From Thraustochytrium sp. TN22 (taxonomy: Eukaryota > Sar > Bigyra > Thraustochytrida > Thraustochytriidae): 64,000 nucleotides of DNA. The notes beneath the pieces are model-generated. The model saw only the letters and a list, made by a program, of their open reading frames with translations. It was not told where the DNA came from and ran no database searches. The translations under genes were made by a program, and so were the position numbers. The stretch lies in contig JABLUY010000132.1 in assembly GCA_013306675.1 (NCBI GenBank), positions 37,436 to 101,435 of the forward strand, read 5' to 3'. Of the stretch, positions 1 to 64,000 are shown piece by piece (position 1 is the first letter of the stretch; each line of letters opens with the position of its first letter).

Positions 1-321
1 CCTCGCCCGCCCACACGTTGCGCTTCGGCTCCTGCTTGCCCACGTCCAGCACGAAGAGCACCGCCTCCGTCAGCAGCACGATGCGGTGGAACTTTTTCGC
101 CGACTTGTCATCCTCCTCGCCCTCCTGCACGATCTCCGCCGCCGCCTCGTAGTACCTCAGCGAGTCATACACCCCGTCTCCCAGCGCCTGCTCGCCCGTC
201 CTGCGTCAGCCATCGTCTTTCGCGCCCTCGCAGTCCCTTCCCAACCTACCCTGCGGAACCGGCCCGGGTCCACGAACCTGCCCTTGCGCACGCTCCTGCC
301 CTGGTCCTCCGCGCGCAGCAT
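1..321 (-). CDS. 5' end of an unidentified gene leaving the window (probably spliced)
   Basis: Read on the minus strand, bases 1 to about 200 give a convincing coding stretch with YYEAAAEIVQEGEEDDKSA and then LLTEAVLFVLDVGKQEP, open to the window edge. The frame hits a stop just upstream, next to an acceptor-like ctgacgcag near 205-214. A short upstream exon starting at an ATG whose first base is 321 (MLRAEDQGRSV) can be joined in frame through a donor near 250-275. Two donor/acceptor combinations fit, so the junction is uncertain. I do not recognise the family. It is divergent to the sulfotransferase gene at 929, with about 600 bp between the starts. The coding nature of bases 1-200 is likely; the first exon is inference. 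Confidence 0.5.
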
Positions 322-928
322 CGCCCATCCGCGCGCCTCGCGACCTCCGACTGTGCAGCACTTCCTCAGACGGTCGCTCTCTCAGGCTGTGCCAGTGCGC
401 CGCGGACTCGAAGACCGTGACCGCCGGTGTCCGTTAGACCAGTTGCGGCCCGAGGTGGGATCGATCCGCCCGGCCGGCCTGGCGCCCGCCCAGGACCGGG
501 CCTTCCTGCCTCGGGCCGCGCCGCTTCGGGGCGCCGCGCCGCCCGCCCGCGGAGCCCGCGAGCGGCGCGCGCCGGCGCCCGGCCGCCTCGAAGCGGGCGC
601 GCCCTGCGCCGCACCGCCGCCGCCACTGCCGGGGCCACCCGGAAGAGCACCCGGAAAGCGTCCCATCGCCAGTGGCAGCGCCGGTGGCCGCGGCGGGCGC
701 GTGCCGAACGGCGGCGGCGGCGGCGACCAGTACGAGTTCGAGGCGGCGGAGCGGAGCCCGCGCCGGGCGACCTGGACGGCCGGGCGGCTTGGCGCGGCGC
801 GGCTTGGCGCGGCGCGGCTGCGCGCGGCTCGGCGCGGCGCGGCGTGGGGCGGGCCCTGGGCGCTGGGCGGCGCGAGCCGGCGCGAGAGGCGGTGGGACGC
901 GGGACACAACGGCGACGCGGGCGCCGAC
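322..928. promoter_or_regulatory. GC-rich intergenic region between two divergent genes
   Basis: This stretch is very GC-rich, with a degenerate (ggcgcggcgcggctt)-type short repeat at about 785-845 and one GCCAGTGGC motif at 668-676. No conserved coding signal is seen on either strand; the long open frames here are low-complexity Ala/Arg/Pro/Gly translations. Confidence 0.4.
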
Positions 929-2467
929 ATGGGCGGCGGGGAGAAGGAGGACGCGGCGCGCGGCAAGGAGGCGGCAAGGAGGCGCTGCGAGGTGAGCGTG
1001 GACGACGTGCGCAGGTGCCTGCAAGACAGGGGCGTGAGGAGGGAGCTGAGGAGCTGGAGGTGGCTGGTCATCTACGCGCTGGTGACCGCGTATGCGGCGG
1101 TCTTTGTGACGATGGAGCCGCCCACGCGCGTCTGGGAGCGGCTCTTCATGCCGGTCGGCGTCGCGTTGCAGACAGATCCGAGCCAGCGCGTTCAGGAGCT
1201 GCTCGTGGCTGACCGCGGAGTGCTCGCAGAGGAAGAGCAGGAGGAGGAAGAGGCGGCGGAGGCGGCGACGGCGAAGGTGGCGGAAGAGACGTCCGAGCTC
1301 GCGAGCGCGTCACCGGCGTTGCGATTGCCTAACGAGGATGCGATCGCGGCATTGGCTCCGCCCAAGGAGGAGAAGGAGGAGGAGGAGATGCCCGTAGTGG
1401 TCAAGTCGCTCTTCCAGGTGGCGGCCGACGCGCCTTGCCGGCAGCGGAGCGCCAGGGCCGCAGCGGATGAGCTGCGGCAGCTCACCGCGGAGCTGGACGG
1501 CGCATCTATTCCACTCGTGTTGGGCGGAATTGGCGACTCAGGCACGCGCGCTGTGGCGTATCTCGTGACTCAGCTAGGCGTGTGGATGGGCAAGTTCGGC
1601 ACGACGGTAAAGAAGGACTCCCGCGACTCGCGTCTCTTCATCAACGGCTTTCGCACGGAGACTTGCGGCCCGCACGGCGACGTAGTGCAAGATGTAGTGA
1701 AGTCCTACGTGTTCTACAGCAGGTCGATCGAGTCTTGCAGCTCTCTCGCGTATGAGCGCGGCTGCGTGGGCGATGACCTGATCTGGGAGCAGGGCGTGCA
1801 GTGGACCGCTGCGCTCTTCCGCGCGCTGCTCGCGCAGACGCGCGAGTACACAGCCAAGAGCGCGTACGCCACGATGCACCCGTTTGGACTCTGGGGCTTC
1901 AAGCACCCGCGCGTTTCCTTCGTGCTGCCGTACGTGCAGCACGTGCTGCAGAGCAACTTCAAGTACGTGCACATCACGCGTGACGGCCGCGACATTGCCG
2001 CAGGCGACAACCACTACTTCTTCAACTCCATATGCAGGCGTTACCACACCGAGCACTCGCCGCTGTGTCACGAATCCTTTGCGAACAGGATCGAGCTCTG
2101 GAGCAGGCTCAATCTCGACATTCTCGCATGGGGCCGGGCGCACTTGCGACCGGAGAACTTCCTCATCGTGCGCATCGAGGACTTTGTCCTGGGCGACACT
2201 GACTGTTTCTGGCGCCTGTCCAACTTCACCGGCACGTCGGAGAAGCGCGCCGCCGACACCATCCCGCGCAGCGTCCGCCTCTACACGGTCAAGCACAGCC
2301 GGTACTTTGGCCTCAAGTACGCGGAGAAGCAGCGTGCTGACTTCACTGCTGCGGTGCAGGCCAACCCGATCGTGACGCGCGCCTACCGGGCGCTTGGCTA
2401 CGGCGCCGACCCGTGGAAGCCCACGGGCCCGTGTACTGCTCTGCCTACCTTTGGTTTTGACGTCTGA
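929..2467 (+). CDS. Type II membrane sulfotransferase-like protein
   Basis: 512 residues. A basic N-terminus precedes one transmembrane segment at about 44-62, so a type II Golgi-like topology is inferred. An acidic low-complexity stem follows at about 100-150. The catalytic region holds LGGIGDSGTRAVAYL near 199, resembling the PAPS 5'-phosphosulfate loop, and HITRDGRDIAAG near 349, resembling the 3'-phosphate-binding motif of sulfotransferases. The family transfers sulfate from PAPS to glycans, proteins or small molecules; the substrate cannot be told. The frame is open from base 86, but those upstream codons are GC-rich low complexity, so I start at the ATG at 929 just before the charged N-terminus. 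Cysteines in the catalytic domain fit a lumenal location. Confidence 0.75.
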   Translation: MGGGEKEDAARGKEAARRRCEVSVDDVRRCLQDRGVRRELRSWRWLVIYALVTAYAAVFVTMEPPTRVWERLFMPVGVALQTDPSQRVQELLVADRGVLAEEEQEEEEAAEAATAKVAEETSELASASPALRLPNEDAIAALAPPKEEKEEEEMPVVVKSLFQVAADAPCRQRSARAAADELRQLTAELDGASIPLVLGGIGDSGTRAVAYLVTQLGVWMGKFGTTVKKDSRDSRLFINGFRTETCGPHGDVVQDVVKSYVFYSRSIESCSSLAYERGCVGDDLIWEQGVQWTAALFRALLAQTREYTAKSAYATMHPFGLWGFKHPRVSFVLPYVQHVLQSNFKYVHITRDGRDIAAGDNHYFFNSICRRYHTEHSPLCHESFANRIELWSRLNLDILAWGRAHLRPENFLIVRIEDFVLGDTDCFWRLSNFTGTSEKRAADTIPRSVRLYTVKHSRYFGLKYAEKQRADFTAAVQANPIVTRAYRALGYGADPWKPTGPCTALPTFGFDV

Positions 2468-2621
2468 TCGTGCCGGCGCGCCCCAGTGCCGGACGCGCAG
2501 TCTGACGCAACGACGAGAGCGAACATGAATGGAACTTGACCTCCAAGGACCCCCCTCATCTCTAGACAAAACGATTCTGGGTTTGTCCAAGGCGGCTTCT
2601 CTTCTGGGATTCTGAATCAAG

Positions 2622-2645
2622 CAAAAGGATCCTCGGATCCTTTTG
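2622..2645. repeat. Perfect inverted repeat, 11-bp arms, 2-bp loop
   Basis: CAAAAGGATCC (2622-2632), TC, then GGATCCTTTTG (2635-2645) form a near-perfect palindrome about 155 bp downstream of the sulfotransferase stop codon. It could form a hairpin at the transcript end or be a binding site. Its location in a 3' flank favours a 3'-end role, but that is inference. Confidence 0.6.
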
Positions 2646-2795
2646 TGGTGGTCTGGTCGCTGGGCGGCCAGGAACGCCCAAGATCAGGAACAGACACCCC
2701 CCCAAAAAGTCAAACATTTCTCTCTTTGGCGACGATAAAGCAGTCGCAGTCGCGGCAGGTAGTTAAGATCATGGACCTCCCAGATCGATCTCTAG

Positions 2796-2918
2796 CTAGC
2801 TAGAGTAAGTGTCCTGAGAGGTTGACTTGAAAGAGTAGGCGTTGGAGAGCTGCGTGGAGAAGTTGCGCAGTTCGTCGGCCATGATCGTCCTGCCAAACGC
2901 TTGTTCACCGATGGCCAT
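2796..2918 (-). CDS. Possible short ORF or last exon, unknown
   Basis: 40 codons beginning MAIGEQAFGRTIMADELRN and ending in TAG. The composition (N, F, Y, Q, T) is unlike the Ala/Arg/Gly-rich shadow frames of this GC-rich DNA. The frame is open for about 28 further codons upstream before a stop, so it may be the last exon of a spliced gene. Its role is unknown, and chance cannot be excluded at this length. Confidence 0.25.
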   Translation of the reverse strand: MAIGEQAFGRTIMADELRNFSTQLSNAYSFKSTSQDTYSS

Positions 2919-3146
2919 GGCGTCAATCACCGGGTTGTGTTGTGAAAGTAACGGTGTGGCGCACCGCCAAAGAAGAGCATCGACGCTCGCGTTGCGCCGC
3001 CATCACACACGGGCTTGATTTCCCGACGCGAACAGCTCCGTAGCTGTTCAACTGTTGGCGTTGGTTGACCTCGACGACGTGGGACGCCCGCCGCCCGGCG
3101 CCGCGATCAAAGGCGACCGTCCACAGTCTCCGAAAGAACGAGATCC

Positions 3147-4079
3147 ATGACGCCTGAAGAGGCCTCGCGCGCGCGCCAAGAGGTGGCGGCGCGCGGGCTG
3201 ACGCTCGTGCGCGCCGGCGTACTTGGGCCGGACGAACTGGCGCGCGTCGTGCGGCTCGTGGGCGGGGACGCGGCCATGGCGATGGACCTCAAGGGCGGCA
3301 AGGCGGCGGCGCGCCTCGGGCCGCGGCGCGAGGGCCAGGTCGAGGGCTACCCGCGCATGCGCAGGCTGGGCAACGTGGAGGGCGCGCTTTTGTGCGAGAC
3401 GGGCGCGGAGTGGCACATGGACGGCCTGGAGCGTTGGACGGCGCTGTACTGCGTGCGGGCGCCGAGACGCGGCGGCGGCGACACGCTCTTCGCATGGCCG
3501 CACGACATGCTGGCTCGCATGCGGCCCGACACAAGGGCCTTGGCGAGCACGCTGCAATGCCGGTTCGGTGACCGCTTCGTCTCGGGCCGCCGGAGCACGT
3601 CAGCGGAGGATGCGCGGCACGGCTTCCGCATGAGCCCACTGGGGACGCGCATCGCACGCGCCGCGCAGTCGCGCTCCGCCCCGCACGAGCCACAGCGCGA
3701 CTACGTGCTACCGCTGGTACGCCGCGACGCGGAGGGCCGCGTTGTGGGCCTCACGGTGGACATGCGGCACTTTTTGCACTTTGAGGGCATGGACGTGGAC
3801 ACCTCTCGAGATCTCCTTGAGCGCATCCTGCACGAGGGCCTCGGCCCGACCAAAGTCGGACCTGTAGACCCGCACACGCTCCTGGCGCGCGCCGACGAGA
3901 TCGACTTTGACGAGCGCGCCGTGTACCGCCACCGGTGGCGCGCAGGTGACCTCTTGTTGTGGGACAACGACCGCGTCATCCATTCGCCCACGTGCACGGC
4001 GGCATACACGGGCGAGACTGGCTCACGCGAGATGTTGCAGGTGATCTTTCGCCCGGCGGCCAGCCGTGCGCGCGCTTGA
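3147..4079 (+). CDS. TauD/TfdA-like Fe(II)/2-oxoglutarate dioxygenase
   Basis: 310 residues, the usual length for the TauD/TfdA family. The metal triad is visible: H90 and D92 in EWHMDG and a distal H279 in DRVIHSPT. An Arg in QVIFRP near residue 303 would bind the 2-oxoglutarate carboxylate. Such enzymes couple oxidative decarboxylation of 2-oxoglutarate to hydroxylation of a small substrate, classically taurine or chlorophenoxyacids; the substrate here is unknown. No targeting peptide is obvious. The start chosen is the first ATG of the frame. The family is widespread in bacteria and fungi, so a bacterial origin is possible but not shown. Confidence 0.85.
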   Translation: MTPEEASRARQEVAARGLTLVRAGVLGPDELARVVRLVGGDAAMAMDLKGGKAAARLGPRREGQVEGYPRMRRLGNVEGALLCETGAEWHMDGLERWTALYCVRAPRRGGGDTLFAWPHDMLARMRPDTRALASTLQCRFGDRFVSGRRSTSAEDARHGFRMSPLGTRIARAAQSRSAPHEPQRDYVLPLVRRDAEGRVVGLTVDMRHFLHFEGMDVDTSRDLLERILHEGLGPTKVGPVDPHTLLARADEIDFDERAVYRHRWRAGDLLLWDNDRVIHSPTCTAAYTGETGSREMLQVIFRPAASRARA

Positions 4080-4201
4080 GGCTAGGAAGGAGCCAAGAGC
4101 AAGGTGTCTGGCTCCAGTGTAGAAGAGCTACCAGTTGCTCAATTTTGACGCGCGGATGGATGCCGGCCTTCTTCTTGGCCTTCTTAGCTTGGGCCAGTCA
4201 G

Positions 4202-5398
4202 TCAGCCACGGGCGGCGTTGTCGCGCAGACCGGCGGCCGCATCGTTCGCGTAGAAGCGGAACATGTGAAGGAGTGCGGCGTTGTCAAGGCGCGAGAGGTA
4301 GTCCTCCGGGAGCCGGCCGTGCGCGTCAACCGCAGAGGGGTCGGCGCCGCGCGCGAGAAGGTCAAGCGCGAGCGGGTCGACGTTCTGGGCAAAGCAGGCA
4401 ACGTGCAGCGGCGTGCGGCCGGTCCAGTCATAGACTGTGACCGGTATCCCGAGTTCGTCGAGCGTGGACATGAGGTGCATGTAGCAGTCGAAGGCGAGCG
4501 AGCCGTTGGCTGCGCACTCGACGACGACGTGTGGTGTGGTCTGCTGTGCATAGGCGGCCTCGTCGGCGTCGGCGTGCTCGAGTAGGTGGCGCAGCAAGTG
4601 GTCCGCGGTGTCTGCGTGACCGTTCTCGAGCGCCTTGAAGATGGCAAGCGCCTGCAGCGTGCAGCCGCGCTCGCAGAGCAGGCGGCAGAGCTTCTCGGAG
4701 CCGGCCCGTGCAGCGAGCAAGAGGATGCCGTGCGAGGCCGTGTCATCGGCGTCCTGACAGCGCGCGTCGTCCTCGGGCGCGAGCGCCGTGTCGCGCGGCA
4801 GCGCCTCGAGACAAAGGAGCGCGGCGCGCTCGTAGGCTTTGCGCAGTGCCGGGGCGGTCGGTTCTGTCTCGGCGACGAGCGCGAGCTGCTCGGCCGCGAG
4901 GCGCAGCGGGCTTGGGCTGGCCTGGAACTGCGGCGCGGCATCGGACTTCTTCACGAGGGCGGCAAGCGCGTCCGGGTGGCCGGCGAGCGCGGCGGCCTGC
5001 GCGAAATTGAGCCTGGCGCGGCCGCAGGTGAAGCACTCGTGCCTCGCGGCGGCCGCCCCGGCCGCCAGCGCGTCCTCAACGCTCAGCCAGAGGTCGCGCA
5101 GGCGGCCCTCGCGCAGAGAGACGTTGACGACGCGGTCCACCAGGCCGACGTGCAGCAGCTCCCAGACGCCGCAGCGCAGGCTGCGGAGCTCCAGGCGCGC
5201 CTCCTCCAGCACGTCGGCGTCCGCTGCCTTTCGCTCCAGCTCCTGCACGCGCCGCTCCAGCGCCTGCTCGCTCGGGACGACCACGGCGGGCGCCGCCGCC
5301 TTGCGCGTCTTGCCCTTCTTGCTGTTGGTGCCTCCTGAGGTCGCCGTCGCGACCGCCGCGGCGTTCGCGCCGGCGCCGGCGTCGCCGCCGGCCGCGCT

Positions 5399-5439
<41 letters not shown>

Positions 5440-5452
5440 CTGCGGCGGGCAT
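4202..5452 (-). CDS. Ankyrin-repeat protein with N-terminal RG tract
   Basis: 416 residues from the ATG at 5452. The N-terminus has a GRGRGRGRGRG tract, then a Lys-rich patch and a short coiled coil (about 60-85, EQALERRVQELERKAADAD). The rest is helical with ankyrin-like pairs. The clearest is near the C-terminus (DWTGRTPLHVACFAQNVDPL then LDLLARGADPSAVDAHGRLP). Ankyrin repeats are binding platforms, so the partner is unknown. The frame stays open to 6136, and an in-frame ATG at 5569 would add 39 residues and overlap the start of the divergent gene at 5568. The RG-tract start is preferred because upstream residues look non-coding. Confidence 0.75.
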
Positions 5453-5567
5453 GGCGGCGCGAGAGATGCCGAGCGCGAGGTTCGGGTTCTGCGCCTCGGG
5501 CTGCTCGTTGGCGCGCTCGCTGCACGAGCAGAGCTGCAACGCGCGAGAGGAGGACCCGCGCGCGGCC

Positions 5568-6431
5568 ATGGCGGAGCACGCGGCGGCGGGCGTGGGCGCC
5601 GGCCTGGTGGCCGCGGCCTGGCTGTGCTTCACGGCGCACGTGCGGGCGCGCGAGCGCGTGCGGCGGCTGCGGCAGGCGCTCGACCATGGCGTGCGGACGA
5701 GCGAGCAGCTGGGCGAGGCGGACGTGGGCGAGCTGCGCGTGGTGCAGGGCCCGGCGCACGCGCGCACGCGCCTGGAGGGCGTGCCGGAGCTGGTCGGCAA
5801 GCTGTCCGGGCGGCCGTGCGTCGCCTTCGTGGTCAGCAAGGTGCGCCTGGCGGACGAGCAGCGCGGGGAGTCGTCGCGGCGGCGCGCCAAGCAGCGCGGC
5901 GGCGAGGAGGAGCAGACCAAGAAGAGTAGCAGCAGCAGCGTGCGCGTCAAGGAGCATCTCGTCGAGCGCGACGTGGACCAGCTCGAGGTCGTGGAGCTCA
6001 CGCAGGCGCGCGGGGGCGCGCCGCGCCTTGCGCTCGAGCTGCACGGCGTCTCGCTCACCGACGGCCGCTCCTTTGTGCGCCTCGAGAACTCCACCGAGGT
6101 CTTTTCGGAGCCAGCCTCCAGCTCCAACCCGCGCACTGTCGGCTTTACCAGCCGCGAATTGCTCCTGCCGCTCGACGCCGAGCTCTGGGCCTACGGTGTC
6201 GTGCGGCGCGCGCCCTCCGGCGACGGCTATTACCTGCGCCCGCTCGACGACGGCTCCACCGTCTTCGTCGGCAACCGCTCGCACCGCCAGAGTCTCGACT
6301 TTCTCTCCTTCACCTCTTCCTCCTGGCTCGTCGCCAGTGCATGCTGCGCCGCTGCCGGCATCGCGCTGCTCACTAGCCACCTCCTCGAGGGCGCCTCCGC
6401 CTTGCACGACTGGTACGATGGCTACGTCTGA
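5568..6431 (+). CDS. GIDE/MUL1-like two-pass membrane protein lacking RING
   Basis: 287 residues. A hydrophobic segment sits at about 4-22 and a second near the C-terminus (about 250-275). Between them is a region resembling the GIDE/BAM domain of mitochondrial E3 ligase MUL1 and plant SP1/SPL2: a buried V..GVPELVGKLSGRPC start, a basic insert, then the GFTSRELLLPLDAELWAYGV block and a final HRQSLDFLSF before TM2. MUL1 carries a cytosolic RING after TM2. Here the protein ends directly after it, so ligase activity is not expected unless a partner supplies it. Organelle outer-membrane location is inferred. The start ATG lies in CCATGG, which also contains an ATG on the minus strand in frame with the ankyrin gene. 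Confidence 0.6.
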   Translation: MAEHAAAGVGAGLVAAAWLCFTAHVRARERVRRLRQALDHGVRTSEQLGEADVGELRVVQGPAHARTRLEGVPELVGKLSGRPCVAFVVSKVRLADEQRGESSRRRAKQRGGEEEQTKKSSSSSVRVKEHLVERDVDQLEVVELTQARGGAPRLALELHGVSLTDGRSFVRLENSTEVFSEPASSSNPRTVGFTSRELLLPLDAELWAYGVVRRAPSGDGYYLRPLDDGSTVFVGNRSHRQSLDFLSFTSSSWLVASACCAAAGIALLTSHLLEGASALHDWYDGYV

Positions 6432-7297
6432 ATCCTGCCTGAAGCAATGGCGCGCCGTCCTATGTCACGCATCATCGAGCAGCACCGCCGTCGCAAGAGA
6501 CAGTCTCGGCTCCAGTGTCCGTCAGACCAGCCGGCTCCAGTGTCAGACGATCTTCTTTCCCCCCTCCTGTCAACAACAACGAGTCTTGGCTTGCCCTGAC
6601 CTTGATGAGCCACGCCGGCCAGCACCGCAACTTGCTGCTGCGGCTGCGATCCTCCCGCAGAACCCGCGTTGCCTTGCCGAAGCCCGCGCGCTCAGGCTGT
6701 GGACCCTGGCACCAACTCGTGGTGGTGGTACGGGTGGCACCATCGCCGCCTCACCGAGGACCGACCAGCCGCAGCCCGCGGGCCGTCCTGCGGACCTGCG
6801 GAGACGCCTCGCCTCGCCTCACAGGCACAGGCCGAGGCAGCACCTCCGGGGACCTCCGTCGCCTCCTCGTCTTCGTGCATGTCCTCGTCCTCGTGGCCGC
6901 CCTCCTCCTTTTCCTCCTCCTCCTCCGCCTCCTCCTCCTCCTCCTCCTCCTCCTCCTCCTCCTCCTCCTCCTCCTTCTCCTCCTCCTCCTCGCCGGCCTC
7001 GCGGTCCCCGCCCTCGTCCCTGGTCGCCGCCAGCGAGCGCGACGGCGCGTACGAGCGCGGCGTGGGCGCCGGCACGCTCGCCGCGCGCGGGCGCGGCGCG
7101 GGCGCAGAGCTGCAAAAGGGCGGCGCGCGAGGGCGGCGCGCGGCGGGCGGCGGCGGCGGGCTGCGCGGCTGGCGCGGCGCGGCGCGGCGAGGCGAGGCGG
7201 GGCGCGGCTGGCGGCGCGGCGGTTGGGGCCAGCGCCGAGTAGTAGCCGGCGGGCTACCCGGCGCAGAGCGCGAACGGCGGCGGCGGCGGCGCGGCGC

Positions 7298-7334
<37 letters not shown>

Positions 7335-7603
7335 GCGCGCAGCGGCCCGCGGCAGGCGGCGGCGGCGGCGGCGGCCAGGCCGAGCGAGACGCGCAGGCGG
7401 CGGGGAGCCGGGCTCGCAGGAGCGCAGGGCGCGCGGCGGCAGGCAGGCAGGCAGGCAGGCAGGCAGGCCCAGCGGCGCGCGCGCTCGCGGCGCGGCGCCG
7501 CGAGGCAGTGCATGCGTACGGGAGGACGCAGCGGCAGCTGAAGGCGGCGTCGTCGCCTGCCGCGGGAGCGGCGGGCGTTGCGGCGCCGGCGGGCAAGGAG
7601 AAG
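6432..7603. other. Low-complexity intergenic region upstream of the TTL gene
   Basis: 1.17 kb without a convincing gene. It holds two copies of a ctccagtgtc-containing segment (about 6511-6521 and 6535-6545), a long CTC/TCC tract (about 6896-6990), GGC tracts (about 7265-7335) and a CAGG tract (7440-7468). The frame of the downstream gene is open through most of it, but the translation is pure Leu/Arg/Ala low complexity. Confidence 0.6.
6896..6990. repeat. (CTC)n microsatellite
   Basis: A nearly uninterrupted run of cct/ctc triplets about 95 bases long, in the presumed 5' flank of the TTL-family gene. It gives open frames on both strands (poly-Ser, poly-Leu, poly-Glu) that should not be taken as genes. 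Confidence 0.85.
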
Positions 7604-9760
7604 ATGGGGACGAAGGTCGGCTCCAAGCGGCGCAAGCGCGTCAAGCAGGTGCCGTACAACAAGGAGGAGGCGCTGCGGAGGCTACGGCTCGTGCTGCTGG
7701 CGTGCAAATCCAAGCCGGAGCGCTTCGGCGCGGTGGTCATCTTGCTATTGCTATTGCTCATGGTGCAGGTGCTGCTGCTGCGCGACCCGCGCGCCGCGGC
7801 AGGGCCAGGGTCCCTGAGCGGCGCCGTCCGGGACGAGGCAAGCGGCGCGCTGGCCGGCACGGTGCGCGACGCGGGCGGCAGCGGTGGCGCGCTGTCGCTG
7901 GAGCCCGAGGAGGACCTGCGGAGCCCCCTCCAGCGCATCCGCGAGGACCTGGGCGGCCTGGGGCAGGCCGTGCCCGGGGAGGCGAAGCGGCTCGTCAAGC
8001 GCGGGCTGGAGTCGGCGGACGTGGGGTCCTTGTCCGGCTCCAGCCTCGCGCGGCAGCTCGCCGCGCTGGAGCTGGCCATGAACGCCGGCTGGAATCAGTC
8101 TGAGATCCGCGTGCTTCCGCTCGGCCAGGCCGGCTACGTGAAGCGCGACCTGCCCGTGTACAAGGCGGCCTTCGCGCGCGAGGACATTACCGTCCTGCCG
8201 CGGCCCAAGTCCGGCCTGTACACGTCAGCGCAGCTGCGTGGCGATGAATACGAGGTCATCGTCTGCCTCTCCTTCAACACGGACCACTGCTTCGACCCGA
8301 AGGAGTTCCTCGCCATTGGCAAGACGCGCAAGGTGAATCGCATCCAGGCGCTGCGCGACGTGCTCTGGAGCAAGCACAAGTTCTGCCGCACCATCTCCAG
8401 CGCCACGCATGGCGTGCAGGACGAGGACCTGCTCTCCTTCACCTTTCCTTGCTGGGTGATGCCCACGGACTATTCGCAGATGGCGCGCTACGCGCGCGAC
8501 AATGGCATCAGCCGCTTCATCGCCAAGCCGCGCTCGCTCGGCGCCGGCATGGGCATTTACATCGTCGACGGCCTGGACAACCTCGAGCGCGAGAAGTCAA
8601 CCTCTAACGTCATCCAGACCTACATGAACGAGCCACACCTCATCCGCAAGGAGGGCCTCGACGGCAACATCGCCGACTTCAAGTGGGACATGCGCACCTA
8701 CGTGCTGTGCACCTCGGTGCACCCACTGCGTGCCTATGTGTACAACCGAGGCCTTGTGCGCATCAGCACCAAGCCGTACACCAGCGACTGCGACAACAAC
8801 AAGGAGGCCTGCCTCACCAACACCTCGCTCAACAAAAAGACCGAGGGCGCGCAGCTCAAGGACATCACCTGGTCGCTGAAGAAGCTCAGCGAGTACCTCA
8901 AGGAGACGCAGTCGGTCGACTTTTATCGCGACGTCTTCCCGCGCATGCAGCGCGCCATCGGCATGGCCCTGCTCTCCGCCGAGACGGAGTTCCTCAAGCA
9001 CATGGAGCCCGAGGGCTTTCGCTGCGAGAACTGCTACCAGTTGCTCGGCGTCGACCTGCTCTTCGACGCCGCCCTGCAGCCGCGCGTCGTTGAGATCAAC
9101 GGCGAACCCAGCCTCCGCCTCACTGGCAACGGCAAGACGCACTACGACTTCACCAAGCGCTACATGGCGCGCGACCTCGTCGCTCTTGTCTTCAACCGCG
9201 AGGCTTCCATGGTGCCGAAGCTCGCCCCGCGCCTCGCCACCTGGGCCAGGGCCGTCGGCGGCACGCGCGACGCCGCGCGCCTCGGCACCGACCACCTCGA
9301 GTACCTGCTCGCCACCTTTCGCGAGCACGCACGCGTCGGTGGCTTCCGTCCCGTCTACCCGCACGCCGCCAGCGCCGAGGTCTTCGGCCGTTACCCGCGC
9401 CACATGCGCGACGCTGAGGTTGCCGCCGGCGCCAAGGCTGGGCCGGACCACCTCCTGGCTCACGCCGACGGCCGCCGTTTCCGTCTGCATCAGCTCGTCA
9501 CGCTCTTACAGAGCGAGAAGGCGCTCCAGGAGCTCGGCGCTTCTGGCGGCGGCGCCAGCGGTAGCGGCGACTTTGCTTCGTCCACCGCTTCCACGCGCTC
9601 ATCCAAGCGCAAGTCCTCCTCGGCTTCCTCGACAGCTTCCTCCGTCGCGGCTAGCGCCGACGACGCCCCTGGCGACGAGGATGGCGAGGACGGTGGTGAG
9701 GACGATTCGCCTCCTGCCAAGAGCCTGCGTGCCGTGGCCGCCAGCGACGACGACTTTTGA
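7604..9760 (+). CDS. Membrane-anchored tubulin tyrosine ligase-like (TTL) family ligase
   Basis: 718 residues. A very basic N-terminus (GSKRRKRVKQVPYNKEEALR) leads into one transmembrane helix at about 42-59. The ATP-grasp TTL core spans about 210-545. It shows FIAKPRSLGAGMGIYIVDG near 306 (nucleotide-binding loop), a FKWDMRTYVL strand and PRVVEINGEPSLRL near 495 with the metal-binding Glu/Asn. The C-terminal 70 residues are a Ser-rich then acidic tail. TTL proteins add amino acids such as Glu, Gly or Tyr to tubulin or other proteins. A membrane anchor with the catalytic domain after it is unusual for tubulin modifiers and could mean a lumenal or membrane-tethered substrate. The ATG at 7604 is chosen because upstream codons are low complexity. 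Confidence 0.8.
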   Translation: MGTKVGSKRRKRVKQVPYNKEEALRRLRLVLLACKSKPERFGAVVILLLLLLMVQVLLLRDPRAAAGPGSLSGAVRDEASGALAGTVRDAGGSGGALSLEPEEDLRSPLQRIREDLGGLGQAVPGEAKRLVKRGLESADVGSLSGSSLARQLAALELAMNAGWNQSEIRVLPLGQAGYVKRDLPVYKAAFAREDITVLPRPKSGLYTSAQLRGDEYEVIVCLSFNTDHCFDPKEFLAIGKTRKVNRIQALRDVLWSKHKFCRTISSATHGVQDEDLLSFTFPCWVMPTDYSQMARYARDNGISRFIAKPRSLGAGMGIYIVDGLDNLEREKSTSNVIQTYMNEPHLIRKEGLDGNIADFKWDMRTYVLCTSVHPLRAYVYNRGLVRISTKPYTSDCDNNKEACLTNTSLNKKTEGAQLKDITWSLKKLSEYLKETQSVDFYRDVFPRMQRAIGMALLSAETEFLKHMEPEGFRCENCYQLLGVDLLFDAALQPRVVEINGEPSLRLTGNGKTHYDFTKRYMARDLVALVFNREASMVPKLAPRLATWARAVGGTRDAARLGTDHLEYLLATFREHARVGGFRPVYPHAASAEVFGRYPRHMRDAEVAAGAKAGPDHLLAHADGRRFRLHQLVTLLQSEKALQELGASGGGASGSGDFASSTASTRSSKRKSSSASSTASSVAASADDAPGDEDGEDGGEDDSPPAKSLRAVAASDDDF

Positions 9761-10173
9761 TCGCCATGAGCGAGCTCGCTCACATCTGATACCCTTTTGC
9801 CTCATTAAAGTAGACCTGTGTGATTCATGATGTCCTTTGTGAGAGGCAGCCTGCCTGAGCTCGGCGTTGACTTTTGAGTTTGCCTTGCCTTGGCCTTTTA
9901 TCGACCTTTTATCCCTTGGCCTGAGCCTTGTTTGTGTCTTGCCTTGTCTTGCCTTGCACTTGGCAGGTTTTACCTTGTCTCGCTTGCTTCGCCGCGGTTC
10001 GGACGCGTATCCAAAATCAAATACGTCGGACGAGGGCGCGCGGGAGCAAAACGTTAAAGAGCAGGCGAGCAGGCGAGCAGGCGGGCAGGCGGGCAGGCGA
10101 GCGGCATCAAGCGTCGCGCTTCACGCTCCACCGCTAGGCGCCTGGACGGACGTTCGGACGTTCGGACGTCAGG
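9761..10173. promoter_or_regulatory. Intergenic region with G(A/C)GCAGGC repeats before the aminopeptidase
   Basis: The first half is comparatively T-rich (repeats of ccttgcctt) and could hold the 3' end of the TTL transcript. At about 10062-10101 a degenerate tandem repeat of gcaggcgag/gcaggcggg lies 70-110 bp upstream of the next start codon. Confidence 0.45.
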
Positions 10174-11619
10174 ATGAGCGGGGCCTCGATGCAGACTGCA
10201 ACGGCGCGCGAGTTCGCGAGCAAGTTCACGACGTTCGTGGACGGTAGCCCGACGCCGTTCCACTGCGTGGCGCAGGCGGTGCGGCGGCTGGAGGCGTGTG
10301 GGTTCGAGCGTCTGCGCGAGGATACGATCTGGAAGGGCAAGGTGGAGACGCAGGGCAAGTACTACTACACGCGCAACGCGAGCACCCTGGTGGCCTTCAC
10401 GGTCGGCGGCAAGTTCGCGGCGGGGGAGCGCTTCAAGGTGGTGGGCGCGCACACCGACTCGCCGGCGCTCAAGGTCAAGCCCGTGTCGAAGCGGTCCAAG
10501 AATGGCTACCTGCAGCTGGGCGCCGAGTGCTACGGCGGCGGGCTCTGGCACACGTGGTTCGACCGTGACCTGGGCGTGGCGGGGCGCGCGATTGTGCGCA
10601 CGGGCGAGGGCGCCTACAAGGAGGCGCTGCTGCACGTAAACAAGCCCGTGCTGCGCGTGCCGAACCTTGCCATCCATTTGCAGTCTGCCAGCGAGCGCAG
10701 CGCCTTTGCCTTCAACAAGGAGGACAACATGACGCCCGTGCTGGGTCTCGTGAATGAGGCGCTCAACAAGGAGACCGAGGGCGCCGACGAGGGCAGCGCC
10801 AAGGCGGGCGGCCTCGACAAGCGCCACGCGCCCGAGTTCCTCGGCCTCCTGGCCACGGAAATCGGCTGCAGCCCGGAGGACATTGTCGACCTCGAGCTTA
10901 CGCTCGCCGACACGCAGGGCGCCACCATCGGCGGTCTGGACGACGCATTCATCTTCAGCCCGCGCCTCGACAACCAGATGCACTGCTTCACCGGCATTGA
11001 GGCGCTCGCTGACTTTGCCACGGATGCCAACCTCGCCGAGGACTCGGCCGTCTCTGTCCTTGTGCTCTTCGACCACGAGGAGTGCGGCTCGCAGAGCAAC
11101 GTCGGCGCCGGCTCGCCCATTATGCGCGACGCCGTCGAGCGCATCTCGCACTGCTTCGTCAAGGACGGCGATCTCGAGTCCTTCCGTGTCGGCCTCGCCA
11201 AGTCCTTCCTCATCTCTGCCGACGGCGCCCATGCCGTGCACCCCAACTACGCCTCGAAGCACGAGCAGAACCACAGCCCCAAGATGAACGCCGGCACCGT
11301 CATCAAGACCAACGACAACCAGCGCTATGCAACCAACGCCGTCACGGGCTTTTTCGTGCGCGAGCTCGCCCGCCGCCACGAGCTCCCCATCCAGGAGTTC
11401 GTCGTTCGCAACGACTGCCCCTGCGGCACCACGATTGGCCCTATCGTCGCCGCCAACACTGGCATCCGCACCGTCGACCTTGGCGTCGCCCAACTCTCCA
11501 TGCACTCCATCCGCGAGCAGTGCGCAGTCCAGGACCTCTTCACCAACTACAAGCTCCTCGGCGCCTTTTTCAAGGATGGCAATGCCGTCCTCGACTCCAT
11601 CGCCCGCGCCGATCTCTAA
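10174..11619 (+). CDS. DNPEP: Aspartyl aminopeptidase, M18 family
   Basis: 481 residues, the usual size for M18 enzymes. The family signature is clear: SPTPFHCV near the N-terminus, VVGAHTDSPALKVKP near residue 90 with the first zinc-ligand His, FDHEECGS near 302 with the catalytic and bridging Glu, SADGAHAVHPN with a zinc Asp, and a C-terminal VDLGVAQLSMHSIRE with the last His. The enzyme removes N-terminal Asp or Glu from peptides as a dodecamer. No targeting sequence is seen, so it is probably cytosolic. A second ATG five codons in is also possible. All key residues are present. Confidence 0.95.
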   Translation: MSGASMQTATAREFASKFTTFVDGSPTPFHCVAQAVRRLEACGFERLREDTIWKGKVETQGKYYYTRNASTLVAFTVGGKFAAGERFKVVGAHTDSPALKVKPVSKRSKNGYLQLGAECYGGGLWHTWFDRDLGVAGRAIVRTGEGAYKEALLHVNKPVLRVPNLAIHLQSASERSAFAFNKEDNMTPVLGLVNEALNKETEGADEGSAKAGGLDKRHAPEFLGLLATEIGCSPEDIVDLELTLADTQGATIGGLDDAFIFSPRLDNQMHCFTGIEALADFATDANLAEDSAVSVLVLFDHEECGSQSNVGAGSPIMRDAVERISHCFVKDGDLESFRVGLAKSFLISADGAHAVHPNYASKHEQNHSPKMNAGTVIKTNDNQRYATNAVTGFFVRELARRHELPIQEFVVRNDCPCGTTIGPIVAANTGIRTVDLGVAQLSMHSIREQCAVQDLFTNYKLLGAFFKDGNAVLDSIARADL

Positions 11620-11650
11620 TAACTAAAGAAAGATAAATGGAACACGTTGC

Positions 11651-11749
11651 GCCCAGCAAGGCAAGGCGCTCATTCCAAGTTTCAAGTTGAAGCACGAAAA
11701 GAGAGATGGATGCGCCGCCCAGCAAGGCGCTCATTCCGAGTTTCAAGTT
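11651..11749. repeat. Imperfect tandem duplication
   Basis: gcccagcaaggcaaggcgct...caagtttcaagtt (from 11651) recurs as gcccagcaaggcgct...cgagtttcaagtt (from 11717). The copies differ by a 5-bp insertion and one substitution. Each copy follows an ATG (11637 and 11706). The second gives an open MDAPPSKALIPSFKF; the first is thrown out of frame by the insertion. Confidence 0.7.
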
Positions 11750-11840
11750 CCGCAACGGCGTCGTACCGCAGGTCCGGTCCGTGGCGGCGGCGTCCTCCTC
11801 GACGCTGAGGCTGTCGTCAGCCAGCGCACAGCCGACCTGA
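11706..11840 (+). CDS. Possible 44-residue ORF or first exon, unknown
   Basis: It reads MDAPPSKALIPSFKFRNGV and continues to a Ser/Ala-rich end at a TGA. It overlaps the duplicated segment, and the frame agrees with the better-preserved copy. It may be a short protein, the first exon of a spliced gene or a decayed N-terminus. I do not recognise it. Confidence 0.25.
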   Translation: MDAPPSKALIPSFKFRNGVVPQVRSVAAASSSTLRLSSASAQPT

Positions 11841-12552
11841 CCGGCCTGCCTCTTCCTCAGCATGGAGCCCCCTCGACGATGATGAGCCTCTGCACTTGCG
11901 AAGAAACAGGTTCGGCTCGGAACTAGCCTCCGACCCGGTCAGCAAACTTACATGGCGAAAAAAAAGCCACGCCTCGTGCTGCAGGCTGCGCGCTGCAGCG
12001 TCAGACTGTCGTGGGTTGGACAGAGCGAAATCGTGAACCTAAGCCAGGTTCCGCGGAGGCGCTGCCGGCGACTGATCGGCCTGCCAGCTTGCGATCATCT
12101 GGTACGCACGCACAACACCACCACACGAGAGTCTCGAGACGCAAGGAGACAGACAGCGGGACGGGACAGGAGTGTCCCGTAGCCTCAGAATCTCAGGCAG
12201 AACTGGCGCCTGGACGAGTCTTGGGAACTTTGCTTTTTACAACAATGAAGCAGCACCGAGCGATACGCTGGCAGGCGTTGCGTGCGGTCGTGTGGCCAAC
12301 CGCACGCCGCGCGGGCGCATAGCCGGCTTGCTCCAAGTTGGTGTGGTCCGGGCGGTCGCGCAAGAGTCACTGAGGCTGGAAGGAACGTGCAACCTGTGCC
12401 TCGCTGGCTCGCGCACCGGCCGCGGCGCTGCGAAGGGCGACGGGCTGGCATAACCCGAACGACGCTCGAGCCTGTAACCAGCAGACCACCCAGCCCGGAA
12501 AGCGAGCGAGCAAGCGAGCGAGGGAGCGAGCGAGTGAAAGCAAGCAAGCAAG

Positions 12553-12825
12553 ATGGCGCTCAAGGGTCATGGTCATAATGAAATGCCGCAGCAGCGCGAC
12601 GTGCCCATGGGCGTCCCGGTCGAGCCGCGTGGCGACCCGCGCCTGCATGGGCACAATCTGCAGGGCCCGGTGATCTTGCACGAGGAGCACTATTGTGGCA
12701 AGTGGAGCCTCTGCATCGCGCTTAGCACCTGCTTCCTCGTTGGCCCTTTCTGCCTCTGCTGCCCATTTGACAAGCGCACCGTCGCCATCGACCAGGCCAC
12801 TGGCCGCAAGATCCACCTGAGCTAA
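12553..12825 (+). CDS. Short Cys-rich membrane protein
   Basis: 90 residues. A His/Pro-rich first half is followed by HYCGKWSLCIALSTCFLVGP, a hydrophobic segment (about 48-70), then FCLCCPFDKRTV and a polar tail. The Cys..hydrophobic..CxCCPxDxR arrangement recalls small protist membrane proteins and the membrane-dipping segment of LITAF-type domains, but the full LITAF zinc motif is absent. Function is unknown. A 4-bp-type repeat (gagc/aagc) ends immediately before the ATG. Confidence 0.6.
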   Translation: MALKGHGHNEMPQQRDVPMGVPVEPRGDPRLHGHNLQGPVILHEEHYCGKWSLCIALSTCFLVGPFCLCCPFDKRTVAIDQATGRKIHLS

Positions 12826-13261
12826 ACGAAGAGCAGATCCCAGGAGCGAGGAGAGCGCCGGCCCCCATTTCCTTCGCGCCGTCGTTCACGATCCCAACGA
12901 TGTACAGTACCAGTAGTAGAAAAGAGATTTCTCACGACCTGTAGTAGCAGACCAACTGCTTGAGTCATCCTTGCTGTTCCTCTTGCCGACGCTTGCCGAC
13001 CAGCGTCGTGTGGCGTGGTTCGATTGGTCCTCGGACGCTGTCGCTCACGTCCCTCACCAGACTTCTTCTGTAGGCTAGTGGTCCCATGGCCGCGTTTAAC
13101 GACGGCCAGCAGTGCCAGTGGCGCAGCACACGAGAGAGAGCTCATCAAGCTCAAGCGCAGAACCCCATCTCTGGCGCCAGTGCGCACGGCGCCCGCGAGA
13201 CGCTTGGGGGCGGGCCACCACGGCGCCGGCGCATGCGCTGAAGCCGACGCTCGTGGCGGCG
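12826..13261. promoter_or_regulatory. Intergenic region upstream of the TPR/HECT_2 gene
   Basis: No gene is seen. A GCCAGTGGC motif lies at 13114-13122 and a GCCAGTGCG at 13176-13184, about 85-150 bp before the chosen start. The downstream frame is open from 13112, but the upstream residues do not look conserved. Confidence 0.4.
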
Positions 13262-15562
13262 ATGAGCAACACGGCGGAGTCGCCGGCCGACATGGCCGCG
13301 GCGCTGCGCAGCGAGGGCAACGCGGCGCTTGGGCGCGGCGACGCGCGCGAGGCGACACGCTGCTATGAGGCGGCCGTCGCAGCGGACGAGACGTGCTACT
13401 TGTCGTGGTCGAACCTCTCGCATGCGCAGCTGCAGCAGGGCAAGGTGCAGGATGCCGTGCAGAGCGCTTTCGCCTGCCTGCAGCACGCGCCGGACGACTT
13501 CGTCAAGGGGTGGCTGCGGCTCGCGCGCGCCGCGCATGAGGCCGATGACAACGGCCTCGCGTCCAAGGCCATCATGGAGGCTGGCCGGCGCTGTGGCGCG
13601 TCAGAGAAGGAGGCCAAGCAGGTTCAGGCCTTTGCCGCGAGCCTCGGGCTCGTGGAGGCTGGAGCGGCCGTCGACGAGCTCCGCCAGGCCGCTGCCGCGC
13701 ACGCTACCGCGTTGCAAGCCAGAGAGCAGGCTGAGAGATGCGTCCGCGAGGCGCAGGCGTCCATCTCGCGCGAGGAGGTCGAAGACCTGGAGCGCAAGCG
13801 GCAGGACCTCGTGCAGGCGTCCACCTCGCTCGCCGCAGCCGCAACCGCGCCTGCAGCGCCGGTGTCAGCGCAAGCTTCCGAGTCCGCCGCCAAGGTGCAC
13901 ATCGCCGAAGAGGGCGCGCCTTTATCCAGCTTTCAGGTTCTGCTGGACGCTCGCCGCGCCTCGGACGATGCGCAGACTCTCGTGGTCGACTACGAAATCG
14001 CCGGCGTGCTCAAGGCCGACGGCCCAAGGCCCGCGCCAGATCGAAGCGCCGATTTTATCGGTCTGTACGCCTACGAGGTGCGCGACGCCGAGGAATACTG
14101 GAACTTGGAGACCGACCTGGGCGATGCACGCGCCGGCACGGTGCGAATGCGCCGTCCGCGCCAGCAGGGTCTCTTCGAGTTCCGCTACATGGCTGACCAG
14201 GGACGTCGCTGCGCCGGCCGCTCGCAGATCATCGAGATTCGTGGCGCGGACTTTGCGCCCTGCGTGCAGGGCAAGGACCCCCTGCCTCCCTTCATGCTGC
14301 TCAAGGAGCCCAACCTGCTCTGCTACTGGCTGTACATGCCGCTGCAGGCGCTTCCAGACGGCGCACGCAGACCTGATCTGGCCGGGACCAACCTCCCGGC
14401 GAAGCGCATGACGGACAACCCGGACCCGCGAATCCCGACGCTCACCGTGGACGAGAAGGTCCACGTGCGCGTCCTAGCGCCGCGCCGCGCCGTGAATCTC
14501 GACGCGACGCAAAAGGACAGCCAGCACCTCGTGCCGTACCTCGGCCTCTCTGTGGACGAGCAGGTCGACTTGGATCGCAGCACGCTGAGCTTTCACAATG
14601 GCGACTTCCTCGCGGCGCGCCTCGCCTTTAGCAACATGTTCACGGCCGCCAACGCGCGCCAGCAGCGCCAGCTATTGCACCCGGCGCCGGCCGAGCTGGA
14701 CAGAGACTTCTTTTCGCAGGGCCTTCTCTGCCGTAAGTGCGGCGCACGAGTCTGCGAACCGCTCGAGAACGTGCAACAGGCGCCGCTCATGCCATGGACC
14801 GAGATGCTCGAGCACCTCACTTGCGTGCCCCCCGAGACGTACGAGCAATCGGCCCAAGAAGGCGCCGCCGCCACGCGCGCCTTTCGCGCCGAAGCCGTCA
14901 CCGCTCGAAAGGGGGTTCTGCTTTTGGACGAGGCCTACGTCGACGTGAGCTGCGACGACCTCGTGCCCGGTGCTGTGGCGCTCTGCCAGGAACTTGCCGC
15001 CGTCCACGAAGCCGTGGACGACGCCAGTCGCGCCGAGGCGCATCTGGTGCGCCGCGCCGTGGGGTGCGCCGGTTGCTCCAGCTGGCTCGGCGACGCCGTG
15101 CTGCCCGTGAGCGCCCAGGATGCTGTCGCGTGCAAGGAGGCGCGCCTCTTCAAGCACTGCGTGCGGACGGCGGACGGCGCGCCGGCCCTGGGTCCTGCGT
15201 ACGACGATTTCGCCGGCGCGGTCGTGGGCGCCAAGCTCGCCCGCCTCAGCGAGACACACGAGGTGCGCACGGTGTTGGCGCGGGACGCGGAGGGCCGCGC
15301 CCTGCGTCTGCAGCTGTGGACGACCGACTCCTGGGTGCGCACCAATGAGACCGGGCCCGAGATGATCCCAGTGCTCAAGGTCACCTTTCGCTCGCAGGCC
15401 GCCGCCGAGGGCGTCGACCCGCAGCTAGGCATCCTCACGCTCACCGCTGCGCACCTGGACGCGCTCACTGCGGCGCTACACAAGTCCAACACGTGGTTGC
15501 CGCCTTCAGCGCGCCAGCTTCGCGAGGACCTAGATGAGCGCTTCGGGTTTCTGCTCTGGTAG
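13262..15562 (+). CDS. TPR protein fused to a HECT_2 (UBE3D-like) E3 domain
   Basis: 766 residues. TPRs span about 9-110 (MAAALRSEGNAALGRGDARE, then YEAAVAADETCYLSWSNLSH). A coiled stretch follows at about 120-195, then a beta-rich module (about 215-330, with YWNLETDLGDARAGTVRMR and FEFRYMADQGRR) like SKICH-type sandwiches. The last half resembles the HECT_2/UBE3D family, which binds E2 enzymes. Its cysteine pairs are CRKCGARVCE near 490 and GCAGCSSWLGD near 605, followed by a FKHCVRTADG block and the closing VLKVTFRSQ strand. UBE3D itself is about half this length, so the TPR part is an addition that suggests a chaperone- or client-linked ligase. The HECT_2 call rests on remembered family pattern and is moderately sure. 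Confidence 0.6.
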   Translation: MSNTAESPADMAAALRSEGNAALGRGDAREATRCYEAAVAADETCYLSWSNLSHAQLQQGKVQDAVQSAFACLQHAPDDFVKGWLRLARAAHEADDNGLASKAIMEAGRRCGASEKEAKQVQAFAASLGLVEAGAAVDELRQAAAAHATALQAREQAERCVREAQASISREEVEDLERKRQDLVQASTSLAAAATAPAAPVSAQASESAAKVHIAEEGAPLSSFQVLLDARRASDDAQTLVVDYEIAGVLKADGPRPAPDRSADFIGLYAYEVRDAEEYWNLETDLGDARAGTVRMRRPRQQGLFEFRYMADQGRRCAGRSQIIEIRGADFAPCVQGKDPLPPFMLLKEPNLLCYWLYMPLQALPDGARRPDLAGTNLPAKRMTDNPDPRIPTLTVDEKVHVRVLAPRRAVNLDATQKDSQHLVPYLGLSVDEQVDLDRSTLSFHNGDFLAARLAFSNMFTAANARQQRQLLHPAPAELDRDFFSQGLLCRKCGARVCEPLENVQQAPLMPWTEMLEHLTCVPPETYEQSAQEGAAATRAFRAEAVTARKGVLLLDEAYVDVSCDDLVPGAVALCQELAAVHEAVDDASRAEAHLVRRAVGCAGCSSWLGDAVLPVSAQDAVACKEARLFKHCVRTADGAPALGPAYDDFAGAVVGAKLARLSETHEVRTVLARDAEGRALRLQLWTTDSWVRTNETGPEMIPVLKVTFRSQAAAEGVDPQLGILTLTAAHLDALTAALHKSNTWLPPSARQLREDLDERFGFLLW

Positions 15563-15695
15563 ATTTTTGGGGGGGAGAGGGGGTTGCACGATGTGAATTT
15601 TCTCGCTGTCCTCCAGCATGTCTTTGGCGATGCCATCTTGCTCCTGGACAAGGAAGGCAAAAAGGAAGGTGGACAGCATGTTGATAATCAAGCTC

Positions 15696-17507
15696 TCACT
15701 TCTTCTTCTTCTTCTTCGGCGAGGCAGCGCCCGACTTCTTCTTCTTCGCGCCTCCGGCACCTGCCTTCTTCTTCTTGGCGCCGCCCGCTTTATTCTTGCC
15801 CTTCTTGGACGACTTCTTCTTGCCGCCCGCGGCCGCGGCAAGCGCCAATGCGCGCATTGGATCCCGGCGAAGAGCGCCACCGGGGCCAAGCATGTGCTTG
15901 ATTGCGAGCTCGTAGGGCAGATCCTGCGGGGCCACGAGCACATTGTGCAGCGTCTCGGCCGACACCTCGCCGGCAAGACCGCGGTCGTCGAAGCGGTCCA
16001 AGATAGCGCGGCACTCCTCGAGCTGGTTGCTCATTCGCTCCGAGATGTAGTGCACCTTGCCGTCTTGCGTGGTGAGCTTATGGGAGGGCGCGCGCTCACG
16101 CGCCGCGGCGTCCAACACATCCACCTCCTTGTCCTCGGTGTCGCCCCAGGCGAACCGCGCGTCGCGCGCCTTGCTGCGCAGCGCAACAAGGCCGTCAGCC
16201 ATCTTGGATTCCTCGGCGGCCTTAGATTCCCCGGCGGCCGCGTGTTCTGGGTCCGCGTACTTGGACTCCGACTCCGAGTCGTGCTCGGGCGTCTGGTCAT
16301 CCACGACCTCCTCATCACTCGCGCTCTCCGGCGTCTCGGGCGCCGCGCCGCGACCCTCGAGGACGCGACGCTGAGGCGCCTTGTGTGCAGGCGCGACGTG
16401 GCGAAAGCGCATCGGTGGCTGGACAAAGGCAGGCCCGCTGGGCCCCGAAAAGGAGTTTGCGCGCCGGGCTGGCACTGCGGATCGTGGTCTCCGCAGCTGC
16501 TCGGCCGTGCTTGCGGAATGCTGACGGTATGGATGTCCGCCGGGCAACTGCGAGGCGGCCGCTGCGGACTCGAAGCTCTGCAGGTTGCGCTCCATGCGCG
16601 ACCGCCGCGCGCTCTCGCTGTCATCCTCCACGCGCGCATCGCCGTCGGCATCGCCACCCTTGCTGTGGGCGGAAGGTCCTCGCTTGATGCCCATGGGCAA
16701 CGTGGAGCCGCGGAGCAGCTTGCGCTTCTGCAGCACGTTCTCAAAGTCGCGCTCGCGGCGGTCGCGCTCGCGCTCCCAGTCCCGCAGTGCCTTGCGGACC
16801 TGCTCCTCTTGCGCGTTGTTGACCATCTCGCGCGTGCGCTTGGCGAGCCACATGTGCTCGAGCCATTTCTCCGCGTCCTCGGCGGGCTCGTGTCGCGTAA
16901 AGGGCGTCGCTCCCTGACCGTACGCCTTGGCCGCCCCGGCAGCGCGCTCGCTGGCAATATGAATGGGCACAGATGGCGGCGCGCGAGCGCTCTGCGGCCG
17001 CCGCCCACGGGGCGGCAAGGTCTGGCCAGCTGGCGTCGATTCCTGCAGCAGGCGCTCGCGCGCCTGCTTTCCCACATGCGCCGCCATGGCCGACACGCGC
17101 AGGTCATGGTCGGACGCCTCCGGCCCACGCTTCATGGCTGCCGCCAGGCGGTCCAGCTGTTCGTCCAGGTCATTGTGCGTTCGCGAGTGCAGTCGCCTCG
17201 CATGCGCCTGGTACAAGTTGCGCTTGTGCAGCCCGACCAAGGGGTCGCCTGTGCCGTCGTTATTAGCGTAGTCGCTGCCAAGGCCGCCGACGCCGCCACC
17301 GCCGCCGCGGAGACGGTCGACGGCCGAAGTCGGCCGGGTCGGGCCTTGCTTCGCGCGCTCCAGGCTCGCTGCCCTCGCAGCCAGCGCCGTCTGCGGCGAC
17401 GCCGACCACGGCCGCGCGCGCCGCGCGCCACCCGACGTCTCCATTGCGCTTTCGGTCGCTCCCCAAGGCTTTGTCCGCGCGCGGGTTTTGGCGAGCGCTC
17501 TTGCCAT
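15696..17507 (-). CDS. Charged, partly coiled-coil protein with Lys-rich tail, unknown
   Basis: 603 residues from the ATG at 17507 (MARALAKTRART). The middle has a helical, highly charged stretch (WLEHMWLAKRTREMVNNAQ, then RKALRDWERERDRRERDFEN). A long acidic, Ser/Glu-rich disordered region follows, then a compact C-terminal helical part (HYISERMSNQLEECRAILDR, DLPYELAIKHML). It ends in an AGGKKKSSKKGK-type run of KKK/AGG units. The W..K..R helix resembles those of axonemal and basal-body proteins, but no family is recognised. It converges with the TPR/HECT_2 gene, with 133 bp between the stops. The frame is open above the start, where a cgccacgtatggagc repeat is seen. Confidence 0.65.
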   Translation of the reverse strand: MARALAKTRARTKPWGATESAMETSGGARRARPWSASPQTALAARAASLERAKQGPTRPTSAVDRLRGGGGGVGGLGSDYANNDGTGDPLVGLHKRNLYQAHARRLHSRTHNDLDEQLDRLAAAMKRGPEASDHDLRVSAMAAHVGKQARERLLQESTPAGQTLPPRGRRPQSARAPPSVPIHIASERAAGAAKAYGQGATPFTRHEPAEDAEKWLEHMWLAKRTREMVNNAQEEQVRKALRDWERERDRRERDFENVLQKRKLLRGSTLPMGIKRGPSAHSKGGDADGDARVEDDSESARRSRMERNLQSFESAAAASQLPGGHPYRQHSASTAEQLRRPRSAVPARRANSFSGPSGPAFVQPPMRFRHVAPAHKAPQRRVLEGRGAAPETPESASDEEVVDDQTPEHDSESESKYADPEHAAAGESKAAEESKMADGLVALRSKARDARFAWGDTEDKEVDVLDAAARERAPSHKLTTQDGKVHYISERMSNQLEECRAILDRFDDRGLAGEVSAETLHNVLVAPQDLPYELAIKHMLGPGGALRRDPMRALALAAAAGGKKKSSKKGKNKAGGAKKKKAGAGGAKKKKSGAASPKKKKKK

Positions 17508-18011
17508 GATCACACAGGACGACGCGCGCCGAAGCCGTTGATGGAGGCTGGGAGGGACACCCTTGTCCATTCCCTCGTGCGGCGCGCGCCACGTATGGAG
17601 CGCGCGCCACGTATGGAGCACGCCTTGGAGGCGGGCAAGCGCGCGCGAGCGACCGCGCGAGCGACCGCGCGGATTTGCCCCGCAAGCGCACTGCGCGTTT
17701 CACCGAGAGAGAGAGATCTGCAGGCGCATTCCCCGCCGAGTCAATAAATTCACTGGCACTGCCTGCTTCTTATCAAAATCAAAGACATCTTGATGGGGGG
17801 AGGGGGACGACGACCAGAAGTTCGCTTGTGCGCGTCAAAGAGCGACGTATGGTTGGCGCAGCCGGAACTACCCGCCCGCGAAATTCTCGTTCACTCGCAC
17901 GTCGGACCGCTGGCGGGCTGGACGCTACAACGTTCATGGTCTCAACGATGTGCCGCACCTTGAAGGCAAACTCCATTGAACATCCAGGCTTTCGTAGTAA
18001 CTTGACTAGCG
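17508..18011. other. Intergenic region
   Basis: No gene is evident. It contains a twice-repeated cgccacgtatggagc element (about 17588-17620), a gcgagcgacc repeat and a CACTGGC motif at 17751-17757 (GCCAGTG on the minus strand), upstream of the minus-strand gene that starts at 17507. Confidence 0.45.
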
Positions 18012-19295
18012 TTAAAGGTCCCCCAAGCTCTTGACGGTAAGCGTGCAGGCGACCGGACAGTGGTCGCTGACGCCGACGGTGGGCTCGTGCAGGACATAGG
18101 TGTCGTGCAGACGAACGGGCAGGTCTGCGTTGTGGCCCGGTTCGGTTGCAGCCGCGGCCATGGCACGCGGCATGCAAAAGTAGTCGAGGCGGTTGCCACG
18201 GTTGAAGGGACGGCCGTTGGTGCGCATGGACCAGTAGGTGAAATGGCCCAGCACGTCACCGTGCAGGTGGCGGAAGGCATCCACGTATCCCATCTCCTCG
18301 AGAAATTCGGTAAAGGACGCACGCTCCTCGGGCGTGCTGCCTGCGGTCTTGGGCACGTGCTTGGCCTCGGGGTTCCACACATCGAGGTCGCGGTGCGCAA
18401 CGTTGAGGTCGCCGCACACGACACAGGGCACGCCGGTCTCGGTCGCCAAGTCGCGCAGGTAGGTGCGCAGGTCAAGGTCCCACTCCTTGGTGCGGTAGTC
18501 GAGGCGCTTGAGGTCTTGGCCGGCGTTGGGCACGTAGAGCGCGACGAGGTTGCAAAAGGGCAGGCGCAGTGTGATCGACCGGCCCTCGCCCTCGTGCTTG
18601 TCCAGACCAATTCCGTAGTCCACCGTGTACTGATCCGGCGCATACTTCTCCGATACGAAAATGGCCGTGCCGGCGTAGCCTTTCTTGACCGTGGAGCAGG
18701 ACCAAAAGCTCTTGTAGCCCGGCAGAAGCGACTCGAACTCCTTGACGTGGGACTCCTGAATCTTTGTCTCCTGCAGACACACGACGTGCGGTTGCTCGTC
18801 CTCGACGAGCTTGGGCAGCGTTTCGGGCTGCTTGCGCACGAGCGCGCGCAGCCCATTCACGTTCCAAGTGAGCATCTTGAAGAGGTCCTCGTCCTCCGTC
18901 ACGGGGGCGCGCTTGATCGGGTCGCGCGGGAACTCCGTTTTGCCGGCGTCGCGCTCGGCCGGTGTCTTGCGCGCCCGCTTGGGTGCGCCCCCCTTCGCAT
19001 CCGCATCCGCATCCTCGCCGCCATCCTTCTTGGCCTTCTTCTTCTTGGTCGTCTTGCCCTCCGAGTCCTCGGCGGGCTCCGCCTCCTTCTTCGTCGCCTT
19101 GCGCTTCGGCTTGGCGGCCGCCGCCGGCGCGTCCTCCTCCTTGGCGGCCTTCTTGGCGCCGCGCTTCGCCTTGGGCTCGGCCTTGGCGTCGGCCGCCGCG
19201 GCCTGCGCCGGCTCGTTCTCCTCGGGCTCGGCCGCCTTGCTCGCGAGCGCGCGCGCCGCGCGCCGCGCCGCCGCGGTGGTTAGGCCGCCGCTCAT
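18012..19295 (-). CDS. APEX1: Apurinic/apyrimidinic endonuclease (APE1/ExoIII family)
   Basis: 427 residues. The first 130 are an Ala/Lys-rich extension with KKxxKK clusters suited to nuclear import. The catalytic domain has LTWNVNGLRAL near 141 (Asn metal ligand), CLQETKIQE near 169 (catalytic Glu), the GDLNVAHRDLDVWNP block near 297 (Asp/Asn pair) and GVSDHCPV near the end (Asp-His pair). All catalytic positions of the exonuclease III family are present. The protein cleaves the backbone 5' of abasic sites in base excision repair. The frame continues upstream (to 20228) with in-frame ATGs and an Arg-rich segment; an alternative longer form with a mitochondrial-type presequence is conceivable. 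Confidence 0.93.
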   Translation of the reverse strand: MSGGLTTAAARRAARALASKAAEPEENEPAQAAAADAKAEPKAKRGAKKAAKEEDAPAAAAKPKRKATKKEAEPAEDSEGKTTKKKKAKKDGGEDADADAKGGAPKRARKTPAERDAGKTEFPRDPIKRAPVTEDEDLFKMLTWNVNGLRALVRKQPETLPKLVEDEQPHVVCLQETKIQESHVKEFESLLPGYKSFWSCSTVKKGYAGTAIFVSEKYAPDQYTVDYGIGLDKHEGEGRSITLRLPFCNLVALYVPNAGQDLKRLDYRTKEWDLDLRTYLRDLATETGVPCVVCGDLNVAHRDLDVWNPEAKHVPKTAGSTPEERASFTEFLEEMGYVDAFRHLHGDVLGHFTYWSMRTNGRPFNRGNRLDYFCMPRAMAAAATEPGHNADLPVRLHDTYVLHEPTVGVSDHCPVACTLTVKSLGDL

Positions 19296-19580
19296 GGCTC
19301 CCTGGGCGGCCGCCGAGCGCCGCGCCGCCTGGCCCAGCGCGCGGCGCATGCACGGGCGCCGCCGCGCGGGCCCCGGCAGGCTTCGCCGCCCGCCCGCCGC
19401 TGCCGAGACGCCGCGCCGCGCGACCGACCGATCGGGGCGGGCGAGAGAGTTTTGCATGCCATGGCATGCCATGCCCTGGCGCAGGAGGCAGAGCTCGTTG
19501 GCCGGGCGCTGCGCGCGCGAGACGCAGGCAGGCCGGGCGGCGGGTAGGCAAGCGGGCAGGCAGGCAGGCAGGCAGGCAGC
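19296..19580. promoter_or_regulatory. Bidirectional promoter between APE1 and the DUF3228 gene
   Basis: The two start codons are 285 bp apart and face away from each other, so promoter elements are probably shared. A gcatgccatggcatgccatg palindromic cluster lies at about 19455-19474, and a (ggca)n run (about 19551-19579) ends directly at the plus-strand ATG. Confidence 0.6.
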
Positions 19581-20213
19581 ATGTCGGCGGCACGGCGGTT
19601 CGTGAGCCTGGACAAGTTCGCGTACAGGCAGTTCGCCGAGGCCGGCGGCAAGGAGCTGGGCGCGGCCGGCAAGATTGCCTTCGACAAGGCGGCCTTCGCG
19701 GCGCGCGTGAACGAGGAGATCGAGCGGCGCGGGGGCTTGGAGCAGTGCCTGGAGCCCGGGTACGCGCCGTTTTGCAAGCACGTCTTCATGGAGAACTTCT
19801 GCGGCGCGCAGGCGATCGACCTGCGCATCACGCCTGAGAACGAGCACATGCTCAAGTCTGCGTACGAGGCGCGCCGCGAGGGCGAGCTGCCGGTGCTGCA
19901 GCGGCACTTTCTGGCAAGCGACATTGGCGAGATCCCTCAGGCGTCCGCTCTGGACATCATCCTCTATTCGCGCGAGCAGATCAACAAGGAGAACGAGGCC
20001 ATGGGCGACGCCGGCGATCCGCACGAGACTGCGCCGTGGGGCATCATCTCCATCAAGCCGCAAGACGAGATGCGCGAGCTGCCCATGCAACCCATCACCA
20101 TGCTGCGCAATGCGCTTGGCAAGGACGAGGGCGGGTCCGGCGTCAAGCTCGATAAGGAGGCCTACCTGGCGAGCGTGGCCTACTGGAGCGAGCATGCTGT
20201 CATTCGATTCTGA
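19581..20213 (+). CDS. DUF3228 family protein
   Basis: 210 residues, close to the family length. The sequence follows the conserved pattern I associate with DUF3228: PGYAPFCKHVFMENF, ITPENEHMLKSAYEARREGE, LPVLQRHF, LDIILYSREQINKENEAMG, PWGIISIKPQD, ELPMQPITMLRNALGKDEGG and a closing ASVAYWSEHA. The family occurs in bacteria, plants and protists and has no established function. No signal or transmembrane segment is seen. It is head to head with APE1. Nothing appears broken. Confidence 0.8.
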   Translation: MSAARRFVSLDKFAYRQFAEAGGKELGAAGKIAFDKAAFAARVNEEIERRGGLEQCLEPGYAPFCKHVFMENFCGAQAIDLRITPENEHMLKSAYEARREGELPVLQRHFLASDIGEIPQASALDIILYSREQINKENEAMGDAGDPHETAPWGIISIKPQDEMRELPMQPITMLRNALGKDEGGSGVKLDKEAYLASVAYWSEHAVIRF

Positions 20214-20319
20214 TTTTGAAGAGAGCAATCATGACAATGTTACTGATACGGATGAGGGCTTGGAGGACAGGATGCTGCTGCCTGCCTGCTGCTGCTGCTG
20301 CTGTAGCTGCTGCTGCATC

Positions 20320-23300
20320 TTAGTCGAGTGAACCGAGTGGTGAGGGCAGCGGCAGGCGCGGCGGCGAGGCCGGTGCGGGCTCCGCTGCAGCTGCGGGCGC
20401 GGGCTTGGATGCGGGCGCGCCTGCGTCGGCTCCGGCCACTACGGCGCGCTCGTGCAGGAGTGCCTCGATCAACTTGGACTTGCGGTCGTCCTCACGCTGA
20501 AGCCAGGCGATAATGTTGAAGGCCTCGCGCTGGATGCTCATCTTGTCCTCGTTGAACTGGTTGCGTTCCACACTGAGCTGCGAGATGACTGCGCTTTTGC
20601 GCTCAACAACCTCAAGTGCGCGACGACGCTCGCTCTGCGCCTCGCGCAGCGCAGCGCTGATGGCCGCCATCTGCTGCTGCAGCTCACGCGCGGCAGGCGC
20701 ATCCGTAATCTGCGCGGACTCCTTGTCGTCGCTGAGGATGACCGCCTCAAGCGACTCAATGGTGTGGTCGCGCTCCGAGACCGCGGCCTCGAGGTGCTCG
20801 ATCTGTGCGAGCAGGTCTTGCTGCATGACGGCCGCCTCCTGGTCGTCCTCTAGCCCCGCCCCGCTGTGCCCAACGGCGGCGGCGGCGGCCTGCGAGGCCA
20901 CGTCGTGGCCGTTCAACGAGGCAGACATGCGCAGCGCCGAGACGGCACCGAGCGCAACGCGCAGCGAGCTGCGCAGCGAGGCATTCTGGTGCGCGGCGGT
21001 GCGCAAGAGCGCCGTGGCGGTCTTCCGTGTGTGCAACGCGTGCTTGCGCCAGGAGCGCGCTTCAACCAGGACACGGAGCTCGGCACAGAGCGCTGCACGC
21101 GTGGAGGCGGCGGCCTGAATCTGGAAGGCGTCCATGTCCTGCTCGAGCTGGTTGAAGCGGTGGGCCATATCGATCGCCTCGCGCTTGAGCGCGCGCTTGT
21201 CCCGGTTCGCCTCGTCCGCCAGCGAGGCCAGGCGCGTCTCGAGCTCGGCGCGTACGCGGCCGGGCTCCGCGGCCGACGCCGTGAGCTGCGCGCGCACCTG
21301 CTCCAGCTGGAGCGCCTGCTGCTGCAGCTGCGTAGAATAGGCCGCCGCAGCGCAGGCAGCCTGCGCAGCGATCATCTCCTTGTCCCGCTGAAGGGCGGCA
21401 GCGCGCGCTTCCGCGTCGCGGCACGCCACCACCGCGGCAGTCTCCTTGGACTCGGCGCCGAGCTGCTGCCGGCGAGCGCCCTCTTGAAGCTGATCGATCT
21501 GAAGCTGCTGTTCCTCAAGCTGGCCGCGCATCTGCGTGATAATGTCGCGCTGCTTGGCGAGCTCGTCCTGCGCGAGCGCCAGTGCGCGCTGCTTCTCCTT
21601 CGACTCCTGCACCAGCGACTTGATCGTGTCACCCTTGCCAACAGTCTCGGAGGCGAGGATGTTGATCAGCCGCGCCTTGGCGCGGTTGTCCCGCTGCAGC
21701 TTGCTTGAGAGCGACTCCGAGATGCCGCTATACACGTTGTACGGCTCATCCTCGCCATCCTCGCCATCCTCTTCGTCGTCCTCGTCGTCGTCGTCCTCGT
21801 CCTCGTCCTCGTCTGCCGCCTCGAGACCGGTGAGGTGCGCGCGTGCGCGCTCTTCGCAGCTCCAGGAGGCGAACGCGTCGGCGTCCTCGGAGAGGTCGAC
21901 AATGGTGGCCGCGGCGGCGCCGGGGTATCCGGCGCCGCCCGAGTTGCGCGCAGCGCGAGGCGTGGGGGATGAGCCCCGCCTGGCAGCAGCTTGCGCCGCA
22001 ACGGCGGCGGCGGTCACCGAGGTGGCGAGCATGACATCCTGGTGCGCTGCAGCGCTAGCGAAATCCGTTTCTGCGTCCGTGAGCGCCAGCGACTTGACGT
22101 CGACACTGGCCAGCGTGGAGAAGGTCTGGCGCGACGTCACGCTCAGGGAGTCCTGCGCGTCCATGGCGCCCAGGTCTTGCTGCTGGTTTTGGTTCTTCTT
22201 CCCGCCATGGCGGAGTGCGCTGAAGCCTCCCATGGACATGGACATGGCCCGCGGTCCGCCGCTGCTGCGACGACGCTGCTTGTCGCGGCGCACGTTGCCG
22301 CAGAACTCGAGCGCGGCGAGCGTGGAGACCGAGTCGTCGAGCGAGTCGCTGACGGTGGCCATGAGCACGACGCGCGAAGGCTGCAGCAGCGTGGGCTGCA
22401 GTAGCCGCGTGAGCTTGGAGTCCCGAAAAGGGACGTGCGAGCCGCGGCTTGTCGCTGCAGCGAGCGCGCCCATGACCTTTTCCAGCGCCAGGCGCGACTT
22501 CTTGCACGATCGCTGCTCCTGCGCGTCGCCGATCTGCGAGTCCGCCAGGTCCACGAGGTCTACCGCGCAGTTTTCGCCCCACGCCAGCGAGACGACCAGG
22601 TGCGAGAGGTAGCCCCCGCGCTGAGCCGCGGCGGTGGTGCTGCTGGCCGCGCGCACGCGGCGGCGGCGACGGAGCAGCGTCGCCACGAGCTGCTGCGCGT
22701 CCTCGAGGGAACGGGCCTTGACGCTGGCGCCCAGCGACGAGAGCACCTGATCCTCTGGCGTTTCGGGCGCCAGAAGGTCGCGTGCGGTCTCCTTGTAGAC
22801 CTCCACGCCCGAGACGCGGAGCGCGCCGTTCTTGCCGGCCTCCGCCAGGCAGGCCTCGGCCAGGCGGCACAGCGTCCACGCGAGATCCTCGCGGCGCACA
22901 GTACTGCCCTGTAGCATGACCAGACCCGTGCGCCGCAGCGCCTGCGATGCCTGCACGACCGGGAGCACCTCGCGCTCGAAGACCGCCTCGAGGTCCTCCT
23001 GCGCCTGTGCCGGGTGCGGCGCCACACCCGAGACCGTGTCCGCCTCGAAAACGCGAAAGCCCGATCTCAAGGTACCCGGTCCGCAGATGGTCACGCACGC
23101 CTTCTCACCCATGGCCGACGCGCGGCGCGCCGCATGGCCCAGCTTGCTGCGGCGTCGAGGGGAGAGCCCGCCGCCGCCCCCCTCGAGCTCCTTGGCCTCC
23201 GAGACGTCGTCATCCTTTTCCTCGCCCGTCAGCCAGGCACGCGCCGTCGGGTCTGAGCCGCGCCGCCCCCACGCCGCGACCTCGCGCGCCACGGACCCGG

Positions 23301-23331
23301 GCGCCACGCGCACCACCACCTGCACGTTCAT
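20320..23331 (-). CDS. Kinesin-like protein with degenerate motor domain
   Basis: 1003 residues. It opens with a kinesin beta-1 strand (MNVQVVVRVAP). HVPFRDSKLTRLLQPTL near 300 and VLMATVSDSLDDSVSTLAAL with EFCGNVRR are the hallmark switch II helix and following motor elements. The nucleotide site is not intact: the P-loop position reads LQGSTVRRED instead of GQTGSGKT, the switch I serines give TTAAAQRGGYLSH, and switch II reads DLADSQ rather than DLAGSE. About 550-950 is largely coiled coil, after an acidic Asp/Glu run (about 508-535). It is probably a non-hydrolysing or ADP-independent kinesin relative. Fold assignment is fairly sure; inactivity is inferred. Confidence 0.75.
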   Translation of the reverse strand: MNVQVVVRVAPGSVAREVAAWGRRGSDPTARAWLTGEEKDDDVSEAKELEGGGGGLSPRRRSKLGHAARRASAMGEKACVTICGPGTLRSGFRVFEADTVSGVAPHPAQAQEDLEAVFEREVLPVVQASQALRRTGLVMLQGSTVRREDLAWTLCRLAEACLAEAGKNGALRVSGVEVYKETARDLLAPETPEDQVLSSLGASVKARSLEDAQQLVATLLRRRRRVRAASSTTAAAQRGGYLSHLVVSLAWGENCAVDLVDLADSQIGDAQEQRSCKKSRLALEKVMGALAAATSRGSHVPFRDSKLTRLLQPTLLQPSRVVLMATVSDSLDDSVSTLAALEFCGNVRRDKQRRRSSGGPRAMSMSMGGFSALRHGGKKNQNQQQDLGAMDAQDSLSVTSRQTFSTLASVDVKSLALTDAETDFASAAAHQDVMLATSVTAAAVAAQAAARRGSSPTPRAARNSGGAGYPGAAAATIVDLSEDADAFASWSCEERARAHLTGLEAADEDEDEDDDDEDDEEDGEDGEDEPYNVYSGISESLSSKLQRDNRAKARLINILASETVGKGDTIKSLVQESKEKQRALALAQDELAKQRDIITQMRGQLEEQQLQIDQLQEGARRQQLGAESKETAAVVACRDAEARAAALQRDKEMIAAQAACAAAAYSTQLQQQALQLEQVRAQLTASAAEPGRVRAELETRLASLADEANRDKRALKREAIDMAHRFNQLEQDMDAFQIQAAASTRAALCAELRVLVEARSWRKHALHTRKTATALLRTAAHQNASLRSSLRVALGAVSALRMSASLNGHDVASQAAAAAVGHSGAGLEDDQEAAVMQQDLLAQIEHLEAAVSERDHTIESLEAVILSDDKESAQITDAPAARELQQQMAAISAALREAQSERRRALEVVERKSAVISQLSVERNQFNEDKMSIQREAFNIIAWLQREDDRKSKLIEALLHERAVVAGADAGAPASKPAPAAAAEPAPASPPRLPLPSPLGSLD

Positions 23332-24254
23332 GCTCGCCTGCCCGGCCGCCGATGCGATCCTGCGCGCTCACGCACGGCGTCGGCGCCGCCGCCGCCGACC
23401 TCTCCAACAGCTGCGCCGCCGCCGCTGCCAGTGCCGCCACCAGCACCAGCACCAGAGGAGACCTAGCAGAACCCATGGACTCCGCGCAAGCGCGCAGCAC
23501 CTCGCGACACTTGCGCTCGGTCCCGCCTGGAGAACGGCTCTGTCCCGCAAATTGGTACAAAGCGTAGGGACCTGGCGGGTCCCAGCAAGCGCGTGTCGCA
23601 AGCATGAACGCGCCGCCAGCACGGACGCGTCGCAAGCATGGACACTTTGGCGAAAAGCCTGATCGCGACTTGCCCGCGCTCGTGCTCGTCCGTGCAGAGC
23701 ACTGAGGCGCCTTGAGTCCAGCAGTCACTGGCAGACCAAGGACGATTCCTCAGCCTTGCCTGGCTGCTGCGATCCGCCCCTGACGTGACGGTGAGGCGGC
23801 TGACTGATCACACATCTGATCTCCTGCGCAACCTCCTTGCGATTCTCGCCGGTCCTCCGATTGACGCGATTCTCGCCTCGCCTCGCCTCGTCTCCGAGGC
23901 CGCCGCCGCGCGCTGCCGGCCAGTACCAAGAGCAGCAGCAGCGGCGGCACCAGCAGAAGCAGCACCAGCACCAGCGGTACCAGCACCAGCAGCACCAGCA
24001 GCACCAGCAGCACCAGCAGCACCAGAACCAGCACCAGCAGCACCAGAACCAGCACCAGCAGCACCAGCAGGAGTACCAGCGCCAGCAGCGCCAGCAGCGC
24101 CAGCAGCAGCAGCTCCTGCGGCTCCGGCCCGGGCAGCAGCCAGCAGGCGTCGGGCCCGACCCGGCGCTTGCCGAGGCGTCGGAGCGCGGGGTCGCGAGAT
24201 CCGAGATGGGGCGGCGCGGCTGAGCCTCTCGCGGCGCGCGGGCAGCAAAAGCGG
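23332..24254. other. Intergenic region with CAGCAC repeat tract
   Basis: No gene is seen. A (cagcac/cagcag/cagaac) minisatellite-like tract occupies about 23932-24115 and creates long artificial open frames on both strands. GCCAGTG motifs occur at 23427-23433 (plus) and 23726-23732 (minus). Confidence 0.6.
23932..24115. repeat. CAGCAC-type minisatellite
   Basis: About 180 bases of near-tandem agcaccagc/agcagcaccag units. Translation gives poly-Gln, poly-Ala/Pro or poly-Leu/Val depending on frame and strand, without other coding character. It lies 140 bp upstream of the GST-like gene. Confidence 0.85.
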
Positions 24255-25397
24255 ATGCTGGCGCGCGCGCGGGCGTGGGCGGCGGCGCGGGGCTGGGCGG
24301 CAGGGCGCGCGGCGGGACCGGAGGCGGCGGCGGCGGCGGCGCGCGCGACGGCGGCGCACCAGCGCGTGGGCAGGATGGGCAAGGCCACGACGGCCATGGA
24401 CGAGACGGACGCCAAGGGCGCGTTCAAGCGCACCGAGGCGCAGTTCCGCAACTGGATCAAGGCCGGCGGAGAGTTCCCGCCGGACACGGAGCGCTACGCG
24501 GTGTACTTTAGCTACGCGTGCCCGTGGGCGAGCCGCGTGTACGCGGTGCGCAACCTGCTGGGCCTGCAGGATGTCATCCAGATGGTGCCGGTGATGCCCA
24601 TCATGGAGCGCACGCGCCCGGACGACGAGGAGGACAAGCACATCGGCTGGGTCTTCTCGGAGGAGCGCCCGGACGTCATCAACGGCTGCAAGACCATCCG
24701 CGAGGTGTACGAGAAGCACGACCCGAGCGGGCAGACGACCAAGTTCACGGTGCCGCTGCTCTTTGACAAGAAGCAGAGCAAGATCGTGTCGAACGAGTCG
24801 GCCGAGATCATCCGCATGCTCAAGGAGCTCGGCGAGTTCGCCGACGAGTCCGCGCCCTTTGCCGGCGTCGACCTGTACCCGGACGACCTCAAGGAGGAGA
24901 TCGACGCCGTCAACGATTGGGTCTACCCGATGTTCAACAACGGCGTCTACCGGTCCGGCTTTGCGACCAAGCAGGAGGCCTATGAGGAGGCGGTGCACGA
25001 GGTCTGGGAGGCGCTGGACCGCGCCGAAGAGATCCTGTCCAAGCAGCGCTACATCGCGGGCGACCGCTTCACCGAGGCCGACGTACGCCTCTTCGTGACG
25101 TGCGTGCGCTTCGACGAGATCTACGCGCACCACTTCAAGTGCATCCGCCGCATCGCCGAGACCTGCCCCAACCTCTTCGAGTACACCAAGGAGATTCTGC
25201 AGATGCCCGGCGTCAAGGAGACCGTGGAGATCGAGGACGCCAAGACGCACTACATTTGCTCGCACAAGGGTATCAACCCCCACGGCATCCTGCCCGTCTC
25301 CCCCTTTCAGTTCGGCTCCTCCAAGCCCTTTCCGGAGTGCTGGTACGAGGAGCACCTCAAGCCGCACACCCGCGAGGAGGCCTTTCCGCTCAAGTAG
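24255..25397 (+). CDS. Glutathionyl-hydroquinone reductase / Xi-class GST (ECM4/YqjG-like)
   Basis: 380 residues. An N-terminal Ala/Arg-rich stretch (MLARARAWAAARGWAAGRAA) is a likely mitochondrial presequence; a shorter form could start at the ATG at 24375 (MGKATTAMDE). The thioredoxin-like domain carries SYACPWASR, with the catalytic Cys at residue 89, and the family block TVPLLFDKKQSKIVSNESAE. The C-terminal helical GST domain has NDWVYPMFNNGVYRSGFATK, AGDRFTEADVRLFVT and the closing NPHGILP. These enzymes reduce glutathionyl-hydroquinones through a Cys mechanism. All expected positions appear intact. Confidence 0.92.
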   Translation: MLARARAWAAARGWAAGRAAGPEAAAAAARATAAHQRVGRMGKATTAMDETDAKGAFKRTEAQFRNWIKAGGEFPPDTERYAVYFSYACPWASRVYAVRNLLGLQDVIQMVPVMPIMERTRPDDEEDKHIGWVFSEERPDVINGCKTIREVYEKHDPSGQTTKFTVPLLFDKKQSKIVSNESAEIIRMLKELGEFADESAPFAGVDLYPDDLKEEIDAVNDWVYPMFNNGVYRSGFATKQEAYEEAVHEVWEALDRAEEILSKQRYIAGDRFTEADVRLFVTCVRFDEIYAHHFKCIRRIAETCPNLFEYTKEILQMPGVKETVEIEDAKTHYICSHKGINPHGILPVSPFQFGSSKPFPECWYEEHLKPHTREEAFPLK

Positions 25398-25556
25398 GCT
25401 TCGATTCAGAACGAACTAACTTAAGCCTCAATTTTCGACGTTTCAGTTTGGGAAAAGTAGGGCCCGAGTCAGCGCTCGAACCTACCTACTTGTGAATGCC
25501 GGAAAATTGAATTTTCGTCGGCGGGGTCCTCCGGTAGGGCAGTAGGTTGGGCCGGG

Positions 25557-26701
25557 GTGGTGGTTAGGTGGTTAGAGATCGGAGGTCGACTCGGAGCGCG
25601 GCAAGCAAAATCAAAGCGGCTGCAACATGCCGCAGGGAAGAGCACCGAGGGTCCTGGTGAGTGGACTGGGACGCGCGCGCAGGTGCTGCCGCAGCAGCTG
25701 CCGGCGCCGCTGCAGCTGCCGGCGCCGCTGCAAGGGCAGCAGTCGCAGCGGTCAGTGCAGGAAGCCGAGGGCCCATTGCCGACAAAGGATGCCGCGTAGA
25801 GCTACCTCGCGGGAGCGATCAACGGAACGCACACAATCAGCGGCCTGACCATCTCGGAACGCAGCTACATGGATGCCGGATTCGATGTGGCGAACTCACT
25901 GCAACAATGAAGACCCCAATCTCGTGCCAACCGACGAGTATGTGACGACCAGCGCCCTGCTACAGACGCTCAAGGGGAAGATCAAGAAGCGCACCATTGC
26001 GGCGTGCAATGACATGATGCAGAGCGGCATTCACGACACGGACGAGCGACTCGCGCGCCGACAGCAATGCAGCGTCGAGTCTCAACTCCACTACCAGCAG
26101 CCGCAATCTCGCCACAGACAGCAGCGAGAGTGGAATGGGTGGGGCAAGCAGTAGCTCAGCTAGCTCCAGCCAGAACAATCAGGAGGAGAACAATTAGGAG
26201 GAGGAGGACGCACTAGATTCCAGCGTCGCAAGCGCTGGCGCTGGTGGCGACGACCGCAACGACCGATCTGGAGGCAAGAACTCCGAGTCTCATAGGCTAC
26301 CCAGTTCCCAGATCCTCCAGGCGCTCAAGACAAAGTGCGAAGAGGAGAATCTGTCTCATGAGGGCCCCCTTTACGTTCTGCTGCTTAGCTTGTACGGCGA
26401 GCAACACGAGAGGGTTCTGATGACGGACTTCTTCGGTCTGAGCACCATCCGCGAGAGAAGGAGCCCCAGGGACAAGAAGCAAAGGACGAACGACTGTCAC
26501 GCACGGTTCCATGCGGCCCTCGAGAACCTCACGAGCCACAATAGGGAGCACAGCGACGCTTTCCTGGCGTTCAAGAGAGCCGGACTCAAGTCCATGGAGG
26601 CGCACCAGAACGGCATGCGTGGGTTGGCGCGGCAGGCGCTCGACCTTCAGCGGGGAGAGCTCGACCACGCGCGGGACGTGCTCGATCATGAGCGCACGTA
26701 A
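25557..26701 (+). pseudogene. Decayed companion ORF of the Harbinger-type element
   Basis: Coding-like segments run 5' to 3' through all three frames. They are SYLAGAINGTHTISGLTISE and SYMDAGFDVANSLQQ (about 25800-25910), then DEYVTTSALLQTLKGKIKK with CNDMMQSGIHDTDE (about 25930-26045). A long third segment follows, with ALKTKCEEENLSHEGPLYVL, MTDFFGLSTIRERRSPRDKK and a C-terminal helical SLTSHNREHSD-like region ending at 26701. It is interrupted by at least two frame changes and in-frame stops, for example a TAG at about 26196. Harbinger elements typically encode a second, often Myb-like protein that helps the transposase. No Myb motif is certain here, so that role is inferred from position. 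Confidence 0.5.
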
Positions 26702-27054
26702 AGTAAACTAAATCAGGATCGCTGGGGCGGCGAGTCAGAAGCCCCCAGGCGAAAGTTGGATGCGGACTCGCAGAAGTGGACACTGCGAAAGCTATTTTGG
26801 AGATGCTTCATGAGCTGGAGGACGCCCGCCAGACGTCGATCTCAAGTCGCCGTGGAGCTCCGGGCTCTGACACTGACAGCCGAGCCAAGATGGTCGCCAT
26901 CTTCCACCCGCAAACCCGAGGAACAGCGAAGTTAGTTGGAAAAAGAAAGCGCCATCTTTTCAAACGCCTGGTTTTCTAGTTGAAGCTCCACATTGTGCTT
27001 TGGAGCGGTTTGGGGCCGGTCGCGTTCGTGGCAAGGCGGGCCTCATGCTTGGGC

Positions 27055-29391
27055 TCATTCGGCACTCGCTCGCCGCAGTCCTACAGGACTACGATCACGT
27101 GCGCCTGCCGCACGAGCGGCCGGCTTGGCAGTAAGCCGCTGCTCAACGGCACGTGTCTCCCGCCGCTCGACAGCTCGCCGGCCGAGCTTGTAATGCTCCG
27201 CGAGTTGCTTGGCCAGGCCCAGCCTGCGTTGTGTCCCGGAGACGGTGGGATTCGAGCGTCCTTCATGGGCCTTAAGCTGTGCTGCCTCAATGAGCAGCGG
27301 CGGCTCGTCTAGAAAAAGGGCCGACAGTCGACCACCACCCACTGCCACGATGATAGGATCTCTGGTGCTGTCCCCGACGTCGATACAGTGATTGTGCAGT
27401 GCGGCCGCGCAATATATGATGTTGGCGCAGTCTGTGAGGTTTCGAAAGCACACCGCGGACTGAAAGAGAGCCCACCTGTTCTTGAAGATGCCAAAAGCGC
27501 ATTCCACGCTGGACCGAATCCCTGAGAGGCGGACATTGAACGCTTGCGCCTCGTCCGTCGAGAGGCCCTGCTCTACGTGACGGCTGTACTGCCTGAATGG
27601 GATAATGACGTTCTCCGTGAGGGAGTAGCCACCATCCGCCACGAACCAGTACTGACCTAGATCAGGCTTCGCCCGTTCTAGCCAAGAGCCGAGAGGGCTC
27701 AAGGAGAACGCCAGTGCGTCGTTGGTTCCTCCTGGAGTCTTGACGTCGAACATGGTGAAGCGGCGAGTCGCGTCGACACAAGCTTGCACGTTGACTGTAA
27801 ACTTGGGTGTCTTGTGGTTGCAAAGGGCACGGTCGTTGACCGTGTCGATCTGGCGCTCGACTTCGAGAAGCATACCATCGATGGCACCAATGCAGCCTTG
27901 CATGGGCTTGTCTCTGCCCCCCTCTTTGGCGCAGGCGTTGAAGCCCGCGGCCAAGCCCGCTCTCTTCTCCTCGTTATCGAAAGCCGAGACACCATCAGGG
28001 ATGAACTTGTGACGCAGCTGAGCGATGAGATCTCGGCCCTCACTCACATTTTTGGTGGCGGTAGACGCGCTGATGTTCATCACCAAGCCAATGATGTGAG
28101 CGTCGCGACCTGCACAGTAGAGGATCACGCACGCGATGATACAGATCGGCTCGCAGAAGCCACGGCCAGCGCTGGTTGCCTTGCTCCGTGGGAAAATCTC
28201 GCGGAGATCCTCGCCTTCAACGAGGCGAGCGAAGAAGCTCTCCACATCCTTCGGGTGCATGCGAAAGACACCACGGAAGAAGTCGCGCCGCTTCTGCTTC
28301 ACCTCGTCCCATGTGAACGGAGCAGAATCCTTCTGCAGATCGTCGTCTCCTGTGCTGGCTGCCTCCTCTTCCTCCCGATAGAGTGCCACAAGTCCCCGCG
28401 CCAGTTGGCACTGATCTTCGTTGAATGCCGCGTAGCCTCTGTCCACAGCTTTACCCCGGATCCGGACCTGGTCATAGCGTTCCTTCGCGATCCGAATGCT
28501 CACCAATAGACGATCTCTACTTGCCGCAAGTTCGGCAGGCTCGTTTTCCTGGTCGTCTCGCTGGAACGTGGACATGATGCTATGCCAAAGTTCGTCTTCT
28601 TCCTCGTCTGAATCTGACCCCGCCATGCAGCTCTCATCCGTGAGCAAGCAGTCAGCCAGAGCCGAGCTCTGTAGGACCTTGCCGTCCAAAACTGCTTGCG
28701 CGTCCATGCAGGCGGCCATGAGCAAGTCCTCACCCAAGTATGGAGAGCTGCTGCCAGGGTTGAGGGCGCTGCTCCCGATGAGATCTCTGGCAGATATCCC
28801 AAGCAATTCTGTGCCGCTGCTCCCGATGAGATCTCTGGCAGATATCCCAAGCAATTCTGTGCCGCTGCTCCCGATGAGATCGCTGGCAGACATCCCAAGC
28901 AATTCTGTGCAGCCCTGGGACTTGGCCCCCGCGTTGAGGTCCGTGCGGTCGCCGCTTCGCGCCTTGTTGCGGCAGACATCGCTGCCGTCGTAGCCAAGAA
29001 GCTCGGCCTTGATGCTGGCGACACTAGCTCCTTGCCCAAGTCCCACCGCGTAGAGGTCCGTGCGGTCGCCGCTTCGCGCCTTGTTGCGGTAGACATCGCT
29101 GCCGTCGTAGCCAAGAAGCTCGGCCTTGATGCTGGCGACACTAGCTCCTTGCCCAAGTCCCACCGCGTAGAGGTCCGTGCGGTCGCCGCTTCGCGCCTTG
29201 TTGCGGTAGACATCGCTGCCGTCGTAGCCAAGAAGCTCGGCCTTGATGCTGGCGACACTAGCTCCTTGCCCTACGTGAGCGGCATCCAACACGTTTGTGC
29301 CACGCAGCAGCGACAACTGGCCTCCAGGACGGTCCGTTCCGCCGCCCCCCGCTGCGCCCGGTTGCGCCGCACCTCCATCGCGCGACATCAC
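27055..29391 (-). CDS. PIF/Harbinger (HARBI1-like) DDE transposase
   Basis: 778 residues. The C-terminal half matches the DDE_Tnp_4 nuclease of HARBI1: CIGAIDGMLLEV (D505), YWFVADGGYSLTENVI (D586) and SSVECAFGIFKNRWALFQ (E630), so the acidic triad is complete. A helical region at about 300-430 would correspond to the DNA-binding part. The first 200 residues are unusual: three tandem copies of a 39-residue unit (GQGASVASIKAELLGYDGSD...) and three of a 16-residue unit (GTELLGISARDLIGSS). An acidic DSDEEEDELW patch follows. The protein should cut and join the element ends. The intact frame suggests recent activity. The ATG at 29391 is the first in frame. Confidence 0.85.
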   Translation of the reverse strand: MMSRDGGAAQPGAAGGGGTDRPGGQLSLLRGTNVLDAAHVGQGASVASIKAELLGYDGSDVYRNKARSGDRTDLYAVGLGQGASVASIKAELLGYDGSDVYRNKARSGDRTDLYAVGLGQGASVASIKAELLGYDGSDVCRNKARSGDRTDLNAGAKSQGCTELLGMSASDLIGSSGTELLGISARDLIGSSGTELLGISARDLIGSSALNPGSSSPYLGEDLLMAACMDAQAVLDGKVLQSSALADCLLTDESCMAGSDSDEEEDELWHSIMSTFQRDDQENEPAELAASRDRLLVSIRIAKERYDQVRIRGKAVDRGYAAFNEDQCQLARGLVALYREEEEAASTGDDDLQKDSAPFTWDEVKQKRRDFFRGVFRMHPKDVESFFARLVEGEDLREIFPRSKATSAGRGFCEPICIIACVILYCAGRDAHIIGLVMNISASTATKNVSEGRDLIAQLRHKFIPDGVSAFDNEEKRAGLAAGFNACAKEGGRDKPMQGCIGAIDGMLLEVERQIDTVNDRALCNHKTPKFTVNVQACVDATRRFTMFDVKTPGGTNDALAFSLSPLGSWLERAKPDLGQYWFVADGGYSLTENVIIPFRQYSRHVEQGLSTDEAQAFNVRLSGIRSSVECAFGIFKNRWALFQSAVCFRNLTDCANIIYCAAALHNHCIDVGDSTRDPIIVAVGGGRLSALFLDEPPLLIEAAQLKAHEGRSNPTVSGTQRRLGLAKQLAEHYKLGRRAVERRETRAVEQRLTAKPAARAAGARDRSPVGLRRASAE
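28769..28912. repeat. 48-bp tandem repeat within the transposase gene
   Basis: Three near-identical 48-bp units containing gctcccgatgagatc and atcccaagcaattctgt encode three GTELLGISARDLIGSS copies. Copies keep frame, and the few changes are consistent with recent amplification. Confidence 0.85.
28936..29271. repeat. 117-bp tandem repeat within the transposase gene
   Basis: Units begin at 28936, 29053 and 29170 (exact 117-bp period) and encode a 39-residue repeat. DNA identity between copies is nearly complete by eye, including synonymous positions, which points to very recent duplication or gene conversion. Confidence 0.9.
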
Positions 29392-29416
29392 CAGCGCCGC
29401 GCGCTCCTCCGACTAA

Positions 29417-29488
29417 CGACCAGCCCTATAGCGTTTTTGGTCTCCGGCCGAGACGGCGAGACCAAAATCCGTGACCGTACGCTGGTCG
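29417..29488. repeat. Nested inverted repeats upstream of the transposase
   Basis: The outer arms are CGACCAGC (29417-29424) and GCTGGTCG (29481-29488). The inner arms are TTTTGGTCTC (29435-29444) and GAGACCAAAA (29458-29467), with a 13-bp spacer that itself contains a second gagac. The structure lies 25-100 bp upstream of the transposase ATG, on the side where an element terminus or promoter is expected. Confidence 0.75.
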
Positions 29489-29802
29489 GATTTTAGGCCA
29501 CATAAGGTAGGGATGGATGGATCTATGATAGGCTGCGAGGCGCTGCGGCTGTGCCAGGCCTACCTCTAGCTAGCTTGCTAAGTCAGTCACCGTTACCACT
29601 GGCAGCACGAAAAGTACATTTCCATGCATGATGATAGTTAGGCCTGGCGGCCAGGTGGGAACAACGCTTTTTCAAGGTTCGAGGCGACGAAAGCTGAGCC
29701 AAGTTAGTGCCAGCGTCATCACGGTTGTGTCAGCAGTCTGCAGTCGACAGCAGTGGGCAAGCAGCAAATAGGAACATATGAGTCGAAGCGAAGTCTCTCT
29801 CA
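29489..29802. other. Flank between transposon and the Pex14-repeat gene
   Basis: No gene is seen. The sequence is moderately AT-richer, with a CACTGGC motif at 29597-29603. The 3' end of the downstream minus-strand gene lies at 29803. Confidence 0.4.
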
Positions 29803-32800
29803 TCAGAGCCTGCACGAGGAGGACTGCACGAGGCGCAGGTAGGCCTTGGCCAAGAGCGTGCGACGCGGTTGGTCGTCCGTGGTCTGGATCGCGTTGAAGA
29901 GAATTTCCACGAGCTCCTGGCGGGTCAGTCGCGCCGCCTGCAGCGTGGGCCTGACGTCACTTTCGCCGTCCTCCTCGTCCGTCTCTTTGAGCGCCTGGAG
30001 CTGGCGCTCGTCAAGCGGGGCACGCTCGATGATGTCGACGGACTCGTCGAGCGCCACGGCAAATACTGGGAGCGGCGCGGCCTTGAGCGAGGCGAAGAGC
30101 AACTTGGCTAGGACGGGGCCGTCCTGGCGGAACTTGGGACGACCGGCGATGCGGTCATCGATCGCCAGCATGAGGCGCTGCAGCGCCATGAGCGCGAGCG
30201 GCTGCGCGCGCTGGTCGTGCTGTGAGGACAAGGCCGACAGCGTCGATCCAAACGCGAAGGACAGCGTACGCGTCGACGTGGCATGCGGGTGCGCGTCGAT
30301 GGCGGCCTCGAGGTAGCTGGGGATGACGGCCAGGCCGAGCGGAGGCGGGCCCAGGTGGTTGGCGCGCGATGCCTCGCTCGCCGTCTGTGACTCGGCGTGC
30401 GCGCGCACCATGTCGGTGATCCAGCGGTGCGCGCGCAGGTTCAGGTGCACGAACGGGTGCGCGACGCCCACTTGCAGGAGCAGCGCAGCCAAGGCGGCAC
30501 TGGAGGCGACCTGGTCATGCAGCCAGGCCTCACCCGAGTCCAGCAAAAACTCGAGGCGACCGGCGAGCGCCCAGTCGAAGAGCTGCTTGCGCGGATCCTC
30601 CTCCACAGGCGCCGTCCTGGCGCGCGGGTCCGCGGCGCTTCGCAGGTCCTGGTCGCTGTCCGCGCCCTGGTCCAGCGAGACGCCCAGAAGTTCCAGCAGT
30701 GCCGCGGCGGCCGACGCGTCGCCAACATCCTCGCGCAGCTTGCGCTTGAGCAGGTCCTCCAGGTTCACCGTGTCCTGAACGCGTACCTGAAAGGCGTTCA
30801 AGTTTGCGAGCGCGTCCCAGACGAGCATCCAGTCCTCGGTCTGCGGTACCGCCTTGCCGCCCACCACCACCACAGTCAGGTAGCCCATCTGCAGCAGGCG
30901 CGCGAGCTCGGCGTGCACACCGAGATCGACGGGCGCCTGCGATTGCGCCGCCTCCTCTCCCTCGCCCTGGGCCGGCGCGACTTCGCCCGTGCCGTAGAGC
31001 GCCAGAATTGTGCGCCGCGCCAGCACGCCCGTCAGGCCGGCATCTCCGCGGCACAGGCCGTGCACGTGCGCCGAGAAGCTGTGCACGCGGCGCGTGAGCC
31101 AGGTGGCGCGCGCCTCCTGCGCGTCGGCCTTGCCGACCAACATGGACACGAGCTGGGGCGCGAGCTTGAAGATCTCACGCTCCGTGTGTGCGCGCGCCGC
31201 AGTGGAGCGCGCGTCCAGCGAGTCGGCGGGGCGCGCCAAAAAGAAGCCGCCGAGCGCCTCGTTCCACAGGCACTCCGCGACCGACCACAGCATGGGGTCG
31301 CTCCATGCCACCTGTGTATCGGCGTACACGATGGCGCAGCCGACGCGCGAGGCGAGCGTCTTGTCCTCGAGCCGGGACGCCTTGCGCGCCAGCTTGCGAA
31401 AGCCGGCTTCGAGCCGCGGCTGCGGGCTGCGCTCCACGTCGTTGGCCCACGCATAGTCCGGCGCGCCGCGGAGCAGGCCAGCCGCCGCAAAGGCAGCGGC
31501 GGCCGGCGCCAGGCCGTGGCGTGCCGCCGACATGTGCTCGAGCGTCTTGACGATGGCAGGCTCGGTCGCCTCCTTCATGGGCTGGAAGGCAGCGGCCGGG
31601 CTGAAGTGCCCGTGCACGGCACGCGCCAAAAGCATGCCGTGCTCCACGTCAAGGTCGCCCGAGGGCGTGTCGCGCCAGACACGCAGCAACGACTCGAGCA
31701 CCTCCTCGCAGGAGATGAAGTGCAGGTTGATCTGTTGCATCTGGTCCAAGCCCTCCTTGGCGAAGCGATTGATCTGCGACGCGCGCGCCGCCAACTCAGC
31801 ACCAGACTCCAACAGCGTCTGCACGTCCGTCTCGCTCGCCGTCCCGCTGTCCGGCAGGTGGCACTGACGGAGGCCCTTGGCGACGCTGAGCGCGCTAAAG
31901 GCGATGCACGCCGGCTGCACGCGCGCCGCGCGGCTCCTGCTCAAGCAGGTGGCCAGGAGCGCGAGCGCGCGCGCACCGAAGCGCGCGGATGGCACGGCGC
32001 GGCTCTGCAGCGTCGGCAGCAGCGCCACCATGGCGTTCATGGCGCGCTGGAGCGAGTGCCCGGTCGGTTCGGCGTCCTCCGAAAGCTTGTAGCTGTCTTC
32101 GCGCAGCTGCTTGGATGGAATCGTGCACAGGTGCGAGGGCACGAGGCTGACCTTGGCGCGCACAGCGGCCTGCAGCACCTCCTCCTCCGTGAGGCCCTGC
32201 TGCTTGAGAAAGTCCACGCGGTCCTCGATGGGCGTGTCCTGCGTGTCCTTGGACTTGAGAAAGCGCGCGCCGCGCTCCACCATTTCCTCACGCACCCCGG
32301 CGCCTGGGTCCAGGCCGGCGCGCTCGAAGGCCGCGCGGATTTGCGCCTCACTCAGGCCCTTGTCGCGCAGAAATGCCCGCCGCTCCGTCGTGCTCGCGCC
32401 CGCGGTCTTTTCGTTGCGCAGAAACCGCGCGCCCTGCTCCACGAGCGCATCGTCGCTGGCGACCGGGCTCGGACCCGAAGCCGAACTCGGGCGAGGGCGC
32501 GCGTTGACCACCTCGGGCGCGCTCGGGTCCTGGCCCGCCAGCGCAAAGGCCTGCTGCACCTGGGCCTCAGTGAGGCCCTTGGAGCGCAAAAAGGCAGCGC
32601 GCTCCGCAAGGGGCGTCGCGGCGGTCTTGGGGTTGAGCAGAAAGGCCTTGCCCTGCAGCACGATCGGGTCCACAGCCTCGGCGTTCGGGTCCACCCCGGC
32701 GCGCGAAAAGGCGGCATCGACCTGCGCATCCGAAAGGCCCTTGGACGTGAGAAAAGCCCGGCGCTCCGCGACGCTGGAGCTCGCAGCCGCCTGGCTCTGC

Positions 32801-35256
32801 AAGAAGCGCGCGCCTTGTTGCACAAGCGGATCTGTCGTGTCGGCGTCCGCCTCCACGACCTGCAGGTCCTCGGGGCGCGCCTCGATGCCAGCGCGCTGCA
32901 GCGCCTCGCGGATCTCCGCAACGCTCAACTTCTCCGCGTCCTTGAGATAGCGCAGCCGGTCGGCGAGCGGTGAGCTCGCTGCGCGCGGGCTCGTCAGGAA
33001 GCGCCGCGCGCGCTCCACGCGGTCCTCCTCGCGGCCTTCGAGCGCGCGCTCGACCTGCGACTCGGTGAGAAACTTCTTCTCGCGCAGGAACTTGCGCGCT
33101 TCGGCGCTCGCGCCCGTGCGGTCCACAAAAGCCTTGCCGAGCGCCACCATGTCGCGGTCCAGCTGCACCGCGTCCAGCTCGACGCCCACCTTGGCGAAGA
33201 CCGCGACCACCTCCTCGTCGCTCAGACCCTGTTGGCGCAGAAAGACGGCCTGCTTTTGTGCGTCAAAGGTCGAGTCCTCGCTCTTCTCGGCCTTTGCCTT
33301 TTGCTCGCGCAGGAATCGCTCCGCGCGGTCCACGCGGGCGGCGCTCTGGTCGGCCGGCGCGATCGAAGCCATGGCCTCGGCATCCCACGGCAGGCCTGCT
33401 AGCGTAAAGCAGGTCTCCACCTCGTCCAAGGTGAGGCCCTTGCCCAGGAGGAAGCTGACCTTGTCGCGGTTGTCCAGGTCCTGCGTCTTGGCGTTCTGCA
33501 AGAAGCGCTCGCCTTGCTTGACGCGGCGCATCGACTCCGTCTCCTCCTTGGAGGGTGGCTTGCTCTTGCGCGCCGACGTGGAGGGCGGCTGCTGTTTCGT
33601 TCGCACCGGCTCGGGCTCGGACGCGGGCTTGCTCTCCTGCTCCTTGTCCTGAACCTCGGCGCTGGTGGGCTCCATGCTCAGGCCGGCGCTGGTGGGCGCC
33701 ATGCGCAGGCCGGCGGTGCGAATGCCGACCTGAGCGCAAGCCTCCTTGATCTCGCTGTCCGTGAGGCCCTTGGAGCGCAGATAGGCGACCTTCTCCTGGA
33801 GCGGGCGCGACTGCGCGCTGGGGTGCCGCAGAAAGGCGACCGCCTTCTTGACATTGGCGCTGCTGCCCGTGGCCGGCGCCACGTAGGTGGCGCCCGCTTC
33901 TGCGCAGGCCTTCTTAATCTCTGCCTCGTTGAGACCCTTGTCGCGCAAGAAGAGAAGCTTCTCCTCGATGCGCTTGGAGCGAACCGACGGGTGCGTGAGG
34001 AAGGAGACGCCCTTGCGCACCATGTCTTCGCGTGCAGGTTCGCTGGGCCGCTCCGCGACGGCTGCATTCTCGTCCTCGGCGCTGGCGGCGGCCGCCGCCG
34101 GCTCGGCGGGCGCGGTGGCTGGCTGCGCCTTGGGCTTTGCCGGCGGGGGCGGCGTTGCAAAGGCGGCGCGCAGATCGTCGTCGAGGTCGACCTTGGCGCG
34201 CTCGCAGGCGCGCGAAATCTCCGTGGCGGTGAGGCCCTTGGTTTTGAGAAACTCGAGGCGCTCGCGAAGCGTCTTGGACGCCATGGACTTGTGCGTGAGG
34301 AAGATGGCGCCGTTCTTGATCATGTCGTCCCGCGGCGCGCGCTCCTGGTAGTCTTCGAGTGCCGCGAGGTCCTCGGGCGTGGGCAGCGGGTCGACGCGCG
34401 CAACCTCGCATGCGCGCATCATCTCGCCATTGGTGAGGCCCTTGGACTTGAGGAAGGACAGCTTCTCCGCCAAGGGCTTGTGCTGGAGGTCCTCCATGGT
34501 CAGGAATGCCGCCCCGTTGTCCACCATGCTCTGGCGCAGCGGCTCCGTGTACATGAGCGAGGCGGGCGGCTCGACGCCCACCTGCGCGCAGGCGACGCGG
34601 ATCTCGGTGCGGTTGAGGCCCTTGGCCAGTAGGAACTGCACCTTCTCGTCGACGGACCGGTCCTGGACCTGGTCGTCCTGCAAGAAGGTGACGGCGCTGT
34701 CGATGAGCTCGTCGCGCAGCGGATCCGGCACCGGGACGCCGTCGGACGGAATGTAGGCCTGCAGGTTCTGCGCCCAGCCGCGCAAGAGACGCATGGCCTC
34801 CTCCTGCGCGCGCTCCAGGCGGTGGTCCTCACCGCGCTGGCACAGCCCGATGAGCCAGTCCACGTGCTCCAGGTCGAAGACCTGATCGGCCGACTGCAGC
34901 GCGTCGAGCACCTCCTCGAGCGCCAAGATGTCCTCGCCCTGCGACGCCTCGAAGACGCGCCGCGCGTGCTCCACGGGCTCGGTCTCCTGCAGGGTCTGCG
35001 GCGGCGCCTGCGCGGCCGTCGCGGCGACGCCGTCCTTGTCCTCGTCGTCGTCATCGGCCTTGCTCCCGCCGCCGCCGCCGCTGCCGTACGGGTCCCGCGG
35101 CGGCGCGCCGTAGCCGAGCTCCCTGCGCACAAAGGGCCTCGCCGGGTCGCGCTCCTTGGCGTCGCACGCCTCCATGCTCACGCCGGCCGCGCCGCGCGGC
35201 AGCTGCCGCTTGCGCGAGAGCCGCGCGCCGCCGCCGCTGTCGCCGTCGCGCGCCAT
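29803..35256 (-). CDS. Giant protein with about thirteen Pex14 N-terminal-like repeats
   Basis: 1817 residues. Residues 1-175 are basic, Gly-rich and acidic low complexity plus a helical part. From 179 to 1036 there are about thirteen copies of a 48-residue three-helix unit. They begin near 179, 239, 309, 409, 466, 575, 638, 700 (degenerate), 744, 808, 863, 935 and 988. The unit reads as A..FL..........ER..FL.sKGLt..EI..A...aG, for example AERRAFLTSKGLSDAQVDAA. This is the pattern of the peroxin Pex14 N-terminal domain, which binds WxxxF/Y peptides of Pex5 and Pex19 and is present once in Pex14. The remaining 780 residues are helical, possibly ARM/HEAT-like, without a recognised family. No transmembrane segment is evident. 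A scaffold for Pex5-type cargo receptors is an inference. Confidence 0.8.
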   Translation of the reverse strand: MARDGDSGGGARLSRKRQLPRGAAGVSMEACDAKERDPARPFVRRELGYGAPPRDPYGSGGGGGSKADDDDEDKDGVAATAAQAPPQTLQETEPVEHARRVFEASQGEDILALEEVLDALQSADQVFDLEHVDWLIGLCQRGEDHRLERAQEEAMRLLRGWAQNLQAYIPSDGVPVPDPLRDELIDSAVTFLQDDQVQDRSVDEKVQFLLAKGLNRTEIRVACAQVGVEPPASLMYTEPLRQSMVDNGAAFLTMEDLQHKPLAEKLSFLKSKGLTNGEMMRACEVARVDPLPTPEDLAALEDYQERAPRDDMIKNGAIFLTHKSMASKTLRERLEFLKTKGLTATEISRACERAKVDLDDDLRAAFATPPPPAKPKAQPATAPAEPAAAAASAEDENAAVAERPSEPAREDMVRKGVSFLTHPSVRSKRIEEKLLFLRDKGLNEAEIKKACAEAGATYVAPATGSSANVKKAVAFLRHPSAQSRPLQEKVAYLRSKGLTDSEIKEACAQVGIRTAGLRMAPTSAGLSMEPTSAEVQDKEQESKPASEPEPVRTKQQPPSTSARKSKPPSKEETESMRRVKQGERFLQNAKTQDLDNRDKVSFLLGKGLTLDEVETCFTLAGLPWDAEAMASIAPADQSAARVDRAERFLREQKAKAEKSEDSTFDAQKQAVFLRQQGLSDEEVVAVFAKVGVELDAVQLDRDMVALGKAFVDRTGASAEARKFLREKKFLTESQVERALEGREEDRVERARRFLTSPRAASSPLADRLRYLKDAEKLSVAEIREALQRAGIEARPEDLQVVEADADTTDPLVQQGARFLQSQAAASSSVAERRAFLTSKGLSDAQVDAAFSRAGVDPNAEAVDPIVLQGKAFLLNPKTAATPLAERAAFLRSKGLTEAQVQQAFALAGQDPSAPEVVNARPRPSSASGPSPVASDDALVEQGARFLRNEKTAGASTTERRAFLRDKGLSEAQIRAAFERAGLDPGAGVREEMVERGARFLKSKDTQDTPIEDRVDFLKQQGLTEEEVLQAAVRAKVSLVPSHLCTIPSKQLREDSYKLSEDAEPTGHSLQRAMNAMVALLPTLQSRAVPSARFGARALALLATCLSRSRAARVQPACIAFSALSVAKGLRQCHLPDSGTASETDVQTLLESGAELAARASQINRFAKEGLDQMQQINLHFISCEEVLESLLRVWRDTPSGDLDVEHGMLLARAVHGHFSPAAAFQPMKEATEPAIVKTLEHMSAARHGLAPAAAAFAAAGLLRGAPDYAWANDVERSPQPRLEAGFRKLARKASRLEDKTLASRVGCAIVYADTQVAWSDPMLWSVAECLWNEALGGFFLARPADSLDARSTAARAHTEREIFKLAPQLVSMLVGKADAQEARATWLTRRVHSFSAHVHGLCRGDAGLTGVLARRTILALYGTGEVAPAQGEGEEAAQSQAPVDLGVHAELARLLQMGYLTVVVVGGKAVPQTEDWMLVWDALANLNAFQVRVQDTVNLEDLLKRKLREDVGDASAAAALLELLGVSLDQGADSDQDLRSAADPRARTAPVEEDPRKQLFDWALAGRLEFLLDSGEAWLHDQVASSAALAALLLQVGVAHPFVHLNLRAHRWITDMVRAHAESQTASEASRANHLGPPPLGLAVIPSYLEAAIDAHPHATSTRTLSFAFGSTLSALSSQHDQRAQPLALMALQRLMLAIDDRIAGRPKFRQDGPVLAKLLFASLKAAPLPVFAVALDESVDIIERAPLDERQLQALKETDEEDGESDVRPTLQAARLTRQELVEILFNAIQTTDDQPRRTLLAKAYLRLVQSSSCRL

Positions 35257-35597
35257 GTTCCTCCGCGCGCGCGCGCGCGCGCGCCAGATGGGTTTGCGCG
35301 CCCGAGGCGGCGGCGACGGGCACTTGGGAATGCCAAGTTAAAAGGGCCCAAAGGAGGGAAGGGCGCGGTCTATTCGTGTCGTGCACGGTGCCGGGATGGG
35401 AAAAATTTACTCGAGCCACCGTCGAGTGCGCGCACGGACGTGCAGTGCACCGGCGGCATTGTGGTGATGCGAGACGGGTCGCGGAACACCCGGTTGACTA
35501 GGCCTAAGTATGGCCGGGAAAGATTACATTGGTGTATTGTTTCCTGGTGGAACAGATTCAGTGGCTCGCGCGACGGATTGTGCGCGACGGCCCATCG
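35257..35597. other. Short intergenic region
   Basis: A (gc)n run (about 35262-35284) lies just upstream of the minus-strand gene that starts at 35256. The rest is unremarkable; no coding signal is seen. Confidence 0.4.
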
Positions 35598-38081
35598 TCA
35601 GGCCAGGCGCGCCTGGAGAAGCGCGTGCATGGCGAGAACCCAAGCGTGGAGTAGGTGCAGCAGGCGCGGGGCGTCCTGGGGCGGCGGCGTAGCTGCGGCC
35701 TTGGCGATATTGGCCAGGGCGGCGGCGCCGAGGGAGGGTACATGGGTGGTGGTGACGCTGGAGGCGAGCGCCAGGAAGTTGGGCCAGACCTTGAAGAGCG
35801 AGCGCGCGTGCTTCCAGGTGGGCTCGATGCCCACGAGCAGGCAAGCGGCGCCGATGGCCAGCATGGCATGCGTGGACGGCTTGGCGAGGTTGAGGACCTC
35901 GGCGACCTGGGACGAGGTGGCGGCGCCCAGGCTCTTGGCGGCCGCCTTGGCGCGTTCGTGCAGCGCCTGCAGCTCGAGGTAAGCGGTGGAGGGCGGCGGC
36001 CGTGCCTGGATAAAGCGCTCGTCGAGCGCCTTGGTATAGGTCTGCTCGAGCTCGCGGTCGCGCTCCGCCTTGGCCTCGAGCTGCTGCTTGGGTGGCTTGA
36101 CGAGGCGGATGCGCGTGGGCGAGGTGCTGCCGCGGCGCGCAGCGCCACCTTGGTGGCCGGGGGTGCCGCGTCCGCGCGCGCGCGTGCGCGTGCGCGAGGT
36201 GCGAGGGCGCGAGGGCGAGGCGCGCGCGCAGTTCGTGGGGCTCGGCTTGGCCATGCTTTCGCGCTGATACGCGTCAAAGCGCGCCACAAAGTAGTCGACG
36301 AAGGCGTCCTCCTCGACGACCTCGTCTTGCTCGATGTCAGCCAGGGATTCAACAAAGGGAATGGCGTGTGCGCCGATGATCTCGACGAGAACCGTGTCGC
36401 GGAGCACGTCCGCCTCGTGGCAGCGCGCGAGTGCGGTGCCGAGGCGCTCGCGAGTGGGCCTGCCGCCGTCGAGAGACTGGAAGAGCGCACGCAGCGGCGC
36501 GCGCACGTCCTCGGAAGGCCGGACGTGGAGCAGGTCGGGGCGCGGGGACGGCTCTCTGGCCAACTCGCGCACGAACTGTAGCAGACCGTGCGTCGATCGC
36601 GGCAGCTTGGTGAGCTTGTCGATGAGCGCGGTGCGCAGGCCAACGAGCGGGCGTTGGCCGGAAGTGACCTGGTCGTCCTCCGTGTCGGTCTCGTGCTCCG
36701 GCGCGGGCGCCTTGGCCGGCGCGGTGCTCTCCATGAGCGCCGCGCAAACCGAGGCGAGGTCCTTGTCGAGCAGTTCGACCATGTCGCCGACGCTCTCGGC
36801 GCGAAGGAAGGCATCGAGGCTCGCGCGGAGCTCGGTGGCATCTGCCACTCGGCGCGACGCGTCCGCAGAGTCCGCGGCTCGCTCGATCATCTCCTGTAAG
36901 CGGCCCGGCGACTCGCCATCGAGCGCCTGAACGAGGCGGCGCGCCGCGGCGCGCTGGCGCGCGGCGCTGTTCTGGCGTCGCATGCGCGGGCCGCGGGCCG
37001 GCTCTGGGCGCAGTGGGTTGGCGCGGCGGGAGCGGGCTTCGCGCTTGGCCTCGAGGCGCTGGACGAGGCGGCCGCACTCGCCATGGAAGTGGTCCTCGAT
37101 GTAGCGATGGAGCAGGCGGGACTCGTAGGCGCCCGGCTTGAAGCCGCACTCGTGCAGGGCGTCGAGCAACGGCTCGGCCGCGAGCTGGCCGTTGCCAACG
37201 TTGTCGGCGTGCATGAGCGCCTCGTCGAGCGCGTCGCGGTGCTGCGGGAGCGCGAGCCAACGCGAGAAGCGCTGCAGGCAGCGTCGCAGAAGCGCACGCT
37301 CGCCGTCCTGCGGCGAGGGCGCCGGCGAGGCGGGCGGCCGCGGCACGGGCTTGCCAAGGTAGGCGCGGGCCCACTTCATGTCGGCCTTGCGCAGGCGCGA
37401 AGCAGGCGACGGGCTGCGCGGCACCGGAACCGGAACCGGGACGACGAGGTGCTCCGGGTCCGGCAATGGCTGCGGCTGTGACTGCGACTGTGACTGTGAC
37501 TGCTGCTGCTGCTGCTGCTGCTGTGAATGCGGGTCATCGGCGTCCTGCTGCGCCGGCGCGAGCAAAGAGGCGAGGGAGGCGGCCCGTGCCTCCTCGTCGC
37601 GCTTGCGTCGCTCGCGGCGCTCCCTGTCCTTCTTTCTGCGCCAGTCGGCGAAGCGCGCCTCCGCCTGACGGCGGCGCTCGTCGCGCCTGGCGCGCTCCTC
37701 CTCGAGGCGCGCCTGCTCGAGCGCCGGGTCCGGGATCTCGCCGGACTCATGCTTGCGCTTGAGCCACTCCACAAAGACGCGCTCCGCGTTGCGCTTGCGC
37801 TCCGCCTCCTCTGCCTCCATCTCCGCGGCGCGTTGCCTGCGCAAGATGTCCTCCGACCGCATCGTGCCGAGTCCAGGCAGCCTTCCCGTCGGACACCTGT
37901 CCATGCCGCTGGCCTTGAGCCTCGCGTTGGCGGCTTCTGCCTCTCGCACGACGCGCTCCTCGTCCTCCTCCTCGCGCGTCACCAGCGGCTTGAGGCCGCG
38001 CTCGCGCCGCGGCACCAGCAGCTGCGCCCTCATCCTCTCGCGCGCCCTGCCCGAGGCCGATGTGCGCGCCGGCCCATCCAT
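35598..38081 (-). CDS. Coiled-coil, EF-hand-like protein, probably ciliary
   Basis: 827 residues. The N-terminal 200 are charged helices with AERVFVEWLKRKHESGEIPD and ARFADWRRKKDRERRERRKR, the W..K pattern of several cilium-associated coiled-coil proteins. A poly-Gln/Ser-Gln stretch (about 188-207) follows. Around 280-320 is an EF-hand-like LMHADNVGNGQLAAEPLLDA, with a second helical region near 480-600. The C-terminus has SSQVAEVLNLAKPSTHAML and then ACLLVGIEPTWKHARSLFK, which resembles the start of dynein heavy-chain stalk regions. It is head to head with CFAP161 (starts 395 bp apart), which supports a flagellar role. No single known family covers it. Confidence 0.6.
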   Translation of the reverse strand: MDGPARTSASGRARERMRAQLLVPRRERGLKPLVTREEEDEERVVREAEAANARLKASGMDRCPTGRLPGLGTMRSEDILRRQRAAEMEAEEAERKRNAERVFVEWLKRKHESGEIPDPALEQARLEEERARRDERRRQAEARFADWRRKKDRERRERRKRDEEARAASLASLLAPAQQDADDPHSQQQQQQQQSQSQSQSQPQPLPDPEHLVVPVPVPVPRSPSPASRLRKADMKWARAYLGKPVPRPPASPAPSPQDGERALLRRCLQRFSRWLALPQHRDALDEALMHADNVGNGQLAAEPLLDALHECGFKPGAYESRLLHRYIEDHFHGECGRLVQRLEAKREARSRRANPLRPEPARGPRMRRQNSAARQRAAARRLVQALDGESPGRLQEMIERAADSADASRRVADATELRASLDAFLRAESVGDMVELLDKDLASVCAALMESTAPAKAPAPEHETDTEDDQVTSGQRPLVGLRTALIDKLTKLPRSTHGLLQFVRELAREPSPRPDLLHVRPSEDVRAPLRALFQSLDGGRPTRERLGTALARCHEADVLRDTVLVEIIGAHAIPFVESLADIEQDEVVEEDAFVDYFVARFDAYQRESMAKPSPTNCARASPSRPRTSRTRTRARGRGTPGHQGGAARRGSTSPTRIRLVKPPKQQLEAKAERDRELEQTYTKALDERFIQARPPPSTAYLELQALHERAKAAAKSLGAATSSQVAEVLNLAKPSTHAMLAIGAACLLVGIEPTWKHARSLFKVWPNFLALASSVTTTHVPSLGAAALANIAKAAATPPPQDAPRLLHLLHAWVLAMHALLQARLA

Positions 38082-38475
38082 CTCGCCTGCCTGCCTTCTG
38101 CCTCCTGCCTTCTGCCGTGCGCGAGGCCGCCCGCGCGCGCCGGCCTGCCTCGCCGCGCGTCGCGTCGCCTCGCCAGGCTTGGCGTGGCGTGGCTTGGCGT
38201 GGCTTGGCGTGGCTTGGCTTGGCTTGGCTTGGCTTGCGACTCGGACTCGGCACCTGTGCTCTCCACGGCCCCGCCGACGGCGAACCCAACGGATCGCGGA
38301 TCGCGGCGCCGCAGCTCACCATCGCAGTCAGGTTCGCCCACTCCGGTTTGCTCGCGCGCGGCGGCGGAAGAGGGCGGCGGCGAAGAGGGCGGCGGCGGAA
38401 GAGGGAGGGCGGCGGCCAAGCGCGGCGGCGCGCGGCGCCCCGGCGTCGACGCGCGGCCCGCGGTCCGGCGGCAGC
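38082..38475. promoter_or_regulatory. Bidirectional promoter of two ciliary-type genes
   Basis: It lies between divergent start codons at 38081 and 38476. It contains a (ggcttggcgt)n/(ggctt)n tandem repeat at about 38178-38236 and a GGCGGCGGAAGAGGGC repeat at about 38360-38405. Shared control of the pair is likely by position only. Confidence 0.5.
38178..38236. repeat. GGCTTGGCGT tandem repeat
   Basis: Units of ggcgtggctt and ggctt run in tandem for about 58 bases in the shared promoter, 240 bp from the CFAP161 start. Confidence 0.8.
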
Positions 38476-39624
38476 ATGGGCGAGTATGGCGCCAAGGTGC
38501 TGATCGGCAACTGGAATGAGGACAAGGCGCTGGCGGACGTGCAGAAGAAGCTCGTGCAGCACCGCGCAGCGCGCGGTGAGCGGCTCGTGGACCAGGTGAG
38601 GGAGGCCACCGCGGCCGGGCGCATGCCGGCGCAGGCGACCTGGCGCGAGGATGGCTTCGTGCGCTACGGCGACGCGCTGGCGCTCAAGAACAGCGCGACC
38701 GGGCGGCTGCTCGGCAGCAATTTGGCCGTGACGCCGGAGCAGGGCGCGTACCAGGCATCGGGCGTCCAGGAGGCCAGCCTGCGCACCTCCTTCATCATTG
38801 AACAGGCGCCGGGCCAGGAGCTCAAGCCGGTGGTCGAGTTCGGCGACGAGGTGCTGCTGGCGACCGCGCCAGCGCTCTGTGTGAGCGCCGTGACGGGCCT
38901 GTGCCAGCGCCCGCTGTACATCGCATCGGCGCCGTCCAGCCTGCTGGGCAGCACGAGCAAGTCGGGTCAGCAGGAGGTACGCATCGCCACCGCGCCGCGC
39001 ACCGGCGCCGACGCCATGGCGTATCTGCGCTGGCGCGTGGAGCCGCTGCTGTCACAGCCGGCGCCCGTGGGCGCGGACCGCCGCGTCACAAGCGGCCAGC
39101 CGTTGCAGCTCGTGCACTGTGCCTCGGGCAAGTCTCTTGCCATGGATGCCGGCGTCGTCGTCTTCAATGATTACGGCCCTGAACTTGACGTCTTCTGCTG
39201 CCTGCATCAGGAGAAGCGCAAGGTCCACGTGCTCAAGCACGAGGCGCACGGCGTTCGCACCGCCGACCACCGCCTCCCGGTGCTGGAGCGCAACGCCTGG
39301 ACGCTCGAGCTAGCGGCCGACGAGGCTTCCGCCTCCGACGACGTCTACGCGGACCTGGAGCCGCTCTCCACGGCGGCCGTGCTCTCCTTCCTCACCGCGC
39401 GCCTGGCCCGCGACGAGGCCGCCCTCGACGACCTCGAGCACCACCTGCGCCGCCTCGACGACGCCCACGACGGCACGCTCGACCGCGTCGACTTCAAGTA
39501 CGCCCTCCTCGACGCCGGCTTTGCCCTCTCCGACGACGAGATCGCCGCCCTCGCCACGGGCGCCGACCCTGATTGCTACTCTATCGATGCCTTCTTGCGC
39601 GCCCTCGCGTCGGCCAAGAAGTAA
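38476..39624 (+). CDS. CFAP161: Cilia- and flagella-associated protein 161 homologue
   Basis: 382 residues. The N-terminus MGEYGAKVLIGNWNEDKALA matches the characteristic YGxxVxIGNWNED start of CFAP161, followed by the DGFVRYGDALALKN strand and a beta-trefoil-like core with LHCASGKSLAMD-type units (LVHCASGKSLAMDAGVVVFN). Animal CFAP161 is about 300 residues and is a microtubule inner protein of the doublet. Here the extra C-terminal 80 residues form helices of EF-hand type (LDRVDFKYALLDAGFALSDD). The start is chosen at the ATG that gives the conserved N-terminus; upstream codons in the open frame are Ala/Arg low complexity. It indicates a motile flagellum. Confidence 0.85.
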   Translation: MGEYGAKVLIGNWNEDKALADVQKKLVQHRAARGERLVDQVREATAAGRMPAQATWREDGFVRYGDALALKNSATGRLLGSNLAVTPEQGAYQASGVQEASLRTSFIIEQAPGQELKPVVEFGDEVLLATAPALCVSAVTGLCQRPLYIASAPSSLLGSTSKSGQQEVRIATAPRTGADAMAYLRWRVEPLLSQPAPVGADRRVTSGQPLQLVHCASGKSLAMDAGVVVFNDYGPELDVFCCLHQEKRKVHVLKHEAHGVRTADHRLPVLERNAWTLELAADEASASDDVYADLEPLSTAAVLSFLTARLARDEAALDDLEHHLRRLDDAHDGTLDRVDFKYALLDAGFALSDDEIAALATGADPDCYSIDAFLRALASAKK

Positions 39625-40077
39625 CTTCTTAGAACCACGCACCACCACTGTGATCTCTCAGAGAACTCGCACCTTGCTGATGGAGCTTTCGCACGAGCTT
39701 CCGCGAAATCGCACCTGGTAAGCGGGCCGCTGCGGCTGCCGCCCCGGCCTCGCCACCGAGATCACGTCTCGGCGCCTGCCAGTGGCAACCGCGCGCTCTG
39801 TAACCAATCGAACGTGCTCTAGGTAGCTAGTAGCTAGAACCTCTGGAACTGAATGCGCTGGCAGCAGGCCTACACCGCCTGGCTGCACTGCAGTGCAAAG
39901 CAGACGCCCTTCATCAACTCCGACGACTTTGGCCAGGGGCCCCGCGCGCGCGCCCGGAGCCGCCGGACGGCGCAGGCGCAGGCGCAGCAGCAGCAGCAGC
40001 GGCAGCGGCGGCGGCGGCAGCAGCAGCAGCGGCGGCCAAGGCCAAGGCCAAGGCGAAAGGGGTCTTTTCCGTCCAGC
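39625..40077. promoter_or_regulatory. Intergenic region upstream of the CTR fusion gene
   Basis: A GCCAGTGGC motif lies at 39778-39786. The frame of the next gene is open from about 39853 but translates to Gln/Arg-rich low complexity (cag/cgg repeats at about 39985-40035), so it is treated as 5' leader. Confidence 0.45.
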
Positions 40078-41982
40078 ATGAAGGTGCTCGCGTGGGCGGT
40101 GGCCGCCGCGGCGGCTGCCGTGGCCGCCGCGGCCGCGGTCGCGGACGCGGACGCGGACGGCGCGGCGCTGGCGGAGCTGCAGGTGCAGGTGGAGGAGGTG
40201 CCGTTCGCGACGCTGGTGGGCGACCTGGACGGCAGCGCCGTGCGCACGGCGCTGGTGCGCGAGGGCGCCTTCCAGGTGACGCAGGTGCCGCGGCTGGCGG
40301 CGCTGCGCGGCGAGACGCTGCGGCTCATGGTGGCGTGCATGTCGTCGATGGAGGGCGTGGCGAGCTTTCTGCTGGAGGACGAGACGGTGCGGCGCACGTT
40401 TGCGGCGGTGACGGAGCACGGGCAGCAGCACGGCCTCGGGCTGGCGGCGCACTTTGGCGGCGGCGAGCTGACCGAGGAGTGCGTGGCCTTTGAGGCGCGC
40501 GCCGCGGACCTGCGCGAGCTGGTGACGCGCGTGTCGACGCTGGTGTTTGCGCAGCTGGACGCGCTGTGCGGCACGCGGCACGGCGGCGAGACCTTTGCGC
40601 TGCACGCGAGTGGCGCGCCGTACGCGTCGGCGCAGGCGTTCCTGACGGCGGGCGCGCACCTGGAGCACTTTCACGCGTACCAGGCGAACTGCAGCAGCGC
40701 CAAGCTGAGCAGTGGCTACGCGGCGCTGGACATGCATACGGACGCCGGTCTGCTGCTGGCCGTGGTGCCCTCGTCCTTTGTGGATCCGCGGCATGGCGAC
40801 GGCGTCGCGGAGCTGCGGGATGCGGCGCCGGGCCTGGGCTTCCTCATGGAGGACGCGGCGGGCCGCGTGGGCCGTCCGGTGTTTGCGGACGGTGGCGATG
40901 TGGTGCTCTTCATGGTGGGCCAGGGCATGGCGGAGCTGGCGCACAAGTGCGTGCCGATGCGGCCCGTGCCGCACGCGCTGGTCATGCAGCCGGCATGCTC
41001 GCTTGGCTCGACCGTGGTGCGCGCCTGGTACGGGCGCATGTTCATGCCGCCTGCGGACGGCGTGAACGACGCAACGGGCCGCACCTTTGGTGAGGACCGT
41101 GCCGCCCGCGCCAGTGCGGTCTCGGCACGTGGCGAGGCCTTCGGTGCGGGCTGCATGCAGACCGCGCAGGCGCAGGGCGCCGGTGCGCTCGTGGCGCGCG
41201 ACCTGGCGGACGGCTGCGGCGCTGGCGAGTCGTACTGTTGGCACCAGTGCATGGCCTTCCCGGATGACTCCAACTGCACGAGCGAGACGGCGGACGAGGA
41301 CATTTACTGCACGAGCCCGACCGGCACGGTCTGGTCGCCTACCTCGTCGCCCTCGGAGCACTGCCCAACGTGCCAGCCGTGGTGCGCTGCCGAGCTTCCC
41401 GAGACCAACACGGAGGGCATTTGCAACGGCGCGGGGACCGTCATGTACATGTTCGGCTTCGCGTCGTCCCTTGACCCGGCAGAGAACTGCGTCACCGTGC
41501 TCTTTCCCGCCTGGACGCTGGACACGGTCGGCAAGATGGCTGGCGGCACCATTGGCGTCTTTCTCTTTGGCATTCTCGTGGAGGCCGTCGTGTGGCTGCG
41601 CCGCTACCACGTCAAGGTCCTGCGCGAGCGCCTCTCCGATCGCGTCAACATGGCCATTTACATGACCATGTATGTGCTGCAGGTCACGGCCGGCTACTTT
41701 GCCATGCTCATCGTCATGACGTACTCGGCCATTCTCTTTTGCGCCGTCATTGCCGGCCTCGCCGTCGGCCACTTTGCGCTCAACATGAACATTCGCTCCA
41801 CGGAGGGCCAGGCCGCCGATCCGTGCTGCCAGTTCACCGAGGAGATCGCGCCGGACGACCGCGCCATGCCCTCTCACCCCGTCCAGGTCAAGTCGCACCA
41901 CCATCATCACGACGTGCTCAAGCCGGATAAGGAGGCTAGCTGCTGCCATTCCAACGGCGCTGCTCACCAAGAGCTGCAGTGA
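40078..41982 (+). CDS. Secretory dioxygenase-like domain fused to a CTR copper transporter
   Basis: 634 residues. The ATG at 40078 gives a clean signal peptide (MKVLAWAVAAAAAAVAAAAA). Residues 25-330 resemble non-haem iron dioxygenases of the isopenicillin N synthase type, with LDMHTDAGLLL (His about 220, Asp about 222) and a possible distal His near 288 or 299 (AHKCVPMRPVPHALVMQ). A Cys-rich linker (about 380-460) follows. The last third is a CTR/SLC31 transporter: extracellular MYMFGF with paired Met, TM1 about 484-507, then MxxxM, exactly 12 residues, and GxxxG (about 543-564), the defining TM2-TM3 signature. The cytosolic tail has a HHHHH run and a CC pair near the end, good copper ligands. 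The CTR part is sure; the enzyme part is likely. Confidence 0.8.
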   Translation: MKVLAWAVAAAAAAVAAAAAVADADADGAALAELQVQVEEVPFATLVGDLDGSAVRTALVREGAFQVTQVPRLAALRGETLRLMVACMSSMEGVASFLLEDETVRRTFAAVTEHGQQHGLGLAAHFGGGELTEECVAFEARAADLRELVTRVSTLVFAQLDALCGTRHGGETFALHASGAPYASAQAFLTAGAHLEHFHAYQANCSSAKLSSGYAALDMHTDAGLLLAVVPSSFVDPRHGDGVAELRDAAPGLGFLMEDAAGRVGRPVFADGGDVVLFMVGQGMAELAHKCVPMRPVPHALVMQPACSLGSTVVRAWYGRMFMPPADGVNDATGRTFGEDRAARASAVSARGEAFGAGCMQTAQAQGAGALVARDLADGCGAGESYCWHQCMAFPDDSNCTSETADEDIYCTSPTGTVWSPTSSPSEHCPTCQPWCAAELPETNTEGICNGAGTVMYMFGFASSLDPAENCVTVLFPAWTLDTVGKMAGGTIGVFLFGILVEAVVWLRRYHVKVLRERLSDRVNMAIYMTMYVLQVTAGYFAMLIVMTYSAILFCAVIAGLAVGHFALNMNIRSTEGQAADPCCQFTEEIAPDDRAMPSHPVQVKSHHHHHDVLKPDKEASCCHSNGAAHQELQ

Positions 41983-42605
41983 GCGAGGCGGTGCGAGCGG
42001 CATCCAAGACGACCAAGGCATTCTTCATTCAGACGAGTGTGCTGAATTGCGTAAAGAGCGCAACCAGCACCAGGACGCAGATCGCGAAATGGGCACGCAG
42101 AACGAACTTCAGCGAAGCCTTCATGAGCGATCGATCGCGAATCACCCCACCGCACTCACGGTCAAGGCATCTTTCTTTATCCCCGCGGAACGCGAGCTGC
42201 AGCTCGTGTATCACGCCAGCCTGACCCATCCAACCAAGGCATTTCTCAGACGACGAGACGTTTCACCAAGGCATTTCTCCAAAGTTGACTTTTTATCACC
42301 AAGGCATTTCTCAGAAGACACAACCCCAAGAGCATCTTTCATCTACACGACAACCCCAAGAGCACCTTTCATCTCTCAACACCAAGGGTATTTTCACTCC
42401 CTTGCTTTTCCTTGTTTCCTTTCAAAGTTGTGCGAGCGATCTGACCTGGGAAAGACTCTTTTCGCTTGAAGTGTGCCATGAACAGCTTTTGAATTCACAA
42501 TGACGTTGGCATGGACATTCATGAGGGTTGACACCTGCAAGCGACACGAAAGAATCAAGAGCCCAGTTTTCATCTTGCCTCTGCTGCATTACCAGAACGC
42601 ACAAT

Positions 42606-42640
<35 letters not shown>

Positions 42641-42722
42641 GCGACAAGTTGGACTCCAAGTGAACAAAGGCGCATGTGACGCGTGGAATGGGTTTTGCGA
42701 CAAAGAAGCGGCAAAAGGCCGT
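41983..42722. other. Intergenic region with dispersed short repeats
   Basis: No gene. Three copies of ccaaggcatttctc (from about 42234, 42276 and 42299) and two of caaccccaagagca[t/c]ctttcatct (from about 42321 and 42351) form a loose array at 42231-42390. A (tc)n run lies at about 42608-42637, 85 bp downstream of the phosphate carrier stop. Confidence 0.6.
42231..42390. repeat. Loose array of two short repeat units
   Basis: Units ccaaggcatttctc and caaccccaagagcaNctttcatct alternate with divergent spacers. Spacing is irregular, so it is not a CRISPR or a clean satellite. Confidence 0.65.
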
Positions 42723-43862
42723 TTACTTGTGGGCCTTGAGGCTCTCGTCGAGGTCGGCGGGGTCGGTGAAGTGGAACTTGGAGGCGCCGGTGAAGGCCAT
42801 GACGGTGTCGAAGATGGCGAACTGGCCGGCGGTGAGGGTACCGATCATGATGCAACGAGCCGGGAGGCCGGTGAGGCAGAGCTTGACGAAGCCGAGCTCG
42901 GCGGCGACGCGGCCGAGGCGGACGACGATGGAGCCCTGGCCACCCGCGCCGGGCTTGTTGATGACGGAGAGCAGGGTATCGGCGGGGTGCGAGATGATGG
43001 CGGCGGCGACACCGGCAATGACACCGGAGTTGAGCGAGACGGCGACCTTGGTGGACTCGGAGGCCTTCTCCAGGTCAATGCCGGTGACGGCGCAGATCTT
43101 CTCGGCGGCGGCGCCCTGGACGGCGAACTTGGCCATGGTGTACGGGACCTGCTTGAAGAGGATGGGCACGAAGCCAGAGTAGAAGCCGGAGATGAAGCCC
43201 TCGTCGCGGATAATCTTGGGGAAGGCGGCGATGAGGCCCGAGGCGTAGCTCGGGTTGGACACGAGCTTGATGCGGGTGGCCTCGAGCGGGCACAGGAAGA
43301 TATCGGCGATGAACTCGGCCATGGCGGCGGACGACAGGTAGATGGGGAAGCGGTTGTCCCACGCCTTCTGGACGCCGAAGTAGTTGGCCTGCTGGATCTT
43401 GAAGAACTCAACACCGCCGAACTTGAACCAGCCCTGGACGAAGTAGCCCACGACGGTCGGGCCGAGGCCGGTGGCCAGGGCGCCCACGCCCTCCTCGGCG
43501 ATCACCTTGCGGAAGCCGGACACCATGCCGGTGTACTTGGTCGGCTCCAGCTGCATGCGGGTCTTGACGACATCGACGGGGCACAGGGCACCGTGGGTGA
43601 TGGCGCAGCAGACACCCTACGCAAATCATCAGAGACTCCCAGTCAGTCAGTCAGTCAGTCAGACGCTCCCTCATCCACGAGCCTCCATCCGAGCACGAGC
43701 TCGCCCGCCCACCAAGCATTCACTTACGCCGGAGAGGGCGCCCTTGAGGAAGTAGGTCAGGTCAAACGGGCCCTGCTCGTGGGCACCGCTGTAGGCGCGC
43801 ACCGGCTTGTGCTGCTGCTCCACGGCCGTGCGGGCCTTGAAGGCGTTGAGGGGGCCGAACAT
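42723..43862 (-). CDS. SLC25A3: Mitochondrial phosphate carrier (two exons)
   Basis: Exon 1 is 43728-43862 (MFGPLNAFKARTAVEQQHKP to ALSG) and exon 2 is 42723-43616, giving 342 residues. The intron (43617-43727, 111 bp) has GTAAGT and TAG borders and falls between codons. The protein has three mitochondrial carrier repeats. The first signature is CPVDVVKTRMQ, the second CPLEATRIK, the third HPADTLLSV. Phosphate-carrier hallmarks include YTGMVSGFRKVIAEEGVGAL, FKFGGVEFFK and TMAKFAVQG. It imports phosphate with protons across the inner membrane. One signature set per repeat is complete. It is the clearest spliced gene in the window. Confidence 0.95.
43617..43727 (-). other. Spliceosomal intron of the phosphate carrier gene
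   Basis: 111 bp, gtaagtg...gatttgcgtag on the minus strand, phase 0. It contains a (gtca)n/(gact)n tetranucleotide run at about 43640-43662. Splicing restores the first carrier repeat (ALSG joined to VCCAITHGALCPVD). Confidence 0.9.
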
Positions 43863-45396
43863 CTTGCTCAAGAAGTGGAACTTCGGCTGCGTCACATCGC
43901 GTCGCGTCGCTCTCGTCCGTCAGTCTCCTGCACCCTCGCCGCTCCTCCCGCCCGCCTCCCTCCTCCTCCTCCCTCCTCCCCGCCGCCCTCCCTTTCGCGC
44001 CGGAGCCGACCACGCTGGCGGCTGCACCTCTCTCTCTCTCTCCGCCAGCCAGTCAGGCATTTCCGCGAGCGCGAAACCTCTGCTTTTCGAACACGCCATC
44101 CCGCACCAAGCCAGCTGCCAGCGGCCGCGGCGGCGCGGCGCGGGCGGGCGGGGCGCGGGGAGGAGCCCCCGCCGCGCGCCCGCGCTGCCGCCGCCGCCGC
44201 CGCCGCCGCCGCGGGCCCGCGCGCACGTACGAAGGGTCGGTGGCCGCCTGCCTGCCTGTCTTATCCAGTCTGCAGCCGCGGCGGCGCGCCCGCGGCAGCT
44301 CCTCGCCCTCGCGCGCGGACGTGCGCCGCACCCCCCCGCGCAGTCCCCGCCGGGTGTGCGCGCGCGCTCGCGCCGCGCCGCCGCCGCGCGCGACTAAGCC
44401 GCCGGGGGGCGCGCGCGGACTCCGCGCCACTGCCCAGCTTCTGGCGGAGCGCGTTTTGCCTAGCCAGGCCTAGGCCGCCCCTAGCGCCGCGCATCTTTCG
44501 TTCCGCGCGGTTCCGGCGCCGCGTTCCGCGGCCGCGAGCTCGGCTCTGCTGACAGCGCCACAGTGCAGTGCAATGCAGTGCAGTGTAATGCAGTGCAATG
44601 TTAACCTAGTTAGTGCAATGCACTGACAGTGAATGCAGTGCTGTGCTGTGCAGTGCAGGGCAGCGCAGTGCAGCGCAGCCAGGCAGTGCGAGAGGGGGAG
44701 GTGACGCCGGTGACGACGCCCAGGCGCCCAGGCGCTGCGGCTGCGCAAGCAGAGCCTGCCATCGCCAGTGCCAGTGGGCGGCAAGCGCCGCGAGGTCAGC
44801 GCCGAACGACGGAAGAGCAGCCAGGCGCGCAGCCAGCTTGAGACGCGCAATGGGCGGCGTGAAAGGGCCTTCAAAGGGCCCGCTGTGGCTGCATGCGCGC
44901 GGCACAGCACTGCACTCCGAGCAGGCGATGAGATGATGACGCAGCCGCGAGCCGCGAGCCGCGAGCCGCGAGCGCGAGCGCCGGAGGCCCGGAGTGGAGC
45001 GCTGGAGCCGAGGCGCGGGGCTGGACCCGCTGGGCGTGCAGTGCAGTACTAACTTAGCAGTAACGTTAGCACGGCCCGCCCGCCGCTGCACCACGGCCTC
45101 TGCAGCGGCAGCGACGTGACTGATGAGTGATCATGATCATCCGAGTCCTGCCAGTGCCAGTCGCAGCGACGCAGTGCCGAGACTTGACCGCGCGGTTCGC
45201 GGTACGGGTGCGCAGGTCCCGGTTCGTGGTACCTATCCGTTTAGGGGAAGGGCGGCAGCGGTGACGGCAAGGAGCAGAGGGACTCGCTCGGACGCGCGCG
45301 GCGACGGCAGGCAAACCGTGCCCGCGCGCCCACTCGCTCGCTCGTGGTCGGTGGAGGCGCGCTGGCGACCGGTAGCGCGGAGGGTGCGCCCGCGAG
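43863..45396. other. 1.5-kb intergenic region with GC-rich and CAGTG-rich parts
   Basis: No conserved coding signal. About 43960-44450 is extremely GC-rich with ccg/cgc tracts. About 44565-44700 is a degenerate array of gcagtgcagtg/gcaatgcagtg units. About 44945-44980 is a gccgcga repeat. A GCCAGTGCCAGTGGG lies at 44764-44778, and GCCAGTGCC at 45150-45158 upstream of the next gene. Confidence 0.6.
44565..44700. repeat. Degenerate GCAGTG/GCAATG array
   Basis: Pentamer-like units cagtg, caatg and ctgtg recur many times in about 135 bases, reading gtgcagtgcaatgcagtgca and similar. They give no reading-frame signal. Confidence 0.7.
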
Positions 45397-47376
45397 ATGA
45401 TGGCGCCGGTGCTGGGCGCCGCCGCGCTGGCCACGAAGCGCAAGTCGCTGGCGCGGCACCCGGAGGAGGACGAGGAGGTCAAGCGCGAGGATTTGGACGG
45501 CGCCGCGCCGGCGGACGGGAACTGCGAAGCGGAGGCGGCGGCGGCGGCGGAGGCAGCAGCAGCACGGCAGCAGCATGTACTGGAGGCGGACGCGCGGCTA
45601 AGCGAGAGCGTGCTGTGGGAGATGATGCGGAGGTTCTACGCGGACCAGGGCGTGGAGGCCTGGTCGCTGGGTATCGTGCCGCACTTCATCACGTGCAACG
45701 CCTTCATCGCGCGGTCATACGCCAAGGTGATCCAGGGGTACATCGCGGACCTGGCGTCGAGCGGGCGCCTGGACACAAGCGAGCCGCTCTACATTGTGGA
45801 GCTGGGCGTGGGGTCGGGCAAGTTCTCCTTTTTGCTGCTCAAGGCGCTCGTGGAGCGCATGGAGCTCATGTACGGCGACGAGCCACCGGTGCGCGTCAAG
45901 TACGTGCTGACGGACTTTTGCGAGACGCCGTTCGCGTTCTGGCGCGCGCACCCGGCACTGCAGCGGTACCTGAGCTCGGGCGCGCTGGACTTTGCCAAGT
46001 TTGACGCTTGCGCAGACGACTGCCTAAGGCTCCAAATGAGCGGCGCCGAGGTGCGCGCCATGGCGAACCCCGCCGTGGTGGTGGCCAACTACCTCTTCGA
46101 CACGTTGCCCGCCGACGCATACCGTGTGCGGGACGGCGTGCTGAGCGAAGGTCTGCTGAGCGTGCTGACGCCGTCGCCCGAGGCGGACCGCTCGGACCCG
46201 GTCATCCTCAACCGCTTCGCGCCGCACTGGTCCTGGAGGCCGGTGAGCGAGGAGCGCCTGGACGGCATGGAGGACGCGACGAGCGCCGCGATCCTGCGCT
46301 GGTACCGCGAGCACTTTGGGCGCGCCGACGCCTCCTTTCTGCTGCCAACGCAGTCGCTACGCTGCCTGGATCGCCTGCGCGCGCTCTCGCGCGACGGCCG
46401 CCTCATGGTGCTCTCGGGCGACAAGGGCCAGAGCAACACCGTGTCGCTGCGGCAGAACGGCCTCAGCGACCCACACATTGCCGTGCACGGGTCCTTCTCG
46501 CTCATGGTGAACTACCATGCCATCGGGCTCTGGTTCCAGGCGCACGGCGGCTTCGCGCTGCACTGCCCGCTCGAGGACGCCTCGCTCAAGGTGTCCGCCT
46601 TTGTTCTGGACGCGCCCGGCGATCGCAGCGGCGGCCCCGCCGCCGCCGCCGCCTCGGCCCCGGACACCTCGGCATGGAACTGCTACGGCGAGGCGCCCGC
46701 GGCGCGCACGCGCGCGTTCCACACGCTTCGGGTGGCCTTTGGCGAGACCGTGGGCAGCTTCGGGCCGGACCACTTCTTCCACCTGCAGCAGCGCGAGGTG
46801 GCCGACTGCGACGCGGCGCAGGATGAATCGCTCGTGCGCGCCATCATGGCGCTCCTGCAGATCAGCGACTGGGATGCTGACCTCGTCTTTAAGTATCGCG
46901 AGGTGCTCCTGGCCAATCTCGGCGCCTGCAACGTGCGCCTGCTCGACGACCTGCGCCGCGGCATGAAGCGCGCGTGGGAGAACTATTTCTTCCTCGAGCA
47001 TGAAAAGGACTTCGCCTTCGAGCTTGGCCGCTTCCACTACGGCCTGCAGGAGTACGAGCGCGCGCTCATCTTCTACTCCAAGTCCTCCGAGCTTGTCGGC
47101 AAGCACCACATCACCGAGCACAACATCGGTCTCTGCCACTCCAGTCTTGGCAACACGCAGGCCGCGCTCGACCACTTTCGCGCCTGCCTCGAGCTCAACC
47201 CCACCTACGCCAAGGCCATCGAGCAACAGGCCAAGCTGCTCGCGCTGCCGCCTCGCGCTCTCTCGCTCTCCCGCCGCGACCTCATTGAGCAGGAGATGGT
47301 GGCCAAGTCCCCCCAGAACTCGCGCCACGTCCGCATTTCCTTCGACCCTGAAGTCATTCAGCGCGCTCAGCGCTGA
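45397..47376 (+). CDS. SAM-dependent methyltransferase-like protein with C-terminal TPRs
   Basis: 659 residues (ATG at 45397 or the adjacent one at 45400). After an acidic, Ala-rich start comes the conserved part: FYADQGVEAWSLGIVPHFIT, then LYIVELGVGSGKFSFLLLKA (motif I of class I SAM methyltransferases), VKYVLTDFCETPFAFWRAHP and NPAVVVANYLFDTLPADAY. This follows bacterial SAM-dependent proteins related to the MidA/NDUFAF7 type; the substrate is unknown. The last 150 residues are TPR-like (ELGRFHYGLQEYERALIFYS, then NIGLCHSSLGNTQAALDHF). MidA/NDUFAF7 dimethylates an Arg of complex I, but no direct orthology is claimed. Bacterial ancestry is possible. Confidence 0.7.
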   Translation: MMAPVLGAAALATKRKSLARHPEEDEEVKREDLDGAAPADGNCEAEAAAAAEAAAARQQHVLEADARLSESVLWEMMRRFYADQGVEAWSLGIVPHFITCNAFIARSYAKVIQGYIADLASSGRLDTSEPLYIVELGVGSGKFSFLLLKALVERMELMYGDEPPVRVKYVLTDFCETPFAFWRAHPALQRYLSSGALDFAKFDACADDCLRLQMSGAEVRAMANPAVVVANYLFDTLPADAYRVRDGVLSEGLLSVLTPSPEADRSDPVILNRFAPHWSWRPVSEERLDGMEDATSAAILRWYREHFGRADASFLLPTQSLRCLDRLRALSRDGRLMVLSGDKGQSNTVSLRQNGLSDPHIAVHGSFSLMVNYHAIGLWFQAHGGFALHCPLEDASLKVSAFVLDAPGDRSGGPAAAAASAPDTSAWNCYGEAPAARTRAFHTLRVAFGETVGSFGPDHFFHLQQREVADCDAAQDESLVRAIMALLQISDWDADLVFKYREVLLANLGACNVRLLDDLRRGMKRAWENYFFLEHEKDFAFELGRFHYGLQEYERALIFYSKSSELVGKHHITEHNIGLCHSSLGNTQAALDHFRACLELNPTYAKAIEQQAKLLALPPRALSLSRRDLIEQEMVAKSPQNSRHVRISFDPEVIQRAQR

Positions 47377-47998
47377 CCCAAATCGCGCCGACCCACTGAA
47401 GGCCTGCCTCTCTGCTGTACGCTCTCAGTGAGCGCCGACTCTGACCGAGCGCTTACTCGCCGTCAAACCGAGCGCCTACCTCCGCCGAGCGCCTGCTGGC
47501 ACTGCCAGGCCGACTCTTATCGTCAGGCTTGCCACTCGCTGCGAGTCTGCGCCGACCTGGGTTGCGCTTATCCTTGCCTTGCTTTGTTTGAATGTCAACA
47601 ACAATTTATCTCAAGCTCAAAGAATCAACAGCCATGCGCTCATGTGAGCCCCGCTGCCGCTGCGTGGACAGCGAAAAGCCGAGCGTCACAGAACATCACG
47701 CAGCTGGACTGCCCACCTGCCATGGCATCACGCCAGCCCTTTCTCTCGCGTCTTTTGCGGTGTAGTCAATCTCGTCGAGGCCAATCGACGAGCACGGGGA
47801 CGAGCATCAGCGCCGCGCGGCGCCTCCCAGCAAGTTCTGGAGGTACCGGGCACGGCCCCTGCCGCTTTGCCGCTTGCCTTGAGCACACGCAGCTCCTCAC
47901 ACCGCTCCTCGTATAAGCTGAGTGGGCCCAGGTGCGCTGAAGCGGCCGTGCGCGGCTCGTACACCGCGGCGGGTCGCACTCACGTCAATGATCCGAAA
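47377..47998. other. Intergenic region, possibly containing gene debris
   Basis: No intact gene. On the minus strand, segments at about 47850-47930 (LYEERCEELRVLKASGKAAG) and 47720-47790 (IGLDEIDYTAKDARERAGV) look coding but lie in different frames with stops between them. They may be remnants of the broken gene just upstream. Confidence 0.35.
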
Positions 47999-48375
47999 TC
48001 ACGGGTCCTTCGCAATACGCGTGTACAGCCCGCGCAGGAAATGGTCCAGCTGCGCCACGCCCCCGACCTCCTTCTCGAGCCTCCCGAACAAATCGCGCAC
48101 GCCTTGGCCCCGCGCACGCCTTGGCCCCACGAGTCCTCGTCACGGTACATCGTGTACCGCGCCACCATGCGCTTGGCCGCGGCGCCCCTCTCGCCGTCCT
48201 CGTTCTCCAGCCGATAGATCTCGGCTTGGATGGCGTCATGCACCACCAGCGCAAGAGCAACGAGCGGGTCGTGGTAGAAGTACCTGCTAAAGTTGTCCTC
48301 GAAGTCGCGATGCGCGCGGCCTCCGTTTCCCTCATGCTTCGCTTCGCGTGGCTGCAACTCAAGGCCGGCGGGCAC
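47999..48375 (-). pseudogene. Gene fragment frameshifted by a 17-bp tandem duplication
   Basis: The minus strand reads DFEDNFSRYFYHDPLVALAL, VVHDAIQAEIYRLENEDGE and RMVARYTMYRDEDSWGQGV, a convincing protein. The frame then runs into a perfect 17-bp tandem duplication (48095-48128) and becomes nonsense. Read past the duplication in the shifted frame, coding character resumes as DLFGRLEKEVGGVAQLDHFL and LRGLYTRIAKDP, up to a TGA at 47999-48001. The family is not recognised. It could be a real null allele, an assembly artefact or a pseudogene. A start is not clear; upstream is an ORF at 48359-48502. Confidence 0.6.
48095..48128. repeat. Perfect 17-bp tandem duplication
   Basis: gcgcacgccttggcccc occurs twice in direct succession (48095-48111 and 48112-48128) with no mismatch. 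17 is not a multiple of three, so it shifts the reading frame of the minus-strand gene. Confidence 0.95.
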
Positions 48376-48502
48376 ACAGTGCTGGGATCTTATTTACAGT
48401 TAGATGCTCGCGGGCCCGGACCGTGACGGGCTTGTTCTTACGGTCAAGCTCCACCGTAACGTGCGCCGGGACGCCGCACTTGGAGACCGCGCGCCGCACC
48501 AT
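48359..48502 (-). CDS. Short ORF or first exon upstream of the broken gene
   Basis: 47 residues starting MVRRAVSKCGVPAHVTVELD, then RKNKPVTVRAREHLTVNKI. Residue use looks coding up to about residue 40. It may be the first exon of the broken minus-strand gene at 47999-48375, with a lost or shifted junction, or an independent small protein. No family is recognised. Confidence 0.4.
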   Translation of the reverse strand: MVRRAVSKCGVPAHVTVELDRKNKPVTVRAREHLTVNKIPALCARRP

Positions 48503-48748
48503 CGCGTGCTAGTAGTAGTGCTGGTGTACCCTATAATGGGACCAGGGACCCCTACCACCACCACGCGCGTGCACGCGCGTGTGTAGACCTGCGTCGAGAG
48601 CGGCGGCGGCGGCGGTGGCGGCGGGCGCGGCGGCGGCCGCCGCGCGGGGAGGGGGGAGGGGCGAGGGGGGAAGGGGGGGGGGCGGCGAACGGCAGGCGCG
48701 GAGAGCAAGCCGTTCACCCGCTCGCGGGGCCTCCGGCGTCAAGCAATC

Positions 48749-50167
48749 ATGGTGAGCATGTTTCAACTCATCAAGGCAGGCGACCTCGCCGGCGTCCAGC
48801 GCGCCGTGCAGGAGGACCCCAGCAAGCTCGATGCCACGGTGACAACTAATGAACACACACCGCTCATGTGGTCGCTGCATCCTAATTCAGGCGGCCAACC
48901 CGCCATCGCGCGGTGGCTCGTCGAGCGCGGCGCCAACCTCGACCTGCAGTGCGACGAGCAATGGACCGCGCTCATGTACGCCTGCCAGTTCGACCAGCCC
49001 GAGACCGCGCAGAAGATCGTCGAGCGCGGCGCCAAGCTCGACCTGCAGAACCAGAACGGATGGACCGCGCTCATGATTGCCTGCCGGTACGACCAGCCCG
49101 AGACCGCGCAGAAGATCGTCGAGCGCGGCGCCAAGCTCGACCTGCAGAACAACGAGCAATGGACCGCGCTCATGATTGCCTGCCGTAACGACCAGCCCGA
49201 GACCGCGCAGAAGATCGTCGAGCGCGGCGCCAAGCTCGACCTGCAAGAGGTGGACGGATGGACCGCGCTCATGATGGCCTGCCAACAGCCCAATGATGGA
49301 ACGGGCGACACGCGCGAGGGGATGCTGCGGTGCGTGGAGGTATGCTGGGCCGCGGGCGCCGGGCTGCAGTTCAGGACCCGTAACGGCAATGACGCTCTCG
49401 CGCTCGCCCGCTACTTCGGGCGCGGCGACGTGGTGGCGTTCCTGGAGTTTGTGACCGCGTCGGAGGTGGCGCGCGTCCTGCAGAGCGAGCTGGGCCTCGG
49501 GCGCGCTGTGGTTCGGAACTTCTACGACGGGGACGTGCTCACGCCGGAGGACTGCGCCCTGCTGAGCGACATCGACCTGGAGCGGCTCGGGGTGGCGGCC
49601 GTCGGGAAGCGGCGCAGGTTCCTCCAGCGGTTCGCGAATGGGGGCGCGGGAACGCTGCAGCGCGACTCGCTGACACGGCGGATGGCGCGCCGCTTGTCGG
49701 AGGCGCTGCGTCGGGGCTCATTCGCGTACGACGCCTTTTTGACGCACGAGTGGGGCGAGGACGGGCACTCGAATCACGCGATCGTGAGCCACGTGAATGC
49801 GCTGCTCGTGGGCAGAGGCAAATCGACCTGGTTCGACGAGCAGAGGCTTACGGGCGATATCGCGTCGCAGATCGACGCCGGCATTCAAGGGTCGCGCAAG
49901 ATAGTGGTCTTCATCACGCGGCGCTACATGGAGAAGGTGGCCACGCCCGCTGACGTGGACGACTACTGCAATAAGGAGTTCACGGCTGCAGCCCGCGTGC
50001 GCGGGACGGTCAACATGATCCCGGTGGTGCTGGACGCGAGCATGCTCGATACGAGGACCTGGATCGGGCCGCTGCAGCTGCACTTGGGCGGCTTCATTTT
50101 CGTGGACTTCTCCACCCCGGCCAAGCGCGAGGCCAATCTGGCCGCGCTGTTGGCGCGCATTGGCTAA
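48749..50167 (+). CDS. ANK-SAM-TIR domain protein
   Basis: 472 residues. Residues 1-225 are ankyrin repeats, three of which are almost identical (QKIVERGAKLDLQ, then WTALMIACR) with near-identical DNA every 99 bp. Residues about 239-297 fit a SAM domain (VLQSELGLGRAVVRNFYDGD, then LERLGVAAVGKRRRFLQRF). Residues about 327-470 form a TIR domain: YDAFLTHEWGEDGHSNHAIV, a box-2-like STWFDEQRLTGDIASQID and KIVVFITRRYMEKV. In TIR NADases such as SARM1 a Glu lies in the helix after the D..L.G loop. By hand alignment this position is not Glu here, so catalysis is doubtful. It may be an innate-immune or cell-death adaptor. The ATG at 48749 has a second Met three codons on. Confidence 0.8.
   Translation: MVSMFQLIKAGDLAGVQRAVQEDPSKLDATVTTNEHTPLMWSLHPNSGGQPAIARWLVERGANLDLQCDEQWTALMYACQFDQPETAQKIVERGAKLDLQNQNGWTALMIACRYDQPETAQKIVERGAKLDLQNNEQWTALMIACRNDQPETAQKIVERGAKLDLQEVDGWTALMMACQQPNDGTGDTREGMLRCVEVCWAAGAGLQFRTRNGNDALALARYFGRGDVVAFLEFVTASEVARVLQSELGLGRAVVRNFYDGDVLTPEDCALLSDIDLERLGVAAVGKRRRFLQRFANGGAGTLQRDSLTRRMARRLSEALRRGSFAYDAFLTHEWGEDGHSNHAIVSHVNALLVGRGKSTWFDEQRLTGDIASQIDAGIQGSRKIVVFITRRYMEKVATPADVDDYCNKEFTAAARVRGTVNMIPVVLDASMLDTRTWIGPLQLHLGGFIFVDFSTPAKREANLAALLARIG
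48990..49260. repeat. 99-bp tandem repeats encoding ankyrin units
   Basis: cagcccgagaccgcgcagaa starts near 48997, 49096 and 49195, an exact 99-bp period (33 residues). The copies are nearly identical over the unit, including third codon positions, showing recent duplication. Confidence 0.85.
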
Positions 50168-50272
50168 AAGAGCTATCCTTGTTTGTTGTTTGTGTGCTGC
50201 TGCCGCTGCGTTTTTTGTTCGTGTGGGCTGCACGCCGCGCCGCGCCGCGCGCGCGCGCGCCTGTGCACATAT

Positions 50273-50828
50273 ATGATCGGGAGCGCTAGCGTTCACGTCG
50301 AGGTGCTTGGCCGCGCGCGCGCCCGCGTGCACCAACCAACCCAGCTAGCCCGGCCACGCCATCATGCCTTGGAGCAGGCGGCGACGGCTTTTTTGCCAAG
50401 GCGCAGCGGCGCAAGCCGCGCCGTGGGTTCTCCGGAGGGCCGCCTGCGCCCGCCGCGTCAGGCGGCGGCGTTTGTCTTCCTGGCGGCGCTGGCTGCTGCG
50501 CTTCCGGGCGGCACGTGGCCCTGCCTGTGTGCGGCGAGCGCGAGCGCGTTTGTGCTGGAGGACCTCTTCGTGGAGTTTCCGCACGGGCTCGCGCGCGATG
50601 TGCAGATGACTTGCGCCAACGCCGAAAGCACGGCCTTCCAGCTTGGCGCCTTTGAGTGCGTACATTCCAGAGAGCAAGACGGCGAGCAGCCGCGAGATCC
50701 TGCGCAATTACTGGCACGTGAATGAGCCCGTGGGCTTCCCCTTCGACGACGCGGACGCGCTGCAGTACTATCGAGGGATCGCATGCGACAAGGTCAGAGG
50801 GCGGAAGATCAACAAGAGCAACGCCTAG
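50273..50828 (+). pseudogene. Apparently frameshifted gene, unknown
   Basis: One frame carries a hydrophobic stretch (AAFVFLAALAAALPGGTWPC) and then FVLEDLFVEFPHGLARDVQM and CANAESTAFQLGAF. From about 50650 coding character moves to another frame, SAYIPESKTASSREILRNYW and VGFPFDDADALQYYRGIACD, ending at a TAG (50826-50828). No intron borders fit the shift. The hydrophobic segment suggests a secreted or membrane protein. A true start is not seen: the in-frame ATG near 50273 lies in low-complexity sequence. It is a decayed gene or contains a one-base error. Confidence 0.4.
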
Positions 50829-51371
50829 ATGCCCGCCCCGTCGGAAGCCTCGTGTGACGCGCCCATCTCGGGCGATCTCGGAGCGATCCCGGGCGCGCGG
50901 CGAAAGTCTCAGCGACTCCCGGCTCGAACGCTCAATATACTTCGCACGCTGCCGTCAATGCAACCCATGCATGATCGCGCAGCGCCACGAGCTGCTCCCA
51001 GCGCGGCTCTGCGCCAACCAAGGCGCTCACCTCTTTGTATCCCGTACAAAGGCCCTAGGCAGCATTACTGCCCGGGCATCGCAACCCTCAGTCTGGCGCC
51101 AAGCCTCCCCGCGGCATCGGCAGACTCGCAACTCCGGCTCGACCTGGCCTCCAGCTCTCGACCGTACCAACAACCTTTTCACCCCGTTCCTCGCCTGGCC
51201 CCTTCGGCTAGCGCGGGGGCGGGGCTTCGTTGCGTTTCTAACACCTGTCCATCTTTTAGCTTTCGACTCAGTGCTTCTCCACTTGTTAGATTACTGGGCT
51301 CCCATTGATCTCTCAAGGAAAAGTTTGACAAAAATGTGCTGGTCAAGTGCTGGTCCTGTCATCCAGCGAAA
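50829..51371. other. Region upstream of the retrotransposon gag
   Basis: No coding signal. It may contain the left LTR or leader of the copia-like element, but no second copy was found to prove an LTR. Confidence 0.35.
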
Positions 51372-52580
51372 ATGGACTCCCCTTCGGAAAAGTACCATCG
51401 GTCCAAGGCTCCCAAACCGCCCAAGGACCTCCAGGCCGAGTGGCCCATCTTCAAGGAAAAGCTCGAGTTCTACCTCCACATGAACAAGTGCCACCCCGAC
51501 AAGATTGAGGAGGAGGAGGATGAAGACCAGGAGACCGTGCTTAACCAGCGCCTCTACTCCATCCTCATCACCACGCTTCGCGGGTACGCCAACATCGCCC
51601 GCGAAGACAACCCCGATCGCTCGGGCGTCACTGGCTGGGAAAACCTAATCGCGCTTGTGGAGCGCAAATCAGCCGCCAGGACCGACCTCATCTGGACCAA
51701 GCTGATGAGCTTCCTCACCAAAGACAAGCTTAACACCGCTCTGGAGTCCACGTCCAACACTCACCAGTGGATGCTCGACATCAAGATGACGGTCAGCGAC
51801 CTCGAGTCCCAGGAGCTGAGCCTCTCCGACCTCATGGCCAGCATCGCCATGCATACCCTCGTAGAGCGCTACCCGTCCTACACGACGAACAGCATGGCCG
51901 ACAAGGAGACCATCGAGACTTTCAAGTGGACGGACCTGCTGCACGCAATGACCATCGTCAACCGCCGCATCAAGAGCAACACCACCGACGACCAGTCGCA
52001 TCGCGCTCTCGCCGTGCAGCCGGCCAAGCCCAAGAAGTCCTCCAAGCCCAAGCGCGACAAGCCTGTCGAGAACTGCGGCAAGTGCGGCAGCGGCTCCCAC
52101 ACGAGCAAGGACTGCAACGCCAAGGATCTGTACTGCAAGCACTGCGACCTCACGATCCTCAGCACCAACGCATGCAGGACCAAAGGTGACAACAACGCCG
52201 CCAAACGTCGCAAGGAATCCAAGCAGGCTAAGAGTAAGCACACCGAGTCTGCTTGTTCTGCACTCCCTGCCAGCAAGCCTGATGTGTTTGTGGAGGAGCA
52301 ACACTCGTTCATGGCTCACAACACGTCACCGCAAGCTGACCACATCGCACTCATCGACAGCGGATGCTCCAGAACCCTCACCTCCGCGGCCGGCATCCTC
52401 GAGAGCCTCAACACAACGGCCAAGCGCAAGATTCTCATCGCCAACGGCCAACACATGACTGTCGAGGGCAGCGGCATCCTCCCGCTGACACTAACTGACA
52501 ATGAGGGCCGCCAACACACGTTCCGCGTCGCCGCCGACGTCCCTGATGCGCACGCACACGACCCTTATTGCGACCGGTGA
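51372..52580 (+). CDS. Copia-like gag with zinc knuckle and protease region
   Basis: 402 residues from the ATG at 51372 (MDSPSEKYHRSKAP); the frame is open 12 codons further up. The gag helical part shows LNQRLYSILITTLRGYANIA and TWMLDIKMTVSDLE-type segments of UBN2/copia gag. A CCHC knuckle CGKCGSGSHTSKDC lies in a basic region, and the protease motif HIALIDSGCSRTL (DSG) follows. Gag binds RNA and forms particles; the protease matures the polyprotein. The frame ends at 52580, just after coding character has moved to another frame, so the polyprotein is broken here. Confidence 0.8.
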   Translation: MDSPSEKYHRSKAPKPPKDLQAEWPIFKEKLEFYLHMNKCHPDKIEEEEDEDQETVLNQRLYSILITTLRGYANIAREDNPDRSGVTGWENLIALVERKSAARTDLIWTKLMSFLTKDKLNTALESTSNTHQWMLDIKMTVSDLESQELSLSDLMASIAMHTLVERYPSYTTNSMADKETIETFKWTDLLHAMTIVNRRIKSNTTDDQSHRALAVQPAKPKKSSKPKRDKPVENCGKCGSGSHTSKDCNAKDLYCKHCDLTILSTNACRTKGDNNAAKRRKESKQAKSKHTESACSALPASKPDVFVEEQHSFMAHNTSPQADHIALIDSGCSRTLTSAAGILESLNTTAKRKILIANGQHMTVEGSGILPLTLTDNEGRQHTFRVAADVPDAHAHDPYCDR

Positions 52581-53078
52581 TCTCACCAGCCTCGGCATCG
52601 CCATCAACATCCAGAACAACGGCAGCACACTACACCTCCCGGACGGCAGCTCCGTCCATTTGGTCAACATGCAGAACACGCCGACAGTTCGACTACAAGG
52701 ACACGCCCTCGCTGCGCGCCAACAGCACGATTACCTGCGGCAGCATCTAGTGTTCGGCCACGCCGGCCTCGACGGCTTGCCGCCACTCTCGGCATCCCCG
52801 AGACCCAGGTCAACTTCTCGTGCTCCAAGTGCGCTCTGGCCAACATCAAGTGGGTTTCTACCAAGCGTGGACCACACAAACCTCGGACGACCGCGCCGCG
52901 CCAAGCTGCCACTGTCGACGTGCTCGGGCCCTTCCCCTTCCCGAGCTACGGCAAGGGTCATCGCTACGCGGCCATCTACCGTGACCTCCACTCAGGTTTT
53001 GTCTACGTCCACTTCATGGTCGACACCAGCGACGTCGCAAGCACCCTTCGGAACTTCAGAAACCAGTGGCACGACTCG
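52560..53078 (+). pseudogene. Remnant of copia-like pol (pre-integrase and partial integrase)
   Basis: Coding-like parts in successive frames are TLIATGDLTSLGIAINIQNN and LHLPDGSSVHLVNMQN, then LGIPETQVNFSCSKCALANI (Cys pair of the pre-integrase zinc region). VLGPFPFPSYGKGHRYAAIY and SGFVYVHFMVDTSDVASTLR then give the start of the integrase core with its first Asp region. At least two frame changes are present and the sequence ends mid-domain. Confidence 0.65.
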
Positions 53079-53635
53079 AGGGGCACACGTCATACGTCTT
53101 AAGCGTGGCTTTGGACGGCGACCGGATCGTGTCTGGGTCGTGGGACGAGACGGTGCGCGTGTGGGACGCTCACACCGGCCAAATGCTGCACGTGCTCGAG
53201 GGGCACACGTCCTTAGTCAACAGCGTGGCTTTGGACGGCGACCGGATCGTGTCTGGGTCTGACGACAAGACGGTGCGCGTGTGGGACGCTCACACCGGCC
53301 AAATGCTGCACGTGCTCAAGGGGCACAAGTCATTTGTCAACAGCGTGGCTTTGGACGGCGGCATCATCACCAGCAAGGACAGGAGCGGCACCGTGCTGCA
53401 CTGGGACCTGCAGACCGGTGCGCAAGTGGACGCTCAAGCCGCGGCGACGCGTCTGGAGGGGGGGCACCACGCCCTTGCGGTTGAGGTGACAAAGTGTCTC
53501 CAGATCCTGCCTGGCTATGGCCGGGTAGGCTTCACGACGGATTATAACATCACACTTTGCGTCCGTCAGGGCGCCACCATCGTTGCTGGTGAAGCGTCCG
53601 GCATGGTGCACATTCTCGAAGTGAGAGACGTATAG
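53060..53635 (+). pseudogene. WD40-repeat fragment joined to the retrotransposon
   Basis: About 190 codons without a start ATG. There are two full WD40 repeats and part of a third (LEGHTSYVLSVALDGDRIVS, DETVRVWDAHTGQMLHV), nearly identical at DNA level with an exact 120-bp period (units from 53078, 53198 and 53318). A more divergent C-terminal part ends VHILEVRDV and a TAG. The repeat begins directly where the integrase sequence ends. It is probably the 3' part of a WD40 gene cut by the junction; translation as a fusion is not supported because the frames differ. Confidence 0.65.
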
Positions 53636-54216
53636 TCACTCCCTCCTTTGCCAAAGTGACCGATCGATTGGTGATAGCACTGGCCCCAAAAACAGAATTA
53701 AAAATGTTGATCAAGCACACGTCACGGGCAATCGTTGTCGTCGTAGCCCATCCCGGGCAATCTTGCCGATGCCTAATCGCATGCCAGTATCTCCTCTTCA
53801 ACCTCAGTTTGAGACCTCCACTCGAGCTGCAATCAATTGCCTGCAATGCATGACCCTGCTCCCGCTTTCCTCCTCGTTGTGTTCGTCGATCAGGCGGGCC
53901 GCCGCGCCTGGCAGTGCCTCTGCGCGGTGCCTCGCAGACGGTTACTCACGCCAGCCAACTTCATAAGCGAGTCAAGCCTTGCACGCGCTGCCAGTGGCGG
54001 CCGCGCGGCTTGCCGGCGTGGCTCGCTTTTTTCGTTCTTGTCTTCAAGTTCGAGTTCGAGTTCAAGCCCCGGTTGGCCTTCACCGGCAAGTCGAGGGCCG
54101 CGCCGGCGGCCTGGAGCGCCGTGGAGCGGGCGTCCTGCGCGCGCGGCAGTGCCGGTGGCGGCGGCGCGGGGCCGCGCGCGCGCGGTCGATGCGCGGCGGC
54201 GGGCGCGCGGGGCGCG
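53636..54216. promoter_or_regulatory. Intergenic region upstream of the 54.2-kb gene
   Basis: No gene is seen. A GCCAGTGGC motif lies at 53990-53998. The open frame above 54217 is Phe/Glu then Ala/Arg-rich and is treated as leader. Confidence 0.4.
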
Positions 54217-55944
54217 ATGCGGGCGGCGCTGGCGACGTCGGTGCTGGGCGCGCCGCCGGCGGGGGCCGGGGGGCGGCGCGCGCGCGCGGCGGGCGCGCGC
54301 GGCGCGGCGCGGCGGCGCGTCAAGCCCGCGGAGGCGCAGCAGGAGGACGAGCACGCGGACGAGGACTCGCAGCGCGCGAGCGCGAGCGCGGGCGGCCACG
54401 GCAAGGTGGCGGCGCTGCACGGCGTGGCGTGCCGCGTGCCGGACACGGTGCTGTTTGAGGACGGCAAGCCGACGCGGTGGCTGTTCACGTCGGCGCAGAG
54501 CGGCGTGGTGCTGGCGCGGCGGCGCGAGCGGCTGACGGAGACGGAGATTCTGCGCGAGTTCGGGCGGCGCGCGAGGCAGGTGCAGCACGAGGAGCAGGGC
54601 GGCGCCTTGGTGGCCGTGGCGCGGTCGCGCGTGGCGGGGCGGGCGCGTCTGCGCGTGGAGTTCCTGCGCGCGCACCAGCTGCTGGAGGTCTTGCAGGACG
54701 CCAAGGCGCTGCGCGCGCTGGTGAGCCTGCAGGTGTGCGTGGGCGAGGGCGCCGCGGTGTACGAGGCGATGTACTGCGCCGGCGCGGCAACGCGCACGAC
54801 GGTGTGGCGGCTGACGGACGACAAGCGCGTGTCGGGCGGGCTGCAGAGCGAGCGCGCGGCGCGGTACGAGGCGGCGCTGGAGCGGCTGCGCGACGCCGCG
54901 AGCCGGCGGCGGCACGTGTACCGCAAGGAAGACGAGGTGCGCATCGCGAGCAAGGCGCAGGCGGTGAACGAGATGCTGGACGCGAGCATGCACGCGCTGG
55001 TGCGAAAGCTGGAGGCGCGGCTGGGCGTCCGCATCGAGCGCCTGCGCGCGGAGTTGGTGGTGACGGGCGAGGGCCCGCCGATCGTAACGCACTTGGGCTC
55101 GGATCTGCTGGCGCGCGGGTCCGGCGACGAGGACTCCGAGGAGGGCGAGGATGACCCGGCGGTGAACGATGCGGCGGCCGAGGAGCGGTCCGAGGCGGAC
55201 CGGCCGGCGTCCGTGCGCTGCTGGGGTCACTATTGCTCGCTGCGCGACGATGCGACTGCGGGTGGCGGCGGCGCGGAGTCGTCGCGACAGCAGGTGCTGC
55301 TGGCGGCGATCGCGCGCGCGCAGGCTCGCGCGGTCGTGGTGGAGCGGTTCAAGAACGGGTTCCGGGTGGTCTCGTTCGACCGGACAGGGCAGCGACTCAG
55401 GCTGGAGGAGGACGTGCTACGCGAGCAGAGCGCGCGGCTTTACCGGCCGGTGGACGTGTGCGGCGCATGCTTTGCAACGTACAAGTTCTTGCACGAGCAG
55501 CAGCACCTGTGGATGGTGCGCGAAGAGGAGGGCGAGCAGCCCAAGGCGCCGGAGTTGGTAAAGTCGAGGCCACGGTCTGCGAGCAGAAAGGCTGCGGAGT
55601 CGCCGGAGACGACGCCGCGGGTGATGGGGCGGCCGCTGCGTCTCGTGGTGCAGGAGCTGGTCAAGACGTGGGAGGGCACGACGCAGGCGGCCTTGGACTT
55701 GTCGGAGGAGCTGGCGGCCAAGAGACGGGTACCGCGGCGCGTGCCGCCGCCGCCACCGTTCCCGCCGCCGGCCAAGTTCACGCTGGACAAACACGAGCGC
55801 CAACCGGCGACGACGATGGTGGTGACGCCTGAGGTGGCAAGGCTGCAAGGCATGCTGTCGTCGGCCATCAACGAAGCGCAGGGTGGCGGGCACCCTTCGC
55901 TGGTGAGTGTGGAGCACGACACGGTGGTACCGGGAACGCAGTGA
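54217..55944 (+). CDS. Large unknown protein with a CGACF motif
   Basis: 575 residues, mostly helical and charged. Visible landmarks are HGVACRVPDTVLFEDGKPTR near 70, a long Arg/Glu-rich helical part (about 105-270), an acidic DEDSEEGEDD patch near 310, a LYRPVDVCGACFATYKFLHE block near 415, and a Pro-rich RRVPPPPPFPPPAKF near 515. The VCxxCFxxY block recalls uncharacterised proteins of oomycetes and other protists, but I cannot name the family. No signal or membrane segment is seen. Its last 50 codons are partially duplicated just downstream. Start at the ATG of MRAALATSVL, since residues above are low complexity. Confidence 0.65.
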   Translation: MRAALATSVLGAPPAGAGGRRARAAGARGAARRRVKPAEAQQEDEHADEDSQRASASAGGHGKVAALHGVACRVPDTVLFEDGKPTRWLFTSAQSGVVLARRRERLTETEILREFGRRARQVQHEEQGGALVAVARSRVAGRARLRVEFLRAHQLLEVLQDAKALRALVSLQVCVGEGAAVYEAMYCAGAATRTTVWRLTDDKRVSGGLQSERAARYEAALERLRDAASRRRHVYRKEDEVRIASKAQAVNEMLDASMHALVRKLEARLGVRIERLRAELVVTGEGPPIVTHLGSDLLARGSGDEDSEEGEDDPAVNDAAAEERSEADRPASVRCWGHYCSLRDDATAGGGGAESSRQQVLLAAIARAQARAVVVERFKNGFRVVSFDRTGQRLRLEEDVLREQSARLYRPVDVCGACFATYKFLHEQQHLWMVREEEGEQPKAPELVKSRPRSASRKAAESPETTPRVMGRPLRLVVQELVKTWEGTTQAALDLSEELAAKRRVPRRVPPPPPFPPPAKFTLDKHERQPATTMVVTPEVARLQGMLSSAINEAQGGGHPSLVSVEHDTVVPGTQ

Positions 55945-55956
55945 GAGGAGAGCCGT

Positions 55957-56065
55957 CCACGAGCGCCAACTGGCGACGGCGACGCAAGGCATGCTGGTGG
56001 CGGCTGGTGAATGTGGAGCCTGAGCATGACAAGATGATTCCAGGAACGCAGTGAGAGCATAGCCG
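55957..56065 (+). repeat. Partial tandem copy of the upstream gene's 3' end
   Basis: cgagcgccaactggcgacgg, caaggcatgctg and ccaggaacgcagtgagag repeat, with deletions and changes, sequences at about 55795-55955 of the preceding gene (cgagcgccaaccggcgacga, caaggcatgctg, ccgggaacgcagtgagag). The copy keeps the final GTQ-stop. It lies in the 3' flank and is not in frame with an intact gene. Confidence 0.8.
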
Positions 56066-56102
56066 CCTGTCTCGCAGTAAATCTTTTACATAGCTTGTCT
56101 TT

Positions 56103-57443
56103 TTACTTGCGGAGCTTGGATGCATCGCGGCTCTTGGAGGCAAAGAGCTCGCGGCGGATCTCGGGCGTGATGAGGTGGTGAAAGTGCACCTTGAGGAGGG
56201 GCTTGAGAGCGTCCTTTTGCTCGTCGGTCATGACGGTCTTGTAGCGCTGCGCGAAGACGAGCAGGCTCTGGTGCCAGAGCACAGGGAGGCGGCGCGTCTC
56301 GTCGCGAAAGGCGAGAAAGTGGAGGACGAGGTTGTCGACGACCTTGTAGGGGAGCGAGTACTTCTTGTCGAGGAGCACGCGCAAAAAGAGCGAGGTGGCG
56401 CCGGAGTAGGGCATGGCGGCCATCTTGAGCATGGCGGCGGCGGACTCGAGCATGGGCACGGAGACCTTGGCGAGCACGCTGCCGATGATGGTGGCCTCGC
56501 GCAGCGTGCAGTCGCCGGCCTCGCAGAGCGGGAGGAGGATGCCCTTGAAGAAGGCGCGCGATCGGTAGAGCGACTTCTTGAGCGCCATGTAGAGGTGGTA
56601 GTTGAGCTTCTTGTTGCTCTGGATGTCGTCGCGCACGGCGGGCAGCAGGACGAGCGCGAAGAAGCGCTGCGCCATCTTGTCGTTGAGGTTGGTGGTGAAG
56701 AGGCGCGTGGCGGCGCGCATGGCCTGCGGGGACCAGTCGTCGGGCGCGGTGTGGTAGAGCACCTCCTCCCAGTTGCGCAGCGCGGGGATGATCTTGAAGG
56801 CCTTGGGGATCTTGCCGGCGCGGTAGCGCGCGAGCAGCTTGCCGATGCTCTCGTAGACCTCGATGACGCGCGGGTTCATACCGGTGCGCTTGCGCTCCTC
56901 AGCGGCCTCCTGCTTGGCGGAGGCCGCGGCCTCCTTCTCGGCGATCTTCTCCATGATGATGTCGCCGAGCGTGCGGCGCGCGGGCGCGGCGCCCTTGTTG
57001 AAGAAGGCCTCCAGCACGCGCTCGTCCTCGGCGTCCACCTTGAGCGCGGCGAAGTCGTCGTGGTTCATGTAGTCCACCTCGAGCTCCTCCTCCTCCTCCA
57101 CCTCTTCGTCCTCGTCCTCGTCTCCGTCGCGGCCACCGGTTGCGCCAAAGGGGATGTCATCGTCCGGGTCGCGGCGCGAGCGGCGCGCGGTCCCGTTCTC
57201 CTCCTCGAGCTGCTCGCGCGCGAAGCTGAGGATCTTACGGCTCATGGAGTCCTGCATGACGCCCTCGCCGCGCTCCTGCACCTGCACGTCGCCGTCCGCG
57301 TCCTCGCCGCCGGCCTCGTCGCGCTGGCGCCGCCGCCGCCGCACGGGCGCCACCTGCTTGCGCGCCTCATCCTCGAGGATCTGCGCACCCAGCGGCGCGT
57401 GCCGGCCGGCGCGCCCGCGCTGCTCGCGCTGGGCCTTGGGCAT
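56103..57443 (-). CDS. BYSL: Bystin (Enp1), 40S ribosome biogenesis factor
   Basis: 446 residues, typical for bystin. The N-terminal basic and acidic segment (MPKAQREQRGRAGRH, later EVEEEEELEVDYMN) leads to the conserved helical core. Landmarks are GKLLARYRAGKIPKAFKIIP, WEEVLYHTAPDDWSPQAM, VLLPAVRDDIQSNKKLNYHL, ALKKSLYRSRAFFKGILLPL, GSVLAKVSVPMLESAAAML and KKYSLPYKVVDNLVLHFLAF. Bystin/Enp1 is part of pre-40S particles and acts in 18S rRNA processing and export. The ATG at 57443 fits the usual start; upstream codons to 57665 look unrelated. It is head to head with the CULT-MRH gene (250 bp apart). Confidence 0.95.
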   Translation of the reverse strand: MPKAQREQRGRAGRHAPLGAQILEDEARKQVAPVRRRRRQRDEAGGEDADGDVQVQERGEGVMQDSMSRKILSFAREQLEEENGTARRSRRDPDDDIPFGATGGRDGDEDEDEEVEEEEELEVDYMNHDDFAALKVDAEDERVLEAFFNKGAAPARRTLGDIIMEKIAEKEAAASAKQEAAEERKRTGMNPRVIEVYESIGKLLARYRAGKIPKAFKIIPALRNWEEVLYHTAPDDWSPQAMRAATRLFTTNLNDKMAQRFFALVLLPAVRDDIQSNKKLNYHLYMALKKSLYRSRAFFKGILLPLCEAGDCTLREATIIGSVLAKVSVPMLESAAAMLKMAAMPYSGATSLFLRVLLDKKYSLPYKVVDNLVLHFLAFRDETRRLPVLWHQSLLVFAQRYKTVMTDEQKDALKPLLKVHFHHLITPEIRRELFASKSRDASKLRK

Positions 57444-57693
57444 GCTGCCGCCCTCCGTCGCGCCGCCCTCTCCGCCGCCGCGGTCGCACGCGCCGGAGTC
57501 GCGGAGTCGGAGTCCGGCTCGAGCTTGCAGAACTGCTGGTCCCGCGCCGCGCCCACCCATCTGGTCTTTTCCCCGCCCGCGCCCCGCTCCTGCGGACGCG
57601 AGGCAAATTAACGCCGCCCAACGTACTTGCAAAGAGATGTGGGACGGGCAAGGCGAGAGTAGCAAGCAATGCGCGAATCAAAGTCGAACCCCG

Positions 57694-58779
57694 ATGCGGC
57701 GCCTGGTCCTGCTGCTGCCGCTGCTGGTGCTGGTGCTGGTGCTGGCGCTGGCCGTGGCGGCGGCGGCGGCGCTGGCGCACGAGCCGGCCGCCGAGGACGA
57801 GGGCGGCGGCAGCATCCGCTGCCGGTCGTGCGGGGCGCACCTGGCGCGCCTGGAGGACGTGCTGGAGCACGCGGGCGAGGGGGGCGTGACGGCGGTGAGC
57901 GACGCCAAGGTGGCGGTGAGCGGGACGTGGGCCGCGCACGACAGCCTGTATGCGGCGCACGAGTGGAAGCTGGCCAGGTGCGGGCAGTGCGGGCTCCAGG
58001 TGGGCTGGCTGTACCGCGCGACGCCGCGCGGGCCGTGCGACCGCAGCTCCGCGACGGCGGGCGCGCCGGAGCCGCGCATCGAGGAGCTCCTTTACGGCGC
58101 CAAGCCACGAGGCGAGAACGCCGAGGAGGATGGGGTGCAAGAGCTCGGCATGGCCTGGGTGTTGGAGAGCTTGCACGGCAGGTGTCTGACCAAGGACCTG
58201 GGCGACCACACGCTGGAGTGGTGCTACGGCGGCCACGCGCAGGTCAAGCGCACGAGCGAGAGCCGCAGCGAGGTGGTGGTGGTGCAAGACTTGGGCGGGC
58301 AGCGTGGCGTCTTCCAGGGCGCGACGAGCGAGGCGCCGGCGCACGAGCTCGGCGGCAAGCGGCGGCCGTACTTTCCCGTCTACCTGGCGGGCGGGTCGGC
58401 GTGCAACTTTGACGAGGACCAGCGCAATCACGCCGAGGTGCACTTGATGTGCTGCGACTCCTTCTCCGCGACGCGCGACACCGTGGACCGACTGAACGAC
58501 CGGCACATGCGCATCGAGCAGGCGCGCTCGCGGGGTCCGTGCTACTTTGAAATGTATGTATGCGTGCCGCGTATCTGCTTGGTGCCGCCCTTTGCGCGCA
58601 TCGCGCAGCAGGTGCCGACGCGCGAGGCCACCCCCCAGCGCCGCTTAAGCCAAGAGGTGCAGGAGCGATGCCCGAACGCCGCCTATTTTTATGCGCTTGC
58701 GCACGCCAGTGTGCTTGAGGATGGCGCGCAGGATGCGCTTTGGATCACGGATGCCAAGCCCATTACTGCGGCGCCCTGA
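57694..58779 (+). CDS. Secreted CULT domain + MRH (OS-9-like) lectin domain protein
   Basis: 361 residues. A strong signal peptide (MRRLVLLLPLLVLVLVLALA) ends near residue 29. Residues about 38-110 match the cereblon CULT/Yippee-like fold: SIRCRSCGAHLARLEDV (first zinc Cys pair), HEWKLARCGQCGLQVGWLYR (second pair, with W, C..C and GW). Residues about 159-300 match the mannose-6-phosphate receptor homology domain of OS-9 and glucosidase II beta: a GRCL start, HTLEWCYGGHAQVKR (Trp, Tyr and Gln/Arg), YFPVYLAGGSACNF (GG.xC), NHAEVHLMCC, and the final CYFEMYVCVPRIC. MRH domains bind mannose-type N-glycans in the ER. There is no HDEL-type tail (ends AAP). A lumenal glycan/ligand receptor for quality control is inferred. 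Confidence 0.75.
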   Translation: MRRLVLLLPLLVLVLVLALAVAAAAALAHEPAAEDEGGGSIRCRSCGAHLARLEDVLEHAGEGGVTAVSDAKVAVSGTWAAHDSLYAAHEWKLARCGQCGLQVGWLYRATPRGPCDRSSATAGAPEPRIEELLYGAKPRGENAEEDGVQELGMAWVLESLHGRCLTKDLGDHTLEWCYGGHAQVKRTSESRSEVVVVQDLGGQRGVFQGATSEAPAHELGGKRRPYFPVYLAGGSACNFDEDQRNHAEVHLMCCDSFSATRDTVDRLNDRHMRIEQARSRGPCYFEMYVCVPRICLVPPFARIAQQVPTREATPQRRLSQEVQERCPNAAYFYALAHASVLEDGAQDALWITDAKPITAAP

Positions 58780-58829
58780 GACGGGAATGCAGAACAGATG
58801 TATCTTATGAATGGATTTCAAGATTGTGC

Positions 58830-59984
58830 CTACTTGAGTGCATGCGTCCGGCAAAACGGCGGCCCTTGGCGCGGGGCGAGCTCGTGACAAAAGGGATTTT
58901 GGCACCGACGCCCGGATGGGGTCGTGCCCTGAGCATGCGTTGTAGATGTGGGCGGCATGGAGCTCGAATCGCGCAGAGCTGGCGACGGCTGCAGCGCTGC
59001 GCGCCGTGCTGCCACCGACAAGATCGAGCCTTTGCGCGTTGACGGCGAGACGCTGGGCGCGTGATCTTCGCAAAGCGTGTCGCGCTTCACACGCTTCGCG
59101 CAGTCTGGAGAAGAGCTGGGCCCCTCGCCTCGATGCGAAGTGCAGAGCCCATCGTGCTGCCCGTGTTTGCTGCAGCCATCTCTCGAGCACTTGATGACTC
59201 TCTTCTTCTTGGGCAAGGCGGGGCGGGTTGGCGTTGCATCGGTCGCAGGAGGTGTCGGCGTCACATCGTTTGCCGTCGCGCCCTGCTTGGCGGCCTTGTG
59301 CGACGCAGCGAGGACAACGACGTTGTTGTTGTTGTTGTTGACCAGGGGCTCGGGCTCTGCTGAAACTTCAGCGTCAGGAGTTGGCGCACGGTGCTCCTTG
59401 CATAGATCGGAGAAGCGCACAGATCTTGTGCAGCCCTCGTGCATGCAGAGCTTGAGGTCGCGGTGCTTGCCGCAGAACCCGCCAGCGAGCGGTGGCTTGG
59501 TACAGCCCTCGCTCTTGCAGTGCCAGAGGTCGCGGTGCCTGGAGCAGAGTCCTCGAATCCTCGAGAGAGCTTTACAGCCATCGTGCTTGCAGATCTTCTT
59601 TTGACCGCGACGCCCTTTGCCGACGAGGTTCGACAGGCCACCGCAAGCTTGTGCACCATCGAGGTTGCTTGGCGAGATGGTCGGTGCATCGTCGGCTGGC
59701 ACGATGGCTGCCGAGCCGTCCGAGTCGTGTAAACCATCGAGGCTGCTTGGCGAGATGGTCGGCGCATCATCAGCTGGCACGATGGCTGCCGAGCCGTCCG
59801 AGTCGTCCGCCTGTGCCGAGCCCGCCTCCTGACGGTGCGAGCGCGAGCCGCTGGCCGCCTCTGTCTCGTCCGGGTCGTCCATGGATGCTGCTGCGGCGTC
59901 CTGCGGCTGCGCGACAAGCCGTCGTCGCTTCGAGAAGAGCCAAGCCAGCGCCGGCACCTCGCGCATGGGTGTGGCGTCCGGCAT
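58830..59984 (-). CDS. WRKY19-like zinc-finger-repeat protein
   Basis: 384 residues from the ATG at 59984 (MPDATPMREVPAL); the frame is open to 60149. A 25-residue acidic unit (DSDGSAAIVPADDAPTISPS) is tandemly duplicated at about 60-110. Then come several small zinc units of form C-x3-GC-x7-8-C-x2-H: CKHDGCKALSRIRGLCSRHR, CKSEGCTKPPLAGGFCGKHR, CMHEGCTRSVRFSDLCKEHR and CSRDGCSKHGQHDGLCTSHR, and one or two decayed ones, the last being CQNPFCHELAPRQGPPFCRT. This repeat is known from WRKY19-like proteins, abundant in oomycetes. The role may be nucleic-acid or protein binding; no WRKY domain is present. A poly-Asn run comes from a TTG/GTT microsatellite. Confidence 0.7.
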   Translation of the reverse strand: MPDATPMREVPALAWLFSKRRRLVAQPQDAAAASMDDPDETEAASGSRSHRQEAGSAQADDSDGSAAIVPADDAPTISPSSLDGLHDSDGSAAIVPADDAPTISPSNLDGAQACGGLSNLVGKGRRGQKKICKHDGCKALSRIRGLCSRHRDLWHCKSEGCTKPPLAGGFCGKHRDLKLCMHEGCTRSVRFSDLCKEHRAPTPDAEVSAEPEPLVNNNNNNVVVLAASHKAAKQGATANDVTPTPPATDATPTRPALPKKKRVIKCSRDGCSKHGQHDGLCTSHRGEGPSSSPDCAKRVKRDTLCEDHAPSVSPSTRKGSILSVAARRAALQPSPALRDSSSMPPTSTTHAQGTTPSGRRCQNPFCHELAPRQGPPFCRTHALK

Positions 59985-60434
59985 GCTGCTCGCTCGTTGT
60001 TGCGCGCGCGCGGCGAAGGGTCGCGACGGCGGTCTGGTTCTGATTGTGAGGCCTGAGCCGCGGTTAGGTACCAACCTGGTCCACTGCAACCAGGAGGTGG
60101 TTAGCTCGGTTTTTCCTGGCAGCGGTCCCACAACCTTAGACTTGGTCAAGGCTCAGCTGGCAGCGCACGGCGGTGCGCTTTTGGAGTTTTTCAAGGCCCA
60201 CCACTCGCAAGTTGAAACAAGCCTTGGCGTAAAGGATCATCAAAGAGAGCGAGAGAGAGAGCGAGAGAGAGACAAACAGAAGACAGACAGAGAGACACGG
60301 GCTCGGACTTGTTGTTGTTGTTGTTGTTGTTGTTGTCATCAACGGGCATTCGTGCAGCCGTAGCGCTTGTGTGCCGTTCTAGGTCTTGTGGGTCCCGGTA
60401 CAGGGCGCTTGGTGCAGGGCGTGCTTTATTTTCG
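59985..60434. other. Intergenic region with microsatellites
   Basis: It contains a (ga)n/(gaga) run (about 60243-60300) and a (ttg)n run (about 60311-60337). No gene is seen, apart from the open extension of the zinc-finger frame up to 60149. Confidence 0.5.
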
Positions 60435-61221
60435 TCAGAGAAAGACGGCGTAAGGCTTGTCGTCACGAAGGATGAGCTGCGCGGAGGCCCACATGCCAAC
60501 GACGGGGAAGAGAATCCAGATAATGTTGGAGCAGACCACGAGAATGAAGATCTGCATGGGCGTGGAGGAGTGCAGTGTCCAGCGCTTGTGGTAGACGTAC
60601 TGCAAAAAGTAGAGCACAGTGCCGTAGAACATTTGGTAAAAGCTGAGGAGACCGAGGATGCCGAGGACGCGCGGCGGCATGAAAGAGTCCTGCAGCGACA
60701 TGCCGAGGCCGTAAATGACGGTGGGTAGCAGCATGGAGAAACCGTTGCCGATGTCAATGGTCCAGCCGAAGCTGTCGCTGGAGACGTACGAGGTGTCCAT
60801 GAGGCCGTAGGTGGACCAGACCTGAGCCCAGTAAGAGGGCCGCAGTGCGTCCGAGAGGCTGACGTCCTGGAAGAGAAAGACCTTGCCGAGCGAGCCAGGC
60901 TCGATCTTCTTCTTCATGCCCGCATACTGGTCGCCGATCAGCTTGATGTTGAAGAAGAGCACGATCTCCCAGGCACAGATGAGCAGGTTGATGGCCAGGA
61001 AGAGCGCGATGGCCGCCTGCACCACGCTCACCACGCCGTGCAGTGCCCAGTGCAGGCCGACGAGCCTGCGTTACGCTTGCGCCGTCAGAACGATGGTGGT
61101 CTTGATTGCGCCGCGCCGCGCCGCATCGCGCGTGCGTGCCGTCCAATCCAGCCTGTCCACAACCAACCTACCCAAGGAAGGGCGCCGCCACCGCGACCAC
61201 CGCGTAGAAGAAGGCGATCAT
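60435..61221 (-). CDS. Multi-pass membrane protein (two exons), unknown family
   Basis: Exon 1 is 61172-61221 (MIAFFYAVVAVAAPFL) and exon 2 is 60435-61065, joined through a 106-bp intron with GTAGGT...CGCAG borders; 226 residues result. Hydrophobic segments lie at about 1-18, 28-55, 120-140, 145-170 and 188-210. Between them is a soluble loop, AGMKKKIEPGSLGKVFLFQD and SLSDALRPSYWAQVWSTYGL. Distinctive are SFGWTIDIGNGFSMLLPTVI and LLSFYQMFYGTVLYFLQYVY, a pattern I associate with unnamed protist and bacterial membrane proteins. Function is unknown. Splicing is inferred from continuity of the hydrophobic start and good borders. Confidence 0.65.
61066..61171 (-). other. Intron of the membrane protein gene
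   Basis: 106 bp, gtaggttgg...gcgtaacgcag, splitting a Gly codon after the second base. A TAAC branch-point-like sequence ends only 4-5 bases before the exon. Confidence 0.65.
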
Positions 61222-62414
61222 CCTCTCGCGCCCCTCGCCGCCGCGATCTGCTCTGCCACGCCCATGCCCTCGTGCAAGTACGCGCCGTCACCGCTGCGCG
61301 CCGACACGCCGACGATGGCGCGAGCACTGCGCAACGCATTTTCATTCACTGCCAAGCTTAACAACGAGCGTCTCCAAGACGCGCTCCCGGCTTCGACGAC
61401 TTGTCAACTAGCTACTGAGGAGTCAGGAGTCCGGACTCGGACGGGGAGGAGAAAGGTATTCATTGTGACCGTGAGCCTTACGGGCACGGCGACTTGGACC
61501 TCACATGTTTGTCTTCCGGTCCGCTGCGTGGTCACATACGTGGCATTCGAGCGAGCAGGTTGCGCGTTAAGGCGACGAAGGGGTCGTGTTCCTGCGTCGA
61601 GCTCAAGCGCAGCAAGCAAATGAGGGCCAAATTAAATTTCGTGGCGCACAGCCACCATGAACCAGTGCACGTTGAAAGCGGACTCTTTGTGCGTGTCGCC
61701 CCAGGCCGCGACAAAGTGGTCGTCGGCTGCTCACAGTGAAGTCAAGGAGACCTTGGTCTGTCAAATCTGGATCATGCCTGAGCTGAGTTGGTTGATACCT
61801 GAGTTGACGCTCGTCTTTGCGCGCCAGACCTCTTTGTCTGCCTGTGACCGTGAGCGCGCAGAATCTCGCAGGCACGAGCATCGCCTTCCCCTCGCTGCGG
61901 CCTGCCCTTCTCCGCCGCCGCCAACTTCACTTCCTCCCCCGCGTTGCTCTCCACAACCGCCGGCCGCGGCCGACCGGCGTCGCGAAGGCGCACAAGTTCC
62001 TGCCGCGCGGCGGCCGCCGCCGTGACGCGCCCAGCGCCCTCGGCGTCCTCTGACAGCGTCTGACAGCCCGTCTCCAAGTCCTTGCAGGATCGCCTGCAAG
62101 TGGCGCGCCGCGCCGCCGCCACCGCCGCCGCCGTCACGCAGCAGTGGCCGGCAGGCAGGCCCCACTGAGCGCCGGCCGGGTTCACTGTTTCGTCGACCGC
62201 GGCAAGTGAAACAACTGGCCGAGGTTCTTGTGCCCCGCCGCCCGCCGCCACGGGCCGGCGAATCGCGGTCGCGCCGAGCGGGACGCGGCGCGGGCGTCCC
62301 GCGAGGATCGACTCGACGAGTTGGATCCTCTGCAGGCCAGCGACGGCGGGTCTGGAGCAGAACCGCAACGAGGCGCAGGGCAAGGACAGGGAGAAGCAGC
62401 AGCGCAGAGGCAGG
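61222..62414. other. Intergenic region, possibly hiding a spliced gene
   Basis: No long gene. On the minus strand ADDHFVAAWGDTHKESAFNV, then HWFMVAVRHEI and a TAA (about 61638-61736), has good coding character and follows an acceptor-like gtgagcag. It can be joined in phase to ADKEVWRAKTSVNS (about 61795-61840) through a gtatca donor. Tentative only. Part of the region is leader of the peroxidase gene. Confidence 0.3.
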
Positions 62415-63494
62415 ATGCTGGCCCGGACGGCGACGGCGGCGCGCGCGCGCGCGGCGCGCGCGGCGGCGCGGCGGTTCCTGAACGCGGAGGCCAAGCCCGC
62501 GGCCGCGGCGGCGGCCAAGGAGGCGCCGCCGAGCGGCGGCGGCGGCGGCGGCGGCCTGGTGCCGCTGCTGGCCGTGGCGGCGGCCGCCGGCGGCGGGTAC
62601 TACTACTACTCGACGCAGATGGGCGGCGCCGGCGACGCCGGCGCGAGCAAGGCGCCCAAGGTCGAGTACAACAAGGTGGCGGAGAGCATCGCCGCGGCGC
62701 TGGACGACCCGGATCACGACGACGGCTCGCTGGGCCCGACGTTCCTGCGCCTGGCCTGGCACTCGTCCGGCACGTACAGCAAGGAGACGGACGACGGCGG
62801 CAGCGACGGCGCCGGCATGCGCTTCGCGCCGGAGAGCAAGTGGGGCGCCAACGCCGGCCTGCACGTGGCCCGCGCGCGCATGGAGAAGATCCGCGCCGCG
62901 CACCCGGACATCTCGTTCTCGGACCTGTGGATCCTGGGCGGCTGCGTGGCCATTGAGGAGATGGGCGGCCCGCACATCCCGTTCCGCGCGGGCCGCTCCG
63001 ACAAGCTGGAGACCGCGCCGGCGCTGCCGGACGGCCGCCTGCCGGACGCCGACGGCCGCGGCAAGGCGCCCGCCGCCCACCTGCGCGAGGACATCTTCGG
63101 CCGCATGGGCTTCAACGACGAGGAGATCGTCGCGCTCAGCGGCGCCCACGCTCTGGGCCGCTGCCACCCGGAGGCCAGCGGCTTCTGGGGCCCGTGGACC
63201 CGCGCCCCGACCACCTTCTCCAACGAGTACTACCGCCTGCTGCTCGAGGAGAAGTGGACCAAGAAGACCAAGCACAACGGCAAGAAGTGGGAGGGCCCGG
63301 AGCAGTTCGAGGACAAGACTGGCGACCTCATGATGCTCCCGACCGACCTTTGCCTCCGCGACGACCCCAAGTTCCGCCCGTACGTCGAGAAGTTCGCCAA
63401 GGACGAGGAGGCCTTCTTCCAGGCCTTTTCCAAGGCCTTTGCCAAGCTCACCGAGCTCGGCTGCAAGAACCTCACCTCCGAGCCGGTCTGGTAA
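62415..63494 (+). CDS. Cytochrome c peroxidase-type haem peroxidase, mitochondrial
   Basis: 359 residues. An Arg/Ala-rich start ([20 protein letters not shown]) is a mitochondrial presequence, and a hydrophobic Gly/Ala segment (about 47-63) may anchor or sort the protein to the intermembrane space. The class I peroxidase site is complete: [12 protein letters not shown] (distal Arg, Trp, His), [18 protein letters not shown] (proximal His), GPWT with the Trp equivalent to yeast CCP Trp191, and GDLMMLPTD with the Asp partner. The Trp radical site favours cytochrome c as donor over ascorbate, though the two types intergrade in protists. The last 80 codons are repeated downstream. Confidence 0.92.
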
Positions 63495-64000
63495 AGCAAG
63501 CGTCTGCAAGCAGCACCTGGCCCGGCCCGGCCCGGCCAGGCCCGCTCACGTCAAGTCATGTCGTCTTTCTTCTTTTCTTTTTTTCTTTTCCAAAACCAGC
63601 TCTTCATTTTTATGGCTCTTCTGTTCACTCCCTTCCCTGCGTGCCTCGCGAGTGGACCAAGAAGACCAAGCACAACGGCAAGAAGTGGGAAGGCCTGGAG
63701 CAGTTCGAGGACAAGACTGGCGACCTCATGATGCTCCCGACCGACCTTTGCCTCCGCGACGACCCCAAGTTCCGCCCGTACGTCGAGAAGTTCGCCAAGG
63801 ACGAGGAGGCCTTCTTCCAGGCCTTTTCCAAGGCCTTTGCCAAGCTCACCGAGCTCGGCTGCAAGAACCTCACCTCCGAGCCGGTCTGGTAAAGCGTCCG
63901 CAAGCAGCACCTGGCCCGGCCTGGCCAGGCCCGGTCACGTCCCCGCACGTCAAGTCATGTCGTCTTTCTTCTTTTCTTTTTTTCTTTTCCAAAACCAGCT
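63254..64000 (+). repeat. Tandem duplication of the peroxidase 3' end, about 398 bp, open at the window edge
   Basis: Sequence from 63254 (gtggaccaagaagaccaagc) recurs from 63652 with an offset of 398 bp. The stop codons (63494 and 63892) and the 3' flank motif gtcgtctttcttcttttc (about 63560 and 63959) share the same offset within one or two bases. Differences are few (for example ggcccggag versus ggcctggag). The second copy continues out of the window, so more copies may follow. Confidence 0.95.
63652..63892 (+). pseudogene. Duplicated C-terminal part of the peroxidase gene
   Basis: 80 codons identical to the C-terminus of the preceding gene except for one residue (Pro to Leu in [10 protein letters not shown]), ending in the same SEPVW-stop. 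It has no start codon, haem ligands or promoter of its own. It could be an unused copy or, if spliced, an alternative last exon. Confidence 0.75.

Follow-up and report, generated by a model that had tools for sequence, protein, structure and literature searches.

Peroxisomal Pex14 carries a single N-terminal domain, which binds the WxxxF/Y motifs of Pex5 and of Pex19. By the account in PMC12173945, WxxxF/Y motifs give the receptors a high affinity for the luminal domain of PEX14, and this would attract cargo into the matrix. The N-domain is described as normally lumen-facing in PMC12925559 and as debated in its orientation in PMC11024197; the latter source adds that Pex14 N-domains also bind the FxxxF motifs of PEX19 and PEX13. 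Yeast Pex8 is portrayed as a HEAT solenoid with a PTS1 of its own, which directs Pex5 to Pex2-10-12, and is termed largely fungus-restricted, with a recent Arabidopsis counterpart (PMC13015374). In the 2021 survey of PMC8172628, PEX8 is given as fungal, PEX14/33 is assigned the domain Pex14_N, and the two stramenopiles are Phytophthora and Thalassiosira. Two questions are open: what pulls Pex5 inwards, and how does Pex5 pass to the export pore?

How does the present locus compare? The window, the whole stretch of 64,000 nucleotides analysed from Thraustochytrium sp. TN22, holds on its minus strand a single-exon open reading frame of 1817 amino acids (29803-35256, including the stop). It encodes an N-terminal region, 13 Pex14_N units, a helical solenoid and a PTS1-type end. 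Whereas Pex14 has one N-terminal domain, this protein has 12 to 13 such units, beginning at residue 181; the remainder of Pex14 is missing, and in its place stand the 781-residue solenoid and the PTS1-type end. The solenoid resembles Pex8 in length, helical build and PTS1-type C-terminus, and Pex8 heads its structural matches, with 531 residues aligned. Pex8, as described in PMC13015374, is without an N-terminal Pex14_N array. We propose, with a probability of about one half (0.52), that the array protein is a matrix-side peroxin, in which a 13-fold array traps Pex5 and a Pex8-like solenoid hands the receptor to the export ligase. Its working mode would be that of a Pex8 fused with an amplified Pex14 lumenal domain, and it is filed in neither family.

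The Pex14_N array

The match of the open reading frame to the Pfam family Pex14_N has an E-value of 2.3e-100 and a score of 328.5 bits, against a curated cut-off of 23.2, and falls into 12 stretches. A local HMM, seeded with ten units of the array protein itself, counts 13. The preliminary description had read about thirteen Pex14 N-terminal-like domains from the letters alone, and both the identity and the approximate number are borne out. The array spans residues 181-1036 (window 32149-34716), with units of 40-53 residues and linkers of 4-63 residues. It is preceded by an N-terminal region (aa 1-180; 34717-35256, minus strand) that starts in low complexity and whose final 90 or so residues are alignable with those of the four relatives introduced below.

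All units are encoded on the minus strand. Unit 1 (aa 181-228) occupies 34573-34716, unit 2 (aa 241-288) 34393-34536 and unit 3 (aa 309-356) 34189-34332. Unit 4 (aa 409-455; 33892-34032) is the closest of the 13 to the unit of the organism's own canonical Pex14. Unit 5 (aa 467-512; 33721-33858) is followed by unit 6 (aa 576-622; 33391-33531), whose model superposes on solved Pex14 N-domains. The middle of the array is degenerate and merely Pex14_N-like: unit 7 (aa 640-692; 33181-33339) has an insertion, unit 8 (aa 700-739; 33040-33159; start placed by hand) is the most degenerate, and unit 9 (aa 744-791; 32884-33027) completes the stretch. Unit 10 (aa 809-855; 32692-32832) is the closest of the 13 to human PEX14. 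Beyond unit 11 (aa 863-909; 32530-32670), the solved Pex14 4bxu aligns at unit 12 (aa 936-982; 32311-32451), and the model of unit 13 (aa 989-1036; 32149-32292) superposes on 3ff5 and 2w84.

Do these units adopt the Pex14 fold? Units 6-13 were modelled, and in a structure comparison Pex14 N-domains took all of the first 13 places among solved entries. The three-helix fold suggested earlier is therefore what the model predicts, and profile and model together confirm the array of Pex14_N units. The likeness to Pex14 (PF04695; 2w84, 3ff5, 6s7m) covers sequence family, three-helix fold and pocket aromatics, the last being kept in 13 of 13 units. When five proteins are pooled, the window protein and its four relatives, the F35 position is aromatic in 63 of 65 units and the F52 position in 64 of 65. 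The equivalent of K56 is lost in three of the 13 units of the array protein. Since the units average 35% pairwise identity to one another, the array is no recent duplication.

The array protein is not the organism's sole Pex14. A canonical Pex14 with one unit, which the preliminary description had proposed to look for, is present as a separate gene on another contig (G000:C44). The genome also contains a Pex5 candidate (L021, minus strand) whose TPR match to human PEX5 reaches 58% identity, a Pex19 gene and three RING peroxin genes of the Pex2_Pex12 family. A search of the genome for Pex13_N gave no match, but the control was likewise without a match anywhere, so that the negative carries no weight. 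The C-terminal tripeptides of three acyl-CoA oxidases are SKL, TKL and SKL, and that of one malate synthase is SKL; a second malate synthase match runs beyond its locus. Because of the Pex5 TPR match and these SKL and TKL endings, PTS1 import looks alive in this organism.

The N-terminal part of the Pex5 candidate holds 11 tryptophans, one WxxxF/Y motif (WINDF) and a few other aromatic pairs. Since the pocket aromatics are kept and this part of the organism's own Pex5 is rich in tryptophan, the sequences fit the reading that the array protein pairs multivalently with a Pex5-like receptor. The remaining tryptophans resemble W..E/D/Q motifs without a second aromatic. A pairing of one Pex5 motif with each unit (13 and 13) was dropped, as WxxxF/Y is found at only one of the 11 tryptophans.

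The C-terminal solenoid and its tail

What follows the array? The C-terminal region (aa 1037-1817; 29806-32148, minus strand) was modelled as all-helical, with 39 helices of at least four residues, no strands and a pLDDT of 64.9; by this model it is a solenoid of HEAT type. The structure of Pex8 (8rqt) ranked first among 910 aligned PDB chains. The alignment covers 531 of its 621 residues, pairing model positions 87-776 with chain positions 43-706, at an rmsd of 8.8; among the matches listed, the others with at least 500 aligned residues stand at 13.6 or more. The match is tied with other solenoids, HEAT/importin-type solenoids fill the structural list, and Pex8 is not in the Foldseek top 50.

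Sequence comparisons of the C-terminal region were negative throughout. Pfam gave no family for it, from a library without PF26001, so that the empty scans do not exclude Pex8; in the relatives' C-terminal regions it gave only three chance-level families, each in a single member. A PDB profile search returned two chance-level matches only. Of the 8000 candidates scored in the protein database, none matched at E≤10, with full-length relatives excluded by a length gate. Against seven Saccharomyces-type yeast Pex8 sequences, hhalign detected no similarity (probability 0.1%) with thin profiles (Neff 2.0 and 1.6). All seven Saccharomyces-type Pex8 carry PF26001, and the domains precomputed for the four relatives do not include it. 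Within its own genome the region has no paralogue at E≤1 besides itself, and yeast Pex8 as a query found no match there, a search of low power as yeast Pex8 also misses its Pichia counterpart. That failure, by phmmer and by profile, was seen in a PDB sequence copy in which we assume 8rqt to be included. Because the profiles are thin and yeast Pex8 misses Pichia Pex8, the sequence negatives are uninformative with regard to Pex8.

Could the solenoid be unrelated to Pex8? The protein would then still be a matrix protein with a multivalent Pex5 array, serving as a receptor sink, a buffer or an enzyme scaffold, with no hand-over to the ligase. Array and PTS1-type end agree with this, as do the tie with other solenoids, the absence of Pex8 from the Foldseek top 50 and its want of sequence support. 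Against it stand the first rank among 910 chains, obtained for a protein that had been proposed from the tail before any fold search, and an rmsd by far the lowest among the matches listed with at least 500 aligned residues. We regard this alternative as unlikely, if still a serious one.

The open reading frame ends in the tripeptide Cys-Arg-Leu (29806-29814, minus strand), of PTS1 type. The tails of the window protein and its four relatives are CRL, CRL, CRL, GKL and ARL, so that the PTS1 pattern [SAC][KRH][LM] fits four of the five, the most distant one (ARL) included. Such tails occur in two of 551 open frames of at least 100 aa in the window and the fetched loci, the array frame being one of the two; these are mostly non-gene frames and provide a background for composition only. 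The array protein and its relatives contain no internal PTS2-like nonapeptide. Hydropathy of the array protein peaks at 1.66, inside the solenoid, while the organism's own canonical Pex14 peaks at 0.98, and the scan does not discriminate. The tails make it likely that the array protein enters the peroxisome through PTS1.

Might it instead be the multivalent scaffold of the preliminary description, docking Pex5 in the cytosol, its C-terminal tripeptide accidental or buried? The array and its pocket residues are in keeping with this, and the orientation of the Pex14 N-domain is treated as debated (PMC11024197, PMC12925559). However, the latest work, as presented in PMC12173945 and PMC12925559, puts that domain mainly in the lumen, and PTS1-type tails in four of five proteins contrast with two of 551 open frames. 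We consider a cytosolic scaffold improbable. Because the solenoid is conserved, the tails are of PTS1 type and Pex8 ranked first, we favour the matrix side as its location.

That the Pex14 fold has been put to another use away from peroxisomes, at the cilium, on microtubules or elsewhere, or serves as a hub for PEX19 and PEX13, is a good deal more doubtful. The loss of the K56 equivalent in three units would suit it, as would the binding of FxxxF motifs of both partners by Pex14 N-domains (PMC11024197). The PTS1-type tail and the retained pocket aromatics speak against it, and nothing pointing to the cilium, which the preliminary description had raised, was seen; no ciliary domain was found. 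That description had also called the helical region unrelated, a view that finds no support: the region is conserved in all five proteins, four of them with a PTS1-type end, and Pex8 is its top structural match.

A possible route for Pex5

If the array protein is a matrix-side peroxin, how might it work? Judging from its tail, Pex5 would first import it through the C-terminal PTS1. Domain identity and pocket residues suggest that the 13 units would then bind aromatic motifs of the disordered N-terminal part of Pex5, forming a soluble landing array of high avidity beside the single lumenal domain of ordinary Pex14. Such an array would draw receptor and cargo inwards and collect receptors. Finally, going by the structural match and the PTS1, the solenoid would act like Pex8, docking near the Pex2/Pex10/Pex12 ligase and feeding the N-terminus of Pex5 into the export pore.

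Orthology of the solenoid to Pex8 would take this further. The protein might be a labyrinthulomycete Pex8 that took up the lumenal domain of Pex14 and multiplied it, a soluble 13-valent trap uniting pull and hand-over on one imported polypeptide with a PTS1, as an avidity ratchet; this we advance tentatively, at somewhat less than even odds. An Arabidopsis PEX8 has reportedly been presented by Buck et al. in 2025; if our proposal is true, a Pex8-like function would extend to stramenopiles. With thirteen Pex5-binding domains and a Pex8-like solenoid with a PTS1 tail in one natural protein, the inward pull and the hand-over would be physically coupled, and the number of units makes the lumenal-sink model directly testable.

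Relatives and neighbouring genes

The array half was used as query, and the 8000 candidates sharing most words with it were scored. It matches four proteins of similar length: P0001, from the thraustochytrid Hondaea fermentalgiana, and the unnamed P0002, P0003 and P0004. The same architecture thus exists in related genomes, as the preliminary description had suggested might be checked. In each relative the local HMM counts 13 units, the weakest scoring down to 0.8 bits, and Pfam gives 11, 11, 11 and 12 Pex14_N stretches, respectively. Each has the same C-terminal region: the last 781 residues align across all five, with identities to the window protein of 68, 68, 42 and 33% for the set P0001-P0004. 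P0003 differs in its GKL tail.

Best unit matches keep their ordinal number in 12 of 13 cases for P0001, 13 of 13 for P0002, 9 of 13 for P0003 and 2 of 13 for P0004. These counts imply an old array in three of the lineages. In P0004, unlike the other relatives, one-to-one correspondence fails (132 of 10000 shuffles reach the diagonal), and some rearrangement of its array, or a separate amplification, may lie behind this.

P0001 is labelled ‘Peroxisomal membrane protein PEX14’, so that annotation pipelines have already caught the gene, but as PEX14. The claim that no such protein is described comes close: the Hondaea orthologue is in public databases, while among the open papers listed by our searches neither titles nor abstracts deal with a tandem array of Pex14_N or with a Pex8 from labyrinthulomycetes. 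Unlike the window protein, P0001 extends into the upstream neighbour: its first part is a relative of that neighbour, with 46% identity over 403 aa. P0001 is thus probably a merged gene model, and the comparison indicates that the upstream neighbourhood is conserved between the window and Hondaea. An artefact of assembly or gene modelling, by tandem duplication in one genome or the joining of two genes, as the fused Hondaea entry might hint, is scarcely credible given the identical order of parts in four independent relatives, the unit-by-unit correspondence in three of them and a P0002 of full length without the upstream neighbour.

The upstream neighbour itself (35598-38081, minus strand; 827 aa), the one whose Hondaea counterpart is joined to the array protein in P0001, has a weak CCDC34 match (E 5e-4) below the cut-off. 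Directly downstream of the array gene lies a DDE_Tnp_4 transposase-like open reading frame (27055-29391, minus strand) with near-identical tandem repeats close to its N-terminus. In a 709-aa frame (39853-41982, plus strand) the C-terminal part matches the Ctr copper transporters, and one of 1003 aa (20320-23331, minus strand) has a kinesin motor domain (E 4.5e-19).
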